Assembly: GCA_913057775.1 (NCBI GenBank)
Contig: CAJXOG010000006.1
Coordinates: forward strand, 1-64,000
Source of the DNA: an uncultured Fodinibius sp.
Lineage (GTDB): Bacteria > Bacteroidota > Rhodothermia > Balneolales > Balneolaceae
DNA: 64,000 bases
Direction of reading: 5' to 3'
The notes beneath the pieces were generated by a model that saw nothing but the letters and a program-made list of their open reading frames with translations, had not been told where the DNA came from and searched no databases. The translations under genes were made by a program, and so were the position numbers. Positions 1-64,000 of the stretch are shown in pieces (the stretch's first letter is position 1; every line of letters starts with the position of its first letter).

Positions 1-10
1 GTCGTTAGCT
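1..10 (+). other. attC site, 3' tail (truncated by window start)
   Basis: GTTAGCTGTTTAAA at 4-17 is the perfect reverse complement of the 14 bases at 772-785 that open the next attC. In a circularised integron cassette these two segments form the R''/R' stem, so position 4 is read as the crossover end (G^TTAGCT) of the attC preceding this cassette. Only the R' end is inside the window. Confidence 0.7.
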
Positions 11-17
11 GTTTAAA

Positions 18-227
18 CTATTTTTCTTCCTTCAATGAAAAAAGATCATCAACTGAGACATCGAAAAACTTAGCCAATTTTAAAGCTAATTCTACTGACG
101 GGGTAAATTTCTCATTTTCAATAGAATGAATGGTTTGTCTGGCAACTCCAATCTCTTCGGCCAATTTTTTTTGGGTAATATTTAATTTTGCCCTTTCCAC
201 ACGTATAGAATTTTTTACGCTGCCCAT
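18..227 (-). CDS. XRE-family helix-turn-helix regulator (69 aa)
   Basis: Small Cro/CI-type DNA-binding protein consisting of little more than one HTH_3 domain. The recognition-helix region reads QKKLAEEIGVARQTIHSIEN, typical of the YozG-like subgroup that sits beside small membrane proteins. It overlaps the end of its partner's start region (215-227) and is transcribed with it, towards the presumed integrase end. Because it points against normal cassette direction it probably brings its own promoter, somewhere upstream of 688. A role as autorepressor of the pair is inferred from the family and is not visible in the sequence. The stop codon lies at the very edge of the cassette, next to the R' core. 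Confidence 0.8.
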   Translation of the reverse strand: MGSVKNSIRVERAKLNITQKKLAEEIGVARQTIHSIENEKFTPSVELALKLAKFFDVSVDDLFSLKEEK

Positions 228-688
228 AACAAGTCAAATAGAATTAAAAAACCAATAAGGAGAACTGTAACCGAGAACCAGAACTTGTTTTTATTATTCA
301 CAATCCAATCAGCACCGTAATAGTAAATAAAGTTGAATACTAATAGATATACAGTGAGAAATACCAACAGGTCATCAAATATTACCCCGCCACCTCCGCC
401 TAATTCTCTGTAGAATATGATTCCAATAAAAAAATAAGACAAAACATAATGAACGTTGGCTCTGATTTGTCGCACTCTTTCATCTTCGGAAGACTCCTGA
501 CTTGAAATAGCAATTATCAATCCAGCTCCAAATAGGATTTTTGTTGCATGTAACCCATTGAAAACTAAATTGGGTTCTACAAAATGATGAACAAGGGCAT
601 AGCTTATGCAAGCCAAAGAAAGTCCGAGACCAACATATTTAAATTTATGTGAGAATAAATCTTTTTCTTGCAGGGCATCGATCGACAT
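215..688 (-). CDS. Integral membrane protein, five predicted TM segments
   Basis: This 157-residue hydrophobic protein shows about five membrane segments (near residues 16-38, 44-62, 80-98, 103-125 and 134-156). Charged loops include SSQESSEDERVRQIRANV after TM2. I do not recognise a named domain. Its gene overlaps the downstream XRE regulator by 13 bases, so the two are probably translationally coupled. HTH plus small multi-TM protein pairs are common in mobile cassettes, but function is unknown. The pair fills a cassette of about 780 bp in reverse orientation. Confidence 0.7.
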   Translation of the reverse strand: MSIDALQEKDLFSHKFKYVGLGLSLACISYALVHHFVEPNLVFNGLHATKILFGAGLIIAISSQESSEDERVRQIRANVHYVLSYFFIGIIFYRELGGGGGVIFDDLLVFLTVYLLVFNFIYYYGADWIVNNKNKFWFSVTVLLIGFLILFDLLWAA

Positions 689-777
689 AAGAATTAGGTT
701 AGTTAGTGAAATATTATAGACTAATTGTAATGTATAGTTTACTTATAGTCAAATATATGTGTCTAGACTAATTTAAA

Positions 778-800
778 CAGCTAACCCGCGCATTAACTCG
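778..800 (+). other. attC site 1, left arm (interrupted by an IS110-family element)
   Basis: R'' core TAACCCGCGC is at 782-791 and L'' GCGCATTAA at 788-796. The L'' can pair with L' TTATGCGC at 2354-2361, leaving one unpaired T, as expected for the extrahelical base of attC. The arm breaks off after ATTAACTCG (792-800), where the insertion element begins. It resumes with GACATGCCTCGCC at 2269, giving a continuous AACTCGGACA as also seen in attC6 and in the relic at 16.71 kb. Confidence 0.75.
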
Positions 801-819
801 TTTATGCATTAGAAAGGCA

Positions 820-1150
820 ACTCTTACCTCACCTTTTCTATGACCTGCTGGAAAGGCTGGTGGACACCTGCTTTTTATTAATTTTTTACTCTTCTCACCT
901 CCTCATTTACCGTGATGGTAACAGTTCTTCGGTCAATTGGACATTAAATTGTTGTCCAGGCGTTTATCTGAGACTACTTCCCGGGGGAAGCGTCTATGGA
1001 CTTATGTGGCTTAGCAATTTAGGGCCGGGTGGCTAACCGGACGAGAATCTCAGCTCGTTACTGCCGGATTACGAGTTAATTAGAGCCTACCCGCCCAAGC
1101 TCATCACGGGCAAATCGGCGGTCAAAAGAGTTGATTCATAAATAGATACT
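820..1150 (-). ncRNA. Candidate seekRNA/bridge RNA of the IS1111-type element
   Basis: Region downstream of the transposase, where IS1111-group elements encode their guide RNA. Read on the minus strand it contains ATTAACTCGT (complement of 1071-1080), identical to the left flank of the insertion at 792-800 plus one base. It then has GTCCG (complement of 1038-1042), complementary to the rejoined CGGAC of the right flank. Both segments include the CG at the junction. The two guides are separated by a 5-bp hairpin (ACGAG/CTCGT) and enclosed by an interrupted GGCT-TAA/TTAGCC stem. CGTTTAT at 961-967 matches the element's own left end plus the junction CG, a possible donor guide. The RNA ends are not determined. 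Confidence 0.6.
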
Positions 1151-1173
1151 TAAAATTGGTTAGGGTTATAGGG

Positions 1174-2188
1174 CTAGCCATTTTTCCACAGTGCCCACAT
1201 GGCCCCGATGATCTTGCGTTGGGTATTCAGCCGGGCGTTGCGCTTGCTGGCTGACCGGCAGCAACTGGCCCGCCAGAATCGTTTTACCTCATTATCCTCC
1301 GTCGTATTCAGTGCTCCAAGCCACGCTCGGTGGCTCACGGCCTTCAATTCGGAGTATCCGCGCTTGTCCAACCGCTTGGGACCGACCGCCTGCCCTGCTA
1401 GAGCCATAGCTGGTTACCGCCAGCTGACAAAACTTATAGAGCTGGCTCCGCCGGCGGAACCGATGGGGATCTTCAATAAATCCCGAATACAGATGGGACC
1501 CCACCGGACCTACGCCCGGAATCTTTTGAAATTCTCCGATCTCCCAATAGCTGTTCCCTTGCCGGCGGATATCCCTGAATATTTCCAGGGATTGGCTGTG
1601 ATGGTAGCGAATAAATCCAAGCTTTTGTTGGGCCAACCCCTGATGAGCCTCCGAGTCGATCTGCCGGATCCATTGGTCGGCCCGTTTGAAGCTAAACCGA
1701 CTCTGTCCGGTCGGGATACGCACGCCTATGTGTCGCAGCCAGCTGATCAGTCGTTGAATCCCCGAGGCCTTGGCCTGACGTTGTCGCAGAAACATTTTAA
1801 TCCGGGACTTAAAAACGTGCCGGGCTTCCATCGGTTGCCACCAGACCGACTTGTATTCGCCCAACCGCAGCAGCCGCGCCAGCTTGTGGGCATCGGTGCG
1901 GTCATTTTTATTCCCACTTCCGTGAATAAGGGCATTTTCACCGGGATCACAAATAACCAGCTTCCCGACCCACGGAGCCAATGCGTTGGCTATCCATCGG
2001 GCATGGGTACCTTGTTCAAGGATAATATGAAGCTGCCCGCGGGGATAGCTGCGAGCCCAGCTAATGAGCCGGTCGGCCCGGGTCGGAACCTTTTGCTGGC
2101 CAACCGGACTACCTTGCCCGTTAATTGATTGAATGACGGTATTGGTTGCATGAATATCCAAACCTGCGTAGACTGTCGTTGCATTCAT
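1174..2188 (-). pseudogene. IS110-family (DEDD) transposase, frameshifted near the C-terminus
   Basis: The N-terminal frame starts at ATG 2188 and shows the RuvC-like DEDD pattern: GLDIHATN, EQGTHARW, and DRTDAHKLARLL. The Transposase_20 helix-hairpin region reads IPGVGPVGSHLYSGFIEDP. Reading in this frame runs on to 1292 with unrelated sequence. The true C-terminal part (KRLDKRGYSELKAVSHRAW and onwards) is in another frame and ends at 1174. The switch lies near 1380-1405, around the predicted catalytic-serine region (TSYGSS). The total span is one base longer than a multiple of three, so a single-base insertion or sequencing error would explain it. As written, the element is probably not autonomous. 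Confidence 0.8.
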
Positions 2189-2268
2189 AAGAGGACCTCC
2201 TGGTGGGTTGATCGTGGCGGTAAACTGCTATCAATCTACAGGTGTCCTCTTTCTAATGCATAATACCG

Positions 2269-2376
2269 GACATGCCTCGCCAATTCTTGCCCGCCTGCCA
2301 TTTATTAGTTAACCTTCATTTTGTAATTAATTCGACACTCCGGCGCCTGCACCTTATGCGCCATGTCGTTATAGGG
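2269..2376 (+). other. attC site 1, right part
   Basis: Continuation of attC1 after the insertion element: GACATGCCTCGCC, a central spacer, then L' TTATGCGC (2354-2361) and R' GTTATAGGG (2368-2376). The intervening GCACC/CGTCG context recurs in the other attC sites. The first bases of the next cassette (GTTATAGGGC) match the end of the same cassette (GCCCGATAAC, 3328-3337) in reverse complement at 9 of 10 positions. Confidence 0.75.
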
Positions 2377-2412
2377 CTTAATCAATTCTGCGAAAAATTA
2401 AACTAAAATATT

Positions 2413-3264
2413 ATGATGAATTATTTTAAAACATGCGTACTGATATTTGGAGTTATTCTCCTTGTTTCTTGCAGCAAAAATAACACAGAAAATTCAGCGA
2501 ATAGTGAAAACCAGACCCAACAATCCCATGATAAGATTCAAGTGTTGAATTTTGGGACCTTTCATATGGGGTTTACCTCCGATGCCAACAAAACTGAGTT
2601 TGATGAAGAAGACAAAAAGAACCAGGAAAGAGTACATGCTGTCGCAAAAATGCTGTCTGACTTTGATCCAACGGTCCTAATCGTAGAACAGGAGCCAAAG
2701 TATAACCAAAAGATCCAGCAAGAGTACAGTAACTATGTAAGTAATCCCGATACCGTTTTCGAAAACCCCTCCGAGATAGAACTTCTGGCATATGAGCTGG
2801 GAAGACTCAGCGGGACCAAACGAATTTACGGCATTGATCACAAAATGGGGTATAACTATCGAATTGGCTTTGAAATTGATAACGCATTGGACCCTGAATG
2901 GCACGATAAATACTACCAAGATCCCCTATCATTTTATCCTCCCGTAGATGTCAATCGGGATAGCCTAAGCTTACTCAATAAGCTAAAATTGACGAATGAT
3001 AAGCGTTTTTTGGATTTTGTAAAAGCTGTAAACGCAGATATGCTTACCCATGCCGGGACGAAAAATGGCTTTGAGGGGGCCGATGAGGCAGCCAAATACT
3101 ATAAAAGAAATCTTAGAATGTACTCGAATTTAAATCGGATTGAGCTAACAGAAGATGACAGGGTATTTATTTTGATGGGATCAAGCCATACGGCATTTTT
3201 TAGAGATTTTATGGAGGGTGATCCTAAATACGAAATGATCGACACATTTAAATATTTAAAATAA
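2413..3264 (+). CDS. DUF5694 family lipoprotein
   Basis: Secreted lipoprotein of 283 residues with lipobox LLVSCS (Cys20), anchored probably in the periplasm or outer membrane. The mature part begins with a strand and histidine, NFGTFHMG, followed by VLIVEQEP, IYGIDHKMGY and a C-terminal ILMGSSHTAFFRDF. This is the DUF5694 layout, distantly reminiscent of TraB/ChaN-like folds, in which conserved His, Glu and GSxH residues cluster. Catalytic activity has not been established for the family. The gene is the only one in its cassette, forward-oriented, with 37 bp from the attC1 crossover to the start. Two adjacent ATG codons (2413 and 2416) are possible starts. Confidence 0.8.
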   Translation: MMNYFKTCVLIFGVILLVSCSKNNTENSANSENQTQQSHDKIQVLNFGTFHMGFTSDANKTEFDEEDKKNQERVHAVAKMLSDFDPTVLIVEQEPKYNQKIQQEYSNYVSNPDTVFENPSEIELLAYELGRLSGTKRIYGIDHKMGYNYRIGFEIDNALDPEWHDKYYQDPLSFYPPVDVNRDSLSLLNKLKLTNDKRFLDFVKAVNADMLTHAGTKNGFEGADEAAKYYKRNLRMYSNLNRIELTEDDRVFILMGSSHTAFFRDFMEGDPKYEMIDTFKYLK

Positions 3265-3327
3265 TTACTGAGGTAATATTAATCAGATTAGCATAGCTGC
3301 ATTGTCACAAGAAGTCAATTTTTTAAT

Positions 3328-3472
3328 GCCCGATAACCCGCGCGTTTATTAGACTTCAAGCGGACAGGCCTTGCCAATTCTCTGTGGCCCTTGGTTTTAA
3401 AATTCATCTTTCGTTAGTTGCAAAATTAATAGAATTGCGTGTACCGGTTATGCGCCAGAACATTATACCGCT
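3328..3472 (+). other. attC site 2
   Basis: R'' TAACCCGCGC lies at 3334-3343, L' TTATGCGC at 3448-3455, and the R' end ATTATACCGC at 3462-3471. The last of these deviates from the usual GTTRRRY by having A first. The interior has the array-typical order: CAAGCGGACAGGCC, a GC-containing spacer, TTTCGTTAGTTGCAA, then CGTGTACCGG. Length about 140 bp. Confidence 0.75.
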
Positions 3473-3502
3473 TTAAATTAAACTTAAATTCAATACAGAA
3501 TT

Positions 3503-3721
3503 ATGAAAAAGGGAGATTTAAAATTATTTATTGCAATTCTATTCTTCTTACTAGCTATTTATCTTATCCAAACTCCAGTTTACACATCAATTAAAAGCTT
3601 TGTTGTTGATATGGGAGGATCAATTGGGGTAGCTGTAGGAATTGCTATGGGGCTTATTTTCTTAACCTTTATGAGTGGAGCTGTTATTATTAGAATGCTA
3701 GGAAAAGGTAAAACAACCTAA
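3503..3721 (+). CDS. Small membrane protein (72 aa, two TM segments)
   Basis: Two hydrophobic segments, residues about 7-25 and 34-62, separated by a short loop. The second is glycine-rich (GGSIGVAVGIAMGLIFLTF) and the C-terminus is basic (GKGKTT). No family recognised. It is the only gene of a short cassette. The cassette begins TTATACCGCT and ends AGCGGTATAA (3735-3744), a perfect 10-base inverted match. The stop codon is 13 bp before that match, so coding sequence nearly fills the cassette, as is usual for integron cassettes. Confidence 0.65.
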   Translation: MKKGDLKLFIAILFFLLAIYLIQTPVYTSIKSFVVDMGGSIGVAVGIAMGLIFLTFMSGAVIIRMLGKGKTT

Positions 3722-3733
3722 ACATCATTTAGT

Positions 3734-3873
3734 CAGCGGTATAACCCGCGCTTCAAGTGGACACGCCTCGCTCTCCTACGCTTCAAAACCAAAGCTTCGG
3801 TGAGCAGGCCAATGCCACTTTTTGGCTTTTTAGCTTTCCGTTCATTATTTAATAAATCAACATTCATTCGTGC
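3734..3873 (+). other. attC site 3, left part (interrupted by a second IS110-family element)
   Basis: R'' TAACCCGCGC at 3742-3751 is followed by TTCAAGTGGACACGCCTCGC, an internal hairpin-forming GC-rich stretch and CATTCATTCGTGC. The sequence then changes to the second insertion sequence. Comparison with the CGTGCACC of attC6 and the CTGCACCTTATGCG of attC1 indicates that CGTGC was originally joined to ACCTTATGCG, now at 5153. Confidence 0.75.
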
Positions 3874-3891
3874 GCGTATTCTAAGACTAAG

Positions 3892-4907
3892 TCAAGCTAT
3901 TTTTGTAGTCTTGTGCTCATATAATTTCACATAAGGGGTCCCACGATTAATGACAGCAAAGACCCGATAAAGTAGTTTACACACCACGGCATTTTTCACG
4001 CTCTTCGGATGTTTGCCTTCCCCACATTTTTGGTTGTAATAGTCCCTTAGCTCTGGATCATACTGGATGGCCGAATGTACGCCATTGGGCAGCAGTGTCT
4101 TTAGTCGTACACAACGCCATTCGCTGACCCGATCGGGGTTCTTTATTTTGCCGGATTGGTTAGGAAATGGAGCACTGCCCACAAAACAGGCCAGTTGCCG
4201 AGCATTATCAAACCGGGTAAACCCTTCGGTATATACTAGCAGCCATCCGGCAATTACGGGTCCGATACCTGGAATGCTAATTAGCAGCTCGTATTGGCCT
4301 ACGGCATTGTTATAGCGGCGAAGCAAGAGCTTAATCTTCCGATCAACCAACTTCAGTTGCTCGGTCAATTGATCGCGGGAGGCTTGCATCTGATCGTTTA
4401 TTTCGCCCAGATCTGCTACCTCGCTGGTAAGGATATTGGCTTTGATGCCATTGGTTAACCCTGTTCGCATTTTTATTAGCTTCTCCCGCCACAGCAACCA
4501 CCTACGTAGCTCAAGCAACGCTTTTGAAGGAAGTCTGCTAGGCTGCAGGCGATCCCGGAAGCGCCAGACGTATTCTGCAAGACGCTCCGCATCAATAAGG
4601 TCAGATTCCCCCCCCGGCGGATACCTAACGAAAGCTGAACCTGGGCGGCCGAAACCATCACATAACAAATCCCGACCTGCTCTAATATAGTGGCCAACAA
4701 TAATCCATAAGGGCCCGTATGCTCAAAACAAACGATGAGCTCATCCAGGCAGATCTTTTCTCGTTTCCATCGGCCAATCATTTTGTTGATCCCGTTTGGG
4801 GTGTTCCCGGCCTGGTTGGTTGCGATTTCCGTGTTTTGGGCGTCGGTCAGCTGCCAATCTAATCGCTGTTTAGAGATGTCAATACCTATATAATAGCTGG
4901 CTTCCAT
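3892..4907 (-). pseudogene. IS110-family transposase, split at a G8 run
   Basis: The N-terminal frame (start 4907) gives YIGIDISKQRLDW and CFEHTGPYGLLL. The C-terminal frame gives SDLIDAERLAEYVW, completing the DEDD catalytic set. It continues with the Transposase_20 helix-hairpin-helix (SIPGIGPVIAGWLL) and the putative catalytic serine NQSGK. The two frames meet at eight consecutive C on the plus strand (4608-4615, G8 in the gene). The full span is two bases over a multiple of three, so one extra G or a -1 slip would restore a protein of about 338 residues. Slippage, mutation and sequencing error cannot be separated here. Confidence 0.85.
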
Positions 4908-4929
4908 GAGATTTTCTCCTATATTTATA

Positions 4930-5150
4930 AGTGGATAAATGCCGCCCGCTGGATGTGACCAGCCACTATTACCTTTACTGGCTCCCTTGGAGCTTACATT
5001 CTAACTAGTGCCTTCTGGTCTGGAACCCTGCCGGGGACTCATACGCACGCTAGTTCTAAAGCTAGCAACTTATTTAGTTCACCCCGGCAGGTCCAGTAGC
5101 GGTTGATACCACCAACATAATCAGTTATTTAATTGAGAAGTAATCTAAAG
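4930..5150 (-). ncRNA. Candidate IS110 bridge RNA with attC-matching target loop
   Basis: Non-coding region upstream of the transposase. A perfect 10-bp stem (CCTGCCGGGG 5027-5036 with CCCCGGCAGG 5082-5091) encloses a 45-base loop with an internal hairpin GCTAG/CTAGC (5049-5053, 5062-5066). In plus-strand terms the loop has GCACG (5045-5049), the reverse complement of the left flank CGTGC (3869-3873). It also has GCAACTTAT (5065-5073), matching the right flank GCACCTTAT at 8 of 9 positions. Both include the GC core. This is the two-guide geometry described for IS110 bridge RNAs. A second inverted repeat (GCTCCCTTGGAGC, 4981-4993) may belong to the donor part. Confidence 0.6.
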
Positions 5151-5152
5151 GC

Positions 5153-5177
5153 ACCTTATGCGCTGGGCCGTTAGCCA
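5153..5177 (+). other. attC site 3, right end
   Basis: Short right arm left after the insertion: ACCTTATGCGCTGGGCCGTT, with L' TTATGCGC at 5156-5163 and R' GTTAGCC at 5170-5176. The first bases of the following cassette, GTTAGCCATA, match TATTGCTAAC at 11075-11084 (9 of 10 in reverse complement). This suggests that the next 5.9 kb behaves as one cassette. Confidence 0.75.
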
Positions 5178-5269
5178 TAAAGTAAAATTCAGGAAGTCAT
5201 CACTTTTAAAACAATTGACACGTTTCAGTTATATGTTATTCTTGCAATAAATAATACGATAAATTAATA

Positions 5270-5848
5270 ATGAGATACGAGTTTAAAAGATATTTACAAG
5301 AAAATGCAGAGATAACAGAAGAGCAGTTAAAACAGTTGGAGGGAGAAATACAAAAAAGAGTTATCGAAGAGAACAAAATATTATTACATAGCGGAGAAGT
5401 ATGTGAACATTTCTATTATGTAGAAGAAGGCCTGCTTCGATTCTACTCTATTGATGAAAAAGGCAAGGAAAATATTTTGGAATTTGCTCCTGAAAAGTGG
5501 ATTGTTGTCGACAGAGCAAGTTTTTATTTCAATGAGCCTTCCGAATTTTATATTGATGCACTTGAAGAAACCACAGTGGCAGTATTAGATAAAGAGTTCA
5601 TCGATATTGCCTCAGAGATAAGCCCACAGTTTAGAAAATACAATGAGCGTATTCTGCAAAACCATATTCGTCATTTACAAAATAGAATCAATCGGTTAAT
5701 CGGGAAAAGTGCAGAAGAACGATATTTACATTTTATTGAACGATATCAAGATATACCAAACCGGGTACCTCAACGGATGATCGCATCATACTTGGGGATC
5801 ACACCAGAAAGTTTAAGCAGAATTAGAAGAGAGCTATCACATAACTAA
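5270..5848 (+). CDS. Crp/Fnr-family transcriptional regulator
   Basis: Protein of 192 residues with an N-terminal cyclic-nucleotide-binding-like beta-roll (about 25-120; HSGEVCEHFYYVEEGLLRFY) and a C-terminal winged helix (about 150-190; RMIASYLGITPESLSRIRRE). It lacks the Fnr four-cysteine cluster. The PRTSA-type cAMP phosphate pocket is not evident either, so it may respond to redox or another ligand. It is the first gene after attC3 and heads a co-oriented set of quinone/electrophile-detoxification genes, making it the natural candidate to regulate them. This is inference from position. Confidence 0.85.
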   Translation: MRYEFKRYLQENAEITEEQLKQLEGEIQKRVIEENKILLHSGEVCEHFYYVEEGLLRFYSIDEKGKENILEFAPEKWIVVDRASFYFNEPSEFYIDALEETTVAVLDKEFIDIASEISPQFRKYNERILQNHIRHLQNRINRLIGKSAEERYLHFIERYQDIPNRVPQRMIASYLGITPESLSRIRRELSHN

Positions 5849-6028
5849 TCAGATCAACGATTGTTGAAAGAGAGATTTTCTTCCGGATTCAATTCTTAAC
5901 ATACATCAATGCGCTTCAGTAATTAAATTAATACCATCTCTCATGCTGTTATCGAACATGCATTGATGATGTTGACTACAGCGCACTTTCAATTTCAGCA
6001 TATATTTAAATTACGGAGGATTCAAATT

Positions 6029-6934
6029 ATGGAAACCGAAACCTTTCCGGCATTACCATTAGATGAATGGGAGGATACAAAACAAACGCTTCATCTATTT
6101 GTTCAAATCGTGGGCAAAGTTCGGATGGAACTCACTCCACATCAAAACCACTGGTGGAATGTACCGCTTTACGTAAATACACGAGGATTGGGAACAAGGA
6201 CTATACCCCATAAAAATCATCATTTTGAAATCAATTTTGATTTTATTGACCACCTATTAATAGTTACTACGAACCGAGGAGAGGAGAAATCTTTTGGTCT
6301 TCACGATGGATTATCAGTCTCTCAGTTTTATCAAAAACTGTTTGCCATTTTGGATCAATTGGAGATCGACGTGGATATCCTTGCAAAACCGTATGATCAG
6401 CCTTTTGATACTCCTTTCTCTGATGACGAGAAACATGACCGGTACGACAAAGAGTATGTAGAACGATACTGGAGAATTCTCTCACAATTAGATCGCCTGT
6501 TCCAAATTTTCAATCGTAACTATAGGGGCAAGGTCTGTCCTATACAACTATACTGGCATAGTTTTGATTTAGCTGTGACTCGATTTTCCGGAAAAGAAGC
6601 ACCGGCTATGCCAGAAGCAGGCCACGTAGATCAGGAAGCGTATAGTCATGAAGTAATAAGCTTTGGGTTCTGGGCCGGTGATGAAAATATTCCCGATGCG
6701 GCACTCTATTCCTATACCTTTCCGGCTCCTGAAGGGCTGGACAGTACGCCCCTAATACCGGAGGAGGCTTTTTGGACAGAACAACGAGGTAGTCCGATGG
6801 CTCTATTGATGTATAAAGACGTACAAAATGCTGAAGATCCCGAGCAGGCCGTGCTTGACTTTCTAAGGAGTACCTGGAAAGCCGGAGTTGAAAAAGCGGA
6901 ATGGGACACAAGCAATCTTATTAAATCAAAATAG
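6029..6934 (+). CDS. DUF5996 family protein
   Basis: The start is placed at ATG 6029 because GGAGG at 6015-6019 precedes it at good distance. An in-frame ATG at 5963 would add 22 residues without a ribosome-binding site. The 301-residue protein begins FPALPLDEWEDTKQTLHLF and has NHWWNVPLYVNTRGLGT and FEINFDFIDHLL, the characteristic DUF5996 blocks. Later come YWHSFDLAVTRFSGK and EVISFGFWAGDE. The family is of unknown function and often accompanies stress or detoxification genes. It is followed after 10 bp by the dioxygenase gene, so they are probably co-transcribed. Confidence 0.85.
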   Translation: METETFPALPLDEWEDTKQTLHLFVQIVGKVRMELTPHQNHWWNVPLYVNTRGLGTRTIPHKNHHFEINFDFIDHLLIVTTNRGEEKSFGLHDGLSVSQFYQKLFAILDQLEIDVDILAKPYDQPFDTPFSDDEKHDRYDKEYVERYWRILSQLDRLFQIFNRNYRGKVCPIQLYWHSFDLAVTRFSGKEAPAMPEAGHVDQEAYSHEVISFGFWAGDENIPDAALYSYTFPAPEGLDSTPLIPEEAFWTEQRGSPMALLMYKDVQNAEDPEQAVLDFLRSTWKAGVEKAEWDTSNLIKSK

Positions 6935-6944
6935 ACCGATCACA

Positions 6945-7877
6945 ATGGAAAATCATAAGAATGGTATTCATCACATAACTGCACTGGCGGGAAATGCCCA
7001 ACGGAATGTTGACTTTTATGTGAAGTCGTTGGGGATGCGGTTAGTAAAAAAGTCTGTCAACCAAGATGATCCGGGTACCTACCACCTTTTTTATGGGAAT
7101 GCTGAAGGCTCACCGGGATCCGGGTTCACATTTTTCCCATGGCCAATGGCACGACAAGGTAAACCGGGACTGGGCGAAGCTGTAAAGGTCGCGCTTGCTG
7201 TACCTGAGGACTCAATAAATTATTGGACCGAACATTTTGGAAAAGAGGGAATTGATTTTGATGGACCTTACGATCGGTTTGGGCAACAGGCCGTTGGGAT
7301 TAATGATCCCGACCGCCTTCAACTTGAGCTTGTATTTGATAAGAAGGCTGAGCAACTGCCCGGCTGGGATCAAGGGAAGGTGCCCGCTGAATATGGTATC
7401 CGCGGATTTCGGGGAACAACTCTCCGCCTGAATGAAACAGAACCAACAGCTGATGTGCTGACAAAGGTATTCGGTTTTGAAGAAACAGATCGTACCGAGG
7501 ACGCGCGTCACTACACTACCGATGCCCCTATTGGAGGTTCTGTCATTATTGAAGAAGGCGAAGAAAAACCATCTGCCAATGGTCGGGGGATCATACACCA
7601 TGTAGCTTTTCGGGCAAAAGATGATAATGAGCAAAAGGACATGCGACAAAAGGTTATCGAAATGGGCTTAAATCCTACGGATGTAATTGACCGCCATTGG
7701 TTTCACTCTGTCTATTTTAAATCCCCGGGCGGTGTCCTGTTTGAAATTGCAACTGACGGCCCGGGCTATGATGTAGATGAGGACCCTGATAAACTTGGGC
7801 AGAAACTGATTCTTCCTCCCTGGCTGGAATCCCGACGAGAGATGATCGGAAAAAGGCTGCCGGAAATAAATGTATAA
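6945..7877 (+). CDS. mhqO: Ring-cleaving dioxygenase, VOC/glyoxalase fold (MhqO-like)
   Basis: Start set at ATG 6945 (310 residues). An upstream in-frame start at 6888 would overlap DUF5996 and add an unconserved tail. Two vicinal-oxygen-chelate modules are visible: GIHHITALAGNAQRNVDFYV at the N-terminus and GIIHHVAFRAKD from about residue 218. GVLFEIATDGPG supplies the C-terminal metal-ligand glutamate. Members of the MhqA/MhqE/MhqO group open hydroquinone or catechol-type rings. The adjoining hydrolase and FMN reductase mirror the Bacillus mhqNOD/azoR quinone-response genes. Substrate is inferred. Confidence 0.8.
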   Translation: MENHKNGIHHITALAGNAQRNVDFYVKSLGMRLVKKSVNQDDPGTYHLFYGNAEGSPGSGFTFFPWPMARQGKPGLGEAVKVALAVPEDSINYWTEHFGKEGIDFDGPYDRFGQQAVGINDPDRLQLELVFDKKAEQLPGWDQGKVPAEYGIRGFRGTTLRLNETEPTADVLTKVFGFEETDRTEDARHYTTDAPIGGSVIIEEGEEKPSANGRGIIHHVAFRAKDDNEQKDMRQKVIEMGLNPTDVIDRHWFHSVYFKSPGGVLFEIATDGPGYDVDEDPDKLGQKLILPPWLESRREMIGKRLPEINV

Positions 7878-7902
7878 TTAAAAGGTACATCCAACTACTA
7901 TT

Positions 7903-8577
7903 ATGGCACTATTTCGGGTTGATGCCGATAATCCATTGAAAGGTCCCCATCAAGAATCTGAAATATTTGAACATGGGACCTCTTTATCAGGGGCCAAAGC
8001 AGCTATGATTATGGTGCATGGCCGGGGTGCCAGAGCCAAAAGTATGTTTCCGCTGGCCGATGAATTTGCCCAACCGGACTTTTATTATATTGCGCCACAG
8101 GCAGATCATCATACATGGTATCCCTATTCCTTTTTAGAACCTACGGATAAGAATGAACCGGGTATTTCAAGCGGCTTACTGCTTTTGCATGATCTTCTGG
8201 AATCTGTTGTACAGGCTGACATTCCAAGGGAGAATATTATATTACTCGGTTTTTCACAGGGCGCCTGTTTAGCATCTGAATATGTCGCGCGTCACCCTCA
8301 AAGGCTGGGTGGAGTGGTTGCTTTAAGCGGTGGTCTGATTGGTTCGACTGTTAACCGGGAAAATTATTCTGGCTCTATGAATCAGACACCCGGTTTCATA
8401 GGTTGTAGTGACAATGACCCCCATGTCCCCAGCGAGCGTTTAGAAATAACCGAAGAAGTTTTTGAGAAGCTTAATGCCGATGTTAATAAACAAATTTACA
8501 AAGGTATGGGACATACTATTAATAAAGAAGAAATTAAAGAAGTCCGCGGGATAATGGCAGATATTCTAAGTAAATAA
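7903..8577 (+). CDS. mhqD: Alpha/beta hydrolase, carboxylesterase/phospholipase family (MhqD-like)
   Basis: A 224-residue hydrolase with oxyanion segment MVHGRGA, nucleophile elbow GFSQGA (Ser118), acid DNDPHVP (Asp172) and catalytic histidine GMGHTI (His204). Length and motifs fit the abhydrolase_2/MhqD group, which partners the ring-cleaving dioxygenase in quinone catabolism. It lies 25 bp downstream of the dioxygenase gene in the same orientation, consistent with an operon. No signal peptide, so cytoplasmic. Confidence 0.8.
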   Translation: MALFRVDADNPLKGPHQESEIFEHGTSLSGAKAAMIMVHGRGARAKSMFPLADEFAQPDFYYIAPQADHHTWYPYSFLEPTDKNEPGISSGLLLLHDLLESVVQADIPRENIILLGFSQGACLASEYVARHPQRLGGVVALSGGLIGSTVNRENYSGSMNQTPGFIGCSDNDPHVPSERLEITEEVFEKLNADVNKQIYKGMGHTINKEEIKEVRGIMADILSK

Positions 8578-8711
8578 AGTCACCTTGCCATGCATAATAC
8601 AAGACTATATCCTGTGAAGGAATTTCGTACTACTGTTTTTGTAATGTTGGATTAACCATCATCACAGCGAAAGCAGTATTCAATTAAAACTAAAATTCAC
8701 CTTATCAACAG

Positions 8712-9284
8712 ATGGGAAACTCAGTTAAGAAACAAGATATTGAAATTTTGGCGTTTGCGGGTAGTCTTCGCAAGGGTTCCTACAACAAAGCTGTACTGCA
8801 AGCGGCAAAAGAACTTGCTCCCGAATCAATGCACATCACTATTTTTGATCTTCAGGGAATTCCGCTCTATAACGCGGATGTGGAAGCCCAAGGAGACCCC
8901 GAGCGAGTAGCAGAGTTTAAGGAGGCTATTCGCGAAGCGGATGGACTATTGATTGCAACACCTGAATATAATCATGGAGTACCGGCAGTAACTAAAAATG
9001 CAGTGGATTGGGCTTCACGTCCTGCAAAATCTGCCCCGCTAAATGAAAAACCGGTTGGAATTCTGGGGGCTTCTCCCGGCATGACGGGTTCGGCCCGCGG
9101 CCAGAGCCAGCTGCGACAGGCTTTTGAATTTACCAATTCATACTGCATGCCCCAGCCCGAGATTTTGGTCTTTCGCGCCCACCAGAAATTCGACGATGAG
9201 GGAAATTTAACTGATGAAGCAACTCGAAAATACTTGGGTAAATACTTGGATGCTCTATATGATTGGGTGAATAAATTCATCTGA
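8712..9284 (+). CDS. NAD(P)H-dependent FMN reductase
   Basis: Flavodoxin-like protein of 190 residues. AFAGSLRKGSYNKAVL binds the FMN phosphate and TPEYNHGVPAVTKNAVDW is the conserved isoalloxazine-side motif of the ChrR/YieF/azobenzene-reductase family. Such enzymes reduce quinones by two electrons using NAD(P)H. The position behind mhqO/mhqD-like genes supports a quinone-reductase role in the same detoxification set. A 134-bp gap precedes it, so it may have its own promoter. Confidence 0.85.
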   Translation: MGNSVKKQDIEILAFAGSLRKGSYNKAVLQAAKELAPESMHITIFDLQGIPLYNADVEAQGDPERVAEFKEAIREADGLLIATPEYNHGVPAVTKNAVDWASRPAKSAPLNEKPVGILGASPGMTGSARGQSQLRQAFEFTNSYCMPQPEILVFRAHQKFDDEGNLTDEATRKYLGKYLDALYDWVNKFI

Positions 9285-9312
9285 AAATGATCTGGAAAAC
9301 GTAGGGTGAAAT

Positions 9313-9833
9313 ATGGCAATCCGATCCTTAAAAATTGGAGAGGATGATAACGTGAAAGGACATCCTTTTGCACCGGTACAACTCATTGAATATGGCGATT
9401 ATGAATGTCCCTACAGCCGTAAGGCATACCGATTTGCCCAAATGTTGCTTCGGAAACGAGAAGGACATATCTATTTTCTTTCCGTAACTTTCCTCTTCGC
9501 AACAAACATCCCCATGCACAAATGGCTGCGGAAGCAGCACTCGCTGCCCAAAAACAGGGTCAATTTTAGACCATGCATGATTTGTTGTATAAAAATTGGA
9601 AGCAGTTAATAGTCAAAAAATTATGGAACTTGCTGACCGAATTGATCTTGATATGAGTCAGTTTAAAAATAATTTAGAACAGCGAGAATTTCGTAATCGG
9701 GTTGCCACTGAACTTAAAGAAGGAATATCATACGGCGTGGAAAAAACGACTACGTTTTTTTATCAATGAACGCTTATATAACGGAAAATTGCGTTATAAA
9801 GAACTTCAACAAAGAGTTAATAATTATTTATAA
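9313..9833 (+). pseudogene. DsbA/thioredoxin-fold oxidoreductase remnant
   Basis: The first about 60 residues read as a DsbA-like domain (APVQLIEYGDYECPYSRKAY), with the second cysteine of the usual CPYC motif replaced by serine. The frame then shifts. Homologous-looking pieces continue in other frames: AQMAAEAALAAQKQGQF from about 9515, MELADRIDLDMSQFKNNLEQ from 9624, and FFINERLYNG near 9757-9786. The last ends at TAA 9831-9833. Several indels are needed to join them, so this is a decaying gene, not a sequencing slip. It sits in the quinone-detoxification set directly before ltrA. Confidence 0.75.
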
Positions 9834-9839
9834 AAAGAT

Positions 9840-11024
9840 ATGAATTCTCAAAATACCTCTAATAACATTGGGTGGTTTCAATTGATGACACCCCGAGATC
9901 CGGATGAAGAACATCGGCAAGCCTCATTTCTAGAATTGTTTTTTGATCTCTGTTTTGTAGTTGCCATAGCACAGGCCGCTGCTCAATTACACCATGCTGT
10001 TGCGGAAGGCCACATTGTGTCGGGAATTATCAACTTTTCAATGGTATTCTTTGCCATCTGGTGGGCGTGGATGAACTTTACCTGGTTTGCTTCGGCCTAT
10101 GACAATGATGACATCCCCTTTCGCATTGCTACATTTATACAGATTACCGGAGCTTTAATTTTGGCGGCCGGTGTTCAGCAGGGATTTGTAAATCAAAACT
10201 TTAACACCATATTTATTGGCTACCTCGTGATGCGGATAGCTTTGGCAAGTCTTTGGGTACGAGCTGCTTTCCACGATCTTCCGCGGAAGGCCACAAATTT
10301 ACGCTATGCCATTGGAATATGTGTGGCGATGGTGGGTTGGGGTATCATGTTTGCACTTAATTATTGGCCAGTCTGGGGCTTTGCAATAATGGTGGTAGTG
10401 GAGTTGGCTGTTCCGGCGTGGGCAGAATATGCCGATCGAACACCCTGGCATCCGGGGCATATTGCCGAGCGATACGGTCTTTTAACCATCATTGTATTAG
10501 GTGAGTCAGTGCTTGCAGCTACGAATGCTGTGCAAGTTGCTCTTAATGAACAGGGGGCAGAATTTAATGCACTGCTGGCTGTAATTGTAGGTGGATTACT
10601 TATCCTTTTTTCCTTTTGGTGGCTATATTTTTCCAAATCAGCGCACCAATTTCTTACCTCAAGAAAAAGAGCTTTTATCTGGGGATACGGGCACTACTTT
10701 ATTTTTGCTTCAGTTGCAGCTGTAGGTGCCGGTTTAGCTGTCAATATTGATCAGGTTTCAGCACATACTGCAATAAGCAGTTCTGTAGCTTCGGCCGCTA
10801 TAACTGTTCCTGTTGCCTTATTTCTATTTTTGCTCTGGGGATTTCATATTCGGCCACATCAAACAGGGTGGATTCATGCTGTGCCTTTTCTAGTTGGTTC
10901 GACAGTAATTTTAGCCACAAACTTAATATCTCCTACTATTTTAGTAACAGGCTTACTTACCGTAGGTATTGTAGTTTGCAATGAAATTATTTTTCGGCGT
11001 GATTATATTCTACAAGAAAGTTAG
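9840..11024 (+). CDS. ltrA: Low temperature requirement protein A (LtrA) family membrane protein
   Basis: A 394-residue integral membrane protein with roughly eleven hydrophobic segments. It has the LtrA family N-terminus (FLELFFDLCFVVAIAQAA), the GWFQLMTPRDPDEEHRQA lead-in and the central GHIAERYGLLTIIVLGESVL block. The family was named from a Listeria cold-sensitive mutant and its biochemical function is unresolved. It is the last gene before attC4. The start codon follows only six bases after the dsbA remnant, so it was probably translated from a shared mRNA. Confidence 0.85.
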   Translation: MNSQNTSNNIGWFQLMTPRDPDEEHRQASFLELFFDLCFVVAIAQAAAQLHHAVAEGHIVSGIINFSMVFFAIWWAWMNFTWFASAYDNDDIPFRIATFIQITGALILAAGVQQGFVNQNFNTIFIGYLVMRIALASLWVRAAFHDLPRKATNLRYAIGICVAMVGWGIMFALNYWPVWGFAIMVVVELAVPAWAEYADRTPWHPGHIAERYGLLTIIVLGESVLAATNAVQVALNEQGAEFNALLAVIVGGLLILFSFWWLYFSKSAHQFLTSRKRAFIWGYGHYFIFASVAAVGAGLAVNIDQVSAHTAISSSVASAAITVPVALFLFLLWGFHIRPHQTGWIHAVPFLVGSTVILATNLISPTILVTGLLTVGIVVCNEIIFRRDYILQES

Positions 11025-11074
11025 ATATACAAATACCTCCTATTCCCTTTATTTGCCGTAATTTGAAGATACCA

Positions 11075-11228
11075 TATTGCTAACCCAGCGCATTAACTCG
11101 TTCAGGCCTCCCACCTACGCCAAGGCTTTGGTGGCCACGCGCCATTTCGGATTGACATATAGCAGAAGTACATTTGTTTCAAAATCAACGTTGACGAGCA
11201 CGCCCCTTATACGAAAGGTCTTTAGCCT
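11075..11228 (+). other. attC site 4
   Basis: R'' TAACCCAGCGC is at 11081-11091, L'' GCGCATTAA at 11088-11096, L' TTATACG at 11207-11213 and R' TTTAGCC at 11221-11227. The interior CCACCTACGCC-AAGGCTTTGGTGGCC forms a strong hairpin. It contains ATTAACTCGTT, the left half of the site used by the IS1111-type element in attC1, but not the right half (GACA), and is uninterrupted. Confidence 0.75.
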
Positions 11229-11302
11229 CTATCTCCAAACAGTTCTGAATAAATGAGATATTTTTCTACATTTATATAAAATTCGGTAAAAACCTTTGAG
11301 TT

Positions 11303-11800
11303 ATGCCGCAGATAAGAAAAGAACGAGTAACAGCTGAGGTTAATGACGATTTTGTAGTCTTCCTGATTGGTATGCGAATTAATAGTTTTTGGAAAATACA
11401 TAAATGGATACCCGTTTTTATGGCCATGCCCAGAATGCTAAACGAACTTTCCGAAGATGAAAACTCTGGTTTACTTAGCTTCCGTAATCGATGGGCTGGC
11501 CGTAATTTTGAGGTAATTCAATACTGGAAATCTTTCAAAAAATTACGTGATTACGCTCATGATAAAAACGCTGAACACTTGCCCGCATGGGCTGATTTTA
11601 ATAAAAAAGTTGCAGATGATGGCTCAGTCGGGATCTGGCATGAAACATACTTGGTACAAGAAGATCAGTTTGAAACTGTTTATCAGAATATGCCTGTCCA
11701 TGGTCTTGCTAAAGCAATGGATGTAGTACCTGCAAAAGGGCATATGGAAACAGCTAAGGGAAGACTAGGTAAAAGTGAAAAAGATGAAGATACTGGCTAA
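11303..11800 (+). CDS. DUF4188 family protein
   Basis: A 165-residue protein matching the DUF4188 pattern. Key stretches are VFLIGMRINSFWKIHKW near the start, FEVIQYWKSFKKLRDYAHD in the middle and a late GIWHETYLV. The fold resembles antibiotic-biosynthesis monooxygenase-type ferredoxin-like domains, and related proteins act on small molecules, but the reaction is unknown. It is a sole-gene forward cassette between attC4 and attC5. Its stop codon TAA (11798-11800) is itself part of the attC5 R'' core, the most compact arrangement possible for a cassette gene. Confidence 0.8.
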   Translation: MPQIRKERVTAEVNDDFVVFLIGMRINSFWKIHKWIPVFMAMPRMLNELSEDENSGLLSFRNRWAGRNFEVIQYWKSFKKLRDYAHDKNAEHLPAWADFNKKVADDGSVGIWHETYLVQEDQFETVYQNMPVHGLAKAMDVVPAKGHMETAKGRLGKSEKDEDTG

Positions 11801-11922
11801 CCAGCACTTTTAACAAATACACCTCTCCTATCATGTGCCACTCTTGGTTTTGAGACTCCTCTTTCGTTAGTTACTAATTCAACATTAATCTAAAAACCGG
11901 TTATGCGCAGTGTCATAAGGCA
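11793..11922 (+). other. attC site 5
   Basis: R'' is GGCTAACC (11795-11802), L' TTATGCGC (11901-11908) and R' TCATAAGG (11913-11920). The interior repeats the array motif TTTCGTTAGTTACTAATTCA before AACATTAAT, as in attC2. The first six bases of the cassette core (TTAGCC at 11222) complement GGCTAA here. Confidence 0.7.
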
Positions 11923-11963
11923 ACCATCAGTAAACAATAATAAAAAAAATATTTTCTGCTGTA

Positions 11964-12383
11964 ATGAAATATCAACTCTTAAGCCTCTTGATAATTCTAT
12001 CTTTACTCGTATACTCGGGTTGTGATGAAAATCCAACTAGCACCAAAGAAAAAATATCAAATAACAGTACTCTGATATACCGTGTATCTCAATATGATAA
12101 TATACACTACCCGGAAGACCCAAAAGTTCAAGTTATATATAAAAATTTGGATGGAGAGATAATCGTTGACAGCGTTAAAGCAGATTGGCAAAAAGAGTTT
12201 GACTATAGCTACAATACCACACCAGATTCGCTAGAAAATTTCAAGGCATTTCTAATTGTAAATTATCACGGAGATCGTGTTCCCATTGATAATGAGCTTA
12301 TAGCTGAAGAATCACTAAGCAATATGGTTAACAAAAAATCTTTCTCTATAAAGCTCGAAACAACTTTTAAAATTCAAAACTAG
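11964..12383 (+). CDS. Unknown lipoprotein (139 aa)
   Basis: Type II signal peptide with lipobox VYSGCD (Cys20), followed by a Ser/Thr-rich linker and a compact, probably beta-rich domain (PKVQVIYKNLDGEIIVDSVK, FKAFLIVNYHGD). I do not recognise the family. The alternating hydrophobic pattern would suit an immunoglobulin-like or lipocalin-like sandwich. Sole gene of the cassette between attC5 and attC6. Start ATG 11964 is 43 bp after the attC5 crossover. Confidence 0.65.
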   Translation: MKYQLLSLLIILSLLVYSGCDENPTSTKEKISNNSTLIYRVSQYDNIHYPEDPKVQVIYKNLDGEIIVDSVKADWQKEFDYSYNTTPDSLENFKAFLIVNYHGDRVPIDNELIAEESLSNMVNKKSFSIKLETTFKIQN

Positions 12384-12403
12384 CATACAATAGTTCTAAG
12401 ATT

Positions 12404-12533
12404 GAGTTAACACGTGTATTATAACTCGGACACATTTCGGCCTCCCTTGCTCATTTTGTCTTCTTTGCGTCAAATAGTAAGCTGGAAATTGTAATAACAA
12501 TACGTGCACCCGTTAAGCGCAATGCCATTAGGT
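12404..12533 (+). other. attC site 6
   Basis: R'' GTTAACAC lies around 12406-12413, L' TTAAGCGC at 12513-12520 and R' CATTAGG at 12526-12532. AACTCGGACA at 12423-12432 shows what the intact IS1111 target in attC1 would have looked like. CGTGCACC at 12503-12510 does the same for the IS110 target in attC3. Confidence 0.7.
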
Positions 12534-12557
12534 TGTAACCTCTAAAACCAATAAATC

Positions 12558-12989
12558 ATGGAGTGGTTAAATAACGAGTTGGATAAAAATGAAAGTTATG
12601 TTTTCCAAACTCGTGCTCATAAATCTATTTTCCTCTTGCCACCCCTTTTAATTTTAATCGGCATCATTCTTAACAAAATTTATCTTTATATAGGCATAGC
12701 TGTTTTAATTTTTTGCCTAATTAAATACTATGGTTTGCAATATGTCATTACAGATAAAAGGATGATCATTAAAAAAGGATTTTTTGATATTCAAATTAAA
12801 AGTATTTCAGTAAATGAAATTTACGATGTTATCATTCATCAAACGATAGCCGATAAAGTTTTTGGCTCTGGCTCAATAACCATTTTTAGTGAATCGCGGC
12901 CAAAAGAAAAGTTCAAAGCTCTTAGTAGACCTTATGATTTTCGTCATGCCCTTTACAGCCAATTACCAACAAAACAGAATAACCAATAG
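12558..12989 (+). CDS. PH-domain (bPH_2/DUF304-like) membrane protein
   Basis: 143 residues. Two adjacent hydrophobic segments (about 26-43 and 45-60) are followed by a bacterial PH-like domain (YVITDKRMIIKKGFFDIQIK, VNEIYDVIIHQTIADKVFGSG). YVITDKR and the KxGxx pattern are typical of YdbS/YvbH-type DUF304 proteins, which are membrane-anchored with the PH-like fold on the cytoplasmic side. Ligand unknown. Single-gene cassette, with the start 25 bp after the attC6 crossover. Confidence 0.75.
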   Translation: MEWLNNELDKNESYVFQTRAHKSIFLLPPLLILIGIILNKIYLYIGIAVLIFCLIKYYGLQYVITDKRMIIKKGFFDIQIKSISVNEIYDVIIHQTIADKVFGSGSITIFSESRPKEKFKALSRPYDFRHALYSQLPTKQNNQ

Positions 12990-13002
12990 TTACACGTAAC
13001 CT

Positions 13003-13124
13003 CTAAGTTAACACTGACAGGTCTTGGCTATTTCTTTACCGATCTTATTTTTCTGACTTATCTCTCATCAGTTGCTGAATCAATACCAACCCGTGTACCA
13101 GTTATACGCAAGGTCGTTATAGGG
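13003..13124 (+). other. attC site 7
   Basis: R'' GTTAACAC is at 13007-13014, L' TTATACGC at 13102-13109 and R' GTTATAGG at 13116-13123. The right arm CGTGTACCAGTTATACGCA closely follows attC2 (CGTGTACCGGTTATGCGCC). This is the last well-formed attC in the window. Confidence 0.7.
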
Positions 13125-13614
13125 ATACATTCAAAAAAATCGTGAGTGTTACTCAAGAATTTACTGTCAATTCCAGAAAATGCATCTATCTTAAGAACCA
13201 TATCTGTTCCACATTCTATTGCGCGGAACAATAATGAAAACACAAGATATAGATTGATGTATTGCGGATCGGCTTCAGCTATTCAGAAAAGCGATATCGG
13301 TCTTCTTGGGAGGTTAAGAACAACTTATATCGAATTTTCTATATATGGTTACATATTCACTAGGTTTTTCAGAGTATCCCGACCTAAATTATTCCTCGGT
13401 CTTTTTTCACATATTTAAATAGCTCAAAATTTTAAAAGCAATTCAGATAAAAAGACTATTGACCACACAGACCTCCCTCCCATTCTGCCGTTAACTGTTG
13501 GCATTTTATCTATTCGTTCAGTATCTAACAAATAAATATTCATTCCTGTACCTGCAGCAGATGCAATATCGTTTTTACCACTGATCTAAATATGTACTGC
13601 TAAATCTCTTGCTT
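13125..13614 (+). other. Decayed cassette and attC relic
   Basis: About 490 bp without a convincing gene between attC7 and fbp. An open frame at 13146-13418 (90 codons) has no ribosome-binding site, no recognisable motif and an odd composition, and I do not call it. From about 13470 the sequence resembles an attC interior: GACCTCCCTCCCATTC, then AACAAATAAATATTCATTCC and TGTACCTGCAGCAGATGC. Compare CAACATTCATTCGTGCGC in attC3. Neither core is intact. This looks like a cassette that lost its recombination site. Confidence 0.4.
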
Positions 13615-15579
13615 ATGACTGATGCCGACAATGAGCTACGTTATCTAAAATTACTGGCCCAACAGTATCCCTCCATCCGGGCCGCCTCAACGGAGATTAT
13701 CAATCTCAGTGCCATCCTTGAGCTCCCCAAAGGTACAGAACATTTTATCTCTGATATCCATGGGGAGTACGAATCCTTTTTGCATGTGCTCCGCAACGGC
13801 TCAGGGTCTATAAAGCGAAGGATCGAAGAGATTTTCGAATATACCCTTGACGATCAGGAAAAACGGAATCTGGCCACCCTTATTTATTACCCCGAACAGA
13901 AAATGCCAGCTATTATAAAAGAGATTGACAATCCCGATCAGTGGTATCGAAAAACTCTTTTTCAACTTATCAAACTTTGTCGGGTCTATTCCTCAAAATA
14001 CACACGCAACAAGGTACGCAAAGCCCTGCCGAAGGACTTTAGCTATATTATCGAGGAACTGCTTCACGAGCAGGAAAGCACCCGAAATCGACAGGAATAC
14101 TACAGTAGTATTATTGAATCCATTATTGATACCGACCGTGCGGATGCGTTTATCACGGCATTGGCCCGACTTATTCAGCGACTGACTATCGCGCGGCTGC
14201 ATGTCATCGGCGATGTATACGACCGGGGTCCCGGGGCGCATATCATCATGGATAAACTCATGGATCATCATGCGGTAGACTTCCAGTGGGGCAACCACGA
14301 TATCGTTTGGATGGGAGCGGCGGCCGGTAGCCAAGCTTGCATTGCCAACGTGATCCGTGTTTCTCTGCGCTATGCCAATATGGAGACCATTGAAAACGGC
14401 TACGCCATCAGCATGCTTCCGCTGGTTTCACTGGCTGTAGAGGTTTATGGCGAGGATCCCTGTGAGCTTTTTCGTCCCAAAGAAGCCGACGAAGAATTTA
14501 CTGAGAATGAACAACTGCTGATGGCCCGCATGCAAAAAGCCATCACCATGATTCAGCTAAAGCTGGAGGGTCAAGTTATTCAGCGACAGCCGCAATTCCA
14601 GATGGAAGATCGGCTGCTGCTCGATAAGATTGACTATGAGCAGGGTACCGTTCATCTTAACGGCCATTCCTACCCCCTTTTGGATACCCATCTCCCTACC
14701 ATTGATCCTGAAAATCCCTACGAACTTTCCAAAAAGGAACAAACGGTTATGGAAAAACTCTCCTTATCCTTTAAAAACAGCGAACGTCTTCAGTCGCATG
14801 TGCGATTCCTGTTTTCAAAAGGAAGTATGTACCTGACATACAACGATAACCTGCTCTACCACGGCTGCATTCCCATGACCAAAAGTGGCCGTTTACGTCA
14901 CTTTACCCTTGACGGCAGCAAACACAGCCCCCGTGAATTTATGGATCGCCTGGAACAACTTGCCCGTCAGGGCTATTTTGTAAATGACGAACCTGCGAAA
15001 AAACAGTACGGACTCGACACGATGTGGTACTTATGGAGCGGCTCACAATCTCCACTATTTGGTAAGGATAAAATGGCGACTTTTGAACGCTATTTTATCG
15101 AAGACCCTGAGACCCACAAAGAAGAAATGAATCCATACTATGATCACCGAACCAAAGAAAATGTTATTGATAACATTCTGGAAGAGTTCGGAATCGATCC
15201 TGAAGACGGACATATCATCAATGGTCACGTTCCAGTGAAGGTAACCAAAGGCGAAACCCCAGAAAAAGCCGGCGGCAAGTTGCTGGTCATCGACGGTGGG
15301 TTTGCCAAAGCTTACCAGGAAAAAACCGGAATCGCGGGATACACTCTAATCTACAACTCATTTGGACTCATCCTTGCCGCACACCAGCCTTTTGAATCTA
15401 CACAAAAAGCTATTGAAGAAGAAATTGACATTCACTCTGATACCCGAATCCTAGAACGCAATAATCAGCGCATTCGTGTTTGCGATACCGATAACGGTCA
15501 GGAAATTCAACGTAAAATTAAGAATCTCCAAAAACTGTTGGAAGCCTATCGGTCTGGACTGATTAAAGAGTTATCATAA
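13615..15579 (+). CDS. fbp: Fructose-1,6-bisphosphatase, class III
   Basis: A 654-residue metallophosphatase of the Firmicutes-type (PF06874) FBPase family, which hydrolyses fructose-1,6-bisphosphate in gluconeogenesis in the cytoplasm. Calcineurin-like metal motifs are present: FISDIHGEYESF near residue 43, GDVYDRGPGAH about 198 and WGNHDIVWM about 225. A late histidine motif is IINGHVPVKVTKGE. Length and motif spacing fit the full-length enzyme. ATG 13615 is preferred over an in-frame TTG six bases upstream. This is a housekeeping-type gene, and its position immediately after decayed cassette sequence suggests the array was built beside, or has eroded up to, the core chromosome. Confidence 0.92.
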   Translation: MTDADNELRYLKLLAQQYPSIRAASTEIINLSAILELPKGTEHFISDIHGEYESFLHVLRNGSGSIKRRIEEIFEYTLDDQEKRNLATLIYYPEQKMPAIIKEIDNPDQWYRKTLFQLIKLCRVYSSKYTRNKVRKALPKDFSYIIEELLHEQESTRNRQEYYSSIIESIIDTDRADAFITALARLIQRLTIARLHVIGDVYDRGPGAHIIMDKLMDHHAVDFQWGNHDIVWMGAAAGSQACIANVIRVSLRYANMETIENGYAISMLPLVSLAVEVYGEDPCELFRPKEADEEFTENEQLLMARMQKAITMIQLKLEGQVIQRQPQFQMEDRLLLDKIDYEQGTVHLNGHSYPLLDTHLPTIDPENPYELSKKEQTVMEKLSLSFKNSERLQSHVRFLFSKGSMYLTYNDNLLYHGCIPMTKSGRLRHFTLDGSKHSPREFMDRLEQLARQGYFVNDEPAKKQYGLDTMWYLWSGSQSPLFGKDKMATFERYFIEDPETHKEEMNPYYDHRTKENVIDNILEEFGIDPEDGHIINGHVPVKVTKGETPEKAGGKLLVIDGGFAKAYQEKTGIAGYTLIYNSFGLILAAHQPFESTQKAIEEEIDIHSDTRILERNNQRIRVCDTDNGQEIQRKIKNLQKLLEAYRSGLIKELS

Positions 15580-15600
15580 ACCCATAAATTGGCAAATAAC

Positions 15601-15957
15601 ATGTCCTTAGCAGCCACTCTTGCAATCCTAATCGTTGCCTTACTGCATCTCGGCTTTTTGGTGCTGGAAATGTTCTTGTGGGATACCAAACTTGGATTAC
15701 GCATTTTTGGCCACTCCAAAGAAAACGCAGCTTCAACAAAAACACTGGCTGCCAACCAAGGTCTTTATAATGGCTTTCTTGCCGCCGGATTATTGTGGGG
15801 TGTTAGCCTCGGTGCTGAAGGTTTTGCTATCAACCTGTTCTTCCTATGCTGCATAATAATTGCAGGACTGTTTGGCGCTTTGACGGTTAGCAAGATCATT
15901 TTCTACGTTCAAGGGCTACCTGCTATTTTAGCTTTACTGCTACTTCTTTTGACATAG
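15601..15957 (+). CDS. DUF1304 family membrane protein
   Basis: A 118-residue protein with four hydrophobic segments. It has the DUF1304 landmarks HLGFLVLEMFLWDTKLGLRIF and ANQGLYNGFLAAGLLWG. ATG 15601 is used; an in-frame TTG at 15589 is possible. It lies 21 bp after fbp in the same direction, so probably shares its transcript. Function unknown. Confidence 0.85.
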   Translation: MSLAATLAILIVALLHLGFLVLEMFLWDTKLGLRIFGHSKENAASTKTLAANQGLYNGFLAAGLLWGVSLGAEGFAINLFFLCCIIIAGLFGALTVSKIIFYVQGLPAILALLLLLLT

Positions 15958-16059
15958 GAAATAGCTATAAGTTTTTATATCACATTCCGGCGATGATAAC
16001 AATAAGTTCAAACCACAGAATAACCACTATTATCTTTAAAAAGACCGTATGGCTTATAT

Positions 16060-16200
16060 TTTATCTAGTGCCTGTTTTAAGTTTGAAATCTGTCGTAAAC
16101 TATTACGCATTTGATCCCGGCAGTTCCCTTTACACTTGATAGAACCAAAATAATCAGTTATTTACTCAGAATTAGCCTACAGCCACCTGATTTGTAAAGT
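16060..16200 (-). mobile_element. Relic of an IS110-type end with bridge-RNA region
   Basis: The order CTAGTGCC (16066), CCCGGCAG (16116), TTGATAGAACCA (16138) and AATAATCAGTTATTTA (16149) parallels the non-coding end of the intact IS110-group element. There the same blocks are CTAGTGCC at 5005, CCCCGGCAG at 5082, TTGATACCACCA at 5103 and CATAATCAGTTATTTA at 5115. Only about 120 bp remain and no transposase is left. The sequence following it (GCCACCTGATTTGTAAAG) may be a worn attC right arm. Together with the relic at 16.7 kb it brackets one gene. Confidence 0.5.
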
Positions 16201-16237
16201 CACAAACTAAAAATCAATTTTTATAACGAGAACAACT

Positions 16238-16684
16238 ATGGAACCGTTTGAATTAAAAGTTGATACCAATACTGTTTATATAAAAATTATTCGCTTCTTG
16301 GGGATTCTAATGCTGGGGTTCTTTATCGGAGCTATAATTTTCATATATAAATACGAAGGCACAATCGATTGGATAAATTCATTTACAGGTATCACATGTA
16401 GTCTTGTTTTTGCTATTTTCCCTGGTATAGCCGGAAAACAAGCTCTTATCATTAATGAAGAAGGGATCTTTCTAAAAAACTATAGCACGTTTTGGGGTAA
16501 AAAAGAATATAATTGGTCATCAGTTAAAGCTGTTGAAGTGAAAAAGAATCGAATTGAGCTGACAAAGAATGTCGGATCTACTGCTAAAATCAAACTTCCC
16601 ATTCACACCGAAGAACAAATTGAAAAGTTAAAAAACTATCTTCGGCAGCTAAGCAGTTCTAAAGAAATTACCTACAAACACTAA
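16238..16684 (+). CDS. STM3941-like membrane protein with PH-like domain
   Basis: 148 residues. Two TM segments (about 20-40 and 50-68) are followed by a cytoplasmic PH-like domain with QALIINEEGIFLKNYSTFWG, YNWSSVKAVEVKKNRIEL and a C-terminal helix. This resembles the STM3941/YcxB-type arrangement. Function unknown. It lies between an IS110 relic and an attC-like relic, so it is probably a former integron cassette now immobilised. It shares the two-TM plus PH design with the true cassette gene at 12558. Confidence 0.65.
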   Translation: MEPFELKVDTNTVYIKIIRFLGILMLGFFIGAIIFIYKYEGTIDWINSFTGITCSLVFAIFPGIAGKQALIINEEGIFLKNYSTFWGKKEYNWSSVKAVEVKKNRIELTKNVGSTAKIKLPIHTEEQIEKLKNYLRQLSSSKEITYKH

Positions 16685-16689
16685 AGTTG

Positions 16690-16760
16690 AGTGGATAGTC
16701 TTTATACCAACTCGGACATATCTGGCTTTTCTTTTAGCGATTGCAGTTTTTGGAAAGATC
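16690..16760 (+). other. attC-like relic
   Basis: TATACCAACTCGGACATATC (16708-16727) followed by TGGCTTTTC closely resembles the left half of attC6 (TATAACTCGGACACATTTCGG). No clear R'' or R' core remains. It lies directly after the preceding gene, where a cassette attC is expected. Confidence 0.45.
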
Positions 16761-16826
16761 TCATACGATAGCTTAGACCTTCTTCTGCAGATAAACTTAA
16801 AAGTAAGAATTTAAATCTTAGTAGCT

Positions 16827-16876
16827 ATTGTATCAGAATGATTTAAGTATTAACTTTGAAATAAAAAGTACTTTGT
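16827..16876 (+). promoter_or_regulatory. Promoter with TAACTTTG -7 element and AAAGTACTTT operator
   Basis: ATTG at 16827-16830 and TAACTTTG at 16851-16858, 20 bp apart, fit the Bacteroidota -33/-7 promoter pattern. The palindrome AAAGTACTTT (16865-16874) follows immediately and ends three bases before the start codon. The transcript must therefore have a very short leader, and a protein on the palindrome would block initiation. Nearly the same block occurs at 18042-18068 (24 of 27 positions identical). Confidence 0.55.
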
Positions 16877-17491
16877 ATGAAAGAAGAGCAAGATTATATT
16901 CAGGATTTAGCTGAGATACGCTCCATGATGGAACGATCTTCCAAATTTTTGTCGCTATCAGGCTTGGCAGGTGTAATGGCCGGGATTTATGCATTAACAG
17001 GAGCTTATATTGCTTATAGTGTATTTAACTTTAATCCCCATGAAATTATCTATCGATCCTTTGAATCTTCATCCTTATCAATGGTTATATTTATAGCCAT
17101 TGCCGTATTGATCATGGCTATAGGCACAGCCATTTTTCTTTCATCAAAAAAGGCTCGTAAAAGGGACGAAAACGTATGGAATGCTACATCCAAACGGATG
17201 ATAGCCAGTATGGCCATTCCCTTGGCAGCAGGTGGGATTTTTATACTGATATTACTTTCAAAAGGACTTATAGGATTAATCGCACCATCTACCCTCCTGT
17301 TTTACGGACTTGCCTTGTATAATGCCAGCAAATTTACTTTCGATGATCTAAAGTTATTGGGTCTGATACAGATGGGATTGGGATTAACAAGTGCTTGGTT
17401 TGTTGAATATGGCTTACTCCTCTGGGCCTTGGGATTTGGAATGGTTCATATTATTTATGGTATTTATATGCATTTGAAGTACGAGCGGTAA
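16877..17491 (+). CDS. Integral membrane protein, about six TM segments
   Basis: 204 residues beginning with a short charged N-terminus (EEQDYIQDLAEIRSMMERSS) typical of Bacteroidota membrane proteins paired with small winged-helix regulators. Hydrophobic segments then run to the end. No enzymatic motif seen. The next gene starts 12 bp downstream. The start ATG 16877 falls right after the operator palindrome. Confidence 0.75.
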   Translation: MKEEQDYIQDLAEIRSMMERSSKFLSLSGLAGVMAGIYALTGAYIAYSVFNFNPHEIIYRSFESSSLSMVIFIAIAVLIMAIGTAIFLSSKKARKRDENVWNATSKRMIASMAIPLAAGGIFILILLSKGLIGLIAPSTLLFYGLALYNASKFTFDDLKLLGLIQMGLGLTSAWFVEYGLLLWALGFGMVHIIYGIYMHLKYER

Positions 17492-17503
17492 AGATATCTA
17501 TCA

Positions 17504-17815
17504 ATGAAAGTATCTATCGATGATTTACATAAGGCATTCGAGAGTCGTGTCCGACTTGGAATAATGTCGGCATTAGCGGTTAATGAAGGACTCGATTTCA
17601 CTTCATTGAAAGATTTTCTGGATGTAACTGATGGCAACTTGGCAACACACATTAAAAAACTAGAGAAAGAAAGTTTCATTGAGGTGGAAAAATCTTTTGT
17701 CGACAATAAGCCCAACACCACATATTACATGACCCAAGAAGGGAAAAAAGCATTTGAGGAGCATCTTAATGTCTTAGAAGAGATCATTAATTCACAGAAA
17801 AAGAAATCAAATTAA
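17504..17815 (+). CDS. Winged-helix transcriptional regulator (HTH_34 type)
   Basis: 103-residue regulator: HKAFESRVRLGIMSALAVNE, then FTSLKDFLDVTDGNLATHIK as the recognition region, then a wing with VEKSFVDNKPNTTYYMTQEG. This is the HTH_34 (PF13601) family seen throughout Bacteroidota next to membrane proteins. It sits between two membrane-protein genes whose promoters share the AAAGTACTTT palindrome, so it is the likely repressor of both. That assignment is inferred. Confidence 0.85.
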   Translation: MKVSIDDLHKAFESRVRLGIMSALAVNEGLDFTSLKDFLDVTDGNLATHIKKLEKESFIEVEKSFVDNKPNTTYYMTQEGKKAFEEHLNVLEEIINSQKKKSN

Positions 17816-17817
17816 AT

Positions 17818-18012
17818 ATGAAAAAAGACATAGCGAAAAAATCAAAGTTACACTCTCTGCTATCTGTGCTAACTATTGTATTAGGGATCGCACTTTTGGT
17901 ATTCATGATAATCGTAGAAAATGAACCGGGTGCCATTCCATTATTGCTAATTGTAATCGGTACTGGATGGTACTTTCTCACACGTTACCGACTGCGCTCA
18001 AATCACATATAA
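17818..18012 (+). CDS. Small membrane protein (64 aa, two TM segments)
   Basis: Starts two bases after the regulator's stop codon, so it is translationally linked to it. Lysine-rich N-terminus, then hydrophobic segments at about 14-34 and 38-56 with a short acidic turn between (ENEPG). No known family. Confidence 0.65.
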   Translation: MKKDIAKKSKLHSLLSVLTIVLGIALLVFMIIVENEPGAIPLLLIVIGTGWYFLTRYRLRSNHI

Positions 18013-18041
18013 TTACACTTAGCATAAAATTTTTTACTTCT

Positions 18042-18068
18042 TAACTTTGTAATTAAAAGTACTTTTTA
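18042..18068 (+). promoter_or_regulatory. Second copy of the TAACTTTG/AAAGTACTTT promoter-operator
   Basis: TAACTTTG at 18042-18049 and the perfect 12-bp palindrome AAAAGTACTTTT at 18055-18066, 22 bp upstream of the next start codon. Spacing between the two elements is the same as at 16851. Confidence 0.55.
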
Positions 18069-18090
18069 CTAACAAATAAAGGTAATAAAC

Positions 18091-18642
18091 ATGAATGGAA
18101 ATCGTAACTTTTATCAATCTATCGGCCTTTTAGCACTTACAACAGGGGTTTTATTAATGATACCATTGATAGCAATGCAATTCACTAAAGAGGTGGTCTG
18201 GACCCTGTCAGACTTTGTCATTGCTGGCACTCTCCTCTTTGGTACCGGCCTTACATATAAACTGATAACAAGAAAATCGAATAAACCCACCTACAGTATC
18301 GCTGTAGGATTTGCGCTCTTTACTGGATTATTTCTCATCTGGGTAAATATTGCGGTGGGTATCATCGGTTCTGAGGACAATCCCATCAACCTGTTGTACT
18401 TTGGGGTTATTTTTGTCGGAATTGTTGGGGCGTTCATGGCCCGGTTTCAGTCAAAAGGCATGACACTCGCAATGTATGCGATGGCGATCGCTCAGGCATT
18501 AATAGCTACTATTGCTTTGATCGGTGGCTTTTATCAGTCCCCACCCAGCACGGCATTCCATATCATAGCGGTAAACGGGTTCTTCATCACGCTGTTTGTA
18601 GTATCAGCCTTGTTGTTTCGATATACTGCCTACAGGGGCTAA
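18091..18642 (+). CDS. Integral membrane protein, about six TM segments
   Basis: 183 residues with six regularly spaced hydrophobic segments and few charged residues outside loops (LITRKSNKPTYS). No known domain recognised. Preceded by GGTAA-type weak ribosome-binding sequence and by the second copy of the shared operator, so it is probably co-regulated with the 16877-18012 operon. Confidence 0.7.
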   Translation: MNGNRNFYQSIGLLALTTGVLLMIPLIAMQFTKEVVWTLSDFVIAGTLLFGTGLTYKLITRKSNKPTYSIAVGFALFTGLFLIWVNIAVGIIGSEDNPINLLYFGVIFVGIVGAFMARFQSKGMTLAMYAMAIAQALIATIALIGGFYQSPPSTAFHIIAVNGFFITLFVVSALLFRYTAYRG

Positions 18643-18718
18643 ATTTATTTTTAGTTGCAAAATATTTTTGGCAGAAACCTCATTGATTGTCAAATAGCCA
18701 GATACCAAAAAGGAATAA

Positions 18719-18751
18719 AAAAGGGCAGCCTGTTACCAAGCTGCCCTTTAA
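18719..18751. terminator. Bidirectional intrinsic terminator
   Basis: AAAGGGCAGC and GCTGCCCTTT flank a short loop. A-rich sequence on the left and T on the right allow it to work for both converging transcripts (18642 and katG). Confidence 0.75.
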
Positions 18752-18823
18752 GATTGCGTAAGATGTTAACCACGTTAACTATCCAGGGTTCAAAATAAAG
18801 AACCTTCCAGAATATGGCCGAAT

Positions 18824-21061
<2,238 letters not shown>

Positions 21062-21126
21062 TTATCAGTTTTTTATTTATCTGTTTTAATCTAACCAAAT
21101 CATTCATTCATATAAATTGTTTCTTG

Positions 21127-21163
21127 ATAGAAAAATACTATAACCGATATTAGAGTTAGTTAT
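21127..21163 (-). promoter_or_regulatory. Putative OxyR operator upstream of katG
   Basis: ATAG-N7-CTAT-N7-ATTA-N7-TTAT is present with exact seven-base spacing (ATAG 21127, CTAT 21138, ATTA 21149, TTAT 21160). The OxyR consensus is four ATAG/CTAT half-sites at this spacing. The first pair is perfect, the second degenerate. The gene for OxyR itself is not in this window. Confidence 0.45.
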
Positions 21164-21383
21164 GAACTATACCAATAATTGATATGATTTTTTCAAAAAA
21201 ACCTTCCCATTCCTTTTCAAGCAACTATTTATATTTCGGTTTTAATTCCTAAGTACTACCCTATGATAATTGCAATCTACAAAGAAAGATGTTAACAAGA
21301 AGGTAGAGAGTGTAAACGATTTTTGTTTATTATCACTTATAATAACTTTAGAATTTGTTATTGGCACTAAATCAAATACACAA

Positions 21384-21848
21384 ATGAGCATGAAAAAAAT
21401 CGCAGGGTTACCGGTCTGGATTATAATATGCAGCTTGGCCGGTGTATTTGGAGCCCAATTTGAGCCCGGCACATGGTATGAATTATTGCAAAAACCAAGC
21501 TGGACACCACCGAACTGGGTCTTCCCTGTTGTTTGGCCCATCCTGTATGTTATGATGGGTACTTCGGCCTGGCTCGTATGGCGGATGGATTCTATCTCCT
21601 TATCTGATTATGAATTCAAATGGTTTTTTGTACAGCTCATACTCAATGCACTCTGGTCGTGGCTCTTTTTCGGAAAGCACTATATTTCAACGGGATTAGC
21701 TGAAATTTTACTGCTGTGGATAGCCATTGCTTTCACCATGCTTCTATTCTGGAAAAAGAATTGGCTGGCCGGACTGCTGCTCGCCCCCTATCTGCTTTGG
21801 ATTAGCTATGCTTCAGCCCTAAACTTTGCGATCTGGCAACTTAATTAA
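21384..21848 (+). CDS. tspO: TspO/MBR family protein
   Basis: 154 residues when started at ATG 21384. An in-frame upstream start at 21270 adds 38 residues absent from the family. Five TM segments, with the family signatures WYELLQKPSWTPPNWVFPVVWP and WLVWRMDS, and a late ALNFAIWQLN. TspO proteins bind porphyrins or steroids in the membrane and in Rhodobacter affect pigment gene expression. Only 14 bp separate it from the lycopene cyclase gene, so the two are likely one operon linking a porphyrin/light-stress sensor to carotenoid synthesis. The linkage to regulation is inferred. Confidence 0.9.
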   Translation: MSMKKIAGLPVWIIICSLAGVFGAQFEPGTWYELLQKPSWTPPNWVFPVVWPILYVMMGTSAWLVWRMDSISLSDYEFKWFFVQLILNALWSWLFFGKHYISTGLAEILLLWIAIAFTMLLFWKKNWLAGLLLAPYLLWISYASALNFAIWQLN

Positions 21849-21862
21849 CCACCTTATTATTT

Positions 21863-23026
21863 ATGCAGCAGTACAATTACATCATAGCGGGTGCAGGTGC
21901 ATCAGGACTTTCCCTGGCTTGGAAAATGCTGCATTCCCAATTGTCAGAAAAAAAGATCCTCATTATCGATCAATCTCTTACCCCCACCAATGATAAAACC
22001 TGGTGCTTTTGGGATGCTGCCGATCCTCCCTTTGCGGACTTAATTTATCGAAAATGGACCGAAGCGGAAGTTAGTATTTTCGGCAACCGATCCATCGAAC
22101 CCCTAAGCGATTACACTTACTACTGTCTGCGGAGCGGTGACTTTCGCAATCATATTTTAAACAGCCTTAAAGATCATCCCAGCTTTGATCTGCTTGAAAC
22201 GCCAATACAGAATTTCTCATTTAACGGTCAAAATCCCATCTTACATACTGATAAAACTTCATTTAATGCAGACTTTATTTTCCAAAGTTGCTTTAATCCC
22301 TGGGACAAAGCTGAAGACCATCCTCGACATCCTCTGCTACAACATTTTTTGGGATGGGAGGTTACGACATCAAAACCGGTTTTTAATAATAATGTTTTCA
22401 CCTTAATGGATTTTGACCAAACATTTGGGGAGGGAATAGCTTTTATCTATCTGCTGCCCTGGTCTAAAACTTCTGCCCTCATTGAATACACTATTTTTTC
22501 GGATACACTGCTTGAAAAAAAGCAATACGAGGAGAAAGTCTCCCTATATTTAAGTAACCGATTTAATCTTAAGCCGGTTGATTATAACATTGAACGAAAA
22601 GAGTTTGGAAAAATACCGATGGAAGATCGTCCCTATAAACCATGGTATAAACCCAGAATACTCAATCTGGGAACAGTTGGCGGGGTTACCAAACCCTCTA
22701 CGGGCTATACATTCAAACGCATCCAAAAACAAACGGATGCCATTATTTCCAGTCTGTTATCCAAAGGAACTTTACAGCCGCAGCCCCCTTCCAAAAAACG
22801 ATTTAAGGCATACGATCTATGGCTGCTGCAAATTATTGACCAGCATCCCAAAGATGCTCTTCGGATTTTCAATCATTTGTTTAAAAACAACTCGCTGGAT
22901 GAGGTCTTTCGATTTCTTGCGGAAGAATCTTCTATTTTCGATGATCTAAAAATCATGAGTAGTGTCCCGTATCTCCCCTTCCTGCGAGCCATACCAAAGA
23001 CGTTTGATCGCCTTCGAGAGCTCTAA
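21863..23026 (+). CDS. crtY: Lycopene beta-cyclase
   Basis: 387-residue flavoprotein. An N-terminal dinucleotide-binding motif YIIAGAGASGLSLAWKML is followed by TWCFWDAADPPFADL, PWSKTSALIEYTIFS and the C-terminal GGVTKPSTGYTFKRIQ, all typical of CrtY/CrtL-type cyclases. It converts lycopene to beta-carotene at the membrane. No other carotenoid gene is in the window. The stop codon overlaps the end of the converging AI-2E transporter gene by four bases. Confidence 0.92.
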   Translation: MQQYNYIIAGAGASGLSLAWKMLHSQLSEKKILIIDQSLTPTNDKTWCFWDAADPPFADLIYRKWTEAEVSIFGNRSIEPLSDYTYYCLRSGDFRNHILNSLKDHPSFDLLETPIQNFSFNGQNPILHTDKTSFNADFIFQSCFNPWDKAEDHPRHPLLQHFLGWEVTTSKPVFNNNVFTLMDFDQTFGEGIAFIYLLPWSKTSALIEYTIFSDTLLEKKQYEEKVSLYLSNRFNLKPVDYNIERKEFGKIPMEDRPYKPWYKPRILNLGTVGGVTKPSTGYTFKRIQKQTDAIISSLLSKGTLQPQPPSKKRFKAYDLWLLQIIDQHPKDALRIFNHLFKNNSLDEVFRFLAEESSIFDDLKIMSSVPYLPFLRAIPKTFDRLREL

Positions 23027-24108
23027 TCGTTCTCACTCTTTGCTTTTGGCCCAGCAGCTTGATAGTCAGTTCGATTGCCCAGCAGATAGCCGTATGGTTT
23101 TAGTGTCTCAACCTGATCAAAGACACATTTTAAGATTCCCAACAGAGGTACAAATAATATCATCCCCGAAATACCCCACAACTGACCACCTATTACGAGT
23201 GCAATTAATGCCATGAATGGGTTAATACTGACTTGCGAACCAATAACATTGGGGGTTATAAAATTTCCTTCAAGGAATTGAACAACTGCAAACACCGCCA
23301 CCACTCCAATGGGATTTAGCAAAGAATCAGTAAATAAAAGTGCGAAAATAATAGCGGGCAGGCTTCCAAGAATAATTCCTATATAAGGAATAACCGCAAG
23401 AATGGCCGCAAATGCCGCAAAAAACAATACGTGATCAATGCCCACAATCCACAATCCTATTGCATTTAAAATTCCCAGGATTGTGATGACCGTCATCATG
23501 CCCACAATATAATTCTGCGTAACACTTTGGATGCCGTCAATTACAGAATCGATCGCATCGTTCTTTCCATCCACAGCTGTGTGCAAGAATGTTCGGTACA
23601 TTTTTTTGTAATACATCATAAAAAATACAAAAAACGGTAGCAGTCCTATGGTCGTGAATACACTGGTTGTGGCTCCCAACACCGTACTCACATATTCCCC
23701 ACTTTTATTGATAGCCGTTTCAAGTCCCCGTTCTAAAAACTGTACTTGTCGGTCGGGTGACAAGTTAAATGTAGACTCAAAAAACTGTATCAGATCACTG
23801 CTCAATGTCTGGATCTTGGCATTGGCCTCGGGCAGGCGATCCGCAAACTGAATAAACTGGATCGAAAGTAATGACATAATGCCTCCCAAAATCACAGCAA
23901 GCAATATAATACTGGTTAAAATTGCGAGAACTCTATTGAATTTATATTGCTGTAACCATGAGCTGATTGGATCCAGTAACATCGCAATAAGAGCAGCAAA
24001 TGCGAGAGGCATTAAAATAAATTTCCCATACGACAAAACGATGAACAACAAGATAATCCCAAACAGAATTGTTGTTCCTTTCAGCCAGATTGGAAAATCT
24101 TTTTCCAT
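23023..24108 (-). CDS. AI-2E family transporter
   Basis: 361 residues with about eight TM segments in the PF01594 pattern: an N-terminal pair (ILLFIVLSYGKFILMPLAFA), a soluble stretch around 90-150, then MMTVITILGILNAIGLWIVG and the terminal IGGQLWGISGMILFVPLLG. Family members include TqsA and sodium/proton antiporters, so the substrate cannot be assigned. It lies 26 bp downstream of the PIG-L gene on the same strand. Confidence 0.88.
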   Translation of the reverse strand: MEKDFPIWLKGTTILFGIILLFIVLSYGKFILMPLAFAALIAMLLDPISSWLQQYKFNRVLAILTSIILLAVILGGIMSLLSIQFIQFADRLPEANAKIQTLSSDLIQFFESTFNLSPDRQVQFLERGLETAINKSGEYVSTVLGATTSVFTTIGLLPFFVFFMMYYKKMYRTFLHTAVDGKNDAIDSVIDGIQSVTQNYIVGMMTVITILGILNAIGLWIVGIDHVLFFAAFAAILAVIPYIGIILGSLPAIIFALLFTDSLLNPIGVVAVFAVVQFLEGNFITPNVIGSQVSINPFMALIALVIGGQLWGISGMILFVPLLGILKCVFDQVETLKPYGYLLGNRTDYQAAGPKAKSEND

Positions 24109-24134
24109 CAGTTATTCAATATTAGTAATTTACA

Positions 24135-24845
24135 TTACACATCTAATTGATCTCCTAAATCGGTCAGCGGCGGATCGAAATCTTCCTGAAAAATCTCGAA
24201 TGGAACCCGATATCCTACTTCTTCCTTAACATTGCTATCCTCGATCACTTCTTGATAAGTTTCATAGCAGTCAAGTGCCGATAAGAATTTTTGGTAATCC
24301 TCTTCATTGGCCTCAATCCAGCAGTCAATATCGCCCTGTTTTGATGAGGCCAACTTAAACTTCCCCTCCCCCTGATCTTCGCTGTAATGCGTGAAAAATG
24401 CCAATCGCTTTGGGTGATCAAATCCTTCTCGTTTTAAATCACAATACACACTTTTGACTACGGCATGACTTACCAGATGATCTTCGAAACCACTGATACC
24501 ATGCACCGCATAAGTTACCAATATATCGGGTTTAATTTTCTGAACCTGTTTGCGTATCACTTCCTCAATATCAGCAGGATCCATCTCTTTTAAACCGCTA
24601 TCCGGCAGATCGAACACCGTCATCCCGTTCAAATCAAGCACTTTTTCTACGCACTGCATCTCTTTGTACCGTATCTCTCCCATCTCCTTTTTATTTATGC
24701 CCAAACGAAATCGCTGTTTGGTTGCCTCTCCTTTCGTCAGGGTAAACAGATATACTTCATGACCCTTTCTACGCTGAGCAGCAATAGCCGGTGCCGGGCC
24801 GAATGACTCATCATCGGGATGAGGAAAAACATAAAGAATTTTCAT
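24135..24845 (-). CDS. PIG-L family N-acetylglucosaminide deacetylase
   Basis: 236-residue zinc-dependent deacetylase. The metal motif is FPHPDDESFG (His, Asp, Asp near residues 8-12), with the third ligand region AVHGISGFEDHLVSHAVV. It is a second PIG-L protein in addition to the BshB1-like one at 33579 and might be the BshB2-type bacillithiol-conjugate enzyme, or act on other sugar amides. Sequence alone does not decide. Confidence 0.85.
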   Translation of the reverse strand: MKILYVFPHPDDESFGPAPAIAAQRRKGHEVYLFTLTKGEATKQRFRLGINKKEMGEIRYKEMQCVEKVLDLNGMTVFDLPDSGLKEMDPADIEEVIRKQVQKIKPDILVTYAVHGISGFEDHLVSHAVVKSVYCDLKREGFDHPKRLAFFTHYSEDQGEGKFKLASSKQGDIDCWIEANEEDYQKFLSALDCYETYQEVIEDSNVKEEVGYRVPFEIFQEDFDPPLTDLGDQLDV

Positions 24846-24954
24846 GGCAAGGTGTTTTGATTAAATCATTTGCATGATGGTAATCATAATTTTACTACCA
24901 CAAAACCTAAAAATCTGATAAAATAAATGGTATCAAAAGCAGAAACCGTAAGAG

Positions 24955-25692
24955 CTATGTTGTAGCTGCTTCAATTTGGATATCCTCATTTTCCAAGGCA
25001 GGAGTCCCCACCTTTTCATCGCTTTCAATTTTGCCGTCACGAAGGCGAATAATTCGACGGGCATGTTCAGCAATTTCCGGTTCATGCGTAACAACAATAA
25101 TTGTATTCCCCGACCGATACAACTCTTCAAATAGCATCATAATCTCTTCCCCTGTTTGCGTATCAAGATTACCCGTAGGCTCATCAGCCAGTAAAATAGA
25201 GGGGTTATTTACCAAAGCACGAGCAATAGCTACGCGCTGACGCTGTCCACCCGAAAGTTCATTGGGTTTATGATCAATACGATCTCCCAGTCCAACCCGC
25301 TCTAACGTTTCCGCTGATCGCTCGTGACGTTCTGCATTTTTAACACCCGAGTAAATAAGTGGAAGCTCTACATTTGATAGGCAATCCGTCCGCGGGAGCA
25401 AATTAAAAGTTTGAAATACGAATCCGATCTCACGATTGCGAACTTCCGCAAGATCAGCATCGTCAAACTGGCTGACATCCTCTCCATTTAAAATATAACT
25501 GCCTGAAGTTGGTGTATCCAGGCAGCCGATAAGATTCATCAACGTAGATTTGCCCGACCCGGATGGACCCATAATAGCAATGTATTCATTTTCCAATAAA
25601 TCAAAGGTAACACCATCAAGAGCGCGTACCTCCTGGGTCCCCATCTGATAAATTTTAGTTAAGTCTTCTACCTGAATAATCGGTTTTGGCAT
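24955..25692 (-). CDS. ABC transporter ATP-binding protein, MacB/LolD type
   Basis: 245 residues with Walker [11 protein letters not shown]-loop [15 protein letters not shown], signature [15 protein letters not shown] and Walker B ILLADEPT followed by GNLD. This is the MacB/LolD/FtsE class that energises FtsX-like permeases. It is encoded 7 bp after the HlyD-type adaptor gene. The matching permeases are at 30970 and 32195, separated from it by several other genes. Confidence 0.93.
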
Positions 25693-25699
25693 TATGCTC

Positions 25700-27079
25700 T
25701 TAGTTTGAAGCCATTCGGCTAAACTTATTATTATTTACATTTACCTTATCGCCATCCGAAAGATCACGGGATAGCATGCGATAACTACCCGTAATGACCT
25801 GTTCACCGGCTTCAAGCCCCGATAAAACCTGAATGTGAGTATTATCACTGATGCCTGTTTTTACTTCCTTGCGCTTGGCTTCTCCATCCTCTACAACAAA
25901 CACCACTTTTCGCATATCCTCTTCAGGAATAATTAGATCTTCATCAACATTGGTGGTGTCGCTTTTCGTGGTATCATTCTGAGCAGATCTATTTTCATCA
26001 GCAAAATCACGCACGGTTACAGCTTGTATCGGTACCGAAACGACATTGCGCACGGTCTGCGTTTGCACATCTACCGTGGCCGACATTCCAGGTTTAAACG
26101 ATGGTACAAATTCATCTTCCGGCATCTCTTCCGAGGTCTGCTGAACCAGCTGTTTGTCACCGACCATATCGAGATTGTGAGGTGTAGCAACCCTAATTTT
26201 TACTTCATAATTCGTAACCTGCTCGTTCGTTCCCTCTCCGGAAATTTCAGCAGAGTTGGCTATTTCTGTCACAACACCGTTAAATGACCGGTCGGGATAG
26301 GCATCGACCTCAATATTTGCAGTATCCCCGGCCGAAACATTTACAATATCATTTTCATTAACCTGCACCTGAACCTCCATCTGATCCATGTTGGCTATCC
26401 TAAGAAGTTCAGTTCCTATGGATTGAGTATTCCCTAACACGCGTTCACCAACCTCAACCGCCAGTTTACTTATTGTTCCATTACGTGGCGATCGAATTAT
26501 GGTCTTTTGTAACTCTTCTTTCGCCTGCTCAAGCTGAGCTTCACTACTTTGCACCTGGTATTTTGCAGCGTTAAAGTTTGCCTTTTGAGCCTCATGATTC
26601 GTTTCTGATTGCACAAATTCTGTTTTTGAAATAGCTCCTTTTTCAAAAAGCTGCTTGTTCTGTTTATAAACAGATTCAGCTTCCAAGAGTGATGCGCGAG
26701 CCTGTTCCATGCGTGCTTTTTGCGTGAGCAACATGGCATTTGTTTCATCAATTCTGGCCTGATATATATCAGGTTTTATGCGCACCAAAAGCTCCCCTTC
26801 TTTTACATAGTCGCCTTCCTTTATAGGCAGCTCAATAATTTCCCCGGACACTTCCGGACGTAAAATCACCTCTACCTCTGGCTGCATTTTTCCTGAAGCC
26901 GATACGATCTGTGTAATCGTTTTTAGTTTAGCTTCGGTGGCCTCCACCTCCTTGGCTGCCGGTTCGCCTCCCATCCATCCCATCGACTTACCTAATATTG
27001 CTCCTACTCCCAATAAAACACTAAGACCAATACCTACATATAAAAGTTTTTGGGTAGCTGACTTTTTCTTTTTTGACAT
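25700..27079 (-). CDS. Efflux periplasmic adaptor (HlyD/MacA-type membrane fusion protein)
   Basis: 459 residues. An N-terminal membrane anchor ([19 protein letters not shown]) is followed by a lipoyl-like half ([21 protein letters not shown]), a long coiled-coil hairpin rich in Ala/Glu/Gln (about 105-200), the second lipoyl half ([15 protein letters not shown]) and beta-barrel domains. An acidic Ser/Thr-rich insertion near 365-385 is unusual. It bridges the inner-membrane MacB-like permeases and the TolC homologue encoded next to it. Confidence 0.92.
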
Positions 27080-27097
27080 TTTATTAATTCTATTCTC

Positions 27098-28465
27098 TTA
27101 ATTTAAAGACATCTCTTTATCTAATTTACCTATATAATAATCCAGAAGTTTTTCCTGAAATATCAGATTATATAACGCCCGAGCATTATCTGATTGGGCC
27201 TGAACATAATTTGCATTGGCATCACTGAGTTCAATTAACGTACTAGCACCCACATTGTAACGTTCTTGCTGTGTTTCATAGGTTCTTTCAGCAGCTCGTA
27301 ATGCTTTTCTTGTTGACTGTAACTCCTTTTGATATGACAAATAATCATTATAGGCCTGGGTTACTTCCTGAATTATTTGCAATCTCGTATTCTCTAATCC
27401 CAGCTTAGCATTTTTTAAATTTATCTTTGCTGTCTGTATCTGGTTCATACGATTCCAATTATTGAAGATCGGAATATTTAATGAAAACCCTATCGAGGTC
27501 GTATAATTTTGATCATAAAACTGATCACTAAAAGGAATGCCCCCACCGAAATACTGATCATTATATGAAGATGATAACCTTGCACTTGCACTTAAAGTAG
27601 GAATGAGATTATATCTTGCCTGTTTTAGTTGAAGTTCAAGAGCCGTCAGATCTGCCATTTCACTTTTAAGATCTGAGCGATTATCCAAGGCATTGGTTAT
27701 TAATTCGTCTATATCAAACTCTTGTCCTCCAATCTGAATATTACTATCAGCTTCAAGTTCGGGATTTGTAAATTCATAGTTTCCACGAGGATCAATCTGC
27801 AATTGCCGTATCAGAGCAAGTCTGCTCATTTTTAAATTATTCTCGCGCTGTGTCAGGGTTAACTCATTACTGGCTACCGTTGACTCTTGATTGTACAAAT
27901 CTACGGTAGGCCGTGACCCAACTTCTACTTGTGCCTTTACCTGCTCCAATTGCTTTTGGGAAGCTTCAAGATTTTCTTTGGCAATTTCTACCAACTCCTC
28001 ATCCAAGAGGACTTGTAAAAAATTTGATGCCGCATTAAAAATGACATCCTCTTTGGCTCTTTGCAGCTGCTCCTCAGAAGAAAGCTTATCTGCTTTGCTT
28101 CTCCTCAGACTTAAAATATTTTCAAAGCCATTAAAGATAGATACGTCTGCACTCAGGCTCCCACTCAACCCATTTGTTACATTATCTTCGAATATTTGTG
28201 TGTCTCCCTGTCGAACAAGCTGTTGTCCTTTTCTACTTGAGCCACTGAAATTAGCTGAAATTGAAGGGGCAAAATCAGCGTATTCACTGGTAATACTACT
28301 TTCTGCTAACCTTAAATTATTAGAGGCTTGTTTAAGCTGATAGTTATTTTCCAGAGCAATATCAATAGCCTCTTGCAGCGAAATTTCCTTAGACTGAGAA
28401 TCCTGGGCATGTACCGTAACACTCAGAATTAATACACTAAATAATAAACAGATACCTTTGCGCAT
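27098..28465 (-). CDS. TolC-family outer membrane efflux protein
   Basis: 455 residues with a signal peptide ending at VHAQ, then two outer-membrane-efflux repeats. Each begins with the alpha-barrel motif LQEAIDIALENNYQLKQA or its second-half counterpart VTQAYNDYLSYQKELQSTRK. It forms the trimeric outer-membrane channel of the adjacent exporter. The adaptor gene follows 18 bp downstream on the same transcript. Confidence 0.93.
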   Translation of the reverse strand: MRKGICLLFSVLILSVTVHAQDSQSKEISLQEAIDIALENNYQLKQASNNLRLAESSITSEYADFAPSISANFSGSSRKGQQLVRQGDTQIFEDNVTNGLSGSLSADVSIFNGFENILSLRRSKADKLSSEEQLQRAKEDVIFNAASNFLQVLLDEELVEIAKENLEASQKQLEQVKAQVEVGSRPTVDLYNQESTVASNELTLTQRENNLKMSRLALIRQLQIDPRGNYEFTNPELEADSNIQIGGQEFDIDELITNALDNRSDLKSEMADLTALELQLKQARYNLIPTLSASARLSSSYNDQYFGGGIPFSDQFYDQNYTTSIGFSLNIPIFNNWNRMNQIQTAKINLKNAKLGLENTRLQIIQEVTQAYNDYLSYQKELQSTRKALRAAERTYETQQERYNVGASTLIELSDANANYVQAQSDNARALYNLIFQEKLLDYYIGKLDKEMSLN

Positions 28466-28573
28466 GTCGATATTATATTTTTTGGGTTTACAACTCGGGA
28501 GGTTACACGAGGAATGATACGAATTGTTACGGAGAGGAAAGGTTATTTTACGTTAAAAAATTAAAAAGCTTTT

Positions 28574-28960
28574 TTATTCTTCCTGTGCGCCATTGCTGGA
28601 CGATAAGTGCTCTTCGGCCTTTTCTTCAAGAATATTTTCGACATAGTCGGTAGCAAAGTTAATGGCCTTACGAGTAGCAAGTCTCTTTAACTCAGATAAA
28701 AGTGCGCCACTAAAATCTCCTCCTTTATCGGTTGATGTTGTAGATGATCTTCTTTTATGGCCCAGTAAAAATCCTATTAACGCAGAGGCCCCGACAATAG
28801 GCAAGGGATGTTTTCGAATAATATTTTTAGGAGACAAACTACTACTTACATCTTCACGAACCTGATCAATAGAATTATCCAGTTCTCCCTGAATTTTATT
28901 TAATTCCCCTTCCAGCTCTTGCTTCTTTTTCTCAAGCTCATCAATTTTTTCTTCTGACAT
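28574..28960 (-). CDS. YqjD/DUF883-like membrane-anchored protein
   Basis: 128 residues. A charged coiled coil (about 1-45, EEKIDELEKKKQELEGELNK) is followed by an ElaB/YqjD-type hydrophobic anchor preceded by RKHP (IIRKHPLPIVGASALIGFLL) and a Ser/Thr-rich, amphipathic tail. E. coli YqjD binds ribosomes at the membrane in stationary phase. Whether this protein does is unknown. It is the third gene of a yqjD-yqjE-yqjD-like trio. Confidence 0.7.
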   Translation of the reverse strand: MSEEKIDELEKKKQELEGELNKIQGELDNSIDQVREDVSSSLSPKNIIRKHPLPIVGASALIGFLLGHKRRSSTTSTDKGGDFSGALLSELKRLATRKAINFATDYVENILEEKAEEHLSSSNGAQEE

Positions 28961-28972
28961 AACAATACCCTA

Positions 28973-29407
28973 TCATTCTTTCGATTTTGAATGTGCCTTC
29001 TTTTCAATCTTTAAAGACTCCTCGACCACCTTTCCATTTTGCTCAATTGATTTTATTACTTCATTTTCGAATCGATTTTGCAACTGTTTAAAAACACTTT
29101 TGGGCTTCAAATACATAAACAATCCACCAACCAGCAACAGCGGTAACGAAACAATTACGTATCCCAAACTTCGGCTTTCCAACAAATCCCCAAGATAAAT
29201 AGCCAAAGCGAATAGCAGAAAACAAACCCCGCCTAAAAGTAAAAAAACACCAATCCCACGCTGTACTGAAGCAGCCATTAATCCCGAAATCGCTTCCCCT
29301 ATATTGAGCATGGTGAGCTCAATACGTTTTTCGAGGTATCGTTTCAAGTCAGAAGTAATGGCTCGTAACCGTTTACCCAACTGATCTTTGTGTTTATCGG
29401 TTTTCAT
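28973..29407 (-). CDS. Phage-holin-like / YqjE-type membrane protein
   Basis: 144 residues. A basic amphipathic N-terminus is followed by two TM segments (about 53-73 and 78-100; GIGVFLLLGGVCFLLFALAI, LGYVIVSLPLLLVGGLFMYL), then a long charged C-terminal helix. This matches the Holin-X/YqjE group (PF07332). Despite the name there is no lysis cassette here. The 5-12 bp gaps to its neighbours show it belongs to the YqjD-like trio. Confidence 0.75.
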   Translation of the reverse strand: MKTDKHKDQLGKRLRAITSDLKRYLEKRIELTMLNIGEAISGLMAASVQRGIGVFLLLGGVCFLLFALAIYLGDLLESRSLGYVIVSLPLLLVGGLFMYLKPKSVFKQLQNRFENEVIKSIEQNGKVVEESLKIEKKAHSKSKE

Positions 29408-29412
29408 TATTT

Positions 29413-29625
29413 TTAATCTTCTGAACTCAACAATTTGCCAAAGATATAACCAATCAATAGTCCACCTGCTACACTTTTAACAGGATGTTTTCGAATAAGA
29501 TTTTCGGCTCGTGATTTTAACTCTTCAACACGTTCGGCCAACTCTTCGTCATCTACCATTTGGCGACCGCGATCGAGTGCGTTATCCAGTTCTTCATTTA
29601 AATTTTCTAAAATCTCTTCATCCAT
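29413..29625 (-). CDS. YqjD/DUF883-like small membrane protein
   Basis: 70 residues. An acidic helical N-terminus (DEEILENLNEELDNALDRG) ends in NLIRKHPVKSVAGGLLIGYI, the glycine-rich anchor of the ElaB/YqjD family. First gene of the trio, ending 5 bp before the holin-like gene starts. Confidence 0.75.
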   Translation of the reverse strand: MDEEILENLNEELDNALDRGRQMVDDEELAERVEELKSRAENLIRKHPVKSVAGGLLIGYIFGKLLSSED

Positions 29626-29696
29626 AACTTTGGTAATCTTGTTAACGTAATAAGCTACATCACCTTAATTATAAGGAAATATGTAGACATTAAATA

Positions 29697-30950
29697 TTAC
29701 ATATTTCGATTTTTAGCCTCAATCCAGCGTCCCATATACTTTGTGCTTTCAGCGGTATGGTGCATCAACATTTGACCGGTAAAATTTTGAGCCCGATGCT
29801 CTTGGAGATGTTTCTGAAGTTTGACGATCTTTTTGATTAACAGTTTATCGAAATTCGGTTTTATAAATTTATCATTAAGGATTGAAAATCCCTTATTCTG
29901 AGCCTCAGCCCACGCCTTTTTGTCACTATAAAGATATTGGGCTGCATCGGAAAACTCTTTAGGATCATCGGCAATTCTTCCGCCCCAATCTTCTTCATTG
30001 CTAGCCAACCCCTCCACACCCATACTTGTTGTAACAGTTGGTGTTCCACACTGCATAGCCTCTATCAACTTACCCTTAAGTCCCGCCCCAAACCGAAGAG
30101 GAGCCAACAGTACCTTGGCATTTGATACAACCTGTTTTGCATCCTCTGCCCTGCCTTTCACCAAAAATCCTTTTTTGGGGTTGTGCATCTGTTCTGCTTC
30201 CTGCGTAACATAGGCTCCATATATATGCAACTGAGCATCCGGCAATTGCTTCCTAATCAACGGCCAAACCTTCTTTTTTAAATTCTTAACCGAATCCATA
30301 TTCGGGGAATGTCTGAAGTTACCAATAGTTACGAAGTCACTTCGTTCACTAAAATCCGGTAACGCATTCTTTTCTTCCTCCGTCAGTGGATCAAGTAAAA
30401 AAGGAATATATTGAAGCAAGCGTTTATCTACGTCGAATACATTTTGAAGCAATTCCATTTCGGCATCAGAAATGATGAGAGACAAATCCGATCGAAAAAT
30501 GCTGGCAATTTCCCGCTTGGCATCTTTCGATGATAAAAGATCTTCGTTTGTACACGCTCGATTTTCATTATGCGCCTTTTTGCGTGCCCTCCGCAGAAAA
30601 TGTAAATCCTCGGTATCTAATATCCGCAGTGCATCGGGGCACTGCTCTGCAACACGCCAACCGAACTGCTCCTCAACTACAAACCGATCAAAAAGAACAA
30701 TAGAGGGACTAAGCTCTCTGATAAAATCATCAAAAGTTGAGCTATTCATCTTAATAGAAACTTGGTCAATGCCCATATCCTCCAACTTGCTCATGTGAGC
30801 TGTTTCAGTAGCAGGACTCGCGAACGTTACCTTCCACCCCTGATCTTTGAATAGGTGGATCAACTCCAGCATGCGTTTGCCGGCGGCCGATGAATTGGGC
30901 TCAGGCCAAACAAAACCAATTATCAAAACATGCTGTCGATCATCTTTCAT
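29697..30950 (-). CDS. Glycosyltransferase, family 4-like
   Basis: 417 residues with a GT-B fold. The N-terminal domain has VLIIGFVWPEPNSSAAGKRM. The C-terminal nucleotide-sugar site contains VLLAPLRFGAGLKGKLIEAM and CGTPTVTTSMGVEGL, a pattern common in group-1 transferases. No signal peptide. It follows the exporter permease genes by 19 bp, so it may be co-transcribed with them and modify or make the exported product. That is inference from position only. Confidence 0.88.
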   Translation of the reverse strand: MKDDRQHVLIIGFVWPEPNSSAAGKRMLELIHLFKDQGWKVTFASPATETAHMSKLEDMGIDQVSIKMNSSTFDDFIRELSPSIVLFDRFVVEEQFGWRVAEQCPDALRILDTEDLHFLRRARKKAHNENRACTNEDLLSSKDAKREIASIFRSDLSLIISDAEMELLQNVFDVDKRLLQYIPFLLDPLTEEEKNALPDFSERSDFVTIGNFRHSPNMDSVKNLKKKVWPLIRKQLPDAQLHIYGAYVTQEAEQMHNPKKGFLVKGRAEDAKQVVSNAKVLLAPLRFGAGLKGKLIEAMQCGTPTVTTSMGVEGLASNEEDWGGRIADDPKEFSDAAQYLYSDKKAWAEAQNKGFSILNDKFIKPNFDKLLIKKIVKLQKHLQEHRAQNFTGQMLMHHTAESTKYMGRWIEAKNRNM

Positions 30951-30969
30951 TGTTAAGTAATAATGAGGA

Positions 30970-32193
30970 TTATTCGTAACGAAGACTATCGATGGGATCT
31001 AAGCGGGCAGCTTTATAAGCGGGATACACTCCAAATAATAAGGCAATCACGAACATCCCAAAAAAGCCGGTCAGTACAGCCCATATTGGAATAACGGGCT
31101 CGGTTTCAATCCAAATTGCCATTCCATTACCGGCAAGTATTCCAAGCGCAATTCCTATTAATCCACCCAGCTGACAAATAAAGATTGTTTCCGTAAGAAA
31201 CTGTGACACAATTGCTTTCTTCGTTGCCCCCACTGCTTTACGGAGCCCGATTTCACGGGTTCGCTCGGTTACAGAGACAAGCATAATATTCATCACCCCG
31301 ATGCCGGCTCCAAACAGTGTAATACCTCCAATTACAAAACCGACGGCGTACAAAATAAAGGTAAACTGATCAAAGGTACCCGCAAGCGAATCATTTGTTT
31401 CAATTTCAAAATCATTTTCGGCACCGGGAGCCACTTTATGAATAACTCGCATTATTCCGGTAATTTCATCCATAGCGGATTCTATAAAATCCATGGCTGG
31501 CGCCTTAACCTGTATATCTATGTTGCGATCGCCCCCATAAATCATTAGTCCTGCGGTATATGGAATCAGTACAAACTCATCCTGTGATTGGCCAAACACA
31601 CTCCCCTTTTCATCTAACGTCCCAATAATCCTGTATTGCTGTCCTGCTACCCGGACATTTTTTCCAATAGGATTAACATTTTGAAATAGTTCCTGCTGAA
31701 TATCATGCCCAATAATTGCCAACAATCTTCCATACTGGATATCCTCAGAACTAAAATTACGGCCCTCACTCAGTTCATAAGCATTATTCCCAAGATAATA
31801 CTGATTACTCCCTATCACTCTCACTGTAGGATCGGTTTCCTCATCCCCGTACATTACTTTGGTATAATCAAAGGTCTCATCTGGGCTCACATCCTCAGCT
31901 AACCGTAACATTTCTTGAAGCCGTTCCGCCGTTTCAAAAGTAATATCCTGGCGATTTCGCACATTATCTGCACTACCGCCCATCCGAACAGACGGCGTTT
32001 TGGAAACATTGATCACATCTCCTCCCATCACGCTCATTGTATTTTGGAAAAAGTTGTCCAGTACGGCTACCGCTGTAGTAGAAACAATCACCGAAAATAC
32101 TCCCACAATAAGAGCCAATAAAGTTAACGAGGACCGTAACTTATTGGCCCATAGAGAATCAAACGCTTGTTTAAATACTTCTTTAATATTCAT
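30970..32193 (-). CDS. ABC transporter permease, MacB/FtsX type (second)
   Basis: 407 residues with one N-terminal TM (LRSSLTLLALIVGVFSVIV), a large periplasmic MacB_PCD domain (about 50-270) and three C-terminal TM segments with the FtsX box IMLVSVTERTREIGLRKAVG. It is 1 bp from the end of the paralogous permease gene, which suggests a heterodimeric permease. The ATPase and adaptor are about 5 kb downstream. Confidence 0.93.
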   Translation of the reverse strand: MNIKEVFKQAFDSLWANKLRSSLTLLALIVGVFSVIVSTTAVAVLDNFFQNTMSVMGGDVINVSKTPSVRMGGSADNVRNRQDITFETAERLQEMLRLAEDVSPDETFDYTKVMYGDEETDPTVRVIGSNQYYLGNNAYELSEGRNFSSEDIQYGRLLAIIGHDIQQELFQNVNPIGKNVRVAGQQYRIIGTLDEKGSVFGQSQDEFVLIPYTAGLMIYGGDRNIDIQVKAPAMDFIESAMDEITGIMRVIHKVAPGAENDFEIETNDSLAGTFDQFTFILYAVGFVIGGITLFGAGIGVMNIMLVSVTERTREIGLRKAVGATKKAIVSQFLTETIFICQLGGLIGIALGILAGNGMAIWIETEPVIPIWAVLTGFFGMFVIALLFGVYPAYKAARLDPIDSLRYE

Positions 32194-32194
32194 C

Positions 32195-33436
32195 TTATTC
32201 GTATCTCAATGATTCTATGGGGTCCGATTTTGCAGCCCGATAAGCTGGAATAAATCCAAAGATCAAGCCAACAATTGAACAGAGCACGATAGCTGCAATA
32301 ACAACGCTGATATCAATGCTGGCCACAAATATCTGATTTAATAACATGCTCAGCGGATAGGAAAGCAAGAGTCCTATCAATCCACCTATAAGACACATGA
32401 TCACGGCCTCAATTAAAAATTGATACAAAATTTCCCAGGCTTTGGCTCCCACTGCCTTGCGGATTCCAATCTCTTTGGTGCGTTCACGAACTGATACGAA
32501 CATGATGTTCATCACACCAATGCCGCCAATAATTAGTGATAGCGCCGTAAGTCCTCCTCCCACCATATAAAGTCCGGCTTTAAATGATGAAAGCTGAGCT
32601 TCAAAAGCCTGAGGTTTATTCAGCTCAAAGTCACTATCCTCGGTGGCATCAAGACCGCGAACACGACGCATAATGCCCTCAATTTCATACTCCCCTTCCT
32701 CTAAAATCTCTTCATTCGGAAATTTTACAGCAATCTGAATATTACTACGTAAACTGAAAAGCTGTCCATAAGCTTTAATCGGTGTTATAGCGCGCCGATC
32801 CATATCAGCTAATCCCAAAAACTTTCCCTGTTTCTCCAATAAACCAATTACCCTAAATCGCTGGCCACCGATACGAACCTCTTCATTTAAAGGGTTTTTA
32901 CGATCAAAAAGGTTTTCTGCCAGTGTTGCTCCCAAAACCGTTACTTTCGCTCCCCGTTGTATTTCTTCGGGTGTAAAAGCACGTCCCGTTTCGATACCCA
33001 GTCCAGCAGTTTCAAAATATTTATCGGTAACTCCGGCAATAAAAACACCATCTGCACTCACATCATTATACCTGATCGATGTCCCTCGCGATGCCGAAGC
33101 CGAAACAGCAGAAGCAAGCCGACTCGACTCCCGAATTTCTTCCACATAATCCAGCTTTATATCTCTGCGACTGCGATATTTCCACCATTCATAGTCAGGC
33201 CCGCGATTCCAGGGATGCTTTTCGACGTACACAACGTCCTGGCCCATCATGGCCATACTCTTATCAAACTCAGCATCCATGCCATTGCTCACAGCATTCA
33301 TCAATGTTACCATCACAATACCAATAATGATGCAAAGCGTCGTGAGGAAGGAACGAGTTTTATTAATCCCCAAAGCACTTAAAGAAATCTTGAGACCTTC
33401 CCAACTGCTGTTGATGAATCGACTTATATTAGACAT
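32195..33436 (-). CDS. ABC transporter permease, MacB/FtsX type (first)
   Basis: 413 residues with the same domain plan as its neighbour: TM1 (SFLTTLCIIIGIVMVTLM), a periplasmic MacB_PCD domain, the FtsX motif IMFVSVRERTKEIGIRKAVG and two more TMs. Transcription of the cluster begins here, from the 140-bp gap shared with the divergent bshB1-like gene. Confidence 0.93.
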   Translation of the reverse strand: MSNISRFINSSWEGLKISLSALGINKTRSFLTTLCIIIGIVMVTLMNAVSNGMDAEFDKSMAMMGQDVVYVEKHPWNRGPDYEWWKYRSRRDIKLDYVEEIRESSRLASAVSASASRGTSIRYNDVSADGVFIAGVTDKYFETAGLGIETGRAFTPEEIQRGAKVTVLGATLAENLFDRKNPLNEEVRIGGQRFRVIGLLEKQGKFLGLADMDRRAITPIKAYGQLFSLRSNIQIAVKFPNEEILEEGEYEIEGIMRRVRGLDATEDSDFELNKPQAFEAQLSSFKAGLYMVGGGLTALSLIIGGIGVMNIMFVSVRERTKEIGIRKAVGAKAWEILYQFLIEAVIMCLIGGLIGLLLSYPLSMLLNQIFVASIDISVVIAAIVLCSIVGLIFGFIPAYRAAKSDPIESLRYE

Positions 33437-33578
33437 GCCCTTATTTCAGGTTTAAATTTTATAACGTCTTCTTTACGAGCTAAAATACAAATCGTTACAA
33501 GAAGTTTAAGAATTTCATTTTTAGCGATCCTTTAAAATTCAGCTATATTATACGGTAAAATTGAAGAAACTACATGAT

Positions 33579-34322
33579 ATGAAACTGGATATTTTGGCAC
33601 TGTCTTCTCACCCGGATGATACCGAACTTTGCTGTGGAGGTACACTCGCAGCGCTCGTTAATCAGGGCAAAAAAGTGGGCGTAATTGATTTTACGCAGGG
33701 AGAAATGGGGAGTCGCGGTACTCCTGAACAGCGATTGCAGGAAGCCCAAAATGCTTCTGATATTATTGGACTCGAAGTTCGCGAAAATTTAGGACTCCCA
33801 GATACTAAACTTAAAAGTACGCGTGAATATCAGAAAAAAATCATCCAAAAAATTCGGAAATATAGACCGCATATATGTTTGGTGGGGGCTCCTTCGGATC
33901 GCCATCCCGATCACGGCAATGGCACCCAACTGGCTTTGGATGCTATTTTCTACAGCGGATTAACGAAAATCAAAACGTTTGACGAGCAGGATAATTCGCA
34001 AGAGCGGTGGCGCCCCTCTCACGTACTTCATTTCATGCAGGATCGACCGTTTGAGCCTGATGTCGTTTTTGATATCTCAGATACATTTGAAACGAAGAAA
34101 AAAGCTATTTTGGCTTTTGAATCGCAATTTAATGTCCAAGATCCCGGAGACGAGCCCGAAACGTATATTTCCAACGAGGAATTTTTTGAGGGAATTGAAG
34201 CCCGCGCGCGACATTATGGCCATCTAATTGGAACTACCTACGGTGAACCGTTTAAATATCATAACGGCCCGGTACCGATGGCGTCTTTTGATGCCCTTTT
34301 TGAAACTGAACCGATGAGATAA
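33579..34322 (+). CDS. bshB1: Bacillithiol biosynthesis deacetylase BshB1
   Basis: 247 residues from ATG 33579; a TTG at 33561 would add six residues. Metal motif SSHPDDTELCCGG (His11, Asp13, Asp14), then FTQGEMGSRGTPEQR and the third ligand region PSDRHPDHGNG. These are diagnostic of BshB1, which deacetylates GlcNAc-malate in the synthesis of bacillithiol. The protein is cytoplasmic. Other bsh genes are not in the window. Confidence 0.88.
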   Translation: MKLDILALSSHPDDTELCCGGTLAALVNQGKKVGVIDFTQGEMGSRGTPEQRLQEAQNASDIIGLEVRENLGLPDTKLKSTREYQKKIIQKIRKYRPHICLVGAPSDRHPDHGNGTQLALDAIFYSGLTKIKTFDEQDNSQERWRPSHVLHFMQDRPFEPDVVFDISDTFETKKKAILAFESQFNVQDPGDEPETYISNEEFFEGIEARARHYGHLIGTTYGEPFKYHNGPVPMASFDALFETEPMR

Positions 34323-34325
34323 AAG

Positions 34326-34365
34326 AAAAAAGCGAGAATCATAATCAGATTTCTTCTCACTTTTT
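34326..34365. terminator. Bidirectional terminator between bshB1 and suhB-like gene
   Basis: AAAAAGCGAGAA pairs with TTCTCACTTTTT (one mismatch or wobble), with A and T runs on the outside, between two converging genes. It overlaps the last codon of the inositol monophosphatase gene. Confidence 0.65.
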
Positions 34366-35182
34366 ACTTCTTGCTTTTTATCTCATCCACCTCAAAATAG
34401 TTTGCTATTTCATCTAACAGAAATGCATGCACAGCAGGATTTCCAGCTACTATGCGTTTACCAAACAGCCAATCACCGGTGCCGGACCAGTCGGTAACTT
34501 TCCCACCTGCTTCCTGCACAATTAAAGCACCCGCTCCCACATCCCATGGGTTAAGAGCATATTCATAAAATCCCTCAAAGCGTCCACAGGCTACACAGCA
34601 TAAATCATAGGAAGCCGCTCCGGGACGACGCAGCCCCTGAACTGACGTCATCAGCATTCGGAAAAATTCTAAATAATTATCGATCAGACTCAAATCATTA
34701 TAAGGGAATCCAGTGCCGATAAGTGCGTTAGCAGGATTATCGAGCTTAGATACTGTAATAGGATTTCCATTTAAATAAGCCCCCTTATTCTTTATAGCTG
34801 TAAAACACTCGTCCCCCGAAACCTCCAATACTAATCCCATTTTAGGTTCGCTATTTTCCCAAAGCCCAATCGAAACACAGTAAACCGGAAAGCCATGTGC
34901 AAAATTTGTTGTCCCATCGATAGGATCAATAAGCCAGGTTCGTCCCTCAGGTATTTCCTGTTCTACAGATGACTCTTCGGCAAGAATGTGATCATCCGGA
35001 AATTCCTTCTTAATCACAGACAAAATTTCTTTTTCGGCTTTTACATCCGCTTCCGTAACCAGATCATTTTTACCTTTATAATCGATCGAAAAGTTACTGT
35101 CCTTCTGGTACTTTCGAATAATTTGGGCTGCTGATTTCGCAGCCTTTTTAGCAACGTTTAATTCTATGGTAAAATCAGACAT
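34364..35182 (-). CDS. suhB: Inositol monophosphatase family protein
   Basis: 272 residues carrying the metal-binding motifs of the IMPase/SuhB family: EADVKAEKEI, LAEESS, WLIDPIDGTTNFAHGFP and NPWDVGAGALIVQEAGG. It removes phosphate from inositol-1-phosphate or related sugar phosphates in a magnesium-dependent reaction. It may alternatively act on 3'-phosphoadenosine-type substrates. The gene follows dnaG by 22 bp. Confidence 0.88.
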   Translation of the reverse strand: MSDFTIELNVAKKAAKSAAQIIRKYQKDSNFSIDYKGKNDLVTEADVKAEKEILSVIKKEFPDDHILAEESSVEQEIPEGRTWLIDPIDGTTNFAHGFPVYCVSIGLWENSEPKMGLVLEVSGDECFTAIKNKGAYLNGNPITVSKLDNPANALIGTGFPYNDLSLIDNYLEFFRMLMTSVQGLRRPGAASYDLCCVACGRFEGFYEYALNPWDVGAGALIVQEAGGKVTDWSGTGDWLFGKRIVAGNPAVHAFLLDEIANYFEVDEIKSKK

Positions 35183-35204
35183 TCAGAAAATTTAACCCTT
35201 TTGC

Positions 35205-37262
35205 CTATTGATCTTCACGTTCATGTTTCATCTTATACTCAAACACTTTATCCGACACCTTTTTCGCCGCATCAGAATCCGGATCGGGAAACAGTTCATC
35301 AATCGGTGATTCCTGCAGCAACGTACGCTGACGTCCGGCCTCTTTCATTGCTTTCATCACCTTCTTGCGCTCATCCTCCTCTTCGGATGAATCATAACGC
35401 TCGTATAAATTAACCTGCAGGCGATCGAGGTAATGAATTTTAAGTGCTTTGAGCGCACCCTTAGCCGTACGATAGGGATTCTTATCCTTCTTATACTGCA
35501 CGCCGATTTTCTCGTGGTGACGCTCACTGACGGAATGCTCTTCAAGCACAATCTCTCCCACCAGCTCGGGATATGGATGCTCGCGCTCGGCATAAGCCTC
35601 TACTGAAACTTCTTTCTCATCTTTATAACGAACAATAATATCCTTGTAAAAATTGCGGAGCTGTTTATCCTCAAACTGCTGCTCATTACACTGCGAACCG
35701 ATGTAGTCAATCATATCGCGGTCATACATCAGCATAAGACGAATCAATTCCTTTTCATAGTTGGGACGCTTTTGGGGCGGTTCGGGCTGGTTCTTTTTGG
35801 GTGAGCGAGACGTTTCCCGATCATTATATCCAACAGAGTGAGGAACCGGAGCCTGAGGCCGTTGATCTCCGTCTTCTTGCTGCTGACGTCGTGCCTCTTG
35901 TTCTTTTCTTCGTTTCTCACGCTGACGTGCTTTCTTGCGTTCATCTTTCAGCTGCTTGCGGATTTTACCGAGCTCATCAAATAGCGCACGATCACCAATT
36001 TTTGCCTTGCTATTCAAGTGTTGCACATAGGTTTCTCGGGATACCTGGTCCGGCATGTGTGCAATGCTTTCCAAAATCTCGGAAATCACTTTTTTCTTCT
36101 CTGCCGGTTCCTCCCACCGCCCCTCTTCTTTTGCTTTATGGATCTGATAACTCAGAAAATCTTCCGCCTCTTCGCGCTTCAATTCCAAGAACGAATCTTC
36201 TCCAAATTGGCGGATAAAAGAATCAGGATCTTCCCCCTCTGGAAGCTCCAGCAGCTTTACATCCATGCCTTCGCGCAGAGCTATATTGATGCCCCGCTTC
36301 ATCGCACGCTGTCCGGCGGAATCTGAATCATAAATCATCGTAATGGTATCACCATAGCGGTGTAGCAGCTTCATCTGATCTGGCGTAAGAGATGTCCCGC
36401 TGGATGCCGCTACATTATTGATGCCGTACTGCTGCAGCGAAATCACATCCGTATATCCCTCAACCAGAATAACTTCGTCGGTTTTTCGAATATCATTTTT
36501 TGCAAAGTTGATGCCGTAGAGCACCTTGCTCTTATTATACACTTTAGTCTGTGGCGAATTAATATATTTGGCCGTTTTCTCGTTCCCAAGCACTCGTCCT
36601 GCATAGGCAATAACTTTTCCCGAGGGATTAAAAATCGGGAACATCAACCGCCCGCGAAATGCATCATAATAACCGTCGCCCCGGTTGCTCGGTTTTATGA
36701 GTCCGGCTTCAAGCAGATATTCTTCATTAAGTCCGGAGTCTAACGCCGTTTTATACAATTTTTCGCCATCCGAAGGAGCATAACCAAGACCATATTTTTG
36801 GATAATACTGCGGTCGTAACCGCGTTCTTGCAAGTAATCCCGGGCCTTTTGCGCTTCCTTTGTTTCCATCAAATGACGGTAGAAAAATACCCCGGCATAT
36901 TTTAGGGCATGATAGATACCCTCTCGAAGATTGTGCTCCTCATCAAACTCTTCAGCGGCATCCTCCTCGGGCAGCGAAACACCGTAGCGGTCAGCAAGAG
37001 AGCGCATCGCCTCAACAAAACCTACGCCTTCCATCTCCATCACAAAATTAAAGACATCACCCGATTCTCCACATCCAAAACATTTATAGATTCCCAGATC
37101 GGGCGTCACATGAAAGGAGGGTGTTTTTTCATCATGAAACGGACAAAGACCTTTCCAGCTGCGGCCGGATCGCTTCAATTTTACATAGTCTTCAACCACC
37201 TCGACGATATCCGCCGCGCCGCGTACTTCTTCTTTTTTTTCATCAGGAATCATGATAGCCAT
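35205..37262 (-). CDS. dnaG: DNA primase DnaG
   Basis: 685 residues. A CHC2 zinc finger (Cys40, His43, Cys61, Cys64) is followed by the primase core with RLMFPIFNPSGKVIAYAGRV and the TOPRIM motifs VILVEGYTDVISL and MIYDSDSAG. A charged, low-complexity linker rich in Arg, Lys, Gln and Glu (about 430-500) leads to a C-terminal DnaB-binding region. It makes RNA primers at replication forks. Length is slightly above average because of the linker. Confidence 0.96.
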   Translation of the reverse strand: MAIMIPDEKKEEVRGAADIVEVVEDYVKLKRSGRSWKGLCPFHDEKTPSFHVTPDLGIYKCFGCGESGDVFNFVMEMEGVGFVEAMRSLADRYGVSLPEEDAAEEFDEEHNLREGIYHALKYAGVFFYRHLMETKEAQKARDYLQERGYDRSIIQKYGLGYAPSDGEKLYKTALDSGLNEEYLLEAGLIKPSNRGDGYYDAFRGRLMFPIFNPSGKVIAYAGRVLGNEKTAKYINSPQTKVYNKSKVLYGINFAKNDIRKTDEVILVEGYTDVISLQQYGINNVAASSGTSLTPDQMKLLHRYGDTITMIYDSDSAGQRAMKRGINIALREGMDVKLLELPEGEDPDSFIRQFGEDSFLELKREEAEDFLSYQIHKAKEEGRWEEPAEKKKVISEILESIAHMPDQVSRETYVQHLNSKAKIGDRALFDELGKIRKQLKDERKKARQREKRRKEQEARRQQQEDGDQRPQAPVPHSVGYNDRETSRSPKKNQPEPPQKRPNYEKELIRLMLMYDRDMIDYIGSQCNEQQFEDKQLRNFYKDIIVRYKDEKEVSVEAYAEREHPYPELVGEIVLEEHSVSERHHEKIGVQYKKDKNPYRTAKGALKALKIHYLDRLQVNLYERYDSSEEEDERKKVMKAMKEAGRQRTLLQESPIDELFPDPDSDAAKKVSDKVFEYKMKHEREDQ

Positions 37263-37494
37263 AGCACGGAAATGATAAGAGAATTCTTTATGAATCTCAT
37301 CTAATTCTGTTAATAATTTCTACTGTTTAATATATGTACCCTAGGATAGGAACCTGACACAAAACCAAATAAAGATGTATAGCAAATATATTTACCTAAG
37401 AATAACAAAAACTTTCATTTACACGGAACTAATTTTTATCCAATAGGTTTCTATATGAACATTTCAACAAAATAATAAACCGAGAGGTATTGTG

Positions 37495-38583
37495 ATGCTA
37501 CTTAGGACAATAACAATGTTAACTTTGGGATTATCATTATTGGTAGTAGGCTGTAATGAGGCCACTAATTCAGATCTATCCAATGAAGAACTATCCCAAC
37601 TAAATGAAACAGGTCAAGGTAATGGTCTCGAATACACCGCTAAGAAAAACTCAAATTCTAGTACCATTCTGGAAATTGCGGCTAATAATGAAGATTTTTC
37701 GATATTAGCCCAAGCTGTTTTATTTGCTGATTTAGATAAAGCACTTAACGGAAGACGACAGTTTACCGTCTTTGCACCGACCAATGATGCCTTTGAAGCC
37801 CTGCTCAGTGCACTTGATCTCACGGCAGAAGAACTACTGGTCGAGGAAAACAAGAGTCTGGTAAAAAATATTCTTCTCTACCATGTAGCTCCGGGTAACC
37901 GACCGGCCGAAGATGTTATCGATTCGGAATACATCAGAACACTGTTGAAAAAATTTGTCGAGGTAGAAGTAGACAATGGCAGTGTACAAGTTGGTAATGA
38001 AGAAAATGGTTTTGTCAATGTAACAGCTACAGACATCATGGCCTCTAACGGGGTTATCCATGTTATCGACGGCGTTATGTTACCTCCTACTAAAAAAAGT
38101 GACGATGATGAAGAGGACTATGAATCTGAAAACGATAAGGGCACTGATTCTATTCTTGATATAGCTGGTTCCAATGATGATTTCTCCATTCTAGCTCAAG
38201 CTGTAACCTTTGCCGGACTTGATAAAGCACTTGACGGAAGACGGCAGTTTACCGTCTTTGCACCAACCAATGATGCTTTTGAAGTCCTGCTCAGTGCACT
38301 TGGTCTCACGGCAGAAGAATTACTGGTGGAAGAAAATAAAGAGTTGGTAAAAAACATTCTTCTCTACCATGTAGCTCCGGGTAACCGACCGGCTGAAGAT
38401 GTTATCGATTCGGACAAAATAAGAACACTATCGAAAAAATTTGTCGAGGTGGAAGTTGACGATGGCAGCGTGCAGGTTGGCAATGAAGAAAACGGCTTTG
38501 CCAATGTTATAGCCACAGATATCATGGCCTCTAACGGGGTTATCCATGTTATCGATGGGGTTATGTTACCTCCCAAAAGGTGA
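37495..38583 (+). CDS. Lipoprotein with two tandem FAS1 (fasciclin) domains
   Basis: 362 residues. Lipobox LVVGCN (Cys20), a short linker, then FAS1 domain 1 (about 50-195), an acidic Asp/Glu/Ser linker (DDDEEDYESENDKG) and FAS1 domain 2 (about 212-360). Both have FTVFAPTNDAFE and the YHV motif (NILLYHVAPGN). The domains are almost identical, and their DNA repeats with a 486-bp period. FAS1 proteins usually mediate adhesion. ATG 37495 follows GAGAGG, and the GTG three bases upstream is less likely. A strong terminator follows. Confidence 0.9.
   Translation: MLLRTITMLTLGLSLLVVGCNEATNSDLSNEELSQLNETGQGNGLEYTAKKNSNSSTILEIAANNEDFSILAQAVLFADLDKALNGRRQFTVFAPTNDAFEALLSALDLTAEELLVEENKSLVKNILLYHVAPGNRPAEDVIDSEYIRTLLKKFVEVEVDNGSVQVGNEENGFVNVTATDIMASNGVIHVIDGVMLPPTKKSDDDEEDYESENDKGTDSILDIAGSNDDFSILAQAVTFAGLDKALDGRRQFTVFAPTNDAFEVLLSALGLTAEELLVEENKELVKNILLYHVAPGNRPAEDVIDSDKIRTLSKKFVEVEVDDGSVQVGNEENGFANVIATDIMASNGVIHVIDGVMLPPKR
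37660..38581 (+). repeat. Tandem duplication (486-bp period) inside the FAS1 gene
   Basis: Copies at about 37660-38095 and 38146-38581. Long stretches are identical or differ at scattered third positions, for instance GACAGTTTACCGTCTTTGCA-type blocks and the last about 60 bp of each copy. The period is 162 codons, so the frame is kept. Confidence 0.85.
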
Positions 38584-38625
38584 TTATGATGATTAACAAT
38601 TAAGTGAATTACTGTTGATATAAAA

Positions 38626-38654
38626 GAGTCCGCCCAATAGCGGACTCTTTTTTT
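38626..38654 (+). terminator. Intrinsic terminator after the FAS1 gene
   Basis: Perfect 8-bp stem GAGTCCGC/GCGGACTC around a six-base loop, followed by seven T. Confidence 0.9.
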
Positions 38655-38786
38655 GCATACTGCCAGGTAATAGCTGGCAAACAATTTTATATAAAGTTGC
38701 TAAATCCTCTCTTTGCCAAATCATGTTGATCTCGGTATATTCCGACCGACTTACGGAAATTATTTTAACTTAATTTAGGAAAGTTC

Positions 38787-39662
38787 ATGAGCGTACTTGT
38801 AGGTAATGATACTCGATTAGTTGTACAAGGAATTACCGGCAGTGAAGGTAGCTTCCATGCCGAGCAAATGATTGAATATGGCACTAACGTCGTAGCTGGT
38901 GTTACGCCCGGGAAGGGTGGGCAAGAGCACCACGGACTCCCCGTTTACAATACGGTGGCCGATGCGGTGGAAAAAGAAAATGCCAACACATCAGTTATTT
39001 TCGTACCACCCGCTTTTGCCGGTGATGCGATTTCTGAAGCTGCTTTTGCCGGGATAGAAACTATTATCTGTATTACGGAAGGCATTCCTGTTAAGGATAT
39101 GGTTACCGCCAAGCAGATTGTTAACAGTCACGGAGCAACGCTTGTAGGGCCTAACTGCCCCGGCGTGATTACTCCTGGCGAAGCCAAAATTGGGATTATG
39201 CCCGGCAATATTTTCACACCCGGCAAAGTAGGACTTATCTCCCGATCCGGAACCCTTACCTACGAAGCAGTCGATCAACTTACCAAAGCAAATCTCGGAC
39301 AAAGTACCGCTATAGGTATTGGCGGCGATCCGGTTATTGGAACAAATCACACCGATGCTGTAAAACTTTTTGAAGCTGATGATGATACCGAAGCCATCGT
39401 GCTTATTGGAGAAATCGGCGGTACGGCCGAAGAAGAAGCAGCGGCTTATATCCAAGAAAATGTAGATAAGCCCGTTGTAGCATTCATCGCAGGCAGCACA
39501 GCACCTCCCGGCCGACGCATGGGCCATGCCGGTGCCATTATTTCTGGGGGAGAAGGCGGCGCTGATGCCAAGAAAAAAGCACTGCGCGATGCAGGTGTTA
39601 CGGTTGTTGACAGTCCTGCTGAAATAGGTATTACGCTTAAAGAGCTTTTAGAAACAGCATAA
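38787..39662 (+). CDS. sucD: Succinyl-CoA synthetase alpha subunit
   Basis: 291 residues. CoA-binding domain with [20 protein letters not shown], then [20 protein letters not shown] and the ligase domain with the phosphohistidine loop [13 protein letters not shown]. It joins SucC to interconvert succinyl-CoA and succinate in the TCA cycle. sucC is not adjacent, so the two subunit genes are split in this genome. TTTAGGA precedes the start, and a terminator hairpin follows. Confidence 0.95.
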
Positions 39663-39671
39663 CTTTCTAAC

Positions 39672-39700
39672 TCGTCCGGTCATATGATCGGACGGGTTTT
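39672..39700 (+). terminator. Intrinsic terminator after sucD
   Basis: CGTCCG-GTCATATGAT-CGGACG with the loop itself partly self-complementary, followed by GGTTTTC. Confidence 0.75.
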
Positions 39701-39718
39701 CTATTTTATTTCGAATTT

Positions 39719-39910
39719 ATGACCTATTTCATTTTTGGGTTTGCAGTTGGTGTTTTCGTCAGCGGATTGATCGAAAAATATCATAAAAATGAAGCGACAA
39801 ACTGGATAAGTCCGTCTTACCTTTTCTTACTCAGCGGCGTCACTTTTCTAATTTATATATATTTGGACTGGCCTACATTGCAAGAGGTTTTTGAAAACTT
39901 ATTTTCCTGA
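39719..39910 (+). CDS. Small membrane protein (63 aa)
   Basis: Two hydrophobic segments (about 3-18 and 33-49, SYLFLLSGVTFLIYIYLDW) joined by a basic loop. ATG start shortly after the sucD terminator, without a strong ribosome-binding site. Its end overlaps the converging amidohydrolase gene by 12 bp. No family recognised, and it may not be expressed. Confidence 0.45.
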   Translation: MTYFIFGFAVGVFVSGLIEKYHKNEATNWISPSYLFLLSGVTFLIYIYLDWPTLQEVFENLFS

Positions 39911-41440
39911 CGCATTCCTATTCCTCAGTATCTGCCCATTCCTTTTCTCATTAAATTCGCCACCCTCCCTAATGAGCGTACCATTTACCATAATCCAATC
40001 AAATCCCTCAGCTAATTTATGGGGATTTTCAAACGTCGCCCGATCCTTAATTTTCGCAGGATTAAATATCAGTAAATCGGCCTTCATGCCTTCTTGAAGC
40101 AATCCGCGATCCTTTAACCCGAGTGTTTGTGCTGGCAAACCACTCATCTTGTAAATGGCCTCTTCGAGGCTAAGCAATTCTTTTTCATTCACATAATACC
40201 GGATCATTTTAGCAAAACTCCCGTATCCTCGCGGATGATACATCGTCGGACTTCCATCTGAACTCACCATCACATTTTTCCCTAACATCAGCCTATCCTG
40301 TAGCTCTTGATCCATCACAAAATGAGCTGCTGAAGCCGACTGCGGCCCCATCTCCATTAGCAAGTCAATGGCAGATTTGTTTTCCTGTTCTGCTGCTTCT
40401 TCAAGTGTTAATCCTGCAAATTCCCCGGATCCAAATAAAATAGCACCAGGACCGTTGCGCTGTGCTACTTTTTTTTGCAGAAATTGTCGAAGTATTTCAG
40501 GACGCTCCTGCAAAGCATTTTGCCATTCAGACTTCGTTTTTGCCCAATCCGGAAAAACAATACCAATGCCTGTAAAACTGGCCGAATACGGATATACATC
40601 TGCAGTTATGGTAATCCCCTGATCACGAAAACTGTCGATATGATGTAGTATTTCTTGCGCACGTTTTTCTCCCTCTCCATACACAACCTTTAAATGAGAG
40701 GCATGAACAGAAGCAAATTCTCCCTGTTCAGCCAGCTCATTCAGTGAAGCTTCAATCCTTGAATCATCTTCGCTGCGCATATGACTCATGATAAGTCCAT
40801 TCGCCTCACCAACTACTTTTGCAAGTTTTTCCAACTCACTTTCACCGGCATACATACCCGGGACGTATTCCAGTCCTGTGCTCATCCCAAATGCCCCGGC
40901 ATTCAAATCCAATTGCAGTAGTTTCTGCATTCGCTTTAATTCCTTTTGTGTAAGATCTTGTTTGCCGACATCAACCTTAGAACGGATGCTTCCATGTCCC
41001 GATAGCATTGCAATATTTACCGTCGGACTTGCTTCCTTAACTTTTACAAACCAATTGTTTAGAGCTCCAACATCCGGAGAAGAACCATCCTGTCCCAAAA
41101 CAATACTGGTCACACCCATCCCCAAAAAGTTTTGAAAATCAGGTGTTTCCAACGGATCACCATGGGCATGCGGATCAATAAAACCGGGAGTAATAACCTT
41201 TCCGGAAGCATTGACGAAATGTTCTGATCGGATAGTATCAGCATCTACATCTCCGATATAGCCGATAGAATCACCGCGTATCAACAAATCCGCCTGGTAC
41301 GGCACTTCCCCGGTACCATCGATGACGGTACCTCCGGCTATATGCCAATCCCATTGCTGCTGTGCATAAGCAGGATTAATCGAAAATACCCCAAACACGA
41401 ATAATAAAACCGAAAATTTGATTAGCTTCTTCAAAATCAT
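39899..41440 (-). CDS. N-acyl-D-amino-acid deacylase family amidohydrolase
   Basis: 513 residues from the ATG that begins a clear signal peptide (MILKKLIKFSVLLFVFG to AYAQ). An upstream in-frame ATG would bury that signal. Metal and substrate motifs are PGFIDPHAHGDP, SSDGSPTMYHPRGYGSFAKM and the C-terminal GLKDRGLLQEGMKADLLIF. These place it in the D-aminoacylase branch of the amidohydrolase superfamily, acting in the periplasm on N-acyl-D-amino acids or D-residue dipeptides. No gene partner nearby. Confidence 0.88.
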   Translation of the reverse strand: MILKKLIKFSVLLFVFGVFSINPAYAQQQWDWHIAGGTVIDGTGEVPYQADLLIRGDSIGYIGDVDADTIRSEHFVNASGKVITPGFIDPHAHGDPLETPDFQNFLGMGVTSIVLGQDGSSPDVGALNNWFVKVKEASPTVNIAMLSGHGSIRSKVDVGKQDLTQKELKRMQKLLQLDLNAGAFGMSTGLEYVPGMYAGESELEKLAKVVGEANGLIMSHMRSEDDSRIEASLNELAEQGEFASVHASHLKVVYGEGEKRAQEILHHIDSFRDQGITITADVYPYSASFTGIGIVFPDWAKTKSEWQNALQERPEILRQFLQKKVAQRNGPGAILFGSGEFAGLTLEEAAEQENKSAIDLLMEMGPQSASAAHFVMDQELQDRLMLGKNVMVSSDGSPTMYHPRGYGSFAKMIRYYVNEKELLSLEEAIYKMSGLPAQTLGLKDRGLLQEGMKADLLIFNPAKIKDRATFENPHKLAEGFDWIMVNGTLIREGGEFNEKRNGQILRNRNASGK

Positions 41441-41584
41441 ATAAAAACTATCTACTGAAATTTTCTGTTCAGAATAAAACAAGATTTTAAGAATACTATA
41501 AATAGATAGGTTCACAAACAGCTATTTTTTTACGTACTTTTATTTGGTTCACACTCGTTAGAATGATAATTTTTGTTTCTAATT

Positions 41585-41908
41585 ATGATAAAACGTAGAA
41601 TTAACATATCAAGTGGGCTTATGCTGATCATGCTTCTGGGCATCAGCATCTCGTTTTCTACGTTACACTCCCATCATAACCTGGAGCTTCACAACTCTTC
41701 AGAATTTGCTGATACGGGACATTGCATCACCTCTGATGATACCCTTTGTCCTATTTGTGCCAATCTTATAGAACCAGACTTTCTATCGGTAAATGAATCG
41801 GGCACTACATTTTTCAAAGCTGAAAAGCTGATCATACTTGCTGATGATAACGAACGTTTAGGTTCTGTTATCATTAATCGTGGTCGCTCCCCTCCTGTTC
41901 TTGGTTAA
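41585..41908 (+). CDS. Small secreted His/Cys-containing protein
   Basis: 107 residues from ATG 41585; a TTG at 41573 is less likely. A signal-like hydrophobic segment (GLMLIMLLGISISFS) is followed by a histidine cluster TLHSHHNLELH and a cysteine cluster HCITSDDTLCPICANLI. The H-then-CxxC layout resembles DUF2946-like proteins found next to metal-responsive TonB receptors. The same layout recurs in the small protein at 44864. Metal binding is inferred. First gene of the 41.6-47.6 kb locus. Confidence 0.6.
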   Translation: MIKRRINISSGLMLIMLLGISISFSTLHSHHNLELHNSSEFADTGHCITSDDTLCPICANLIEPDFLSVNESGTTFFKAEKLIILADDNERLGSVIINRGRSPPVLG

Positions 41909-41992
41909 AAAATCAATCGTATTGAAAACATGGTTATAGCCTAATGACTGTACTATAACCCTATCAAACCTTTATATATAAAACCAGGAACG

Positions 41993-42499
41993 ATGAATAT
42001 TTCTATCAACTTTTCGAGCAAAATAATTGCACTCACTCTTACAGCATTACTTTTTTTCGCGGGATGTAACAACCCTGCCAGCAATGACGACCACGACGAG
42101 CACACCGAACCTGATGCTGTTGAGTTTCTCATAAATGGAGACGTTATCGTTTCCTATAATCATTCAAGTGAAACCACCGAAGGTCAATTCAACGTCGCTG
42201 TAGGTGAGCAAACGACATTAATTACCACTGAATTTAAAGATGAAAATGGGAATGAAGTTCATGGTAAAGACCTCGGGGATGAGTACAGTTTAGACTGGGA
42301 AATAGCCAATTCGGAGATTGCCGAAGTTGTACAAACAGACTCAGATGGACGATGGCAATTCCATATTACAGGCAAAGCTGCAGGAGAAACCACTGTTCAA
42401 TTTATGCTCATGCATAATGAGATACATTCAGATTTTGAAACTCCAAATATAGAAGAAAATAATGCTATCACTATTCAGGTAACAGAACAAAGCCAATAA
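41993..42499 (+). CDS. His-rich lipoprotein of unknown family
   Basis: 168 residues. Lipobox FFAGCN (Cys25), immediately followed by an acidic/histidine stretch (DDHDEHTEPD), then a beta-rich domain of about 130 residues with GDVIVSYNHSS and QFMLMHNEIHSDFE. It lies 67 bp before the TonB-dependent receptor gene. Such lipoproteins often act as surface or periplasmic partners of the receptor. The metal-binding idea rests on the histidine content only. Confidence 0.65.
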   Translation: MNISINFSSKIIALTLTALLFFAGCNNPASNDDHDEHTEPDAVEFLINGDVIVSYNHSSETTEGQFNVAVGEQTTLITTEFKDENGNEVHGKDLGDEYSLDWEIANSEIAEVVQTDSDGRWQFHITGKAAGETTVQFMLMHNEIHSDFETPNIEENNAITIQVTEQSQ

Positions 42500-42502
42500 C
42501 AA

Positions 42503-42545
42503 ATCCGGCAGGAAATATGAGTTATTTCCGGCTGTTTGTTTTCCT
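42503..42545 (+). terminator. Hairpin between lipoprotein and receptor genes (weak terminator or attenuator)
   Basis: CCGGCAGGAAAT and ATTTCCGGCTG can pair around ATGAGTT, followed by a T-rich run. It could reduce read-through into the receptor gene, which starts about 20 bp later. Confidence 0.4.
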
Positions 42546-42566
42546 ATATCACTTTATAAGGCTCTT

Positions 42567-44828
42567 ATGACAAAGTCTTTTAAATTATTTTGCATTTTAA
42601 TGGCTCTGGCATTCTCTTGGTTACTCCCCCAGCCATTAACGGCATCTGAGCTTCCAAACAGTACTATTACTGGTATTGTTATCGACGAAGAAACAGGTGA
42701 TCCCATCAGCTATACTTATTTATTTCTAGAGGGAATAAATCGCGGACAAACCACACACAGCGATGGTACTTTTACGTTCAAGAATATTGCTGCCGGAACA
42801 TATACCATTAAAATTCAGAGGATTGGCTACAAAACGCAATCACAAATCATTGAAGTACCGGAAAACGATACCCTTAAAATCACATTGTCATTGACACCTA
42901 CCATCCTGGACAATGAAGGTGTTGAAGTTATTGGTCACCGCCATAGGGGAAGCAGCAATCACCTTGAAAATGCAACGCAAACTATATCAGGGCAAACATT
43001 GCGGCAAAATCTCTCATCCACCCTGGCCAATACGCTCGAGGATATTCCCGGATTAAGTACCCGATCAATGGGCACAGCCCCCGGACGCCCCGTAATGCGG
43101 GGACTGGGTGGGGAACGACTTATGATTTTACAAGATGGCGAACGCACCGGCGATGTATCATCACAATCGTCCGATCATGCCGTTACCTTAGATCCGATGT
43201 CCGCCGAAGAAATTCAAATTGCACGGGGCCCCTCTGCCTTGGAATACGGTTCCAATGCCATCAGCGGAGTAATCAATGTTGTCAGAAATCAAATTCCTTC
43301 AAGCCATCCCGATCATATACACGGAACGGGCACCCTGCAGGGAGAATCAGTAAATACCGGCGGAGCTGCGGGTATAGAACTTCTTTCTCCACTTAGTAGT
43401 AGCTTTGCTTTAAAAATAGATGGAAACCTTCGTTCCGCTCTTAATACAAGCACACCGGACGGCACTCTTGAGAACTCCGGGATGTTTTCTACCAACAACG
43501 CCGTGGGTATCGGCTACATTCGCCCCTGGGGACATGCGGGACTTGCTTCCAGTCTATATCTAAATAATTACGGTATTCCGCCAGATTCACTCGGAGGACA
43601 TCCAAACGGCGTTAATATTGAGATGGAGAAACTGCAAATCGAAGGGAAGACTGAAATTTTTGTCAACAACTCTTTTTTCGAAAAGCTAAAAATAGCTCTC
43701 TCTCATAAAAGCTATTATCACCAAGAAATTGAATCGAATGGTGTCGTCGGCACCGAGTTTGGGCTTCTGACCAGCAATATCTCTTTAAAAGCTGATCACA
43801 AAGCACTTGGAATTTTTGACGAGGGTAAAATCGGAATATGGACTGAGCGAAAAAACTATGCCGTTAACGGTACTCGGACCCCAGACTCAGACTCTTATAG
43901 TTTCTCGGCATTCCTCATCGAAGAAAAAAATATTGGACTCCTGCATCTCGAACTTGGAGCACGTCTCGATCATACGACCTCTCTACCTGATGTAGAAAAC
44001 CAGTCTATTGGTGGACGGGACATTCGCGATCGAAGCTTTACCGCCCTGGCAAGCTCTGCTAACGCCGTTTATGACTTCGGCGGTGGCTTTTTTACGGGAG
44101 CCAGTATCATCCATTCATTCAGAGCTCCCTCCCAAGAAGAGCTTTTTTCGCAAGGACCCCATCTTGCGTCCTATTCTTTTGAGGTTGGAAACCCTGACCT
44201 TGACCCGGAGCGAGGCCTCGGCAAAGAAATCTATTTTAGGTATCGCAAAGCCAATGCACGCGCCGAGCTCACGCTATTCCATAACGGATTTTCCAATTAC
44301 AATTATGCCCGCAATACCGGACGGCGATCCTCCCAAAACCAATCACTTTTCATCTATCAGTTTACCGGTACTAAAGCAGTACTTTCGGGCATCGAATTTA
44401 GTTCACAGTTTAAGTTGTCTAATAATTGGGCTTTGTCAACTTCAGCAAGCTATACGCACGGCAAGCGTAAACTTTTTGAAAATGAGCAAACCAATGCCAG
44501 CGAAGAATGGAAGCCATTACCTATAATTCCACCATTTAAAGGAAATGTTGAACTCTCTTACACCTATGACAAGTTGAAAGTTGGAACTGAAACTAAAATT
44601 GCTGCTGCCCAAAAACGCACAGGAGAATTTGAAACATCCACTGACAGTTACACTGTTTTCAACTTGTTTAGCCAGTACCGATTTGAGAAGTGGGATTTAC
44701 TCCACACCGTATCGTTAAACGCAAATAACATTTTAAACACCACCTATCGTAATCATCTATCACGAATAAAAGAAATTTATCCCGAACCGGGCCGGAATAT
44801 CTCTTTATTGTACCGCATGTATTTTTAA
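42567..44828 (+). CDS. TonB-dependent receptor with CarboxypepD_reg-like domain
   Basis: 753 residues. Signal peptide (to about 27), an 85-residue carboxypeptidase-regulatory-like domain (TGIVIDEETGDPISYTYLFL), a plug domain with RGLGGERLMILQDGERTGDV, and a beta-barrel ending LSLLYRMYF-type with a terminal Phe. Features such as HRHRGSSNH before the plug and the neighbouring His-rich proteins suggest a metal-related ligand, in the style of zinc or copper receptors. The substrate is not proven. The first of two unlike receptors in the locus. Confidence 0.92.
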   Translation: MTKSFKLFCILMALAFSWLLPQPLTASELPNSTITGIVIDEETGDPISYTYLFLEGINRGQTTHSDGTFTFKNIAAGTYTIKIQRIGYKTQSQIIEVPENDTLKITLSLTPTILDNEGVEVIGHRHRGSSNHLENATQTISGQTLRQNLSSTLANTLEDIPGLSTRSMGTAPGRPVMRGLGGERLMILQDGERTGDVSSQSSDHAVTLDPMSAEEIQIARGPSALEYGSNAISGVINVVRNQIPSSHPDHIHGTGTLQGESVNTGGAAGIELLSPLSSSFALKIDGNLRSALNTSTPDGTLENSGMFSTNNAVGIGYIRPWGHAGLASSLYLNNYGIPPDSLGGHPNGVNIEMEKLQIEGKTEIFVNNSFFEKLKIALSHKSYYHQEIESNGVVGTEFGLLTSNISLKADHKALGIFDEGKIGIWTERKNYAVNGTRTPDSDSYSFSAFLIEEKNIGLLHLELGARLDHTTSLPDVENQSIGGRDIRDRSFTALASSANAVYDFGGGFFTGASIIHSFRAPSQEELFSQGPHLASYSFEVGNPDLDPERGLGKEIYFRYRKANARAELTLFHNGFSNYNYARNTGRRSSQNQSLFIYQFTGTKAVLSGIEFSSQFKLSNNWALSTSASYTHGKRKLFENEQTNASEEWKPLPIIPPFKGNVELSYTYDKLKVGTETKIAAAQKRTGEFETSTDSYTVFNLFSQYRFEKWDLLHTVSLNANNILNTTYRNHLSRIKEIYPEPGRNISLLYRMYF

Positions 44829-44863
44829 AAATCTAAAATAACTTATAAACAAGCAGATAACTA

Positions 44864-45175
44864 GTGATTAAATATTTAACCAGCAGATTTAGCAAGTTCC
44901 TCACGCTGCTGGTTGGGGTATGCCTCATTGGTTCTTCTTTTCACATTCATCAACTACATCCTAATTACTCGCTTCAGGATTCAAATATTCCCCATCATCT
45001 AAGCGTAGATCAGCCGGATTGTGTTGCGTGTATGAATCTTATACAGGCCCTTCCAAATGTACATGACACCGAGAATACAATTCGAGATGATTTTGTATCA
45101 ATTTCATTGCTATCTGATCAGGTTTTAAGGATTGAATTCGTTTTTGATCTCAATAATAAATCCCCACCTGCATAA
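44864..45175 (+). CDS. Small secreted His/Cys-containing protein (paralogue-like)
   Basis: 103 residues using a GTG start at 44864; no in-frame ATG is near. A hydrophobic N-terminus (FLTLLVGVCLIGSSF) precedes HIHQLHP, IPHHLSVDQPDC and the CxxC motif CVACMNLIQA. The order histidine cluster, about 25 residues, CxxC followed by N-L-I is shared with the protein at 41585, although overall identity looks low. It stands immediately before the second receptor gene. Confidence 0.55.
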   Translation: MIKYLTSRFSKFLTLLVGVCLIGSSFHIHQLHPNYSLQDSNIPHHLSVDQPDCVACMNLIQALPNVHDTENTIRDDFVSISLLSDQVLRIEFVFDLNNKSPPA

Positions 45176-45229
45176 TTACTGACTAACCTTTTAAGATTAG
45201 AATGCTAAAAAGATATTTACTCAGTAATT

Positions 45230-47644
45230 ATGAATTATTCATTTACTAAACCATTACTTTTTGTCGTTTTACTTTGCCTCTCGATATTGCTCGGAGCGCA
45301 AACTACTTTCGCTCAAACTAAATCAAACACAGTCATTAACGGAACGGTTACCGATGACAAAGGTGATCCGGTTCCAGGTGTAAATGTTGCTTTTCCACAG
45401 TTGAACCGGGGCACCTATACAAAAGCAGACGGTTCCTATCTCATCAAAAGTTTACCCACGGGAACTTATACAATAGTATTCTCTTTCGTTGGATATGAAA
45501 ATCAAAATAAGGAGGTTACGCTCAACAAAGGAGATGCGTTAACTCTTGATGTTTCGCTCCAACGAACACTCATTCAAGAAGAAACCATAACTGTTACCGG
45601 CACCCCTTATGCCTCGGATCCGCTTACAACACCGGCCGATGTAGATGTACTGACCGGTGACACGAAGTTCTCCAAACAACAAACCTCACTGGGAGCTTCT
45701 CTCGATGAGTTGGCCGGCGTATCAAGTATCTCTACCGGAAGCCAGATGGGCAAGCCGGTTATTCGCGGGCTCAGCGGGAGCCGCGTCCGCGTCCTTGATG
45801 ACGGCGTAGCTATGGACTATCAGCAGTACGGTGTCCGCCATGGCCCCAATGTTGATCCCTTTACCTCTGAACGTATCGAAGTGGTACGCGGAGCAGCCAG
45901 TGTACAATATGGCTCTGACGCTTTGGGGGGTGCTGTAAATGTAATATCCAACTCACTGCCAGATGCGGTCGATGAACAACCCTTCCTACAGGGACAAACA
46001 CTTGGGGAATTCTCTACCAATAGTAATGAGCTCGTCGGCGGACTGCACCTGAACGGGGCCTCTGGCCGATTCGGCTTTACGGGTACCATTATTCGGCGTT
46101 CGTCCGGTAATATGATGGCTCCTGATATACCCACTTTCCAAGAATCAAATGATCCCACTGCCCCAAAATTTTCGGGTGAACTTGACCATACCGACTATGA
46201 TCAACTTAATGGGAGTCTGGGCATTGGATACCAGACCGGATTGGGTCAAATTTCCGCCGACTATACCCGTTGGCAAAACAATCATAATTTTTTGCTGCCC
46301 AATGGAAAAGGACTAGGACAAAACCTCGAAAACAACACCTTTCAACTTGAAGGCAATTTAAACCTCGGGAATAATTTTATTATCAAGCCCAATTTTACCT
46401 ATTCCAGCAACCTGCGACAATCGAGCCCGGGAGGTGGAAACGCTGTTCCGCGCGACGAACTTCCCGATGAAGGATTTGCACACCTCGATATTCTGCTGAA
46501 GAGCTATAATGCCAAAACAGAACTCGAACATCCCGAAGTCGGTCCCTTTTCCGGATCCATTGGACTGGAGTATAAGTACCAAGATCAGGCTACCCGCGGC
46601 ATAGAACCACTGGTACCCAGCGCAACGGTACAAAATTTTGCGGCCTTCGTCTTTGAAAAGGCTGAGATCAATGACCTCACGCTCTCCTTCGGGGCACGGG
46701 TTGATGCTCGTTCTCAGGAAGCCGAACCCAATGCCGATCTCAATCTACCCGATCAATCGGCGGGAGAATCCAACGACGTACTGGATCAATCTTATTTTGA
46801 ATTTAGTGGCTCGGTTGGAGCTACCTATCAATTTACTGAGTCTTTGGCCTTAGCAGGAAATATCGGTCGTGGCTTTCGAGCACCCAGCCTTTTTAACCTC
46901 CATGTTGATGGCGTGCACGGAGGTATCGCAGCCTACCAGGTTGGAAATCCCTACTTGGATTCCGAACGTTCACTGAATACTGATCTATCATTACGCTGGC
47001 GGTCAACAGATATTAAAGCAAAAGCTACCGTTTATCGAAATGCAATCGATAATTACATCTTCCTGGTAAATACCGGTGAATTTGCAGGCCCCAACAATGG
47101 CGGTCCTCCCATCCTTGAAACGGTACAGGGTGATGCCCGCTTGGTTGGCGCTAACGCTAATATTACGGCACAGGTATTACCTTGGCTGCAACTCTCCGGT
47201 ACCTTCGAAACCGTTAATGGTGAAAATGTCGATGAGGATATCTCCCAGGTTGATGACCTACCGCTGCTGCCGCCCACCAAAGTTAGCGGTAGCGTAAAAT
47301 TCGTTAAGCGCGAGTTAGCTGCTTTTCAAAACACCTTTTTCACCATTGGTGTTGAACATACTACCTCAAAAGATGCGGCCGGCCGCTACGAGCCGTTCTG
47401 GCAATTTGGGAATGCGCCCCAGTTCAGTAATTTTGGAGTAGCCTCAACAGATGCCTATACCTTGGTAAATGCTACCGTTGGTGGAGAAATTTCTCTTTGG
47501 AATCGTCCGATTTCTCTTCAGATATCAGCCAATAATTTACTTAACAATGCATATCGTGACTTCCTCGATACCTATAAAGGCTATGCGTTAAGTCCCGGTC
47601 GAAATATCAGCTTCCGGGTTAAAGTTCCGTTCAGTATTCTTTGA
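45230..47644 (+). CDS. TonB-dependent receptor with CarboxypepD_reg-like domain
   Basis: 804 residues. Signal peptide ending TFAQ, a carboxypeptidase-regulatory-like domain (GTVTDDKGDPVPGVNVAFPQ), plug (VIRGLSGSRVRVLDDGVAMD followed by YGVRHGPNVDP), and a barrel of about 22 strands ending in FRVKVPFSIL. The GxRHxPxxDPF segment after the plug loop resembles zinc-type (ZnuD-like) receptors, but that is a tentative reading. A strong terminator follows and closes the locus. Confidence 0.92.
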   Translation: MNYSFTKPLLFVVLLCLSILLGAQTTFAQTKSNTVINGTVTDDKGDPVPGVNVAFPQLNRGTYTKADGSYLIKSLPTGTYTIVFSFVGYENQNKEVTLNKGDALTLDVSLQRTLIQEETITVTGTPYASDPLTTPADVDVLTGDTKFSKQQTSLGASLDELAGVSSISTGSQMGKPVIRGLSGSRVRVLDDGVAMDYQQYGVRHGPNVDPFTSERIEVVRGAASVQYGSDALGGAVNVISNSLPDAVDEQPFLQGQTLGEFSTNSNELVGGLHLNGASGRFGFTGTIIRRSSGNMMAPDIPTFQESNDPTAPKFSGELDHTDYDQLNGSLGIGYQTGLGQISADYTRWQNNHNFLLPNGKGLGQNLENNTFQLEGNLNLGNNFIIKPNFTYSSNLRQSSPGGGNAVPRDELPDEGFAHLDILLKSYNAKTELEHPEVGPFSGSIGLEYKYQDQATRGIEPLVPSATVQNFAAFVFEKAEINDLTLSFGARVDARSQEAEPNADLNLPDQSAGESNDVLDQSYFEFSGSVGATYQFTESLALAGNIGRGFRAPSLFNLHVDGVHGGIAAYQVGNPYLDSERSLNTDLSLRWRSTDIKAKATVYRNAIDNYIFLVNTGEFAGPNNGGPPILETVQGDARLVGANANITAQVLPWLQLSGTFETVNGENVDEDISQVDDLPLLPPTKVSGSVKFVKRELAAFQNTFFTIGVEHTTSKDAAGRYEPFWQFGNAPQFSNFGVASTDAYTLVNATVGGEISLWNRPISLQISANNLLNNAYRDFLDTYKGYALSPGRNISFRVKVPFSIL

Positions 47645-47655
47645 TAACAAAATTT

Positions 47656-47690
47656 GGGAGCATCTACTTTGTAGGTGCTCCCTATTTTTT
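47656..47690 (+). terminator. Intrinsic terminator of the receptor locus
   Basis: GGGAGCATCTA pairs with TAGGTGCTCCC (one G-T wobble) around CTTTG, followed by CTATTTTTT. Confidence 0.9.
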
Positions 47691-48065
47691 ATCTATATCC
47701 TTTTATCACAATTCTTTGCTATTCCTACTTATCAGGATTTCAGGAGTTTAGATTTTCTAAACCGAATATTTTGGTCAAAGTATAGTTTCCTTATTAGAAT
47801 TTAATATATCGTTATCATACACATTGTCTGTCTGCTATAAGAAACCCGGGAACAATAGAAAAGTAAACCAAAAGCTATTATTAAAAAACTAAAAACACTT
47901 GATAAGCTTTTACAGTTCTTAAATAAATAGTCTGCAAAAATTGTTGTAGGTTTGAACAGCAAGCATCCAAACCTTATAATTAGCCTACTAATTTCAGGGA
48001 ATAAACCCACCTTGCTCTCGTTTTGCAAGAAAGTAAACTCATATAATTAACTTTTATCTACAATA
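47691..48065. other. Non-coding gap of about 375 bp
   Basis: AT-rich, no open frame with a ribosome-binding site and no strong hairpin seen. It presumably holds the promoter of the DUF4168 lipoprotein gene near its right end. Confidence 0.5.
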
Positions 48066-48638
48066 ATGACTAATACGTTTAAAATCTTTTCAACTCTTCT
48101 ATTGGCAGTCGCACTTATCGGTTGCCAAAGTGATGATTCTACCGATGAAACCCCACAACAAACACAGCAGCAACAGTCTCAACAGCAAGGCCCTATGGGG
48201 CAAATGCAACAGCAGCAAGCCCCTGATGTTGATGTTTCTGATGAGGAGGCTGCCACCTTCGCCGATGCTGCTATGAGTGCTCAGCAAGTACAGATGCAGG
48301 CTCAAAAACAGATGATGGGCATCATTCAGGATGAGGGACTTGATGTTCAAACATATCAAAAAATTGCACAATCTCAGCAAATGGGGCAAGGCGATTCCAC
48401 CCAATTCAGTGACAGCCAAATGGAGAAATTTGATGCGGCCACCTCTTCTATTCAGGAATTGCAATCTGAAATTCGGGATAGCGTATCAAAAGCTATTGAA
48501 GATGCCGGCATGAAGATGCAACGTTTTCAGGATATTAGCCGTGCCGCCCAGCAAGATTCAGCTTTGCAGAAGCAAATTCAGCAACAAATACAAGAGAAAA
48601 TGGGTGGGCAAATGCAACAGCAACCACCACAAAACTAG
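48066..48638 (+). CDS. DUF4168-type Gln-rich lipoprotein
   Basis: 190 residues. Lipobox ALIGCQ (Cys20), a glutamine-rich linker (about 30-55), then a helical DUF4168-like domain with ATFADAAMSAQQVQMQAQKQ and GLDVQTYQKIAQSQQ, and a Gln-rich C-terminus. DUF4168 proteins are helical periplasmic proteins of unknown function in marine bacteria. Monocistronic, with its own terminator. Confidence 0.75.
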   Translation: MTNTFKIFSTLLLAVALIGCQSDDSTDETPQQTQQQQSQQQGPMGQMQQQQAPDVDVSDEEAATFADAAMSAQQVQMQAQKQMMGIIQDEGLDVQTYQKIAQSQQMGQGDSTQFSDSQMEKFDAATSSIQELQSEIRDSVSKAIEDAGMKMQRFQDISRAAQQDSALQKQIQQQIQEKMGGQMQQQPPQN

Positions 48639-48662
48639 TTTAGAATACATTCATTTTGTCAG

Positions 48663-48692
48663 AGTCCGCTGTATAAAGCAGCGGACTTTTTT
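48663..48692 (+). terminator. Intrinsic terminator after DUF4168 gene
   Basis: AGTCCGCTG/CAGCGGACT, 9-bp perfect stem with a seven-base loop and six T. Confidence 0.9.
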
Positions 48693-48707
48693 ATTTTGGA
48701 CAACTTT

Positions 48708-49916
48708 TTAAGGGATATTGACAAAAAAGGTTGAACCCACCCCAACTTCACTTTCGACCTGTATATCACCACCGTGTGCTTCAACAATTTTCTGGACGAT
48801 CGCCAATCCCAGTCCGGTACTTTTTTCTCCGGCTGTGGACTCACTACTTATCTTAGCGAAGGGTACAAATAAATTCTCAAGTTCCTCTTCGGGAATACCC
48901 TGCCCTTCATCTTTCACAAAGATCGTAATAGCCTCACTGTCATTTCCGGCCTTAATCCCAACAGTAATCTCTGAATCGGGGTGGGAATATTTAATACCGT
49001 TCGAAATTAAATTATCCAACACCTGTTGGAATTTATGGGCATCGACTTCTTTAACTATCTTTGTATCAGGCAAATTTGTAGTAATCGAGATATCTTTTTT
49101 ATTAGCAGTTGGTCGATTCAGTGACACAATTCGCTCAACAAGCCCGCAAATATCCTCATCATCTTTTTCCAAACTTATACTGCCCGACTCTATGGCGGAA
49201 ATATCAAGCATATCCTCAATAATCCGTACCATATACTCACTGGATTCTTTAATCTCTTTTACCAACTGAAACTGATCATCGGTAAATATGTCCTGTTCTT
49301 CATGATCCTCAATCAAAAAACTGGAATAATTTTGGATTAGCGTAAGGGGATTTCGCAAATCATGAGCAGCCATTCCCAGCATTTGATTCTTGAGTTTGTT
49401 CATGCGTTCAAGTTCAGCCGTCTTTTTTGTAAGCTTTCGCTGCATATTCGCCAGCTCATTATTGAGCCCGCTCATCTGATCATACATTGCCCACTCATTA
49501 TTTATTGCTCCGGCAGATTGCTGCTGTTCTTTCATAAAAGAACGCAGCTTATTAATTGACTCATTATTCATTTCCATCAATCCATTCAAAAACTGTTCGG
49601 TATCATCCGGATTGGCAGTCCCTATTAACAAATTTTCATCATCAACTCTAATACCCGAAAAACTAAACAGTTTAATTTCATCACCATCCGTAACATGCAA
49701 TTCCCAGTCGTAGGCTACTTCGTTGGTATTAACGCGCTCAATAAACTGATAGGCTTTTGGGATACTATCACTCTCTAGGCAATCGACAAAAGAAATCGTT
49801 TCATCTCGATGAAGTGAAAACAATCCATAGGAATCGTGAATTATCTTTATGAGAATTCCGTCATCATTTACAATGATGGCAATTCCATTTGGAAGAGTCT
49901 GGCTCTGCTTACTCAC
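48708..49916 (-). CDS. Sensor histidine kinase
   Basis: 402 residues. A PAS-like N-terminal region (about 10-110; VNDDGILIKIIHDSYGLF), a coiled coil (about 115-175), HisKA with the phospho-accepting His185 in MAAHDLRNPLTLI, and HATPase_c with NLISNGIKYSHPDSEI and GEKSTGLGLAIVQKIVEAHG. No TM segment, so a soluble kinase. Its start codon overlaps the stop of the B12-binding protein gene by four bases, which implies tight translational coupling and a shared signalling function. A cognate response regulator is not adjacent. Confidence 0.93.
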   Translation of the reverse strand: MSKQSQTLPNGIAIIVNDDGILIKIIHDSYGLFSLHRDETISFVDCLESDSIPKAYQFIERVNTNEVAYDWELHVTDGDEIKLFSFSGIRVDDENLLIGTANPDDTEQFLNGLMEMNNESINKLRSFMKEQQQSAGAINNEWAMYDQMSGLNNELANMQRKLTKKTAELERMNKLKNQMLGMAAHDLRNPLTLIQNYSSFLIEDHEEQDIFTDDQFQLVKEIKESSEYMVRIIEDMLDISAIESGSISLEKDDEDICGLVERIVSLNRPTANKKDISITTNLPDTKIVKEVDAHKFQQVLDNLISNGIKYSHPDSEITVGIKAGNDSEAITIFVKDEGQGIPEEELENLFVPFAKISSESTAGEKSTGLGLAIVQKIVEAHGGDIQVESEVGVGSTFFVNIP

Positions 49917-50974
49917 TTCTCAATCAATTTATTTGCAGTTTCAATAGCATCGTATGCCGATCCTGCTGAAGCATCAGCTCCAATTTTCTTCCACAGGTCG
50001 GGTACGACTTTAAAAGGATATCCGCCAACCATTATTTTTAGATTTTCGAATTCACTTTCTTTCCGCAATTTTTCAATCAGGTTCTTAGCTCTACTGATGT
50101 GCAAAGGTAACGTTACTGAAATGGCCAACACATCAGCATCATTTTCTTTGACCGATTGTATTAGATGGCTATCCGGCATATTAGCTCCCAAATAGTGGGT
50201 GTCCCATCCTTCCATCTCAAAAAAGTCAGTAACCATGCGGATGCCAATTTCGTGGAGTTCGTCAGCTACCGAACAAGCAACCAATCGTTTATCACTTTTC
50301 TCCATGGCAAATATTCGGGGATATAACTGCGACATAATCAGTTGTGTGGCAGCGGTACAATAATGCTCATGGGCTACTGTAATTTGATTCGTCTGCCAAA
50401 GTGCCCCCACCTCATACTGAGTCTTTTGAAAAATATGCTCATAAACGTCTTTTATTGATGTTCCGTCATCCACCAAAGTTTCTATTAGCCGGGCCGCCTC
50501 TTTGCGATTTCCTGAAAGTAATAAATCCAAATATTCCCGTGCTTCATCATAATAAGGATCATCCTTATGCAAGAATGTGATTTCTTCCGTATCAGTATTC
50601 TGCAACGAGGAAAGCCCATCATTAACATATTCAATCAATGAAGAAGCCCCACCATCCGGCAATGTCTTTTTAATTGCTTCTCGTAACATTACAATATTAT
50701 CAACCAGATCATTTTTGGGGATATCCCGTTCTTGCAGCATCCTTCGCGCCCAGCCCAAATATTTATTAAACAGTTCCTTGCTATCAACGCGAACGGCCTG
50801 CTCTAAGTAGTCGAGATGGTAAATAGTATCTTCATAACATTTCTTTCTCCCCTCTTCCCCATAATCTTTATCCAGTTCCGGATGACGTTCAAAATGCATC
50901 GCGGTGACAAGCTCGGCCAACTCCTCCTTGTGAACTTCTAATTGTTGTACCACCTGGCGATCTGATCCCGGCAT
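49913..50974 (-). CDS. Cobalamin-binding sensor-like protein (CarH/LitR-type B12 module without HTH)
   Basis: 353 residues. The N-terminal about 130 are helical without a MerR-type HTH. Then comes a B12-binding cap with Trp193 and Glu203-His204 (ALWQTNQITVAHEHYCTAAT), exactly the W-x9-EH spacing of the light-sensing CarH proteins. The Rossmann-like B12 domain has axial-ligand motif ELHEIG (His241), ISVTLPLH and VGGYPF. In CarH these residues hold adenosylcobalamin and respond to light. Here the DNA-binding part is replaced by coupling to a kinase gene. Methyltransferase-corrinoid protein is the alternative reading. Confidence 0.85.
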   Translation of the reverse strand: MPGSDRQVVQQLEVHKEELAELVTAMHFERHPELDKDYGEEGRKKCYEDTIYHLDYLEQAVRVDSKELFNKYLGWARRMLQERDIPKNDLVDNIVMLREAIKKTLPDGGASSLIEYVNDGLSSLQNTDTEEITFLHKDDPYYDEAREYLDLLLSGNRKEAARLIETLVDDGTSIKDVYEHIFQKTQYEVGALWQTNQITVAHEHYCTAATQLIMSQLYPRIFAMEKSDKRLVACSVADELHEIGIRMVTDFFEMEGWDTHYLGANMPDSHLIQSVKENDADVLAISVTLPLHISRAKNLIEKLRKESEFENLKIMVGGYPFKVVPDLWKKIGADASAGSAYDAIETANKLIEK

Positions 50975-50987
50975 AATTTGCCTCTAT

Positions 50988-51287
50988 TTATGATGTTATA
51001 TGATCAAAATAGCTGAGCGTAAAGCTCCGTTTTACCAGTTTTAATCCTTTGGGGATATTCTGATGTGATTCGCTGCGATGATTATCATGCCAATGATGAA
51101 AAGACTCCTCATCTTCCCAATGTGTTATCAGCCAAAACTCTGCAGGATTATCCTTCGGCGAAATCACGTTGAGACCTACAAAACCATCGGCGTTTTCAAC
51201 CAGTTCGGGACGATTCCTAAATGCCTCCCGCACTTCATCTTCCATATTATTCCGCACTTCAAACTTACTGATAGCCGTAAATCCCAT
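50988..51287 (-). CDS. ABM-domain monooxygenase-like protein
   Basis: 99 residues forming one ferredoxin-like ABM domain (ISKFEVRNNMEDEVREAF, then EFWLITHWEDEESFHHWHDN and the histidine-containing tail). This resembles HmoA/HmoB/IsdG-type or quinol-monooxygenase proteins. Ligand not assignable. It is the first gene of the operon with the B12-binding protein (13 bp gap) and the kinase. Confidence 0.82.
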   Translation of the reverse strand: MGFTAISKFEVRNNMEDEVREAFRNRPELVENADGFVGLNVISPKDNPAEFWLITHWEDEESFHHWHDNHRSESHQNIPKGLKLVKRSFTLSYFDHITS

Positions 51288-51415
51288 ATCTCTGCAGATA
51301 AGCTTTATTTTTTACAAATACCTAACCTAAAAGTGCAACTACTTTACTCCTGTCAATAAAACAACCAATTAATTTATAATCAAAATATATTCGTTCATGA
51401 ATCATAATTGGATTG

Positions 51416-51937
51416 CTACATAGTGTCTTTTAACAGCTGCTCTGGGATTTTATTATCATCCCGCTCATTGTTCCAGGTGATATTCGTGATCCACCAGCGA
51501 TCTTGGTCATACACCAGTTGCACCGTATTTACTCCGCGGCGGGTCACTTCTCCAACCTTGGCTGATTTAATTCTAAAGGATGTATGAACCGTAGCAATTT
51601 CTCCGAATTGAAACACTTCCCGCCCTATCTCCTCTTCCCAAAACCCATTCTTTTTAAAATACTCATCATTGCGATCCCTGTACTCATCGGGCGTCATAGA
51701 AACATATCGCAATGTGCCATCCTCAGCCTCACTTATTGCTCCCATCGTTGCCTCCTCTTTATACAGCGAAGAGAACCGATCCCAGTCGCGCGGACCGGCC
51801 GGACCAGATATCACCTCGTATAAAGCGGTAATTAATCCATCAATACTTTTAACATCATCCGCGTTGGGCTGCTGGCCATAAGAAATATTGCTGAATATGA
51901 AGAGAAAAATAATTAATGATCCGTAAAATAATCTCAT
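51416..51937 (-). CDS. Secreted SnoaL/DUF4440-like (NTF2 fold) protein
   Basis: 173 residues. Signal peptide ending ISYGQ, then an NTF2-like cone fold (VKSIDGLITALYEVISGPAG, WDRFSSLYKEEATMGAI, YFKKNGFWEEEIGREVFQFG, RWWITNITW). Common in Bacteroidota as periplasmic proteins of unknown activity. Stand-alone gene. Confidence 0.8.
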   Translation of the reverse strand: MRLFYGSLIIFLFIFSNISYGQQPNADDVKSIDGLITALYEVISGPAGPRDWDRFSSLYKEEATMGAISEAEDGTLRYVSMTPDEYRDRNDEYFKKNGFWEEEIGREVFQFGEIATVHTSFRIKSAKVGEVTRRGVNTVQLVYDQDRWWITNITWNNERDDNKIPEQLLKDTM

Positions 51938-52059
51938 AATATTTTTTTATATAATTTACGATCAGCTTTTTACTACCAACCGATACGTGAGTTACAATTG
52001 TAATCTTATGTTATCGGAACGCTAAATCTATTCATTTTATTTACTATGCCATGCACTAA

Positions 52060-53256
52060 CACATTAACCAACATAGCAAAATAATTTCTACCTACAACCG
52101 GCAATCACTCCTTAAAGATTTAAACCTTTACGTAATTTTCGGTATCACCCTTTCGGCGGTGATGGGTGTTTCCAGTATCGCTCCCGCCCTGCCCAAAATG
52201 GCGAACGTGCTGGATGTCTCGAACGAACGCATTGGGTTACTTATCACGGCATTTACCATTCCCGGAATGTTTTTGACCCCTTTCCTCGGTGTCTTTGCTG
52301 ACCGTATCGGACGTAAAGCTATTTTGGTTCCCTCCTTGTTTATTTTTGGAATTGCCGGAACGGCCTGTGCTTTTGCTACGGATTTCACGTGGTTGCTCAT
52401 CCTCCGTTTTCTGCAAGGCATCGGTGGGGCTTCGCTCGGAGCCCTCAACGTAACGCTGATTGGCGATCTTTACGAAGGGAACCGACGGGCAACAGCTATG
52501 GGATACAACGGCAGCATACTAAGTGTGGGTACGGCGGCATATCCGGCCATCGGTGGTGGATTAGCACTATTTGGATGGTTTTACCCCTTCTTTCTTTCGC
52601 TACTAGCTATTCCGGTTGGATTATTCGTACTGGCCAAACTGGATAATCCCGAACCTGACAATCACAAACATATAAAATCGTATCTGGGTGATATATTTCA
52701 TGCACTAAAATCCAAAAAAGTAATCGGGCTTTTTGCTGCAAATTTTCTCACTTTTATCATCCTATACGGGGGCTACTTAACCTATTTCCCTATCCTGCTT
52801 GATGAGCAGTTCAGTAAATCATCACTGACCATTGGAATTATGATATCAGGATCTTCTGTAATTACAGCTCTTGCCTCTTCACAGCTGGGTAATTTAACCA
52901 AGCGATTCCCCGAATCAACGCTAATTATTACAGCTGCCGTTCTCTATCTCGGCGTATTTTTAAGCATCCCCTTTATTGAAAACATTTGGCTGTTTGCTCT
53001 CCCCATCATTGTATTTGGATTTGCGCAGGGTATCAATATTCCCAGCATTTTAAACCTCCTTACCCATCAGGCTCCCAAGGAATACCGGGCGGCATTTTTA
53101 TCGGTCAACTGGACGATTATTCGCAGCGGACAAGCCGTGGGACCTTTTCTTTTGGGATTGGTGTACGGTGTTACCGGAATTAATGGAACGTTTTGGATAT
53201 CTTCATTGGCAGCATTTTGCCTTATCATAGTAGCAAGTCTGGCAATAAAAGGATAA
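52060..53256 (+). CDS. Major facilitator superfamily transporter (start codon unclear)
   Basis: MFS antiporter with the motif-A loop GVFADRIGRKAI after TM2 and motif-C-like stretches later, about 12 TMs. The frame contains no ATG/GTG/TTG before the GTG-ATG at 52159-52164, but that start falls in the middle of TM1. Conserved-looking TM1 (DLNLYVIFGITLSAVMGVSS) extends upstream in frame to 52060, after the stop at 52057. Possible starts are ATT or ATA around 52063-52084, or the gene is 5'-damaged. The coordinates give the full open frame. Confidence 0.8.
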   Translation, partial: HINQHSKIISTYNRQSLLKDLNLYVIFGITLSAVMGVSSIAPALPKMANVLDVSNERIGLLITAFTIPGMFLTPFLGVFADRIGRKAILVPSLFIFGIAGTACAFATDFTWLLILRFLQGIGGASLGALNVTLIGDLYEGNRRATAMGYNGSILSVGTAAYPAIGGGLALFGWFYPFFLSLLAIPVGLFVLAKLDNPEPDNHKHIKSYLGDIFHALKSKKVIGLFAANFLTFIILYGGYLTYFPILLDEQFSKSSLTIGIMISGSSVITALASSQLGNLTKRFPESTLIITAAVLYLGVFLSIPFIENIWLFALPIIVFGFAQGINIPSILNLLTHQAPKEYRAAFLSVNWTIIRSGQAVGPFLLGLVYGVTGINGTFWISSLAAFCLIIVASLAIKG

Positions 53257-53619
53257 ATCATTTAAAAAATTGAATTGTGTACTATGAAATTGTAAGAGAA
53301 AGAGAAATTTTTTATCGTTCGGTTATCATAGAATTTATTTATGGCCCAAATAAAAAAGGCCTCAGGAGTATCCGTCCTGAGGCCCCGTGCTTTAGGTTTC
53401 AGCATTTAGGAGTGACTAGAGTATCTAGTTGGCTAACTAGATGGGGTCTAGAGAGACAATAATAGTGCGTTCTGTTTTCAAGAGTATGGCAAACCCCTTT
53501 TGTTACAAAAAATTTTCTTACTTCATGTACTACATCCTCAGGAGCCCGGAACAAATCATTCAGCCTGCTGATATCACTAACACAACAGTTTATCAATTAA
53601 CTTAGATCGGCCTATATTA
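53257..53619. other. Non-coding gap with two hairpins
   Basis: GGCCTCAGGA/TCCTGAGGCC (53358-53384) is a perfect 10-bp stem with TTTATT-type sequence on its minus-strand side, so it would act as a terminator for minus-strand transcription although no minus-strand gene ends here. A second inverted element, CTAGTTGGCTAACTAG, lies at about 53424-53439. Its flanks GACTAGAG and GGTCTAGA extend the dyad. No convincing gene in the gap. Confidence 0.5.
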
Positions 53620-54480
53620 ATGACCTTTCCAAAATATATATCCGCAATTCTATTGACATGCACTCTTTTTTTACTGGATGGATGTGCTGCCCTTCAAGAT
53701 TTATCCAACTCTATCCAAAAACCAAATCTTTCAGTAGAGAATGTCCGCATTAGTGACTTCGATTTTGAAGAGTTGGAGCTCACCTATGACATAAAGATTA
53801 ATAATCCGAATGCACTGTCGGTGCAAATGCTGGCCTATGACTATAATCTTGATATCAATGAAAATACCCTGGTAACCGGTGACCAGAAAAAAGAGATAGC
53901 CATCGAGGCTTCAGGAGCAAGTACCTTTCAGGTTCCAGTGCGGCTTAATTTTACGGATGTATATCGAAGCGTACAGAGCCTGCGAAATACTGACGAGGCC
54001 TCTTATAGTTTTTTAAGTAACCTGACATTTGACTTGCCCGTACTTGGAGAAACAAAAGTACCGGTTAACAAAGAGGGACACATTCCGCTGCTGAAAACAC
54101 CCAAAATTAGCCTTGAAGACTTTAACGTTACCGGGATTAATTTGAGCAGTGCAGATATCAACCTTCAGCTACGTTTCGATAACCCCAACAGCTTTGGAAT
54201 CAATATTAATGCCCTCAATTACGATTTGATGATCAACGGTGACCAATGGGCCAACGGCACTGTCCTTAAGGGAACAACTATTAAGCAAAAAGGTGAGACC
54301 ACACTCAACATTCCAATATCACTAAATATTTCTAAAATAGGCATGTCGGCCTACCGACTGCTAACGGGAGGAGAACCCTTTGATTACCAAATTAAAGGAG
54401 ATTTTGATCTCAATGCCCGACATGAACTGCTCGGTCAAACTACTTTCGATTTTCTGCGCTCCGGCAAACTAAATTTATAA
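53620..54480 (+). CDS. LEA14-like (WHy domain) lipoprotein
   Basis: 286 residues. Lipobox LLDGCA (Cys22), then two WHy/LEA_2 modules (LSVENVRISDFDFEELELTY, then ISLEDFNVTGINLSSADINL). Each contains the NPN motif (INNPNALSVQ, FDNPNSFGININ). LEA14-type domains are linked to desiccation or osmotic tolerance, and double-domain lipoproteins of this kind are frequent in halophilic Bacteroidota. It is probably in the periplasm. The role is inferred from the family. Confidence 0.85.
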   Translation: MTFPKYISAILLTCTLFLLDGCAALQDLSNSIQKPNLSVENVRISDFDFEELELTYDIKINNPNALSVQMLAYDYNLDINENTLVTGDQKKEIAIEASGASTFQVPVRLNFTDVYRSVQSLRNTDEASYSFLSNLTFDLPVLGETKVPVNKEGHIPLLKTPKISLEDFNVTGINLSSADINLQLRFDNPNSFGININALNYDLMINGDQWANGTVLKGTTIKQKGETTLNIPISLNISKIGMSAYRLLTGGEPFDYQIKGDFDLNARHELLGQTTFDFLRSGKLNL

Positions 54481-54502
54481 CTTCAACCGAGAATTCACAT
54501 CA

Positions 54503-54979
54503 TTGTCAAAAGATTACACTACATACACCCAATCCCCGGTGGGTTCTCTTCAAGTGAAAGCCAAAGAAGAAGGACTTACTGCCATCAATTATTACGATGA
54601 TGATCCGCCTGAATCATTGGATCAGCCACAACACCCGGTACTCAAAAAGACTATTGACCAGCTAAATGAATATTTTGATGGAAAACGGAAGACTTTTGAT
54701 ATCCCGCTTATTTTAAAAGGGACTAATTTTCAGCAAAAGGTCTGGAAACAGCTACAACAAATTCCATACGGACAGAAAATAACCTACAGTGAGTTGGCGA
54801 CACGCCTTGGGGATCCCCAAAAAGCCCGGGCTGTCGCTGGTGCCAATGGGCTAAATCCCATTCCAATTATTATTCCCTGCCACCGAGTCATCGGAGCCGA
54901 TAACAAACTTACCGGCTACAGCGGCGGAATTGAGCGAAAGCAGTTTTTACTGCAGCTTGAAGGAGCACTGCTTTTATGA
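54503..54979 (+). CDS. ogt: Methylated-DNA-protein-cysteine S-methyltransferase
   Basis: 158 residues from a TTG start at 54503; there is no in-frame ATG between the preceding gene and the conserved region. DNA-binding winged helix and active-site motif IPCHRVIGAD with Cys126, plus the Asn-hinge GANGLNPIPI. It transfers O6-alkyl groups from guanine to itself. The next ORF begins before this gene's stop, but the protein there starts at 55126. Confidence 0.9.
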   Translation: MSKDYTTYTQSPVGSLQVKAKEEGLTAINYYDDDPPESLDQPQHPVLKKTIDQLNEYFDGKRKTFDIPLILKGTNFQQKVWKQLQQIPYGQKITYSELATRLGDPQKARAVAGANGLNPIPIIIPCHRVIGADNKLTGYSGGIERKQFLLQLEGALLL

Positions 54980-55125
54980 TTTTGGGGATTGGGGTGCCCC
55001 GAAAAGATTGTTTTCCCTTTACGCTTGACCCAAATAAGTACCCCCGACTTTTTAAAAATATTTTACTGTCATCCACTTCATCTGATTATTACATTCCATC
55101 AAAATTAATTATTGATTCTACAACT

Positions 55126-56724
55126 ATGTCCAAATTCACAGCTCCAATAGCATTACTTTTATTAATGTTTATCATTAGGATTGGGGTATCCAACGCCCAA
55201 GTACAGCAAGCTCCTGATCGAACTATGGGTGAAGGACCTTATGATCGCATGATAATTAGGGGCGTAACTCTTGTTGACGGTACCGGTTCGCCGCCCCGCG
55301 GCCCGGTTGATGTAGTTGTGGAAGGCAACCGTATTGCTTCGGTGCAGTCGGTGGGATATCCCGGCGTACCCATCGATGAAGATCAACGTCCAAAAGCTAA
55401 TGAGGACACAAAAGTTATTGAAGCAGATGGCATGTACCTACTGCCCGGCTTTATTGATATGCATGCCCATACCGGCGGAGAAGCCCAGGGTACGCCCGCC
55501 GAGTACGTCTATAAACTATGGATGGCACACGGTGTTACTACCGTTCGCGAACCTGGCTCTTTTAATGGTATGAACTGGACCCTGCGGCAAAAAGAACGCA
55601 GCGAAAAGAATGAGATTACCGCACCACGCATCTTTTCATACATTGGATTTGGGATGGGTCATGATGGTGAAATAACATCCCCCGAAGAGGCCCGCAACTG
55701 GGTACAGATGATTGCTGATAAAGGAGCTGACGGCATTAAATTTTTCGGGGCTTCTCGTCCCATTTACAAGGCTGCAATTGAAGAAGCGAACAAGTTGGGC
55801 CTCGGCACCATGACCCACCATGCCCAAACCCGTGTTGTCTACAACAATGCGCTTGAATCTGCACGATTGGGACTCACAAGTATCACCCACTGGTACGGTA
55901 TTCCAGAAGCGCTATTTACCGATCAGCAGATCCAAGACTATCCAGCCGATTACAACTACAACAACGAGCAGCACCGTTTTGAGGAAGCCGGGAAACTGTG
56001 GAAACAAGCTGCAGAACCATATAGCGACAAATGGAACAGCGTAATGAATGAGATGCTGGAGCTGGATGTCACGCTCAATCCTACGTTTACGATTTATGAA
56101 GCCAGTCGTGATTTAAGTGCCCAGCGCCGCGCCGAATGGCACGAAAAATATACCCTTCCCTCCCTGTGGGAATTCTATAAGCCCAATAGGATTTCTCATG
56201 GCTCCTACTGGATTAACTGGGGCACTGAACAAGAAATTGCATGGAAAGAAAACTTTGACCTCTGGTTCGAATTCGTCAATGAATTCAAAAATCGCGGGGG
56301 GCGCGTTACACTGGGCTCCGATGCCGGATATATCTATAAGTTATACGGCTTTGGCTACATCCAAGAGATGGAAATGCTGCGAGAAGCCGGCTTCCATCCC
56401 CTGGAAATTTTCCAGTCAGCATCGTTGAAAGCTGCAGAGGTTCTCAATATGAACGATCAATTAGGAACTATTGAAGTAGGAAAACTGGCCGATATGGTAC
56501 TGGTAGATGCCAACCCCTTAAAAAACCTAAAGACACTTTATGGCACCGGCGCTGTCCACGTAAATGAAGATAATAAGCCGGAACGAATCGGCGGCATCAA
56601 ATACACTATCAAAAACGGAATTATTTATGATGCCAAACAGCTGCTTAAGGATGTGGCAGAGATGGTGCAACAATCAAAGGAAGAAAAGAATTACAAAATC
56701 ACTCAGCCGGGATTGGATTACTAA
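55126..56724 (+). CDS. Secreted amidohydrolase family protein
   Basis: 532 residues from ATG 55126, where a signal peptide begins (FTAPIALLLLMFIIRIGVSN). The open frame upstream to 54976 carries unrelated residues. Metal motifs are PGFIDMHAHTGG, GADGIKFFGASR, TMTHHAQTRVVYNN, SITHWYG and LGSDAGYIYK. This is the imidazolonepropionase/dipeptidase-like branch of the amidohydrolase superfamily common in Bacteroidota. Substrate unknown, and periplasmic location likely. Confidence 0.86.
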   Translation: MSKFTAPIALLLLMFIIRIGVSNAQVQQAPDRTMGEGPYDRMIIRGVTLVDGTGSPPRGPVDVVVEGNRIASVQSVGYPGVPIDEDQRPKANEDTKVIEADGMYLLPGFIDMHAHTGGEAQGTPAEYVYKLWMAHGVTTVREPGSFNGMNWTLRQKERSEKNEITAPRIFSYIGFGMGHDGEITSPEEARNWVQMIADKGADGIKFFGASRPIYKAAIEEANKLGLGTMTHHAQTRVVYNNALESARLGLTSITHWYGIPEALFTDQQIQDYPADYNYNNEQHRFEEAGKLWKQAAEPYSDKWNSVMNEMLELDVTLNPTFTIYEASRDLSAQRRAEWHEKYTLPSLWEFYKPNRISHGSYWINWGTEQEIAWKENFDLWFEFVNEFKNRGGRVTLGSDAGYIYKLYGFGYIQEMEMLREAGFHPLEIFQSASLKAAEVLNMNDQLGTIEVGKLADMVLVDANPLKNLKTLYGTGAVHVNEDNKPERIGGIKYTIKNGIIYDAKQLLKDVAEMVQQSKEEKNYKITQPGLDY

Positions 56725-56832
56725 CTTTTTTAAAATGAAAAGTTGTTAGTTCATATAAATCAGATTTATATTCTATATTACGAATATTCTAAAGGTTCTT
56801 AATCTATTAACATTGTAAAGGTTACTAGTATC

Positions 56833-57297
56833 ATGAAAAAATCATTGCTTATGTTTTTGTTTTGTGGATTATTACTGGTTTCAGTTGAAACAGTCCATGC
56901 TCAAAATTCCGGTCTTGGTGTAGGAGCTGTAATCAATAATCCTTCCGGTCTTAGCGCTAAATACTGGCTTAATGACGACATTGCTGTAGACGCAGCTTTT
57001 ACGTTTGCGATCGCTGACAACTTTTCGGAGGCATATCTCCATTCCGACGTTTTAAAACATACTGATACGATTGACTCCGAAGCATTAGAGCTATACTATG
57101 GGATGGGAATTCGGCTTTTATGGGGCGACATCTACAACGATTTAAATGCCGGACTCCGCTGGCCGGTCGGTACAGAATACACCATAGCTGAAAGTAATGT
57201 TAAAAGCTTTATAGAACTTGTGCCTACATTGGACTTTTCTCCCGACGCACGTTTTTTCTTTGGTGGAGCTGTAGGGGTACGTTTATATCTGAATTAA
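56833..57297 (+). CDS. Small outer-membrane beta-barrel-like protein
   Basis: 154 residues. Signal peptide ending VHAQ, then GLGVGAVINNPSGLSAKYWL and alternating-residue strands, ending in GGAVGVRLYLN. It resembles small OmpW/OMP_b-brl-type proteins. No ligand suggestion. Confidence 0.65.
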   Translation: MKKSLLMFLFCGLLLVSVETVHAQNSGLGVGAVINNPSGLSAKYWLNDDIAVDAAFTFAIADNFSEAYLHSDVLKHTDTIDSEALELYYGMGIRLLWGDIYNDLNAGLRWPVGTEYTIAESNVKSFIELVPTLDFSPDARFFFGGAVGVRLYLN

Positions 57298-57331
57298 TGG
57301 CTCTTCTACCGTCATTTTTTAACAAGTACTT

Positions 57332-57691
57332 ATGAATAAACGGGTTAGAAAGAAAGCCAAGGAGCTACATGTCGATAAAATAAAACGACATATTTTTATC
57401 TGTGCTGACCAAACGAATCCCAAGTGCTGCAAGAAAGAGATTGGCCTTGAGGCATGGGAATACCTAAAGAAAAGACTGCGCGAACTGAATATGGATGGCG
57501 CCGGTGGGATCTATCGCACCAAAGCCAACTGTTTGCGCATCTGTAAAAAAGGTCCTGTGGCAGTCGTTTATCCCGAGGGAACCTGGTACCACTCCTGCAA
57601 ACCGGAGGTGTTGGAACGTGTCATCCAAGAACACCTCATTCAAGGAAATCCCGTTAGAGAGTATATGTTTGCAGAACAGCCGCTGCACTAA
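57332..57691 (+). CDS. Thioredoxin-like [2Fe-2S] ferredoxin
   Basis: 119 residues with four conserved cysteines in the Shethna/NuoE-like arrangement: [19 protein letters not shown] and [20 protein letters not shown]. The tail [18 protein letters not shown] is typical of this stand-alone ferredoxin family. Role: low-potential or regulatory electron carrier in the cytoplasm. The partner is not evident. Confidence 0.88.
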
Positions 57692-57697
57692 ATAGTG

Positions 57698-58054
57698 CTA
57701 ATTAAAAACTTTAATAGAGCGGGCTATCATTGCCTCTATATTATCGTAAGTAACAGGAGTTTCAACCATCAGTGTTACAAAACTGCTTCCATCTGATGCC
57801 CTGTGGATAGATAGCTGTTTTAGAAGATCTGACTCCGAATCATCCGGAAAATCTGCCGGGATCTCTTCTCCAAGAAAATCATCATGAAACAGGTAACGGA
57901 ATTCAAGTTTAGAATATCCATAGGCGTCGACGGCAGCATCATTCACTTCTAAAATCTTTTTATCTGACGCTGCGTAAATCCACATGGGAATGAGATTACT
58001 CTCAAATAAACCATCTGATAAATTCTCTTCGTATAGCACTTTCTTTTGCTTCAT
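57698..58054 (-). CDS. Single PAS-domain protein
   Basis: 118 residues that are essentially one PAS domain (FESNLIPMWIYAASDKKILE, VNDAAVDAYGYSKLEF). No cofactor motif such as the LOV cysteine. It ends the minus-strand KaiC/kinase transcript, 27 bp behind the large kinase gene, and may be a small adaptor or sensor for that pathway. Confidence 0.75.
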   Translation of the reverse strand: MKQKKVLYEENLSDGLFESNLIPMWIYAASDKKILEVNDAAVDAYGYSKLEFRYLFHDDFLGEEIPADFPDDSESDLLKQLSIHRASDGSSFVTLMVETPVTYDNIEAMIARSIKVFN

Positions 58055-58081
58055 AGTATTATACCCCCAATTAAATTAATA

Positions 58082-61000
58082 TTAAACCAGTGTGCTGGAA
58101 GATCCTTTTATATCCCTCTTTTCGAAGGAAAAGGTAAATGACAGGCCATTTTCATTCTCAATTTCCTGTTCAGCTTCCAGCTGCTTAATAAGCGTTTCAA
58201 TGATCGTCATACCAATCGACTTTGATTTTCTAAACTCAAAATCACTTGGCAGACCCCGGCCATTATCACAAATATCAATCACAATTTTGTGATCGATATT
58301 CCGTAGTGAAACTTCTATCACACCGCTTTCTTGATCTGTAAAAGCATGCTCAAAAGCATTCGCTACAACCTCGTTGATAATGAGCGCACAAGGCACTGCC
58401 TGGTTGACATTAAGATTAAATGAGTCGTATTCCAGTTCTACTTCGATTTTATTGTTAGTAGCCGAAACACCTTTTACATTCTCAAGCAAATCCTCAACGT
58501 AGGAACCAAAATCAATTTGGGAGAGCGAGGCCGACTGATACAGCTTCTCATGAATCAGTGCCATGGTTTTGATCCGGTTTTTACTGTCATTCAGCAGCCC
58601 CTTAACTTCTTCATTTTCAGTACTAAACGCCTGCAAATCCATCATGCCAGAGACAACGGCAAGATTATTCTTTACCCGGTGATGGATCTCTTGCAGCAGC
58701 GTTTCCTTCTCTTTAAGCGATTCTTTCAGCTCCCTCTCGTATTCTATCTGTCCCGTCACATCCTGTCCCACGATTTGAATCGCTCGCTGATCGCCTTCGT
58801 AAGTAATTGGGGTGGACTGTGTTTTTATATGGCGAACCTTTCCATCTATTGCCTTAACTTTATGAATAACAGGTTCTAACGAATGAACAAGAGGTTCTAA
58901 TGAACTGGTATCCATTAGTTTCTTTTCCCGTTTCTCAACAAGCTCCATGTCATCCGCTTCAACAATATCATCCAGATATTCGCCGGTTATTTCCGCAGGA
59001 GAACTCGCACCCAGTATTTGAGCTCCAGACTGGTTGACAAACTTGATCTCCCGGTCCACTAAAATCATAATGAGATCGGGGTCATTCTTTACCAGTTTCT
59101 CCCAACGATTTTTGCTTTCCTTAAGTCTTTTATCTGAAATAATCTGATCTAACTGCGAAGAAAGCGTATCGCTAACACTATCAATTAACTGTCTTTCTTC
59201 CTTCAGAAAAGGTCCTTCATCTGCCACCGGTTTCTCTTGGGTGTACACCACGTTTAACATCAGCTTTTTATCTTCAATACGGTCACTTTCGGCAGACATC
59301 TGCCACCCGGTTTTGCGATAACCATCCGTTTTATACTCTTCATTACCAAACGTAATAGCTGCTTCCGTAACATCAGGATACTGTAATCCTTTCGATAGAT
59401 AATTTACGGCCTTTTGCAACAAGCCTTCGATAGTACTTTCTTTCTGGGGTAAACTTGAAATATTATAGAGGCACCGCTGCTCTTTGATCCGTTCCTGTAA
59501 CTGATTTGTAGCCTGTTGAAGATCAGTAATATCAGTAGAAATACCGCACATACAATTTTCGAAACCGGGCACCCCTTTCAAAGGATATTTTATCGTATGA
59601 TAAAAGCGGCTCTCTTTTTTGTTTGATCTAACTTCTTCAAATTCAGAGATCTCTCGATTTTCTAACACCTTATAATCAGTTTCTCTGACTTTCTCAATAC
59701 GAGAACCGTGTACCTCGCGATCCGTTTTGCCTATAACTTCATCGCGGTTCAGGTCATAAAATTCTAAATAACTATCATTTACCAGTCGATATTTTCTATC
59801 ACTATCTTTAAGATAAATAAGAGATTTTGTCTGATTGATTATAGCATCCAACAATTGACGTTTTTGCTCCACCTCATATTGGGCTTCTTTTATCTCGGAT
59901 AGATTTACACACGATCCCACTAAGAATCTTTTTTCTCCCCTTGTAAAAACATTAGTCGTAATAAAATAGGGAATCATTTCTCCATTCTTGGCCTGCATTT
60001 GTACTTCGGCCTCTGCATGTCCGGTATTAAAAGCTTCTGTTATTTTTGAGCCTATTAAACGTTGATCTTCCTTTTTATAAAAATCCAGCGGTTGCATCTC
60101 TGGGATCTCGTCATCGGTGTACCCAAGCTCACGTTCAATGTTATTCCATTTCACAAAATTCTGATCTTCATCTATCAAGAAGAACAGTTCGGGCAAGCTT
60201 TCTATGGACTTATCTATAAACTCTTTCTCTTCTTCGAGCTTTCGTTCGTACTCTTTACGGGCAGAGATATCTCGCGTGGAGGCCTGAATTTCTGTTATTT
60301 TTCCCGTTTGCTCATCCGCAATCGGTCTCAATGTGGTTTCAACCCATTTATAAGTGCCCGACTTCAATTTCTTTCTAAAGGTCCAGCACTCTACCTCATT
60401 AGGGCGGAAATCTTGTATATGCTTGCGAAACATCTCGCGTTCATCGGGATGAATAAAATCAAACGCATTTTTCCCGACAAGCTCTTCCGGGGTATATCCC
60501 AGCAGCTCTTCACTGGCGGGAGAAACATACAGATACGTTCCATCCGGGTCATGACGGGTTATCATATCTGTAGAATTTTTGGCAATCAGCCGGTAGCGCT
60601 CTTTCTCTTCCTCCAGTTTCAGTTGCGTGTCAACAAGTTCCGTGATATCTCGCTGTACACCAACAAAATAGTCTGTGTTGCCATCCCCATCCGTTATAGG
60701 GGCAACACTTAATTCGTTCCAGAACATGGTCCCATCTTTTCGATAGTTCCGGAGTTTTGCTTTTCCTTTTACCTTGGACTCTATAAATGAGCGGATTTGG
60801 CCAATAGGCTGCTGGTTGCGGTCATCATTCTGTAAAAAACGACAATTGCGTCCTATAACTTCATCCTTATCATATCCTGTAAGGTCTTGGAAGCCTTCAT
60901 TACAAAAAATAATTGGATGGTCTTCTTTGGACGGGTCACTAATTACAATTCCTTCATTTGTTGCATCGATCGCCTGTTTATAAATTCGTAGCTGTTTGTT

Positions 61001-61459
61001 TTTTTCTTCGAGCTGGCGATTTTTTTCTTCCAATTGCAATGAATAGTCTCGCTGACGCAGTAGCATACGAATTCGGCTTTGCAACAGCTTCTTCGATGCT
61101 GGGATATAAACAACATCATCAGCAAATTCTAAAACGGTAGCACTATTTCGAACCGCCTTTTGATCTGGTGACAGCAGCAAAAAAGGTAGAAAAATGGGAA
61201 CTGCCTGTTTTTTCAAGTCCAGCAGTTTATGCTTGTTTGCTTCAAAAGATTGGTGATCCAGAATACAAAGATCGAATGAGTCATCTGCAATTCCATTTTC
61301 GCTTATATCAATCGTAAAAAAGTCGGGCAAAAACTTTTTGAGAAGCTGTCGATCATTCTCATTGTATACCGACAGTAACAGAGAGGGTTGTTTGAGGTGA
61401 TTCGATCCCTCAGCACCTAATGTAAAGTTTAAAGTCTCCATGTATTCATTGCTGTGCAA
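58082..61459 (-). CDS. LOV/multi-PAS sensor histidine kinase (HisKA_2)
   Basis: 1125 residues. A receiver-like N-terminal domain (about 25-135), a short Glu/Lys coiled coil, and a LOV-type PAS (about 163-275) with the flavin-adduct motif GRNCRFLQ (Cys206) and FWNELSVAPI. Three or four more PAS domains and a GAF-like segment (about 660-770) follow. The kinase core is HisKA_2 (EIHHRVKNNLAVVSGMMDLQ) with HATPase_c (LIINEVVANAFEHAF, DNGRGLPSDF). The LOV cysteine predicts blue-light sensing. The gene starts two bases after the kaiC-like stop, so the two are co-translated. Confidence 0.9.
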   Translation of the reverse strand: MHSNEYMETLNFTLGAEGSNHLKQPSLLLSVYNENDRQLLKKFLPDFFTIDISENGIADDSFDLCILDHQSFEANKHKLLDLKKQAVPIFLPFLLLSPDQKAVRNSATVLEFADDVVYIPASKKLLQSRIRMLLRQRDYSLQLEEKNRQLEEKNKQLRIYKQAIDATNEGIVISDPSKEDHPIIFCNEGFQDLTGYDKDEVIGRNCRFLQNDDRNQQPIGQIRSFIESKVKGKAKLRNYRKDGTMFWNELSVAPITDGDGNTDYFVGVQRDITELVDTQLKLEEEKERYRLIAKNSTDMITRHDPDGTYLYVSPASEELLGYTPEELVGKNAFDFIHPDEREMFRKHIQDFRPNEVECWTFRKKLKSGTYKWVETTLRPIADEQTGKITEIQASTRDISARKEYERKLEEEKEFIDKSIESLPELFFLIDEDQNFVKWNNIERELGYTDDEIPEMQPLDFYKKEDQRLIGSKITEAFNTGHAEAEVQMQAKNGEMIPYFITTNVFTRGEKRFLVGSCVNLSEIKEAQYEVEQKRQLLDAIINQTKSLIYLKDSDRKYRLVNDSYLEFYDLNRDEVIGKTDREVHGSRIEKVRETDYKVLENREISEFEEVRSNKKESRFYHTIKYPLKGVPGFENCMCGISTDITDLQQATNQLQERIKEQRCLYNISSLPQKESTIEGLLQKAVNYLSKGLQYPDVTEAAITFGNEEYKTDGYRKTGWQMSAESDRIEDKKLMLNVVYTQEKPVADEGPFLKEERQLIDSVSDTLSSQLDQIISDKRLKESKNRWEKLVKNDPDLIMILVDREIKFVNQSGAQILGASSPAEITGEYLDDIVEADDMELVEKREKKLMDTSSLEPLVHSLEPVIHKVKAIDGKVRHIKTQSTPITYEGDQRAIQIVGQDVTGQIEYERELKESLKEKETLLQEIHHRVKNNLAVVSGMMDLQAFSTENEEVKGLLNDSKNRIKTMALIHEKLYQSASLSQIDFGSYVEDLLENVKGVSATNNKIEVELEYDSFNLNVNQAVPCALIINEVVANAFEHAFTDQESGVIEVSLRNIDHKIVIDICDNGRGLPSDFEFRKSKSIGMTIIETLIKQLEAEQEIENENGLSFTFSFEKRDIKGSSSTLV

Positions 61460-61461
61460 GT

Positions 61462-62898
61462 CTATGTTCCTATTTCAGGATAACCCGACAAAATACCTCG
61501 CATATTCTCCAGTTTTTTGCCCACTTTTACACCCTCGGATGTAATTTGATACTCACGGATAGATTTCTCAAAATCACTCAGCCTTTTCTTCAGTACTCCA
61601 ATCGCTTTCTGCATATGACCGTTGACTTCCAGGTAGCGTAAAAAGATAATATTGTCTGCCAAATAGCTGGCATTCATATTTGTCGTAGTAAAATGACCGG
61701 TAACATTCTTTGTTTCATTCAACAATAGCGTTGTTACGCCCATATTTTGCAGGTATACCGTAAGAGAATGCAACCGCTCAAGGGTATTATCGCCACGAAC
61801 AGCCATATGATATCCGCCCATAGCGTCTATCATTACAATACGCGTATCGTTCTCTTCAACATCCTTCCGTACAATCTTGGCAAATTCATCCGGCGAATAC
61901 GAAAGCGGCTCTACCGGCATAATCTTGAGATTGCCCTTTTCAACCATATTGCTGATTGGCGTATTAATCATTTCAGATCGCCGCATAATCAGCTCTTTAG
62001 ATTCTTCAAACGAATATACAGCTGATCGCTCATTACGAGAAGCTGCTTCTTTAAGAAATTGAATGCCGAGATTGGTTTTCCCTACTCCGGTGGGACCAAC
62101 TATCAGGCTGGTTGTCCCCTTTTCAATACCTCCGTTTAGCAGTTTATCAACTCCTTTGATGCCTGAGGACAATTGTCCATCCTCAAATTTTCGACTATAA
62201 TTATTGGGTTCTAGTCGCGGAAATATTGTGAGCCCATCGCCTGTAATCCTAAACGCGTGTTTGCCTCCCGAAAAATTAGATCCTCGAAATTTAGTTACAC
62301 TAACATTTCTCCACTCCGAACTATTATCCAGCTTGATAATTCCATCAACCCAGAAGGCTGCATCATCATCGGAGTTTTGACTCAGTGATTCGGATGTCAT
62401 CATGAGCGTGGCTCCGCGTTTGGTGATATATCGTACCAACGAGAGAGTCAGCTTTCGCATCTGGTAGGGATCCTGATTAAGCAATCGTAGCATGGTAAAT
62501 GAGTCAAGCAAAACGCGGCTGGGCGAATGCTCGTCAATAGCCTCAGTTACTGCCTCCATAATGGGCCCCTGCTCTACCTCGGAAGAGGAAAAAACATTAT
62601 ACTGTCCCGCATTTTCAGAAACATCATCACTGGGACTCAGATCCAATGTAACAACTTCTGAAAGATCAATATCGAAATTAGCAGCATTTTGGCGAAGACT
62701 TTCCTGAGATTCTACCATCGTTACACACAAGGCGTTTTCATCGTTATCAATGGCTTGCCTCAAAAAATGAAATCCCAGCGTTGATTTACCCGAACCGGGG
62801 CCCCCTTGAACTAAATACGCCTTTCGGGGTATTAATCCACCCTCTAAGATTTCATCCAACCCTTCTAAGCCCGTTGAAATTTTATCAATATCACTCAT
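61462..62898 (-). CDS. kaiC: KaiC-like double-domain ATPase
   Basis: 478 residues with two RecA/KaiC domains. CI has Walker A GGPGSGKST (32-40), Walker B RVLLDSF (Asp132) and glutamates in TMVESQES. CII has VGPTGVGKT (267-275), the catalytic EE pair SFEES (298-299) and RIVMIDAM (Asp358). The CI-CII linker RGSNFSGGKHAFRIT is typical. In cyanobacteria KaiC is the clock phosphoprotein; homologues without KaiA are widespread in other phyla and take part in stress or light signalling. No kaiB is visible here. First gene of the transcript. Confidence 0.92.
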   Translation of the reverse strand: MSDIDKISTGLEGLDEILEGGLIPRKAYLVQGGPGSGKSTLGFHFLRQAIDNDENALCVTMVESQESLRQNAANFDIDLSEVVTLDLSPSDDVSENAGQYNVFSSSEVEQGPIMEAVTEAIDEHSPSRVLLDSFTMLRLLNQDPYQMRKLTLSLVRYITKRGATLMMTSESLSQNSDDDAAFWVDGIIKLDNSSEWRNVSVTKFRGSNFSGGKHAFRITGDGLTIFPRLEPNNYSRKFEDGQLSSGIKGVDKLLNGGIEKGTTSLIVGPTGVGKTNLGIQFLKEAASRNERSAVYSFEESKELIMRRSEMINTPISNMVEKGNLKIMPVEPLSYSPDEFAKIVRKDVEENDTRIVMIDAMGGYHMAVRGDNTLERLHSLTVYLQNMGVTTLLLNETKNVTGHFTTTNMNASYLADNIIFLRYLEVNGHMQKAIGVLKKRLSDFEKSIREYQITSEGVKVGKKLENMRGILSGYPEIGT

Positions 62899-62952
62899 AT
62901 AAAAATATTATTAGATATACTTTATGAAATACTTTCTTTGTAAAAGCCCGAG

Positions 62953-63044
62953 CCTCGTTCCGAGGTGGTTGTACCACCGGCTCTTTAGCCCTTTTAACGG
63001 GAGTAAAACTCCCTCGAAGCCCTTGTTTAGCAAGTTTTGCAAAA
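62953..63044. repeat. Tandem array of six mini-hairpins
   Basis: Successive short stem-loops run head to tail: CCTCG/CGAGG (62953-62965), GGTGG/CCACC (62964-62978), GGCT/AGCC (62979-62990), GGGAGT/ACTCCC (62999-63013), CTTG/CAAG (63022-63034) and the palindrome TTTTGCAAAA (63035-63044). Loops are 3-5 bases. It lies in the 330-bp leader between the kaiC-like start and the receiver-like gene. Such palindromic clusters resemble REP-type elements or a structured 5' leader. I cannot assign it further. Confidence 0.55.
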
Positions 63045-63225
63045 GCCTCTTATAAAGGGCACTTAAAATATGTCAACCCAATCCTCATCTTATTTCATTT
63101 GCAAAGTAAGAGGTTGCAAACAGAATTTGTTGACGTAAAAGGCCTAATTTTAAAAATAGTCCTTTTCACCTACAGAATATTGAGGGGTGATAAAAGAGAT
63201 TAGACATTGAATGGTTGAAATATGG

Positions 63226-63585
63226 TTATTTGCCATCCAACTGGGATAAAACATCCAACAGGTCTTCGGGTTCGTCATCAAGAGAAAAGCAGTAATCAGC
63301 TCCCGCCTCAAGCAATGGTTCAGTTAATAAAGAAGTGAGATATGCGTGGAGAGCAATAAGATGATCGGAGAATTTCTTCTCACTTATAGCTTTTACATAC
63401 TCAGTAGGTTTAAACGGAGCTGAAGTCAGATCTATAAGTAAAAGACGAAACTGCTTATCTATAGATTTTTTCTCTTGCAGCTCCTGATGCGTTAATTGCC
63501 GGACCTGCCAGTCATCTTTAGAACTGATGATTGCCTTTAATGCATCATTTTGTATTGATTGATCACCTATTAATAATATCCGCAT
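63226..63585 (-). CDS. Receiver-like (CheY-fold) protein
   Basis: 119 residues beginning MRILLIGDQSIQNDALK at 63585; an in-frame extension upstream to 63663 looks non-coding. The fold order of a receiver is present: first strand RILLIGD, phospho-acceptor candidate LLIDLTS (Asp), and a late LLEAGADYCFSLDDE. The usual acidic pair after strand 1 is reduced to one Asp and the Lys after strand 5 is absent, so it may be a pseudo-receiver. It precedes the kaiC-kinase transcript on the same strand. Confidence 0.65.
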   Translation of the reverse strand: MRILLIGDQSIQNDALKAIISSKDDWQVRQLTHQELQEKKSIDKQFRLLLIDLTSAPFKPTEYVKAISEKKFSDHLIALHAYLTSLLTEPLLEAGADYCFSLDDEPEDLLDVLSQLDGK

Positions 63586-63740
63586 ATGAAGGGAAATTAA
63601 AATTACCACCCAGTTCATATAGCGGTTACCATTAAAGAAAAGGGCTCTAAGCCAGCTAAACATTATATTAACAAAGGCAGGAGTCTATGTGTCATAGTAA
63701 AGCGTATAGAAACCAAAGTAAAACAACAATTTGCGTAACC

Positions 63741-64000
63741 TTATCTCAGGTTAAACAAATCATTTTTTATAGCAAATTTCACAAGTCCGGCCGTATTCTT
63801 AGCTCCTGTTTTTTGCAATACGTTACGGCGGTGAGCATCTACGGTACGTACACTAATACCGAGTTCTTCAGCAATTTCACGATTGATATATTCCCTGCAA
63901 ATTAGCTGAAGCACTTGTAGTTCTCGCTCGGTAAGGTCAGCAGCTCGCTTATTGGTAGAACGAAACTTCTTCCCTTCAACTAACAACTCTATAGTATCGT
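63741..64000 (-). CDS. LuxR/NarL-type response regulator, C-terminal part (5' end beyond window)
   Basis: The frame stays open to the window edge and ends at 63741. Visible residues form a GerE-type HTH (LTERELQVLQLICREYINRE, then IAEELGISVRTVDAHRRNVL) and a short tail. An apparent TTG start at 63986 is internal; the protein must begin to the right of the window. It is probably the output regulator for the adjoining kinase, by analogy with other HisKA_2 systems. Confidence 0.85.
   Translation of the reverse strand, partial: DTIELLVEGKKFRSTNKRAADLTERELQVLQLICREYINREIAEELGISVRTVDAHRRNVLQKTGAKNTAGLVKFAIKNDLFNLR

What the first reader, a model, noticed from the sequence alone, without database searches (positions are those of the whole stretch)
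5027..5160. Second, distantly related IS110 element carries a bridge-RNA loop matching the other arm of attC3
A perfect 10-bp stem (5027-5036/5082-5091) closes a loop with an internal hairpin flanked by GCACG, complementary to left flank CGTGC, and GCAACTTAT, matching right flank GCACCTTAT at 8 of 9. Both contain the GC core. Two unrelated IS110 elements have thus settled on the two conserved arms of attC, apparently through programmable RNA guides. attC could be a recurrent safe harbour for RNA-guided recombinases.
Basis: partly seen in the sequence, partly recalled or inferred. Interest (0 to 1): 0.87.

Follow-up and report, generated by a model that had tools for sequence, protein, structure and literature searches.

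The report
attC-targeting IS110 element with bridge RNA
This is a small jumping gene that uses its own guide RNA to insert into the docking sites of an integron's gene cassettes, and its relatives carry guide letters that change in step with the exact docking-site sequence each one sits in; the mechanism is known, but this branch of the family had not been shown to aim at these sites.

Summary
Window 3874-5152 (minus strand) is an IS110-group element inserted in the right arm of an integron attC site. The stem-loop is the target-binding loop of a two-loop bridge RNA (4957-5095, minus). I found six further full-length relatives (68-83% nt identity to one another) in Fodinibius genomes and a sister genus. 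All sit in attC arms. Their left guides match their own left flanks at 61 of 63 positions, following target variants ATAAG(G/C)TGC, ATAACCCGC and ATAACGGGC. Only 12 of 5040 guide-target permutations do as well.

Corrections. The RNA is on the minus strand. Element B is the weakest copy: left guide 8/9, right guide matching only with a 2-nt offset, transposase frameshifted, so probably inactive. The first element (A) is IS1111-type (15-bp subterminal inverted repeats). The B subfamily itself uses both attC arms. More than two lineages hit attC: 25 of 28 DEDD-transposase loci in 12 genus genomes lie in attC.

IS1111-group targeting of attC was already known. IS110-group targeting, arm switching and the multi-lineage pile-up appear new. 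Transposition itself is inferred.

The parts
3874..5152 (-). Element B: IS110-group insertion sequence, 1279 bp, flanked by GC core dinucleotides (5151-5152 at the transposase-upstream end, 3874-3875 at the other)
   Evidence: Ends fixed by alignment of relatives in different attC sites: invariant GCCTTTAGATT and TTAGAATACGC
3892..4907 (-). DEDD transposase (recombinase) gene, frameshifted at the 8-base homopolymer near 4609-4616
   Evidence: PF01548 and PF02371 split over two frames; relatives have one open frame of about 335 codons there; family profile matches IS621 8wt6 (E 1.4e-22) and ISCro4 9t56 (E 1.1e-23)
4957..5095 (-). Bridge RNA: target-binding loop followed by donor-binding loop
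   Evidence: Conserved structure in 8 copies with compensatory changes; z -4.07; covariance model R1 finds further copies
5082..5091 (-). 5' arm of the target-binding-loop stem
   Evidence: 10-bp perfect inverted repeat
5027..5036 (-). 3' arm of the target-binding-loop stem
   Evidence: 10-bp perfect inverted repeat
5065..5073 (-). Left target guide ATAAGTTGC (8/9 to left target ATAAGGTGC)
   Evidence: the same alignment column tracks the flank in relatives
5045..5049 (-). Right target guide CGTGC, complement of GCACG in the flank (offset 2 nt from the crossover core in this copy)
4957..5020 (-). Donor-binding loop, with left donor guide TTAGAAT (4998-5004) and right donor guide TAAAGG (4972-4977) matching the element's own ends TTAGAATAC-GC / GC-CTTTAG
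   Evidence: Sequence and invariance in the alignment; compensatory changes in its stem
3742..3873 (+). Left part of attC3 (left arm TAACCCGCG at 3742 up to ...CATTCGTGC) of the interrupted cassette site
   Evidence: Motif and homology to intact attC sites of the genus
5151..5173 (+). Right part of attC3 (GCACCTTATGCGCTGGGCCGTTA), the arm that was hit
   Evidence: Joined empty site contains CGTGCGCACCTTATGCGC, as in intact sites of L136 and L137
802..2263 (-). Element A: IS1111-type element (15-bp subterminal inverted repeats 802-816/2249-2263), transposase frameshifted, in the left arm of attC1
   Evidence: Inverted repeat; relatives and downstream non-coding region with ATTAACTCGT, complement of its flank
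3334..3465 (+). attC2, not occupied by an IS
   Evidence: Left-arm and right-arm motifs

Best explanation
Element B is an IS110-group insertion sequence whose upstream non-coding region encodes a bridge RNA (seekRNA). Inferred mechanism, by analogy with IS621 and ISEc21: the DEDD recombinase binds the RNA; the target-binding loop pairs with one arm of an integron attC site, the left guide reading ATAAG(G/C)TGC or ATAACCCGC into a GC core and the right guide pairing with the other strand; the donor-binding loop pairs with the joined element ends TTAGAATAC-GC-CTTTAG; and the circular element recombines at the GC core. Shown here: the anatomy, the conserved structure, the element ends, insertion at attC in all copies, and guide letters that follow the flanks across seven full copies. 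Inferred: RNA expression, RNA-protein binding and recombination. The copy in the window is probably no longer active, because its transposase frame is broken and its guides fit less well than those of relatives.
For: Domains of a DEDD IS110 recombinase with IS621 and ISCro4 as solved relatives. RNA upstream of the gene with two stem-loops, 88% of cells paired, covariation reached by 0/500 shuffles and well above slid controls, z -4.07. Seven full copies all in attC arms; left guide 8,9,9,9,8,9,9 of 9 against the own flank, 12/5040 permutations as good. Held-out support: L092 with a third target variant, ATAACGGGC, matched 9/9, and relic RNAs 9/9, 8/9, 8/9. The rebuilt empty right arm CGTGCGCACCTTATGCGC equals intact attC sites. 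Guide order (left-target match first, then right-target complement) is that of IS110-type elements, and the reverse in the IS1111-type A family, as described in PMC11187229. A bona fide integron integrase is in the same genome (444.5 bits, cut-off 265).
Against: No RNA or transposition data. B's own right guide fits strictly in register at only 3/5, and its left guide has one mismatch near the core. Its transposase is frameshifted. The seven copies are related, so permutation counts are not independent events. One member of the separate C family (L013) has a right guide that does not match its flank.
Confidence: 0.9

Rival explanations
1. The element is an attC-targeting IS of the already described IS1111-attC group, and nothing distinguishes it from them.
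For: IS1111-group elements (ISPa21, ISKpn4, ISPst6, ISPa25) insert in attC and the seekRNAs of the last three match attC (PMC11187229; PMC11616780). Element A of this window fits that group (15-bp subterminal inverted repeats, downstream non-coding region).
Against: Element B has its structured non-coding region upstream of the gene, ends without long inverted repeats, and the guide order of IS110-type elements.
Confidence: 0.05
2. The element recognises the folded attC hairpin or an attC-bound protein, and the loop-flank similarity is a by-product, for example attC sequence captured into the element long ago.
For: attC is an imperfect palindrome, and other attC users (group IIC-attC introns) are associated with its structure. 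All copies are in attC, so guide and target could share ancestry of sequence.
Against: Guide letters follow single-base and triple-base differences between attC variants (GGT, GCT, CCC, CGG) in the exact left-guide column of a canonical target-binding loop. Both arms are used with matching guides. Families C and D in other registers of attC carry their own matching guide pairs.
Confidence: 0.05
3. The match in the window is coincidental drift of a dead element.
For: B alone is modest: 11 of 6298 GC-core sites in the window match its left guide as well, the strict right-guide fit is 3/5, and the gene is frameshifted.
Against: Relatives with open frames match 9/9, including 12/12 over both guides for L007.
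Confidence: 0.02

Closest known systems
IS110-group bridge RNA systems (IS621; ISEc21 seekRNA) - PMC11208160, PMC11208158, PMC11187229
   Same: DEDD recombinase with PF01548/PF02371, non-coding RNA upstream of the gene, target and donor loops, core dinucleotide shared by flanks and ends, left-target match preceding right-target complement, natural retargeting between relatives
   Different: Core is GC here (CT in IS621); the target is an arm of integron attC, and close relatives alternate between the two arms. No experimental demonstration for this subfamily
IS1111-attC group (ISKpn4, ISPst6, ISPa25, ISPa21; Tetu and Holmes 2008, Post and Hall 2009, cited in PMC11187229 and PMC11616780)
   Same: Insert at fixed positions in attC sites; seekRNA matches attC; proposed to freeze cassettes
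   Different: [quoted passage not shown] Element A of this window resembles them; element B does not
Group IIC-attC introns (PMC7923331)
   Same: RNA-containing mobile elements associated with attC sites
   Different: Retroelements with a reverse transcriptase and ribozyme; none of these features is seen in B (single DEDD gene, no Rfam match in the window)

Membership tests
IS110 family, IS110 group (bridge-RNA recombinases) | DEDD/RuvC N-terminal domain plus Transposase_20 domain | tested here: met
   PF01548 2e-09 and PF02371 3.7e-17 in the two frames of B; intact in relatives; IS621 and ISCro4 structures match the family profile
IS110 family, IS110 group (bridge-RNA recombinases) | Structured non-coding RNA upstream of the transposase gene with target-binding and donor-binding loops | tested here: met
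   RNA at 4957-5095 (minus), gene starting at 4907
IS110 family, IS110 group (bridge-RNA recombinases) | Target guides match the insertion flanks and follow them across copies | tested here: met
   Left guide 61/63 in 7 copies, 12/5040 permutations as good; right guide 27/35 in strict register
IS110 family, IS110 group (bridge-RNA recombinases) | Donor guides match the element's own ends around a shared core | tested here: met
   TTAGAAT and TAAAGG in the donor loop against ends TTAGAATAC-GC and GC-CTTTAG; judged by inspection, and the right donor guide is weak in L008
IS110 family, IS110 group (bridge-RNA recombinases) | Circular intermediate and RNA-guided recombination | not testable with these tools
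   Needs bench work
IS1111-attC group | Subterminal inverted repeats of about 11-13 bp | tested here: not met
   By inspection B's ends GCCTTTAGATTAC and TCTTAGAATACGC are not a long inverted pair; A has a 15-bp pair
IS1111-attC group | Non-coding region downstream of the transposase gene | tested here: not met
   For B the long non-coding region is upstream (about 245 bp), with only about 20 bp between gene end and element end; for A it is downstream
Integron attC (insertion site) | Paired arms TAACC.GC... and ...TTATGCGC...GTTA with an integrase in the same genome | tested here: met
   Arms and intact homologues; R-arm pattern found 236 times in 12 genus genomes, once in the reversed control; IntI at G000:C16:27245-28186
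Group IIC-attC intron | Reverse transcriptase and group II ribozyme | tested here: not met
   No Rfam match in the window; Pfam finds only transposase domains in the element

The most novel reading that the evidence does not exclude
attC sites are a repeatedly and independently acquired target of RNA-guided DEDD recombinases. In one genus at least three IS110-type lineages (B, C, D) and about three IS1111-type lineages (A, F, G) have each come to aim at attC, in different registers, and the B lineage has switched between the two arms, possibly by exchange of its target loop.
Probability: 0.7. Interest if true: 0.65.

Novelty: new member of a known kind. Interest (0 to 1): 0.55.

Why it matters
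It extends attC targeting from the IS1111 group to the IS110 group. It also gives a natural series of closely related recombinases whose guides differ at a few bases and whose sites differ accordingly, which is good material for learning guide rules and for finding GC-core bridge recombinases. The pile-up of lineages on attC (25 of 28 loci, against a target of well under 0.1% of the genome by my estimate) suggests that a repeated, conserved, intergenic sequence is an attractive niche for programmable elements. Each insertion splits an attC and so should lock a gene cassette in place.

Tried and rejected
Rfam scan of the window: nothing. One scan of genome contigs with the joined B protein returned only Fodinibius roseus, the same copy as G011:C35. 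A phylum-wide search (394 genomes) added one copy. Placing target classes on the transposase tree did not settle how often the arm was switched: L007 (right arm) groups with left-arm copies at 99%, but its exact place has 65% support. I first took the right guide of B as a 5/5 match; relatives showed the crossover at the first GC of GCGC, so that was lowered to 3/5 in register. RNA-model hits L169 and L170 (window 16018-16128) are too degenerate for a guide test. Longest-match tests for the IS1111-type F family were mostly not above chance in a simple exact-match test, so F is called attC-located but not guide-verified; for D the right-guide matches are near the chance threshold on their own and are judged by their position as a pair. 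The Post and Hall 2009 paper is not held, so for the IS1111-attC group I rely on later papers that cite the originals.

Full report
What is in the window. The first 5.2 kb hold three integron attC sites. Element A (minus strand, 15-bp subterminal inverted repeats at 802-816/2249-2263) splits attC1, attC2 (3334-3465) is unoccupied, and element B (3874-5152, minus strand) splits attC3. The stem-loop named in the finding is there exactly as described. It is read from the minus strand, upstream of B's transposase start at 4907.

Element B. Its transposase shows PF01548 and PF02371 in two overlapping frames, broken at an 8-base homopolymer (about 4609-4616); most relatives have one open frame. The family profile matches IS621 and ISCro4, both solved structures. 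Comparing relatives in different places fixes the ends as GC-CTTTAGATT and TTAGAATAC-GC, so GC is the core dinucleotide. With one GC kept, B's joined flanks give a right arm CGTGCGCACCTTATGCGC that is identical to intact attC sites in G002 and in B's own genome. The genome carries a genuine integron integrase (444.5 bits, cut-off 265). The genus is Fodinibius: a same-genus genome (G011) carries the contig that is named Fodinibius roseus DSM 21986 in another collection.

The RNA. The 139 nt at 4957-5095 fold into two stem-loops (-54.7 kcal/mol; shuffles -39.2 +/- 3.8). Over eight copies, 88% of cells pair, 7 pairs change on both sides, and the covariation score is reached by none of 500 shuffles and by no slid version. 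Loop 1 holds two guides around an internal hairpin. Loop 2 holds TTAGAAT and TAAAGG, which match the element's own two ends.

Guides follow targets. Seven full-length copies were compared: B, L005/L020 (Fodinibius roseus), L006, L007, L008, L019 and L092 (a sister genus). All are in attC arms. B, L005, L007 and L092 are in the right arm (ATAAGGTGC, ATAAGCTGC, ATAACGGGC); L006, L008 and L019 are in the left arm (ATAACCCGC, one ATAACCAGC). Left-guide matches are 8,9,9,9,8,9,9 of 9 in the order B, L006, L007, L008, L019, L005, L092; of 5040 reassignments of flanks, 12 do as well. L092 was found after the register had been set and fits 9/9. Three relic RNAs fit 9/9, 8/9 and 8/9. Right guides fit 27/35 in strict register. 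B itself is the poorest copy: its site has GCGC where L007 has GC, so GCACG lies two bases beyond the core. Because the copies are related, the permutation count overstates independence; the strongest points are the matching changes GGT/GCT/CGG/CCC in one guide column.

A wider pattern. All PF01548 loci in 12 genus genomes were taken (28 loci). From motif positions and family alignments, 25 lie inside attC: B family 6, C family 4, D family 3 (these three IS110-type, region upstream), A family 4, F family 7 and one G element (IS1111-type, region downstream). Two do not, and one is too degenerate to tell. Some of the 25 are seen from one flank only, because the contig ends. The own genome's third element (C, G000:C3) is one of the 25. 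C carries CCCGCGCAT and CCCTTGAAT, matching left flank and right-flank complement at 9 nt each in two copies; D carries ACGACAT and GCGCAATG; A carries ATTAACTCGT or ATTAACGCGT in step with its flank. The order of the two matches is left-target first in the IS110-type families and reversed in the A family, as PMC11187229 reports for the two groups. attC right arms number 236 in these genomes; at roughly 125 bp each, that is under 0.1% of the DNA (my estimate). Some attC sites hold two elements: B and F in G011:C9, C and D in G008:C40.

Against the literature. RNA-guided target choice by IS110 and IS1111 elements was shown in 2024 (PMC11208160, PMC11208158, PMC11187229), including natural redirection. 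IS1111-group elements in attC were described in 2008-2009, and three of their seekRNAs match attC (PMC11187229); ISPa21 insertions in attC have been proposed to freeze cassettes (PMC11616780). I found no held paper that describes an IS110-group element aimed at attC or the Fodinibius case; the library is incomplete.

Verdict. This is a known mechanism with a target new for its group, and the arm switching and multi-lineage convergence are the interesting part. Whether attC is chosen because insertion there is harmless is untested.

Noticed in passing
window 3334-3370: Unoccupied attC2 reads TAACCCGCGCGTTTATTAGACTTCAAGCGGACAGG; TTTATTAGACT resembles the left tip of the C-family IS110 element (ATTTATTAGACTAC), so this may be a deletion scar of a former C insertion.
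   Followed up: no
window 16018-16128 (minus): Weak covariance-model hit (32.7 bits) to the B-family bridge RNA, probably an old relic without a gene.
   Followed up: partly
window 1174-2188 (minus): Element A's transposase is also frameshifted (near 1390-1400; the C-terminal part lies in another frame), so both elements in the window look inactive.
   Followed up: partly
L135 (G011:C9) 6424-9180 and L142 (G008:C40) 2694-4110: Single attC sites occupied by two different IS110/IS1111 elements, one in each arm (B with F; C with D).
   Followed up: partly
L154 7018-7640 (G008:C40): Chimeric element: B-family left end and bridge RNA fused to a C-family right end, inside an attC.
   Followed up: partly
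L013 / L160 (G004:C67): C-family copy whose right target guide (CGCCCCAGTCAG) does not match its right flank, unlike its relatives: a possible guide change after insertion.
   Followed up: no
right ends of families A, B, C, D and F: All carry TTGA(C/A/T)-like outward -35 boxes near the right end, as expected if the circle junction forms a promoter for RNA and transposase.
   Followed up: no
L007 against B and L006 (target loops): L007's transposase groups with left-arm copies while its target loop resembles B's, which hints at loop exchange between lineages; tree support is limited.
   Followed up: partly
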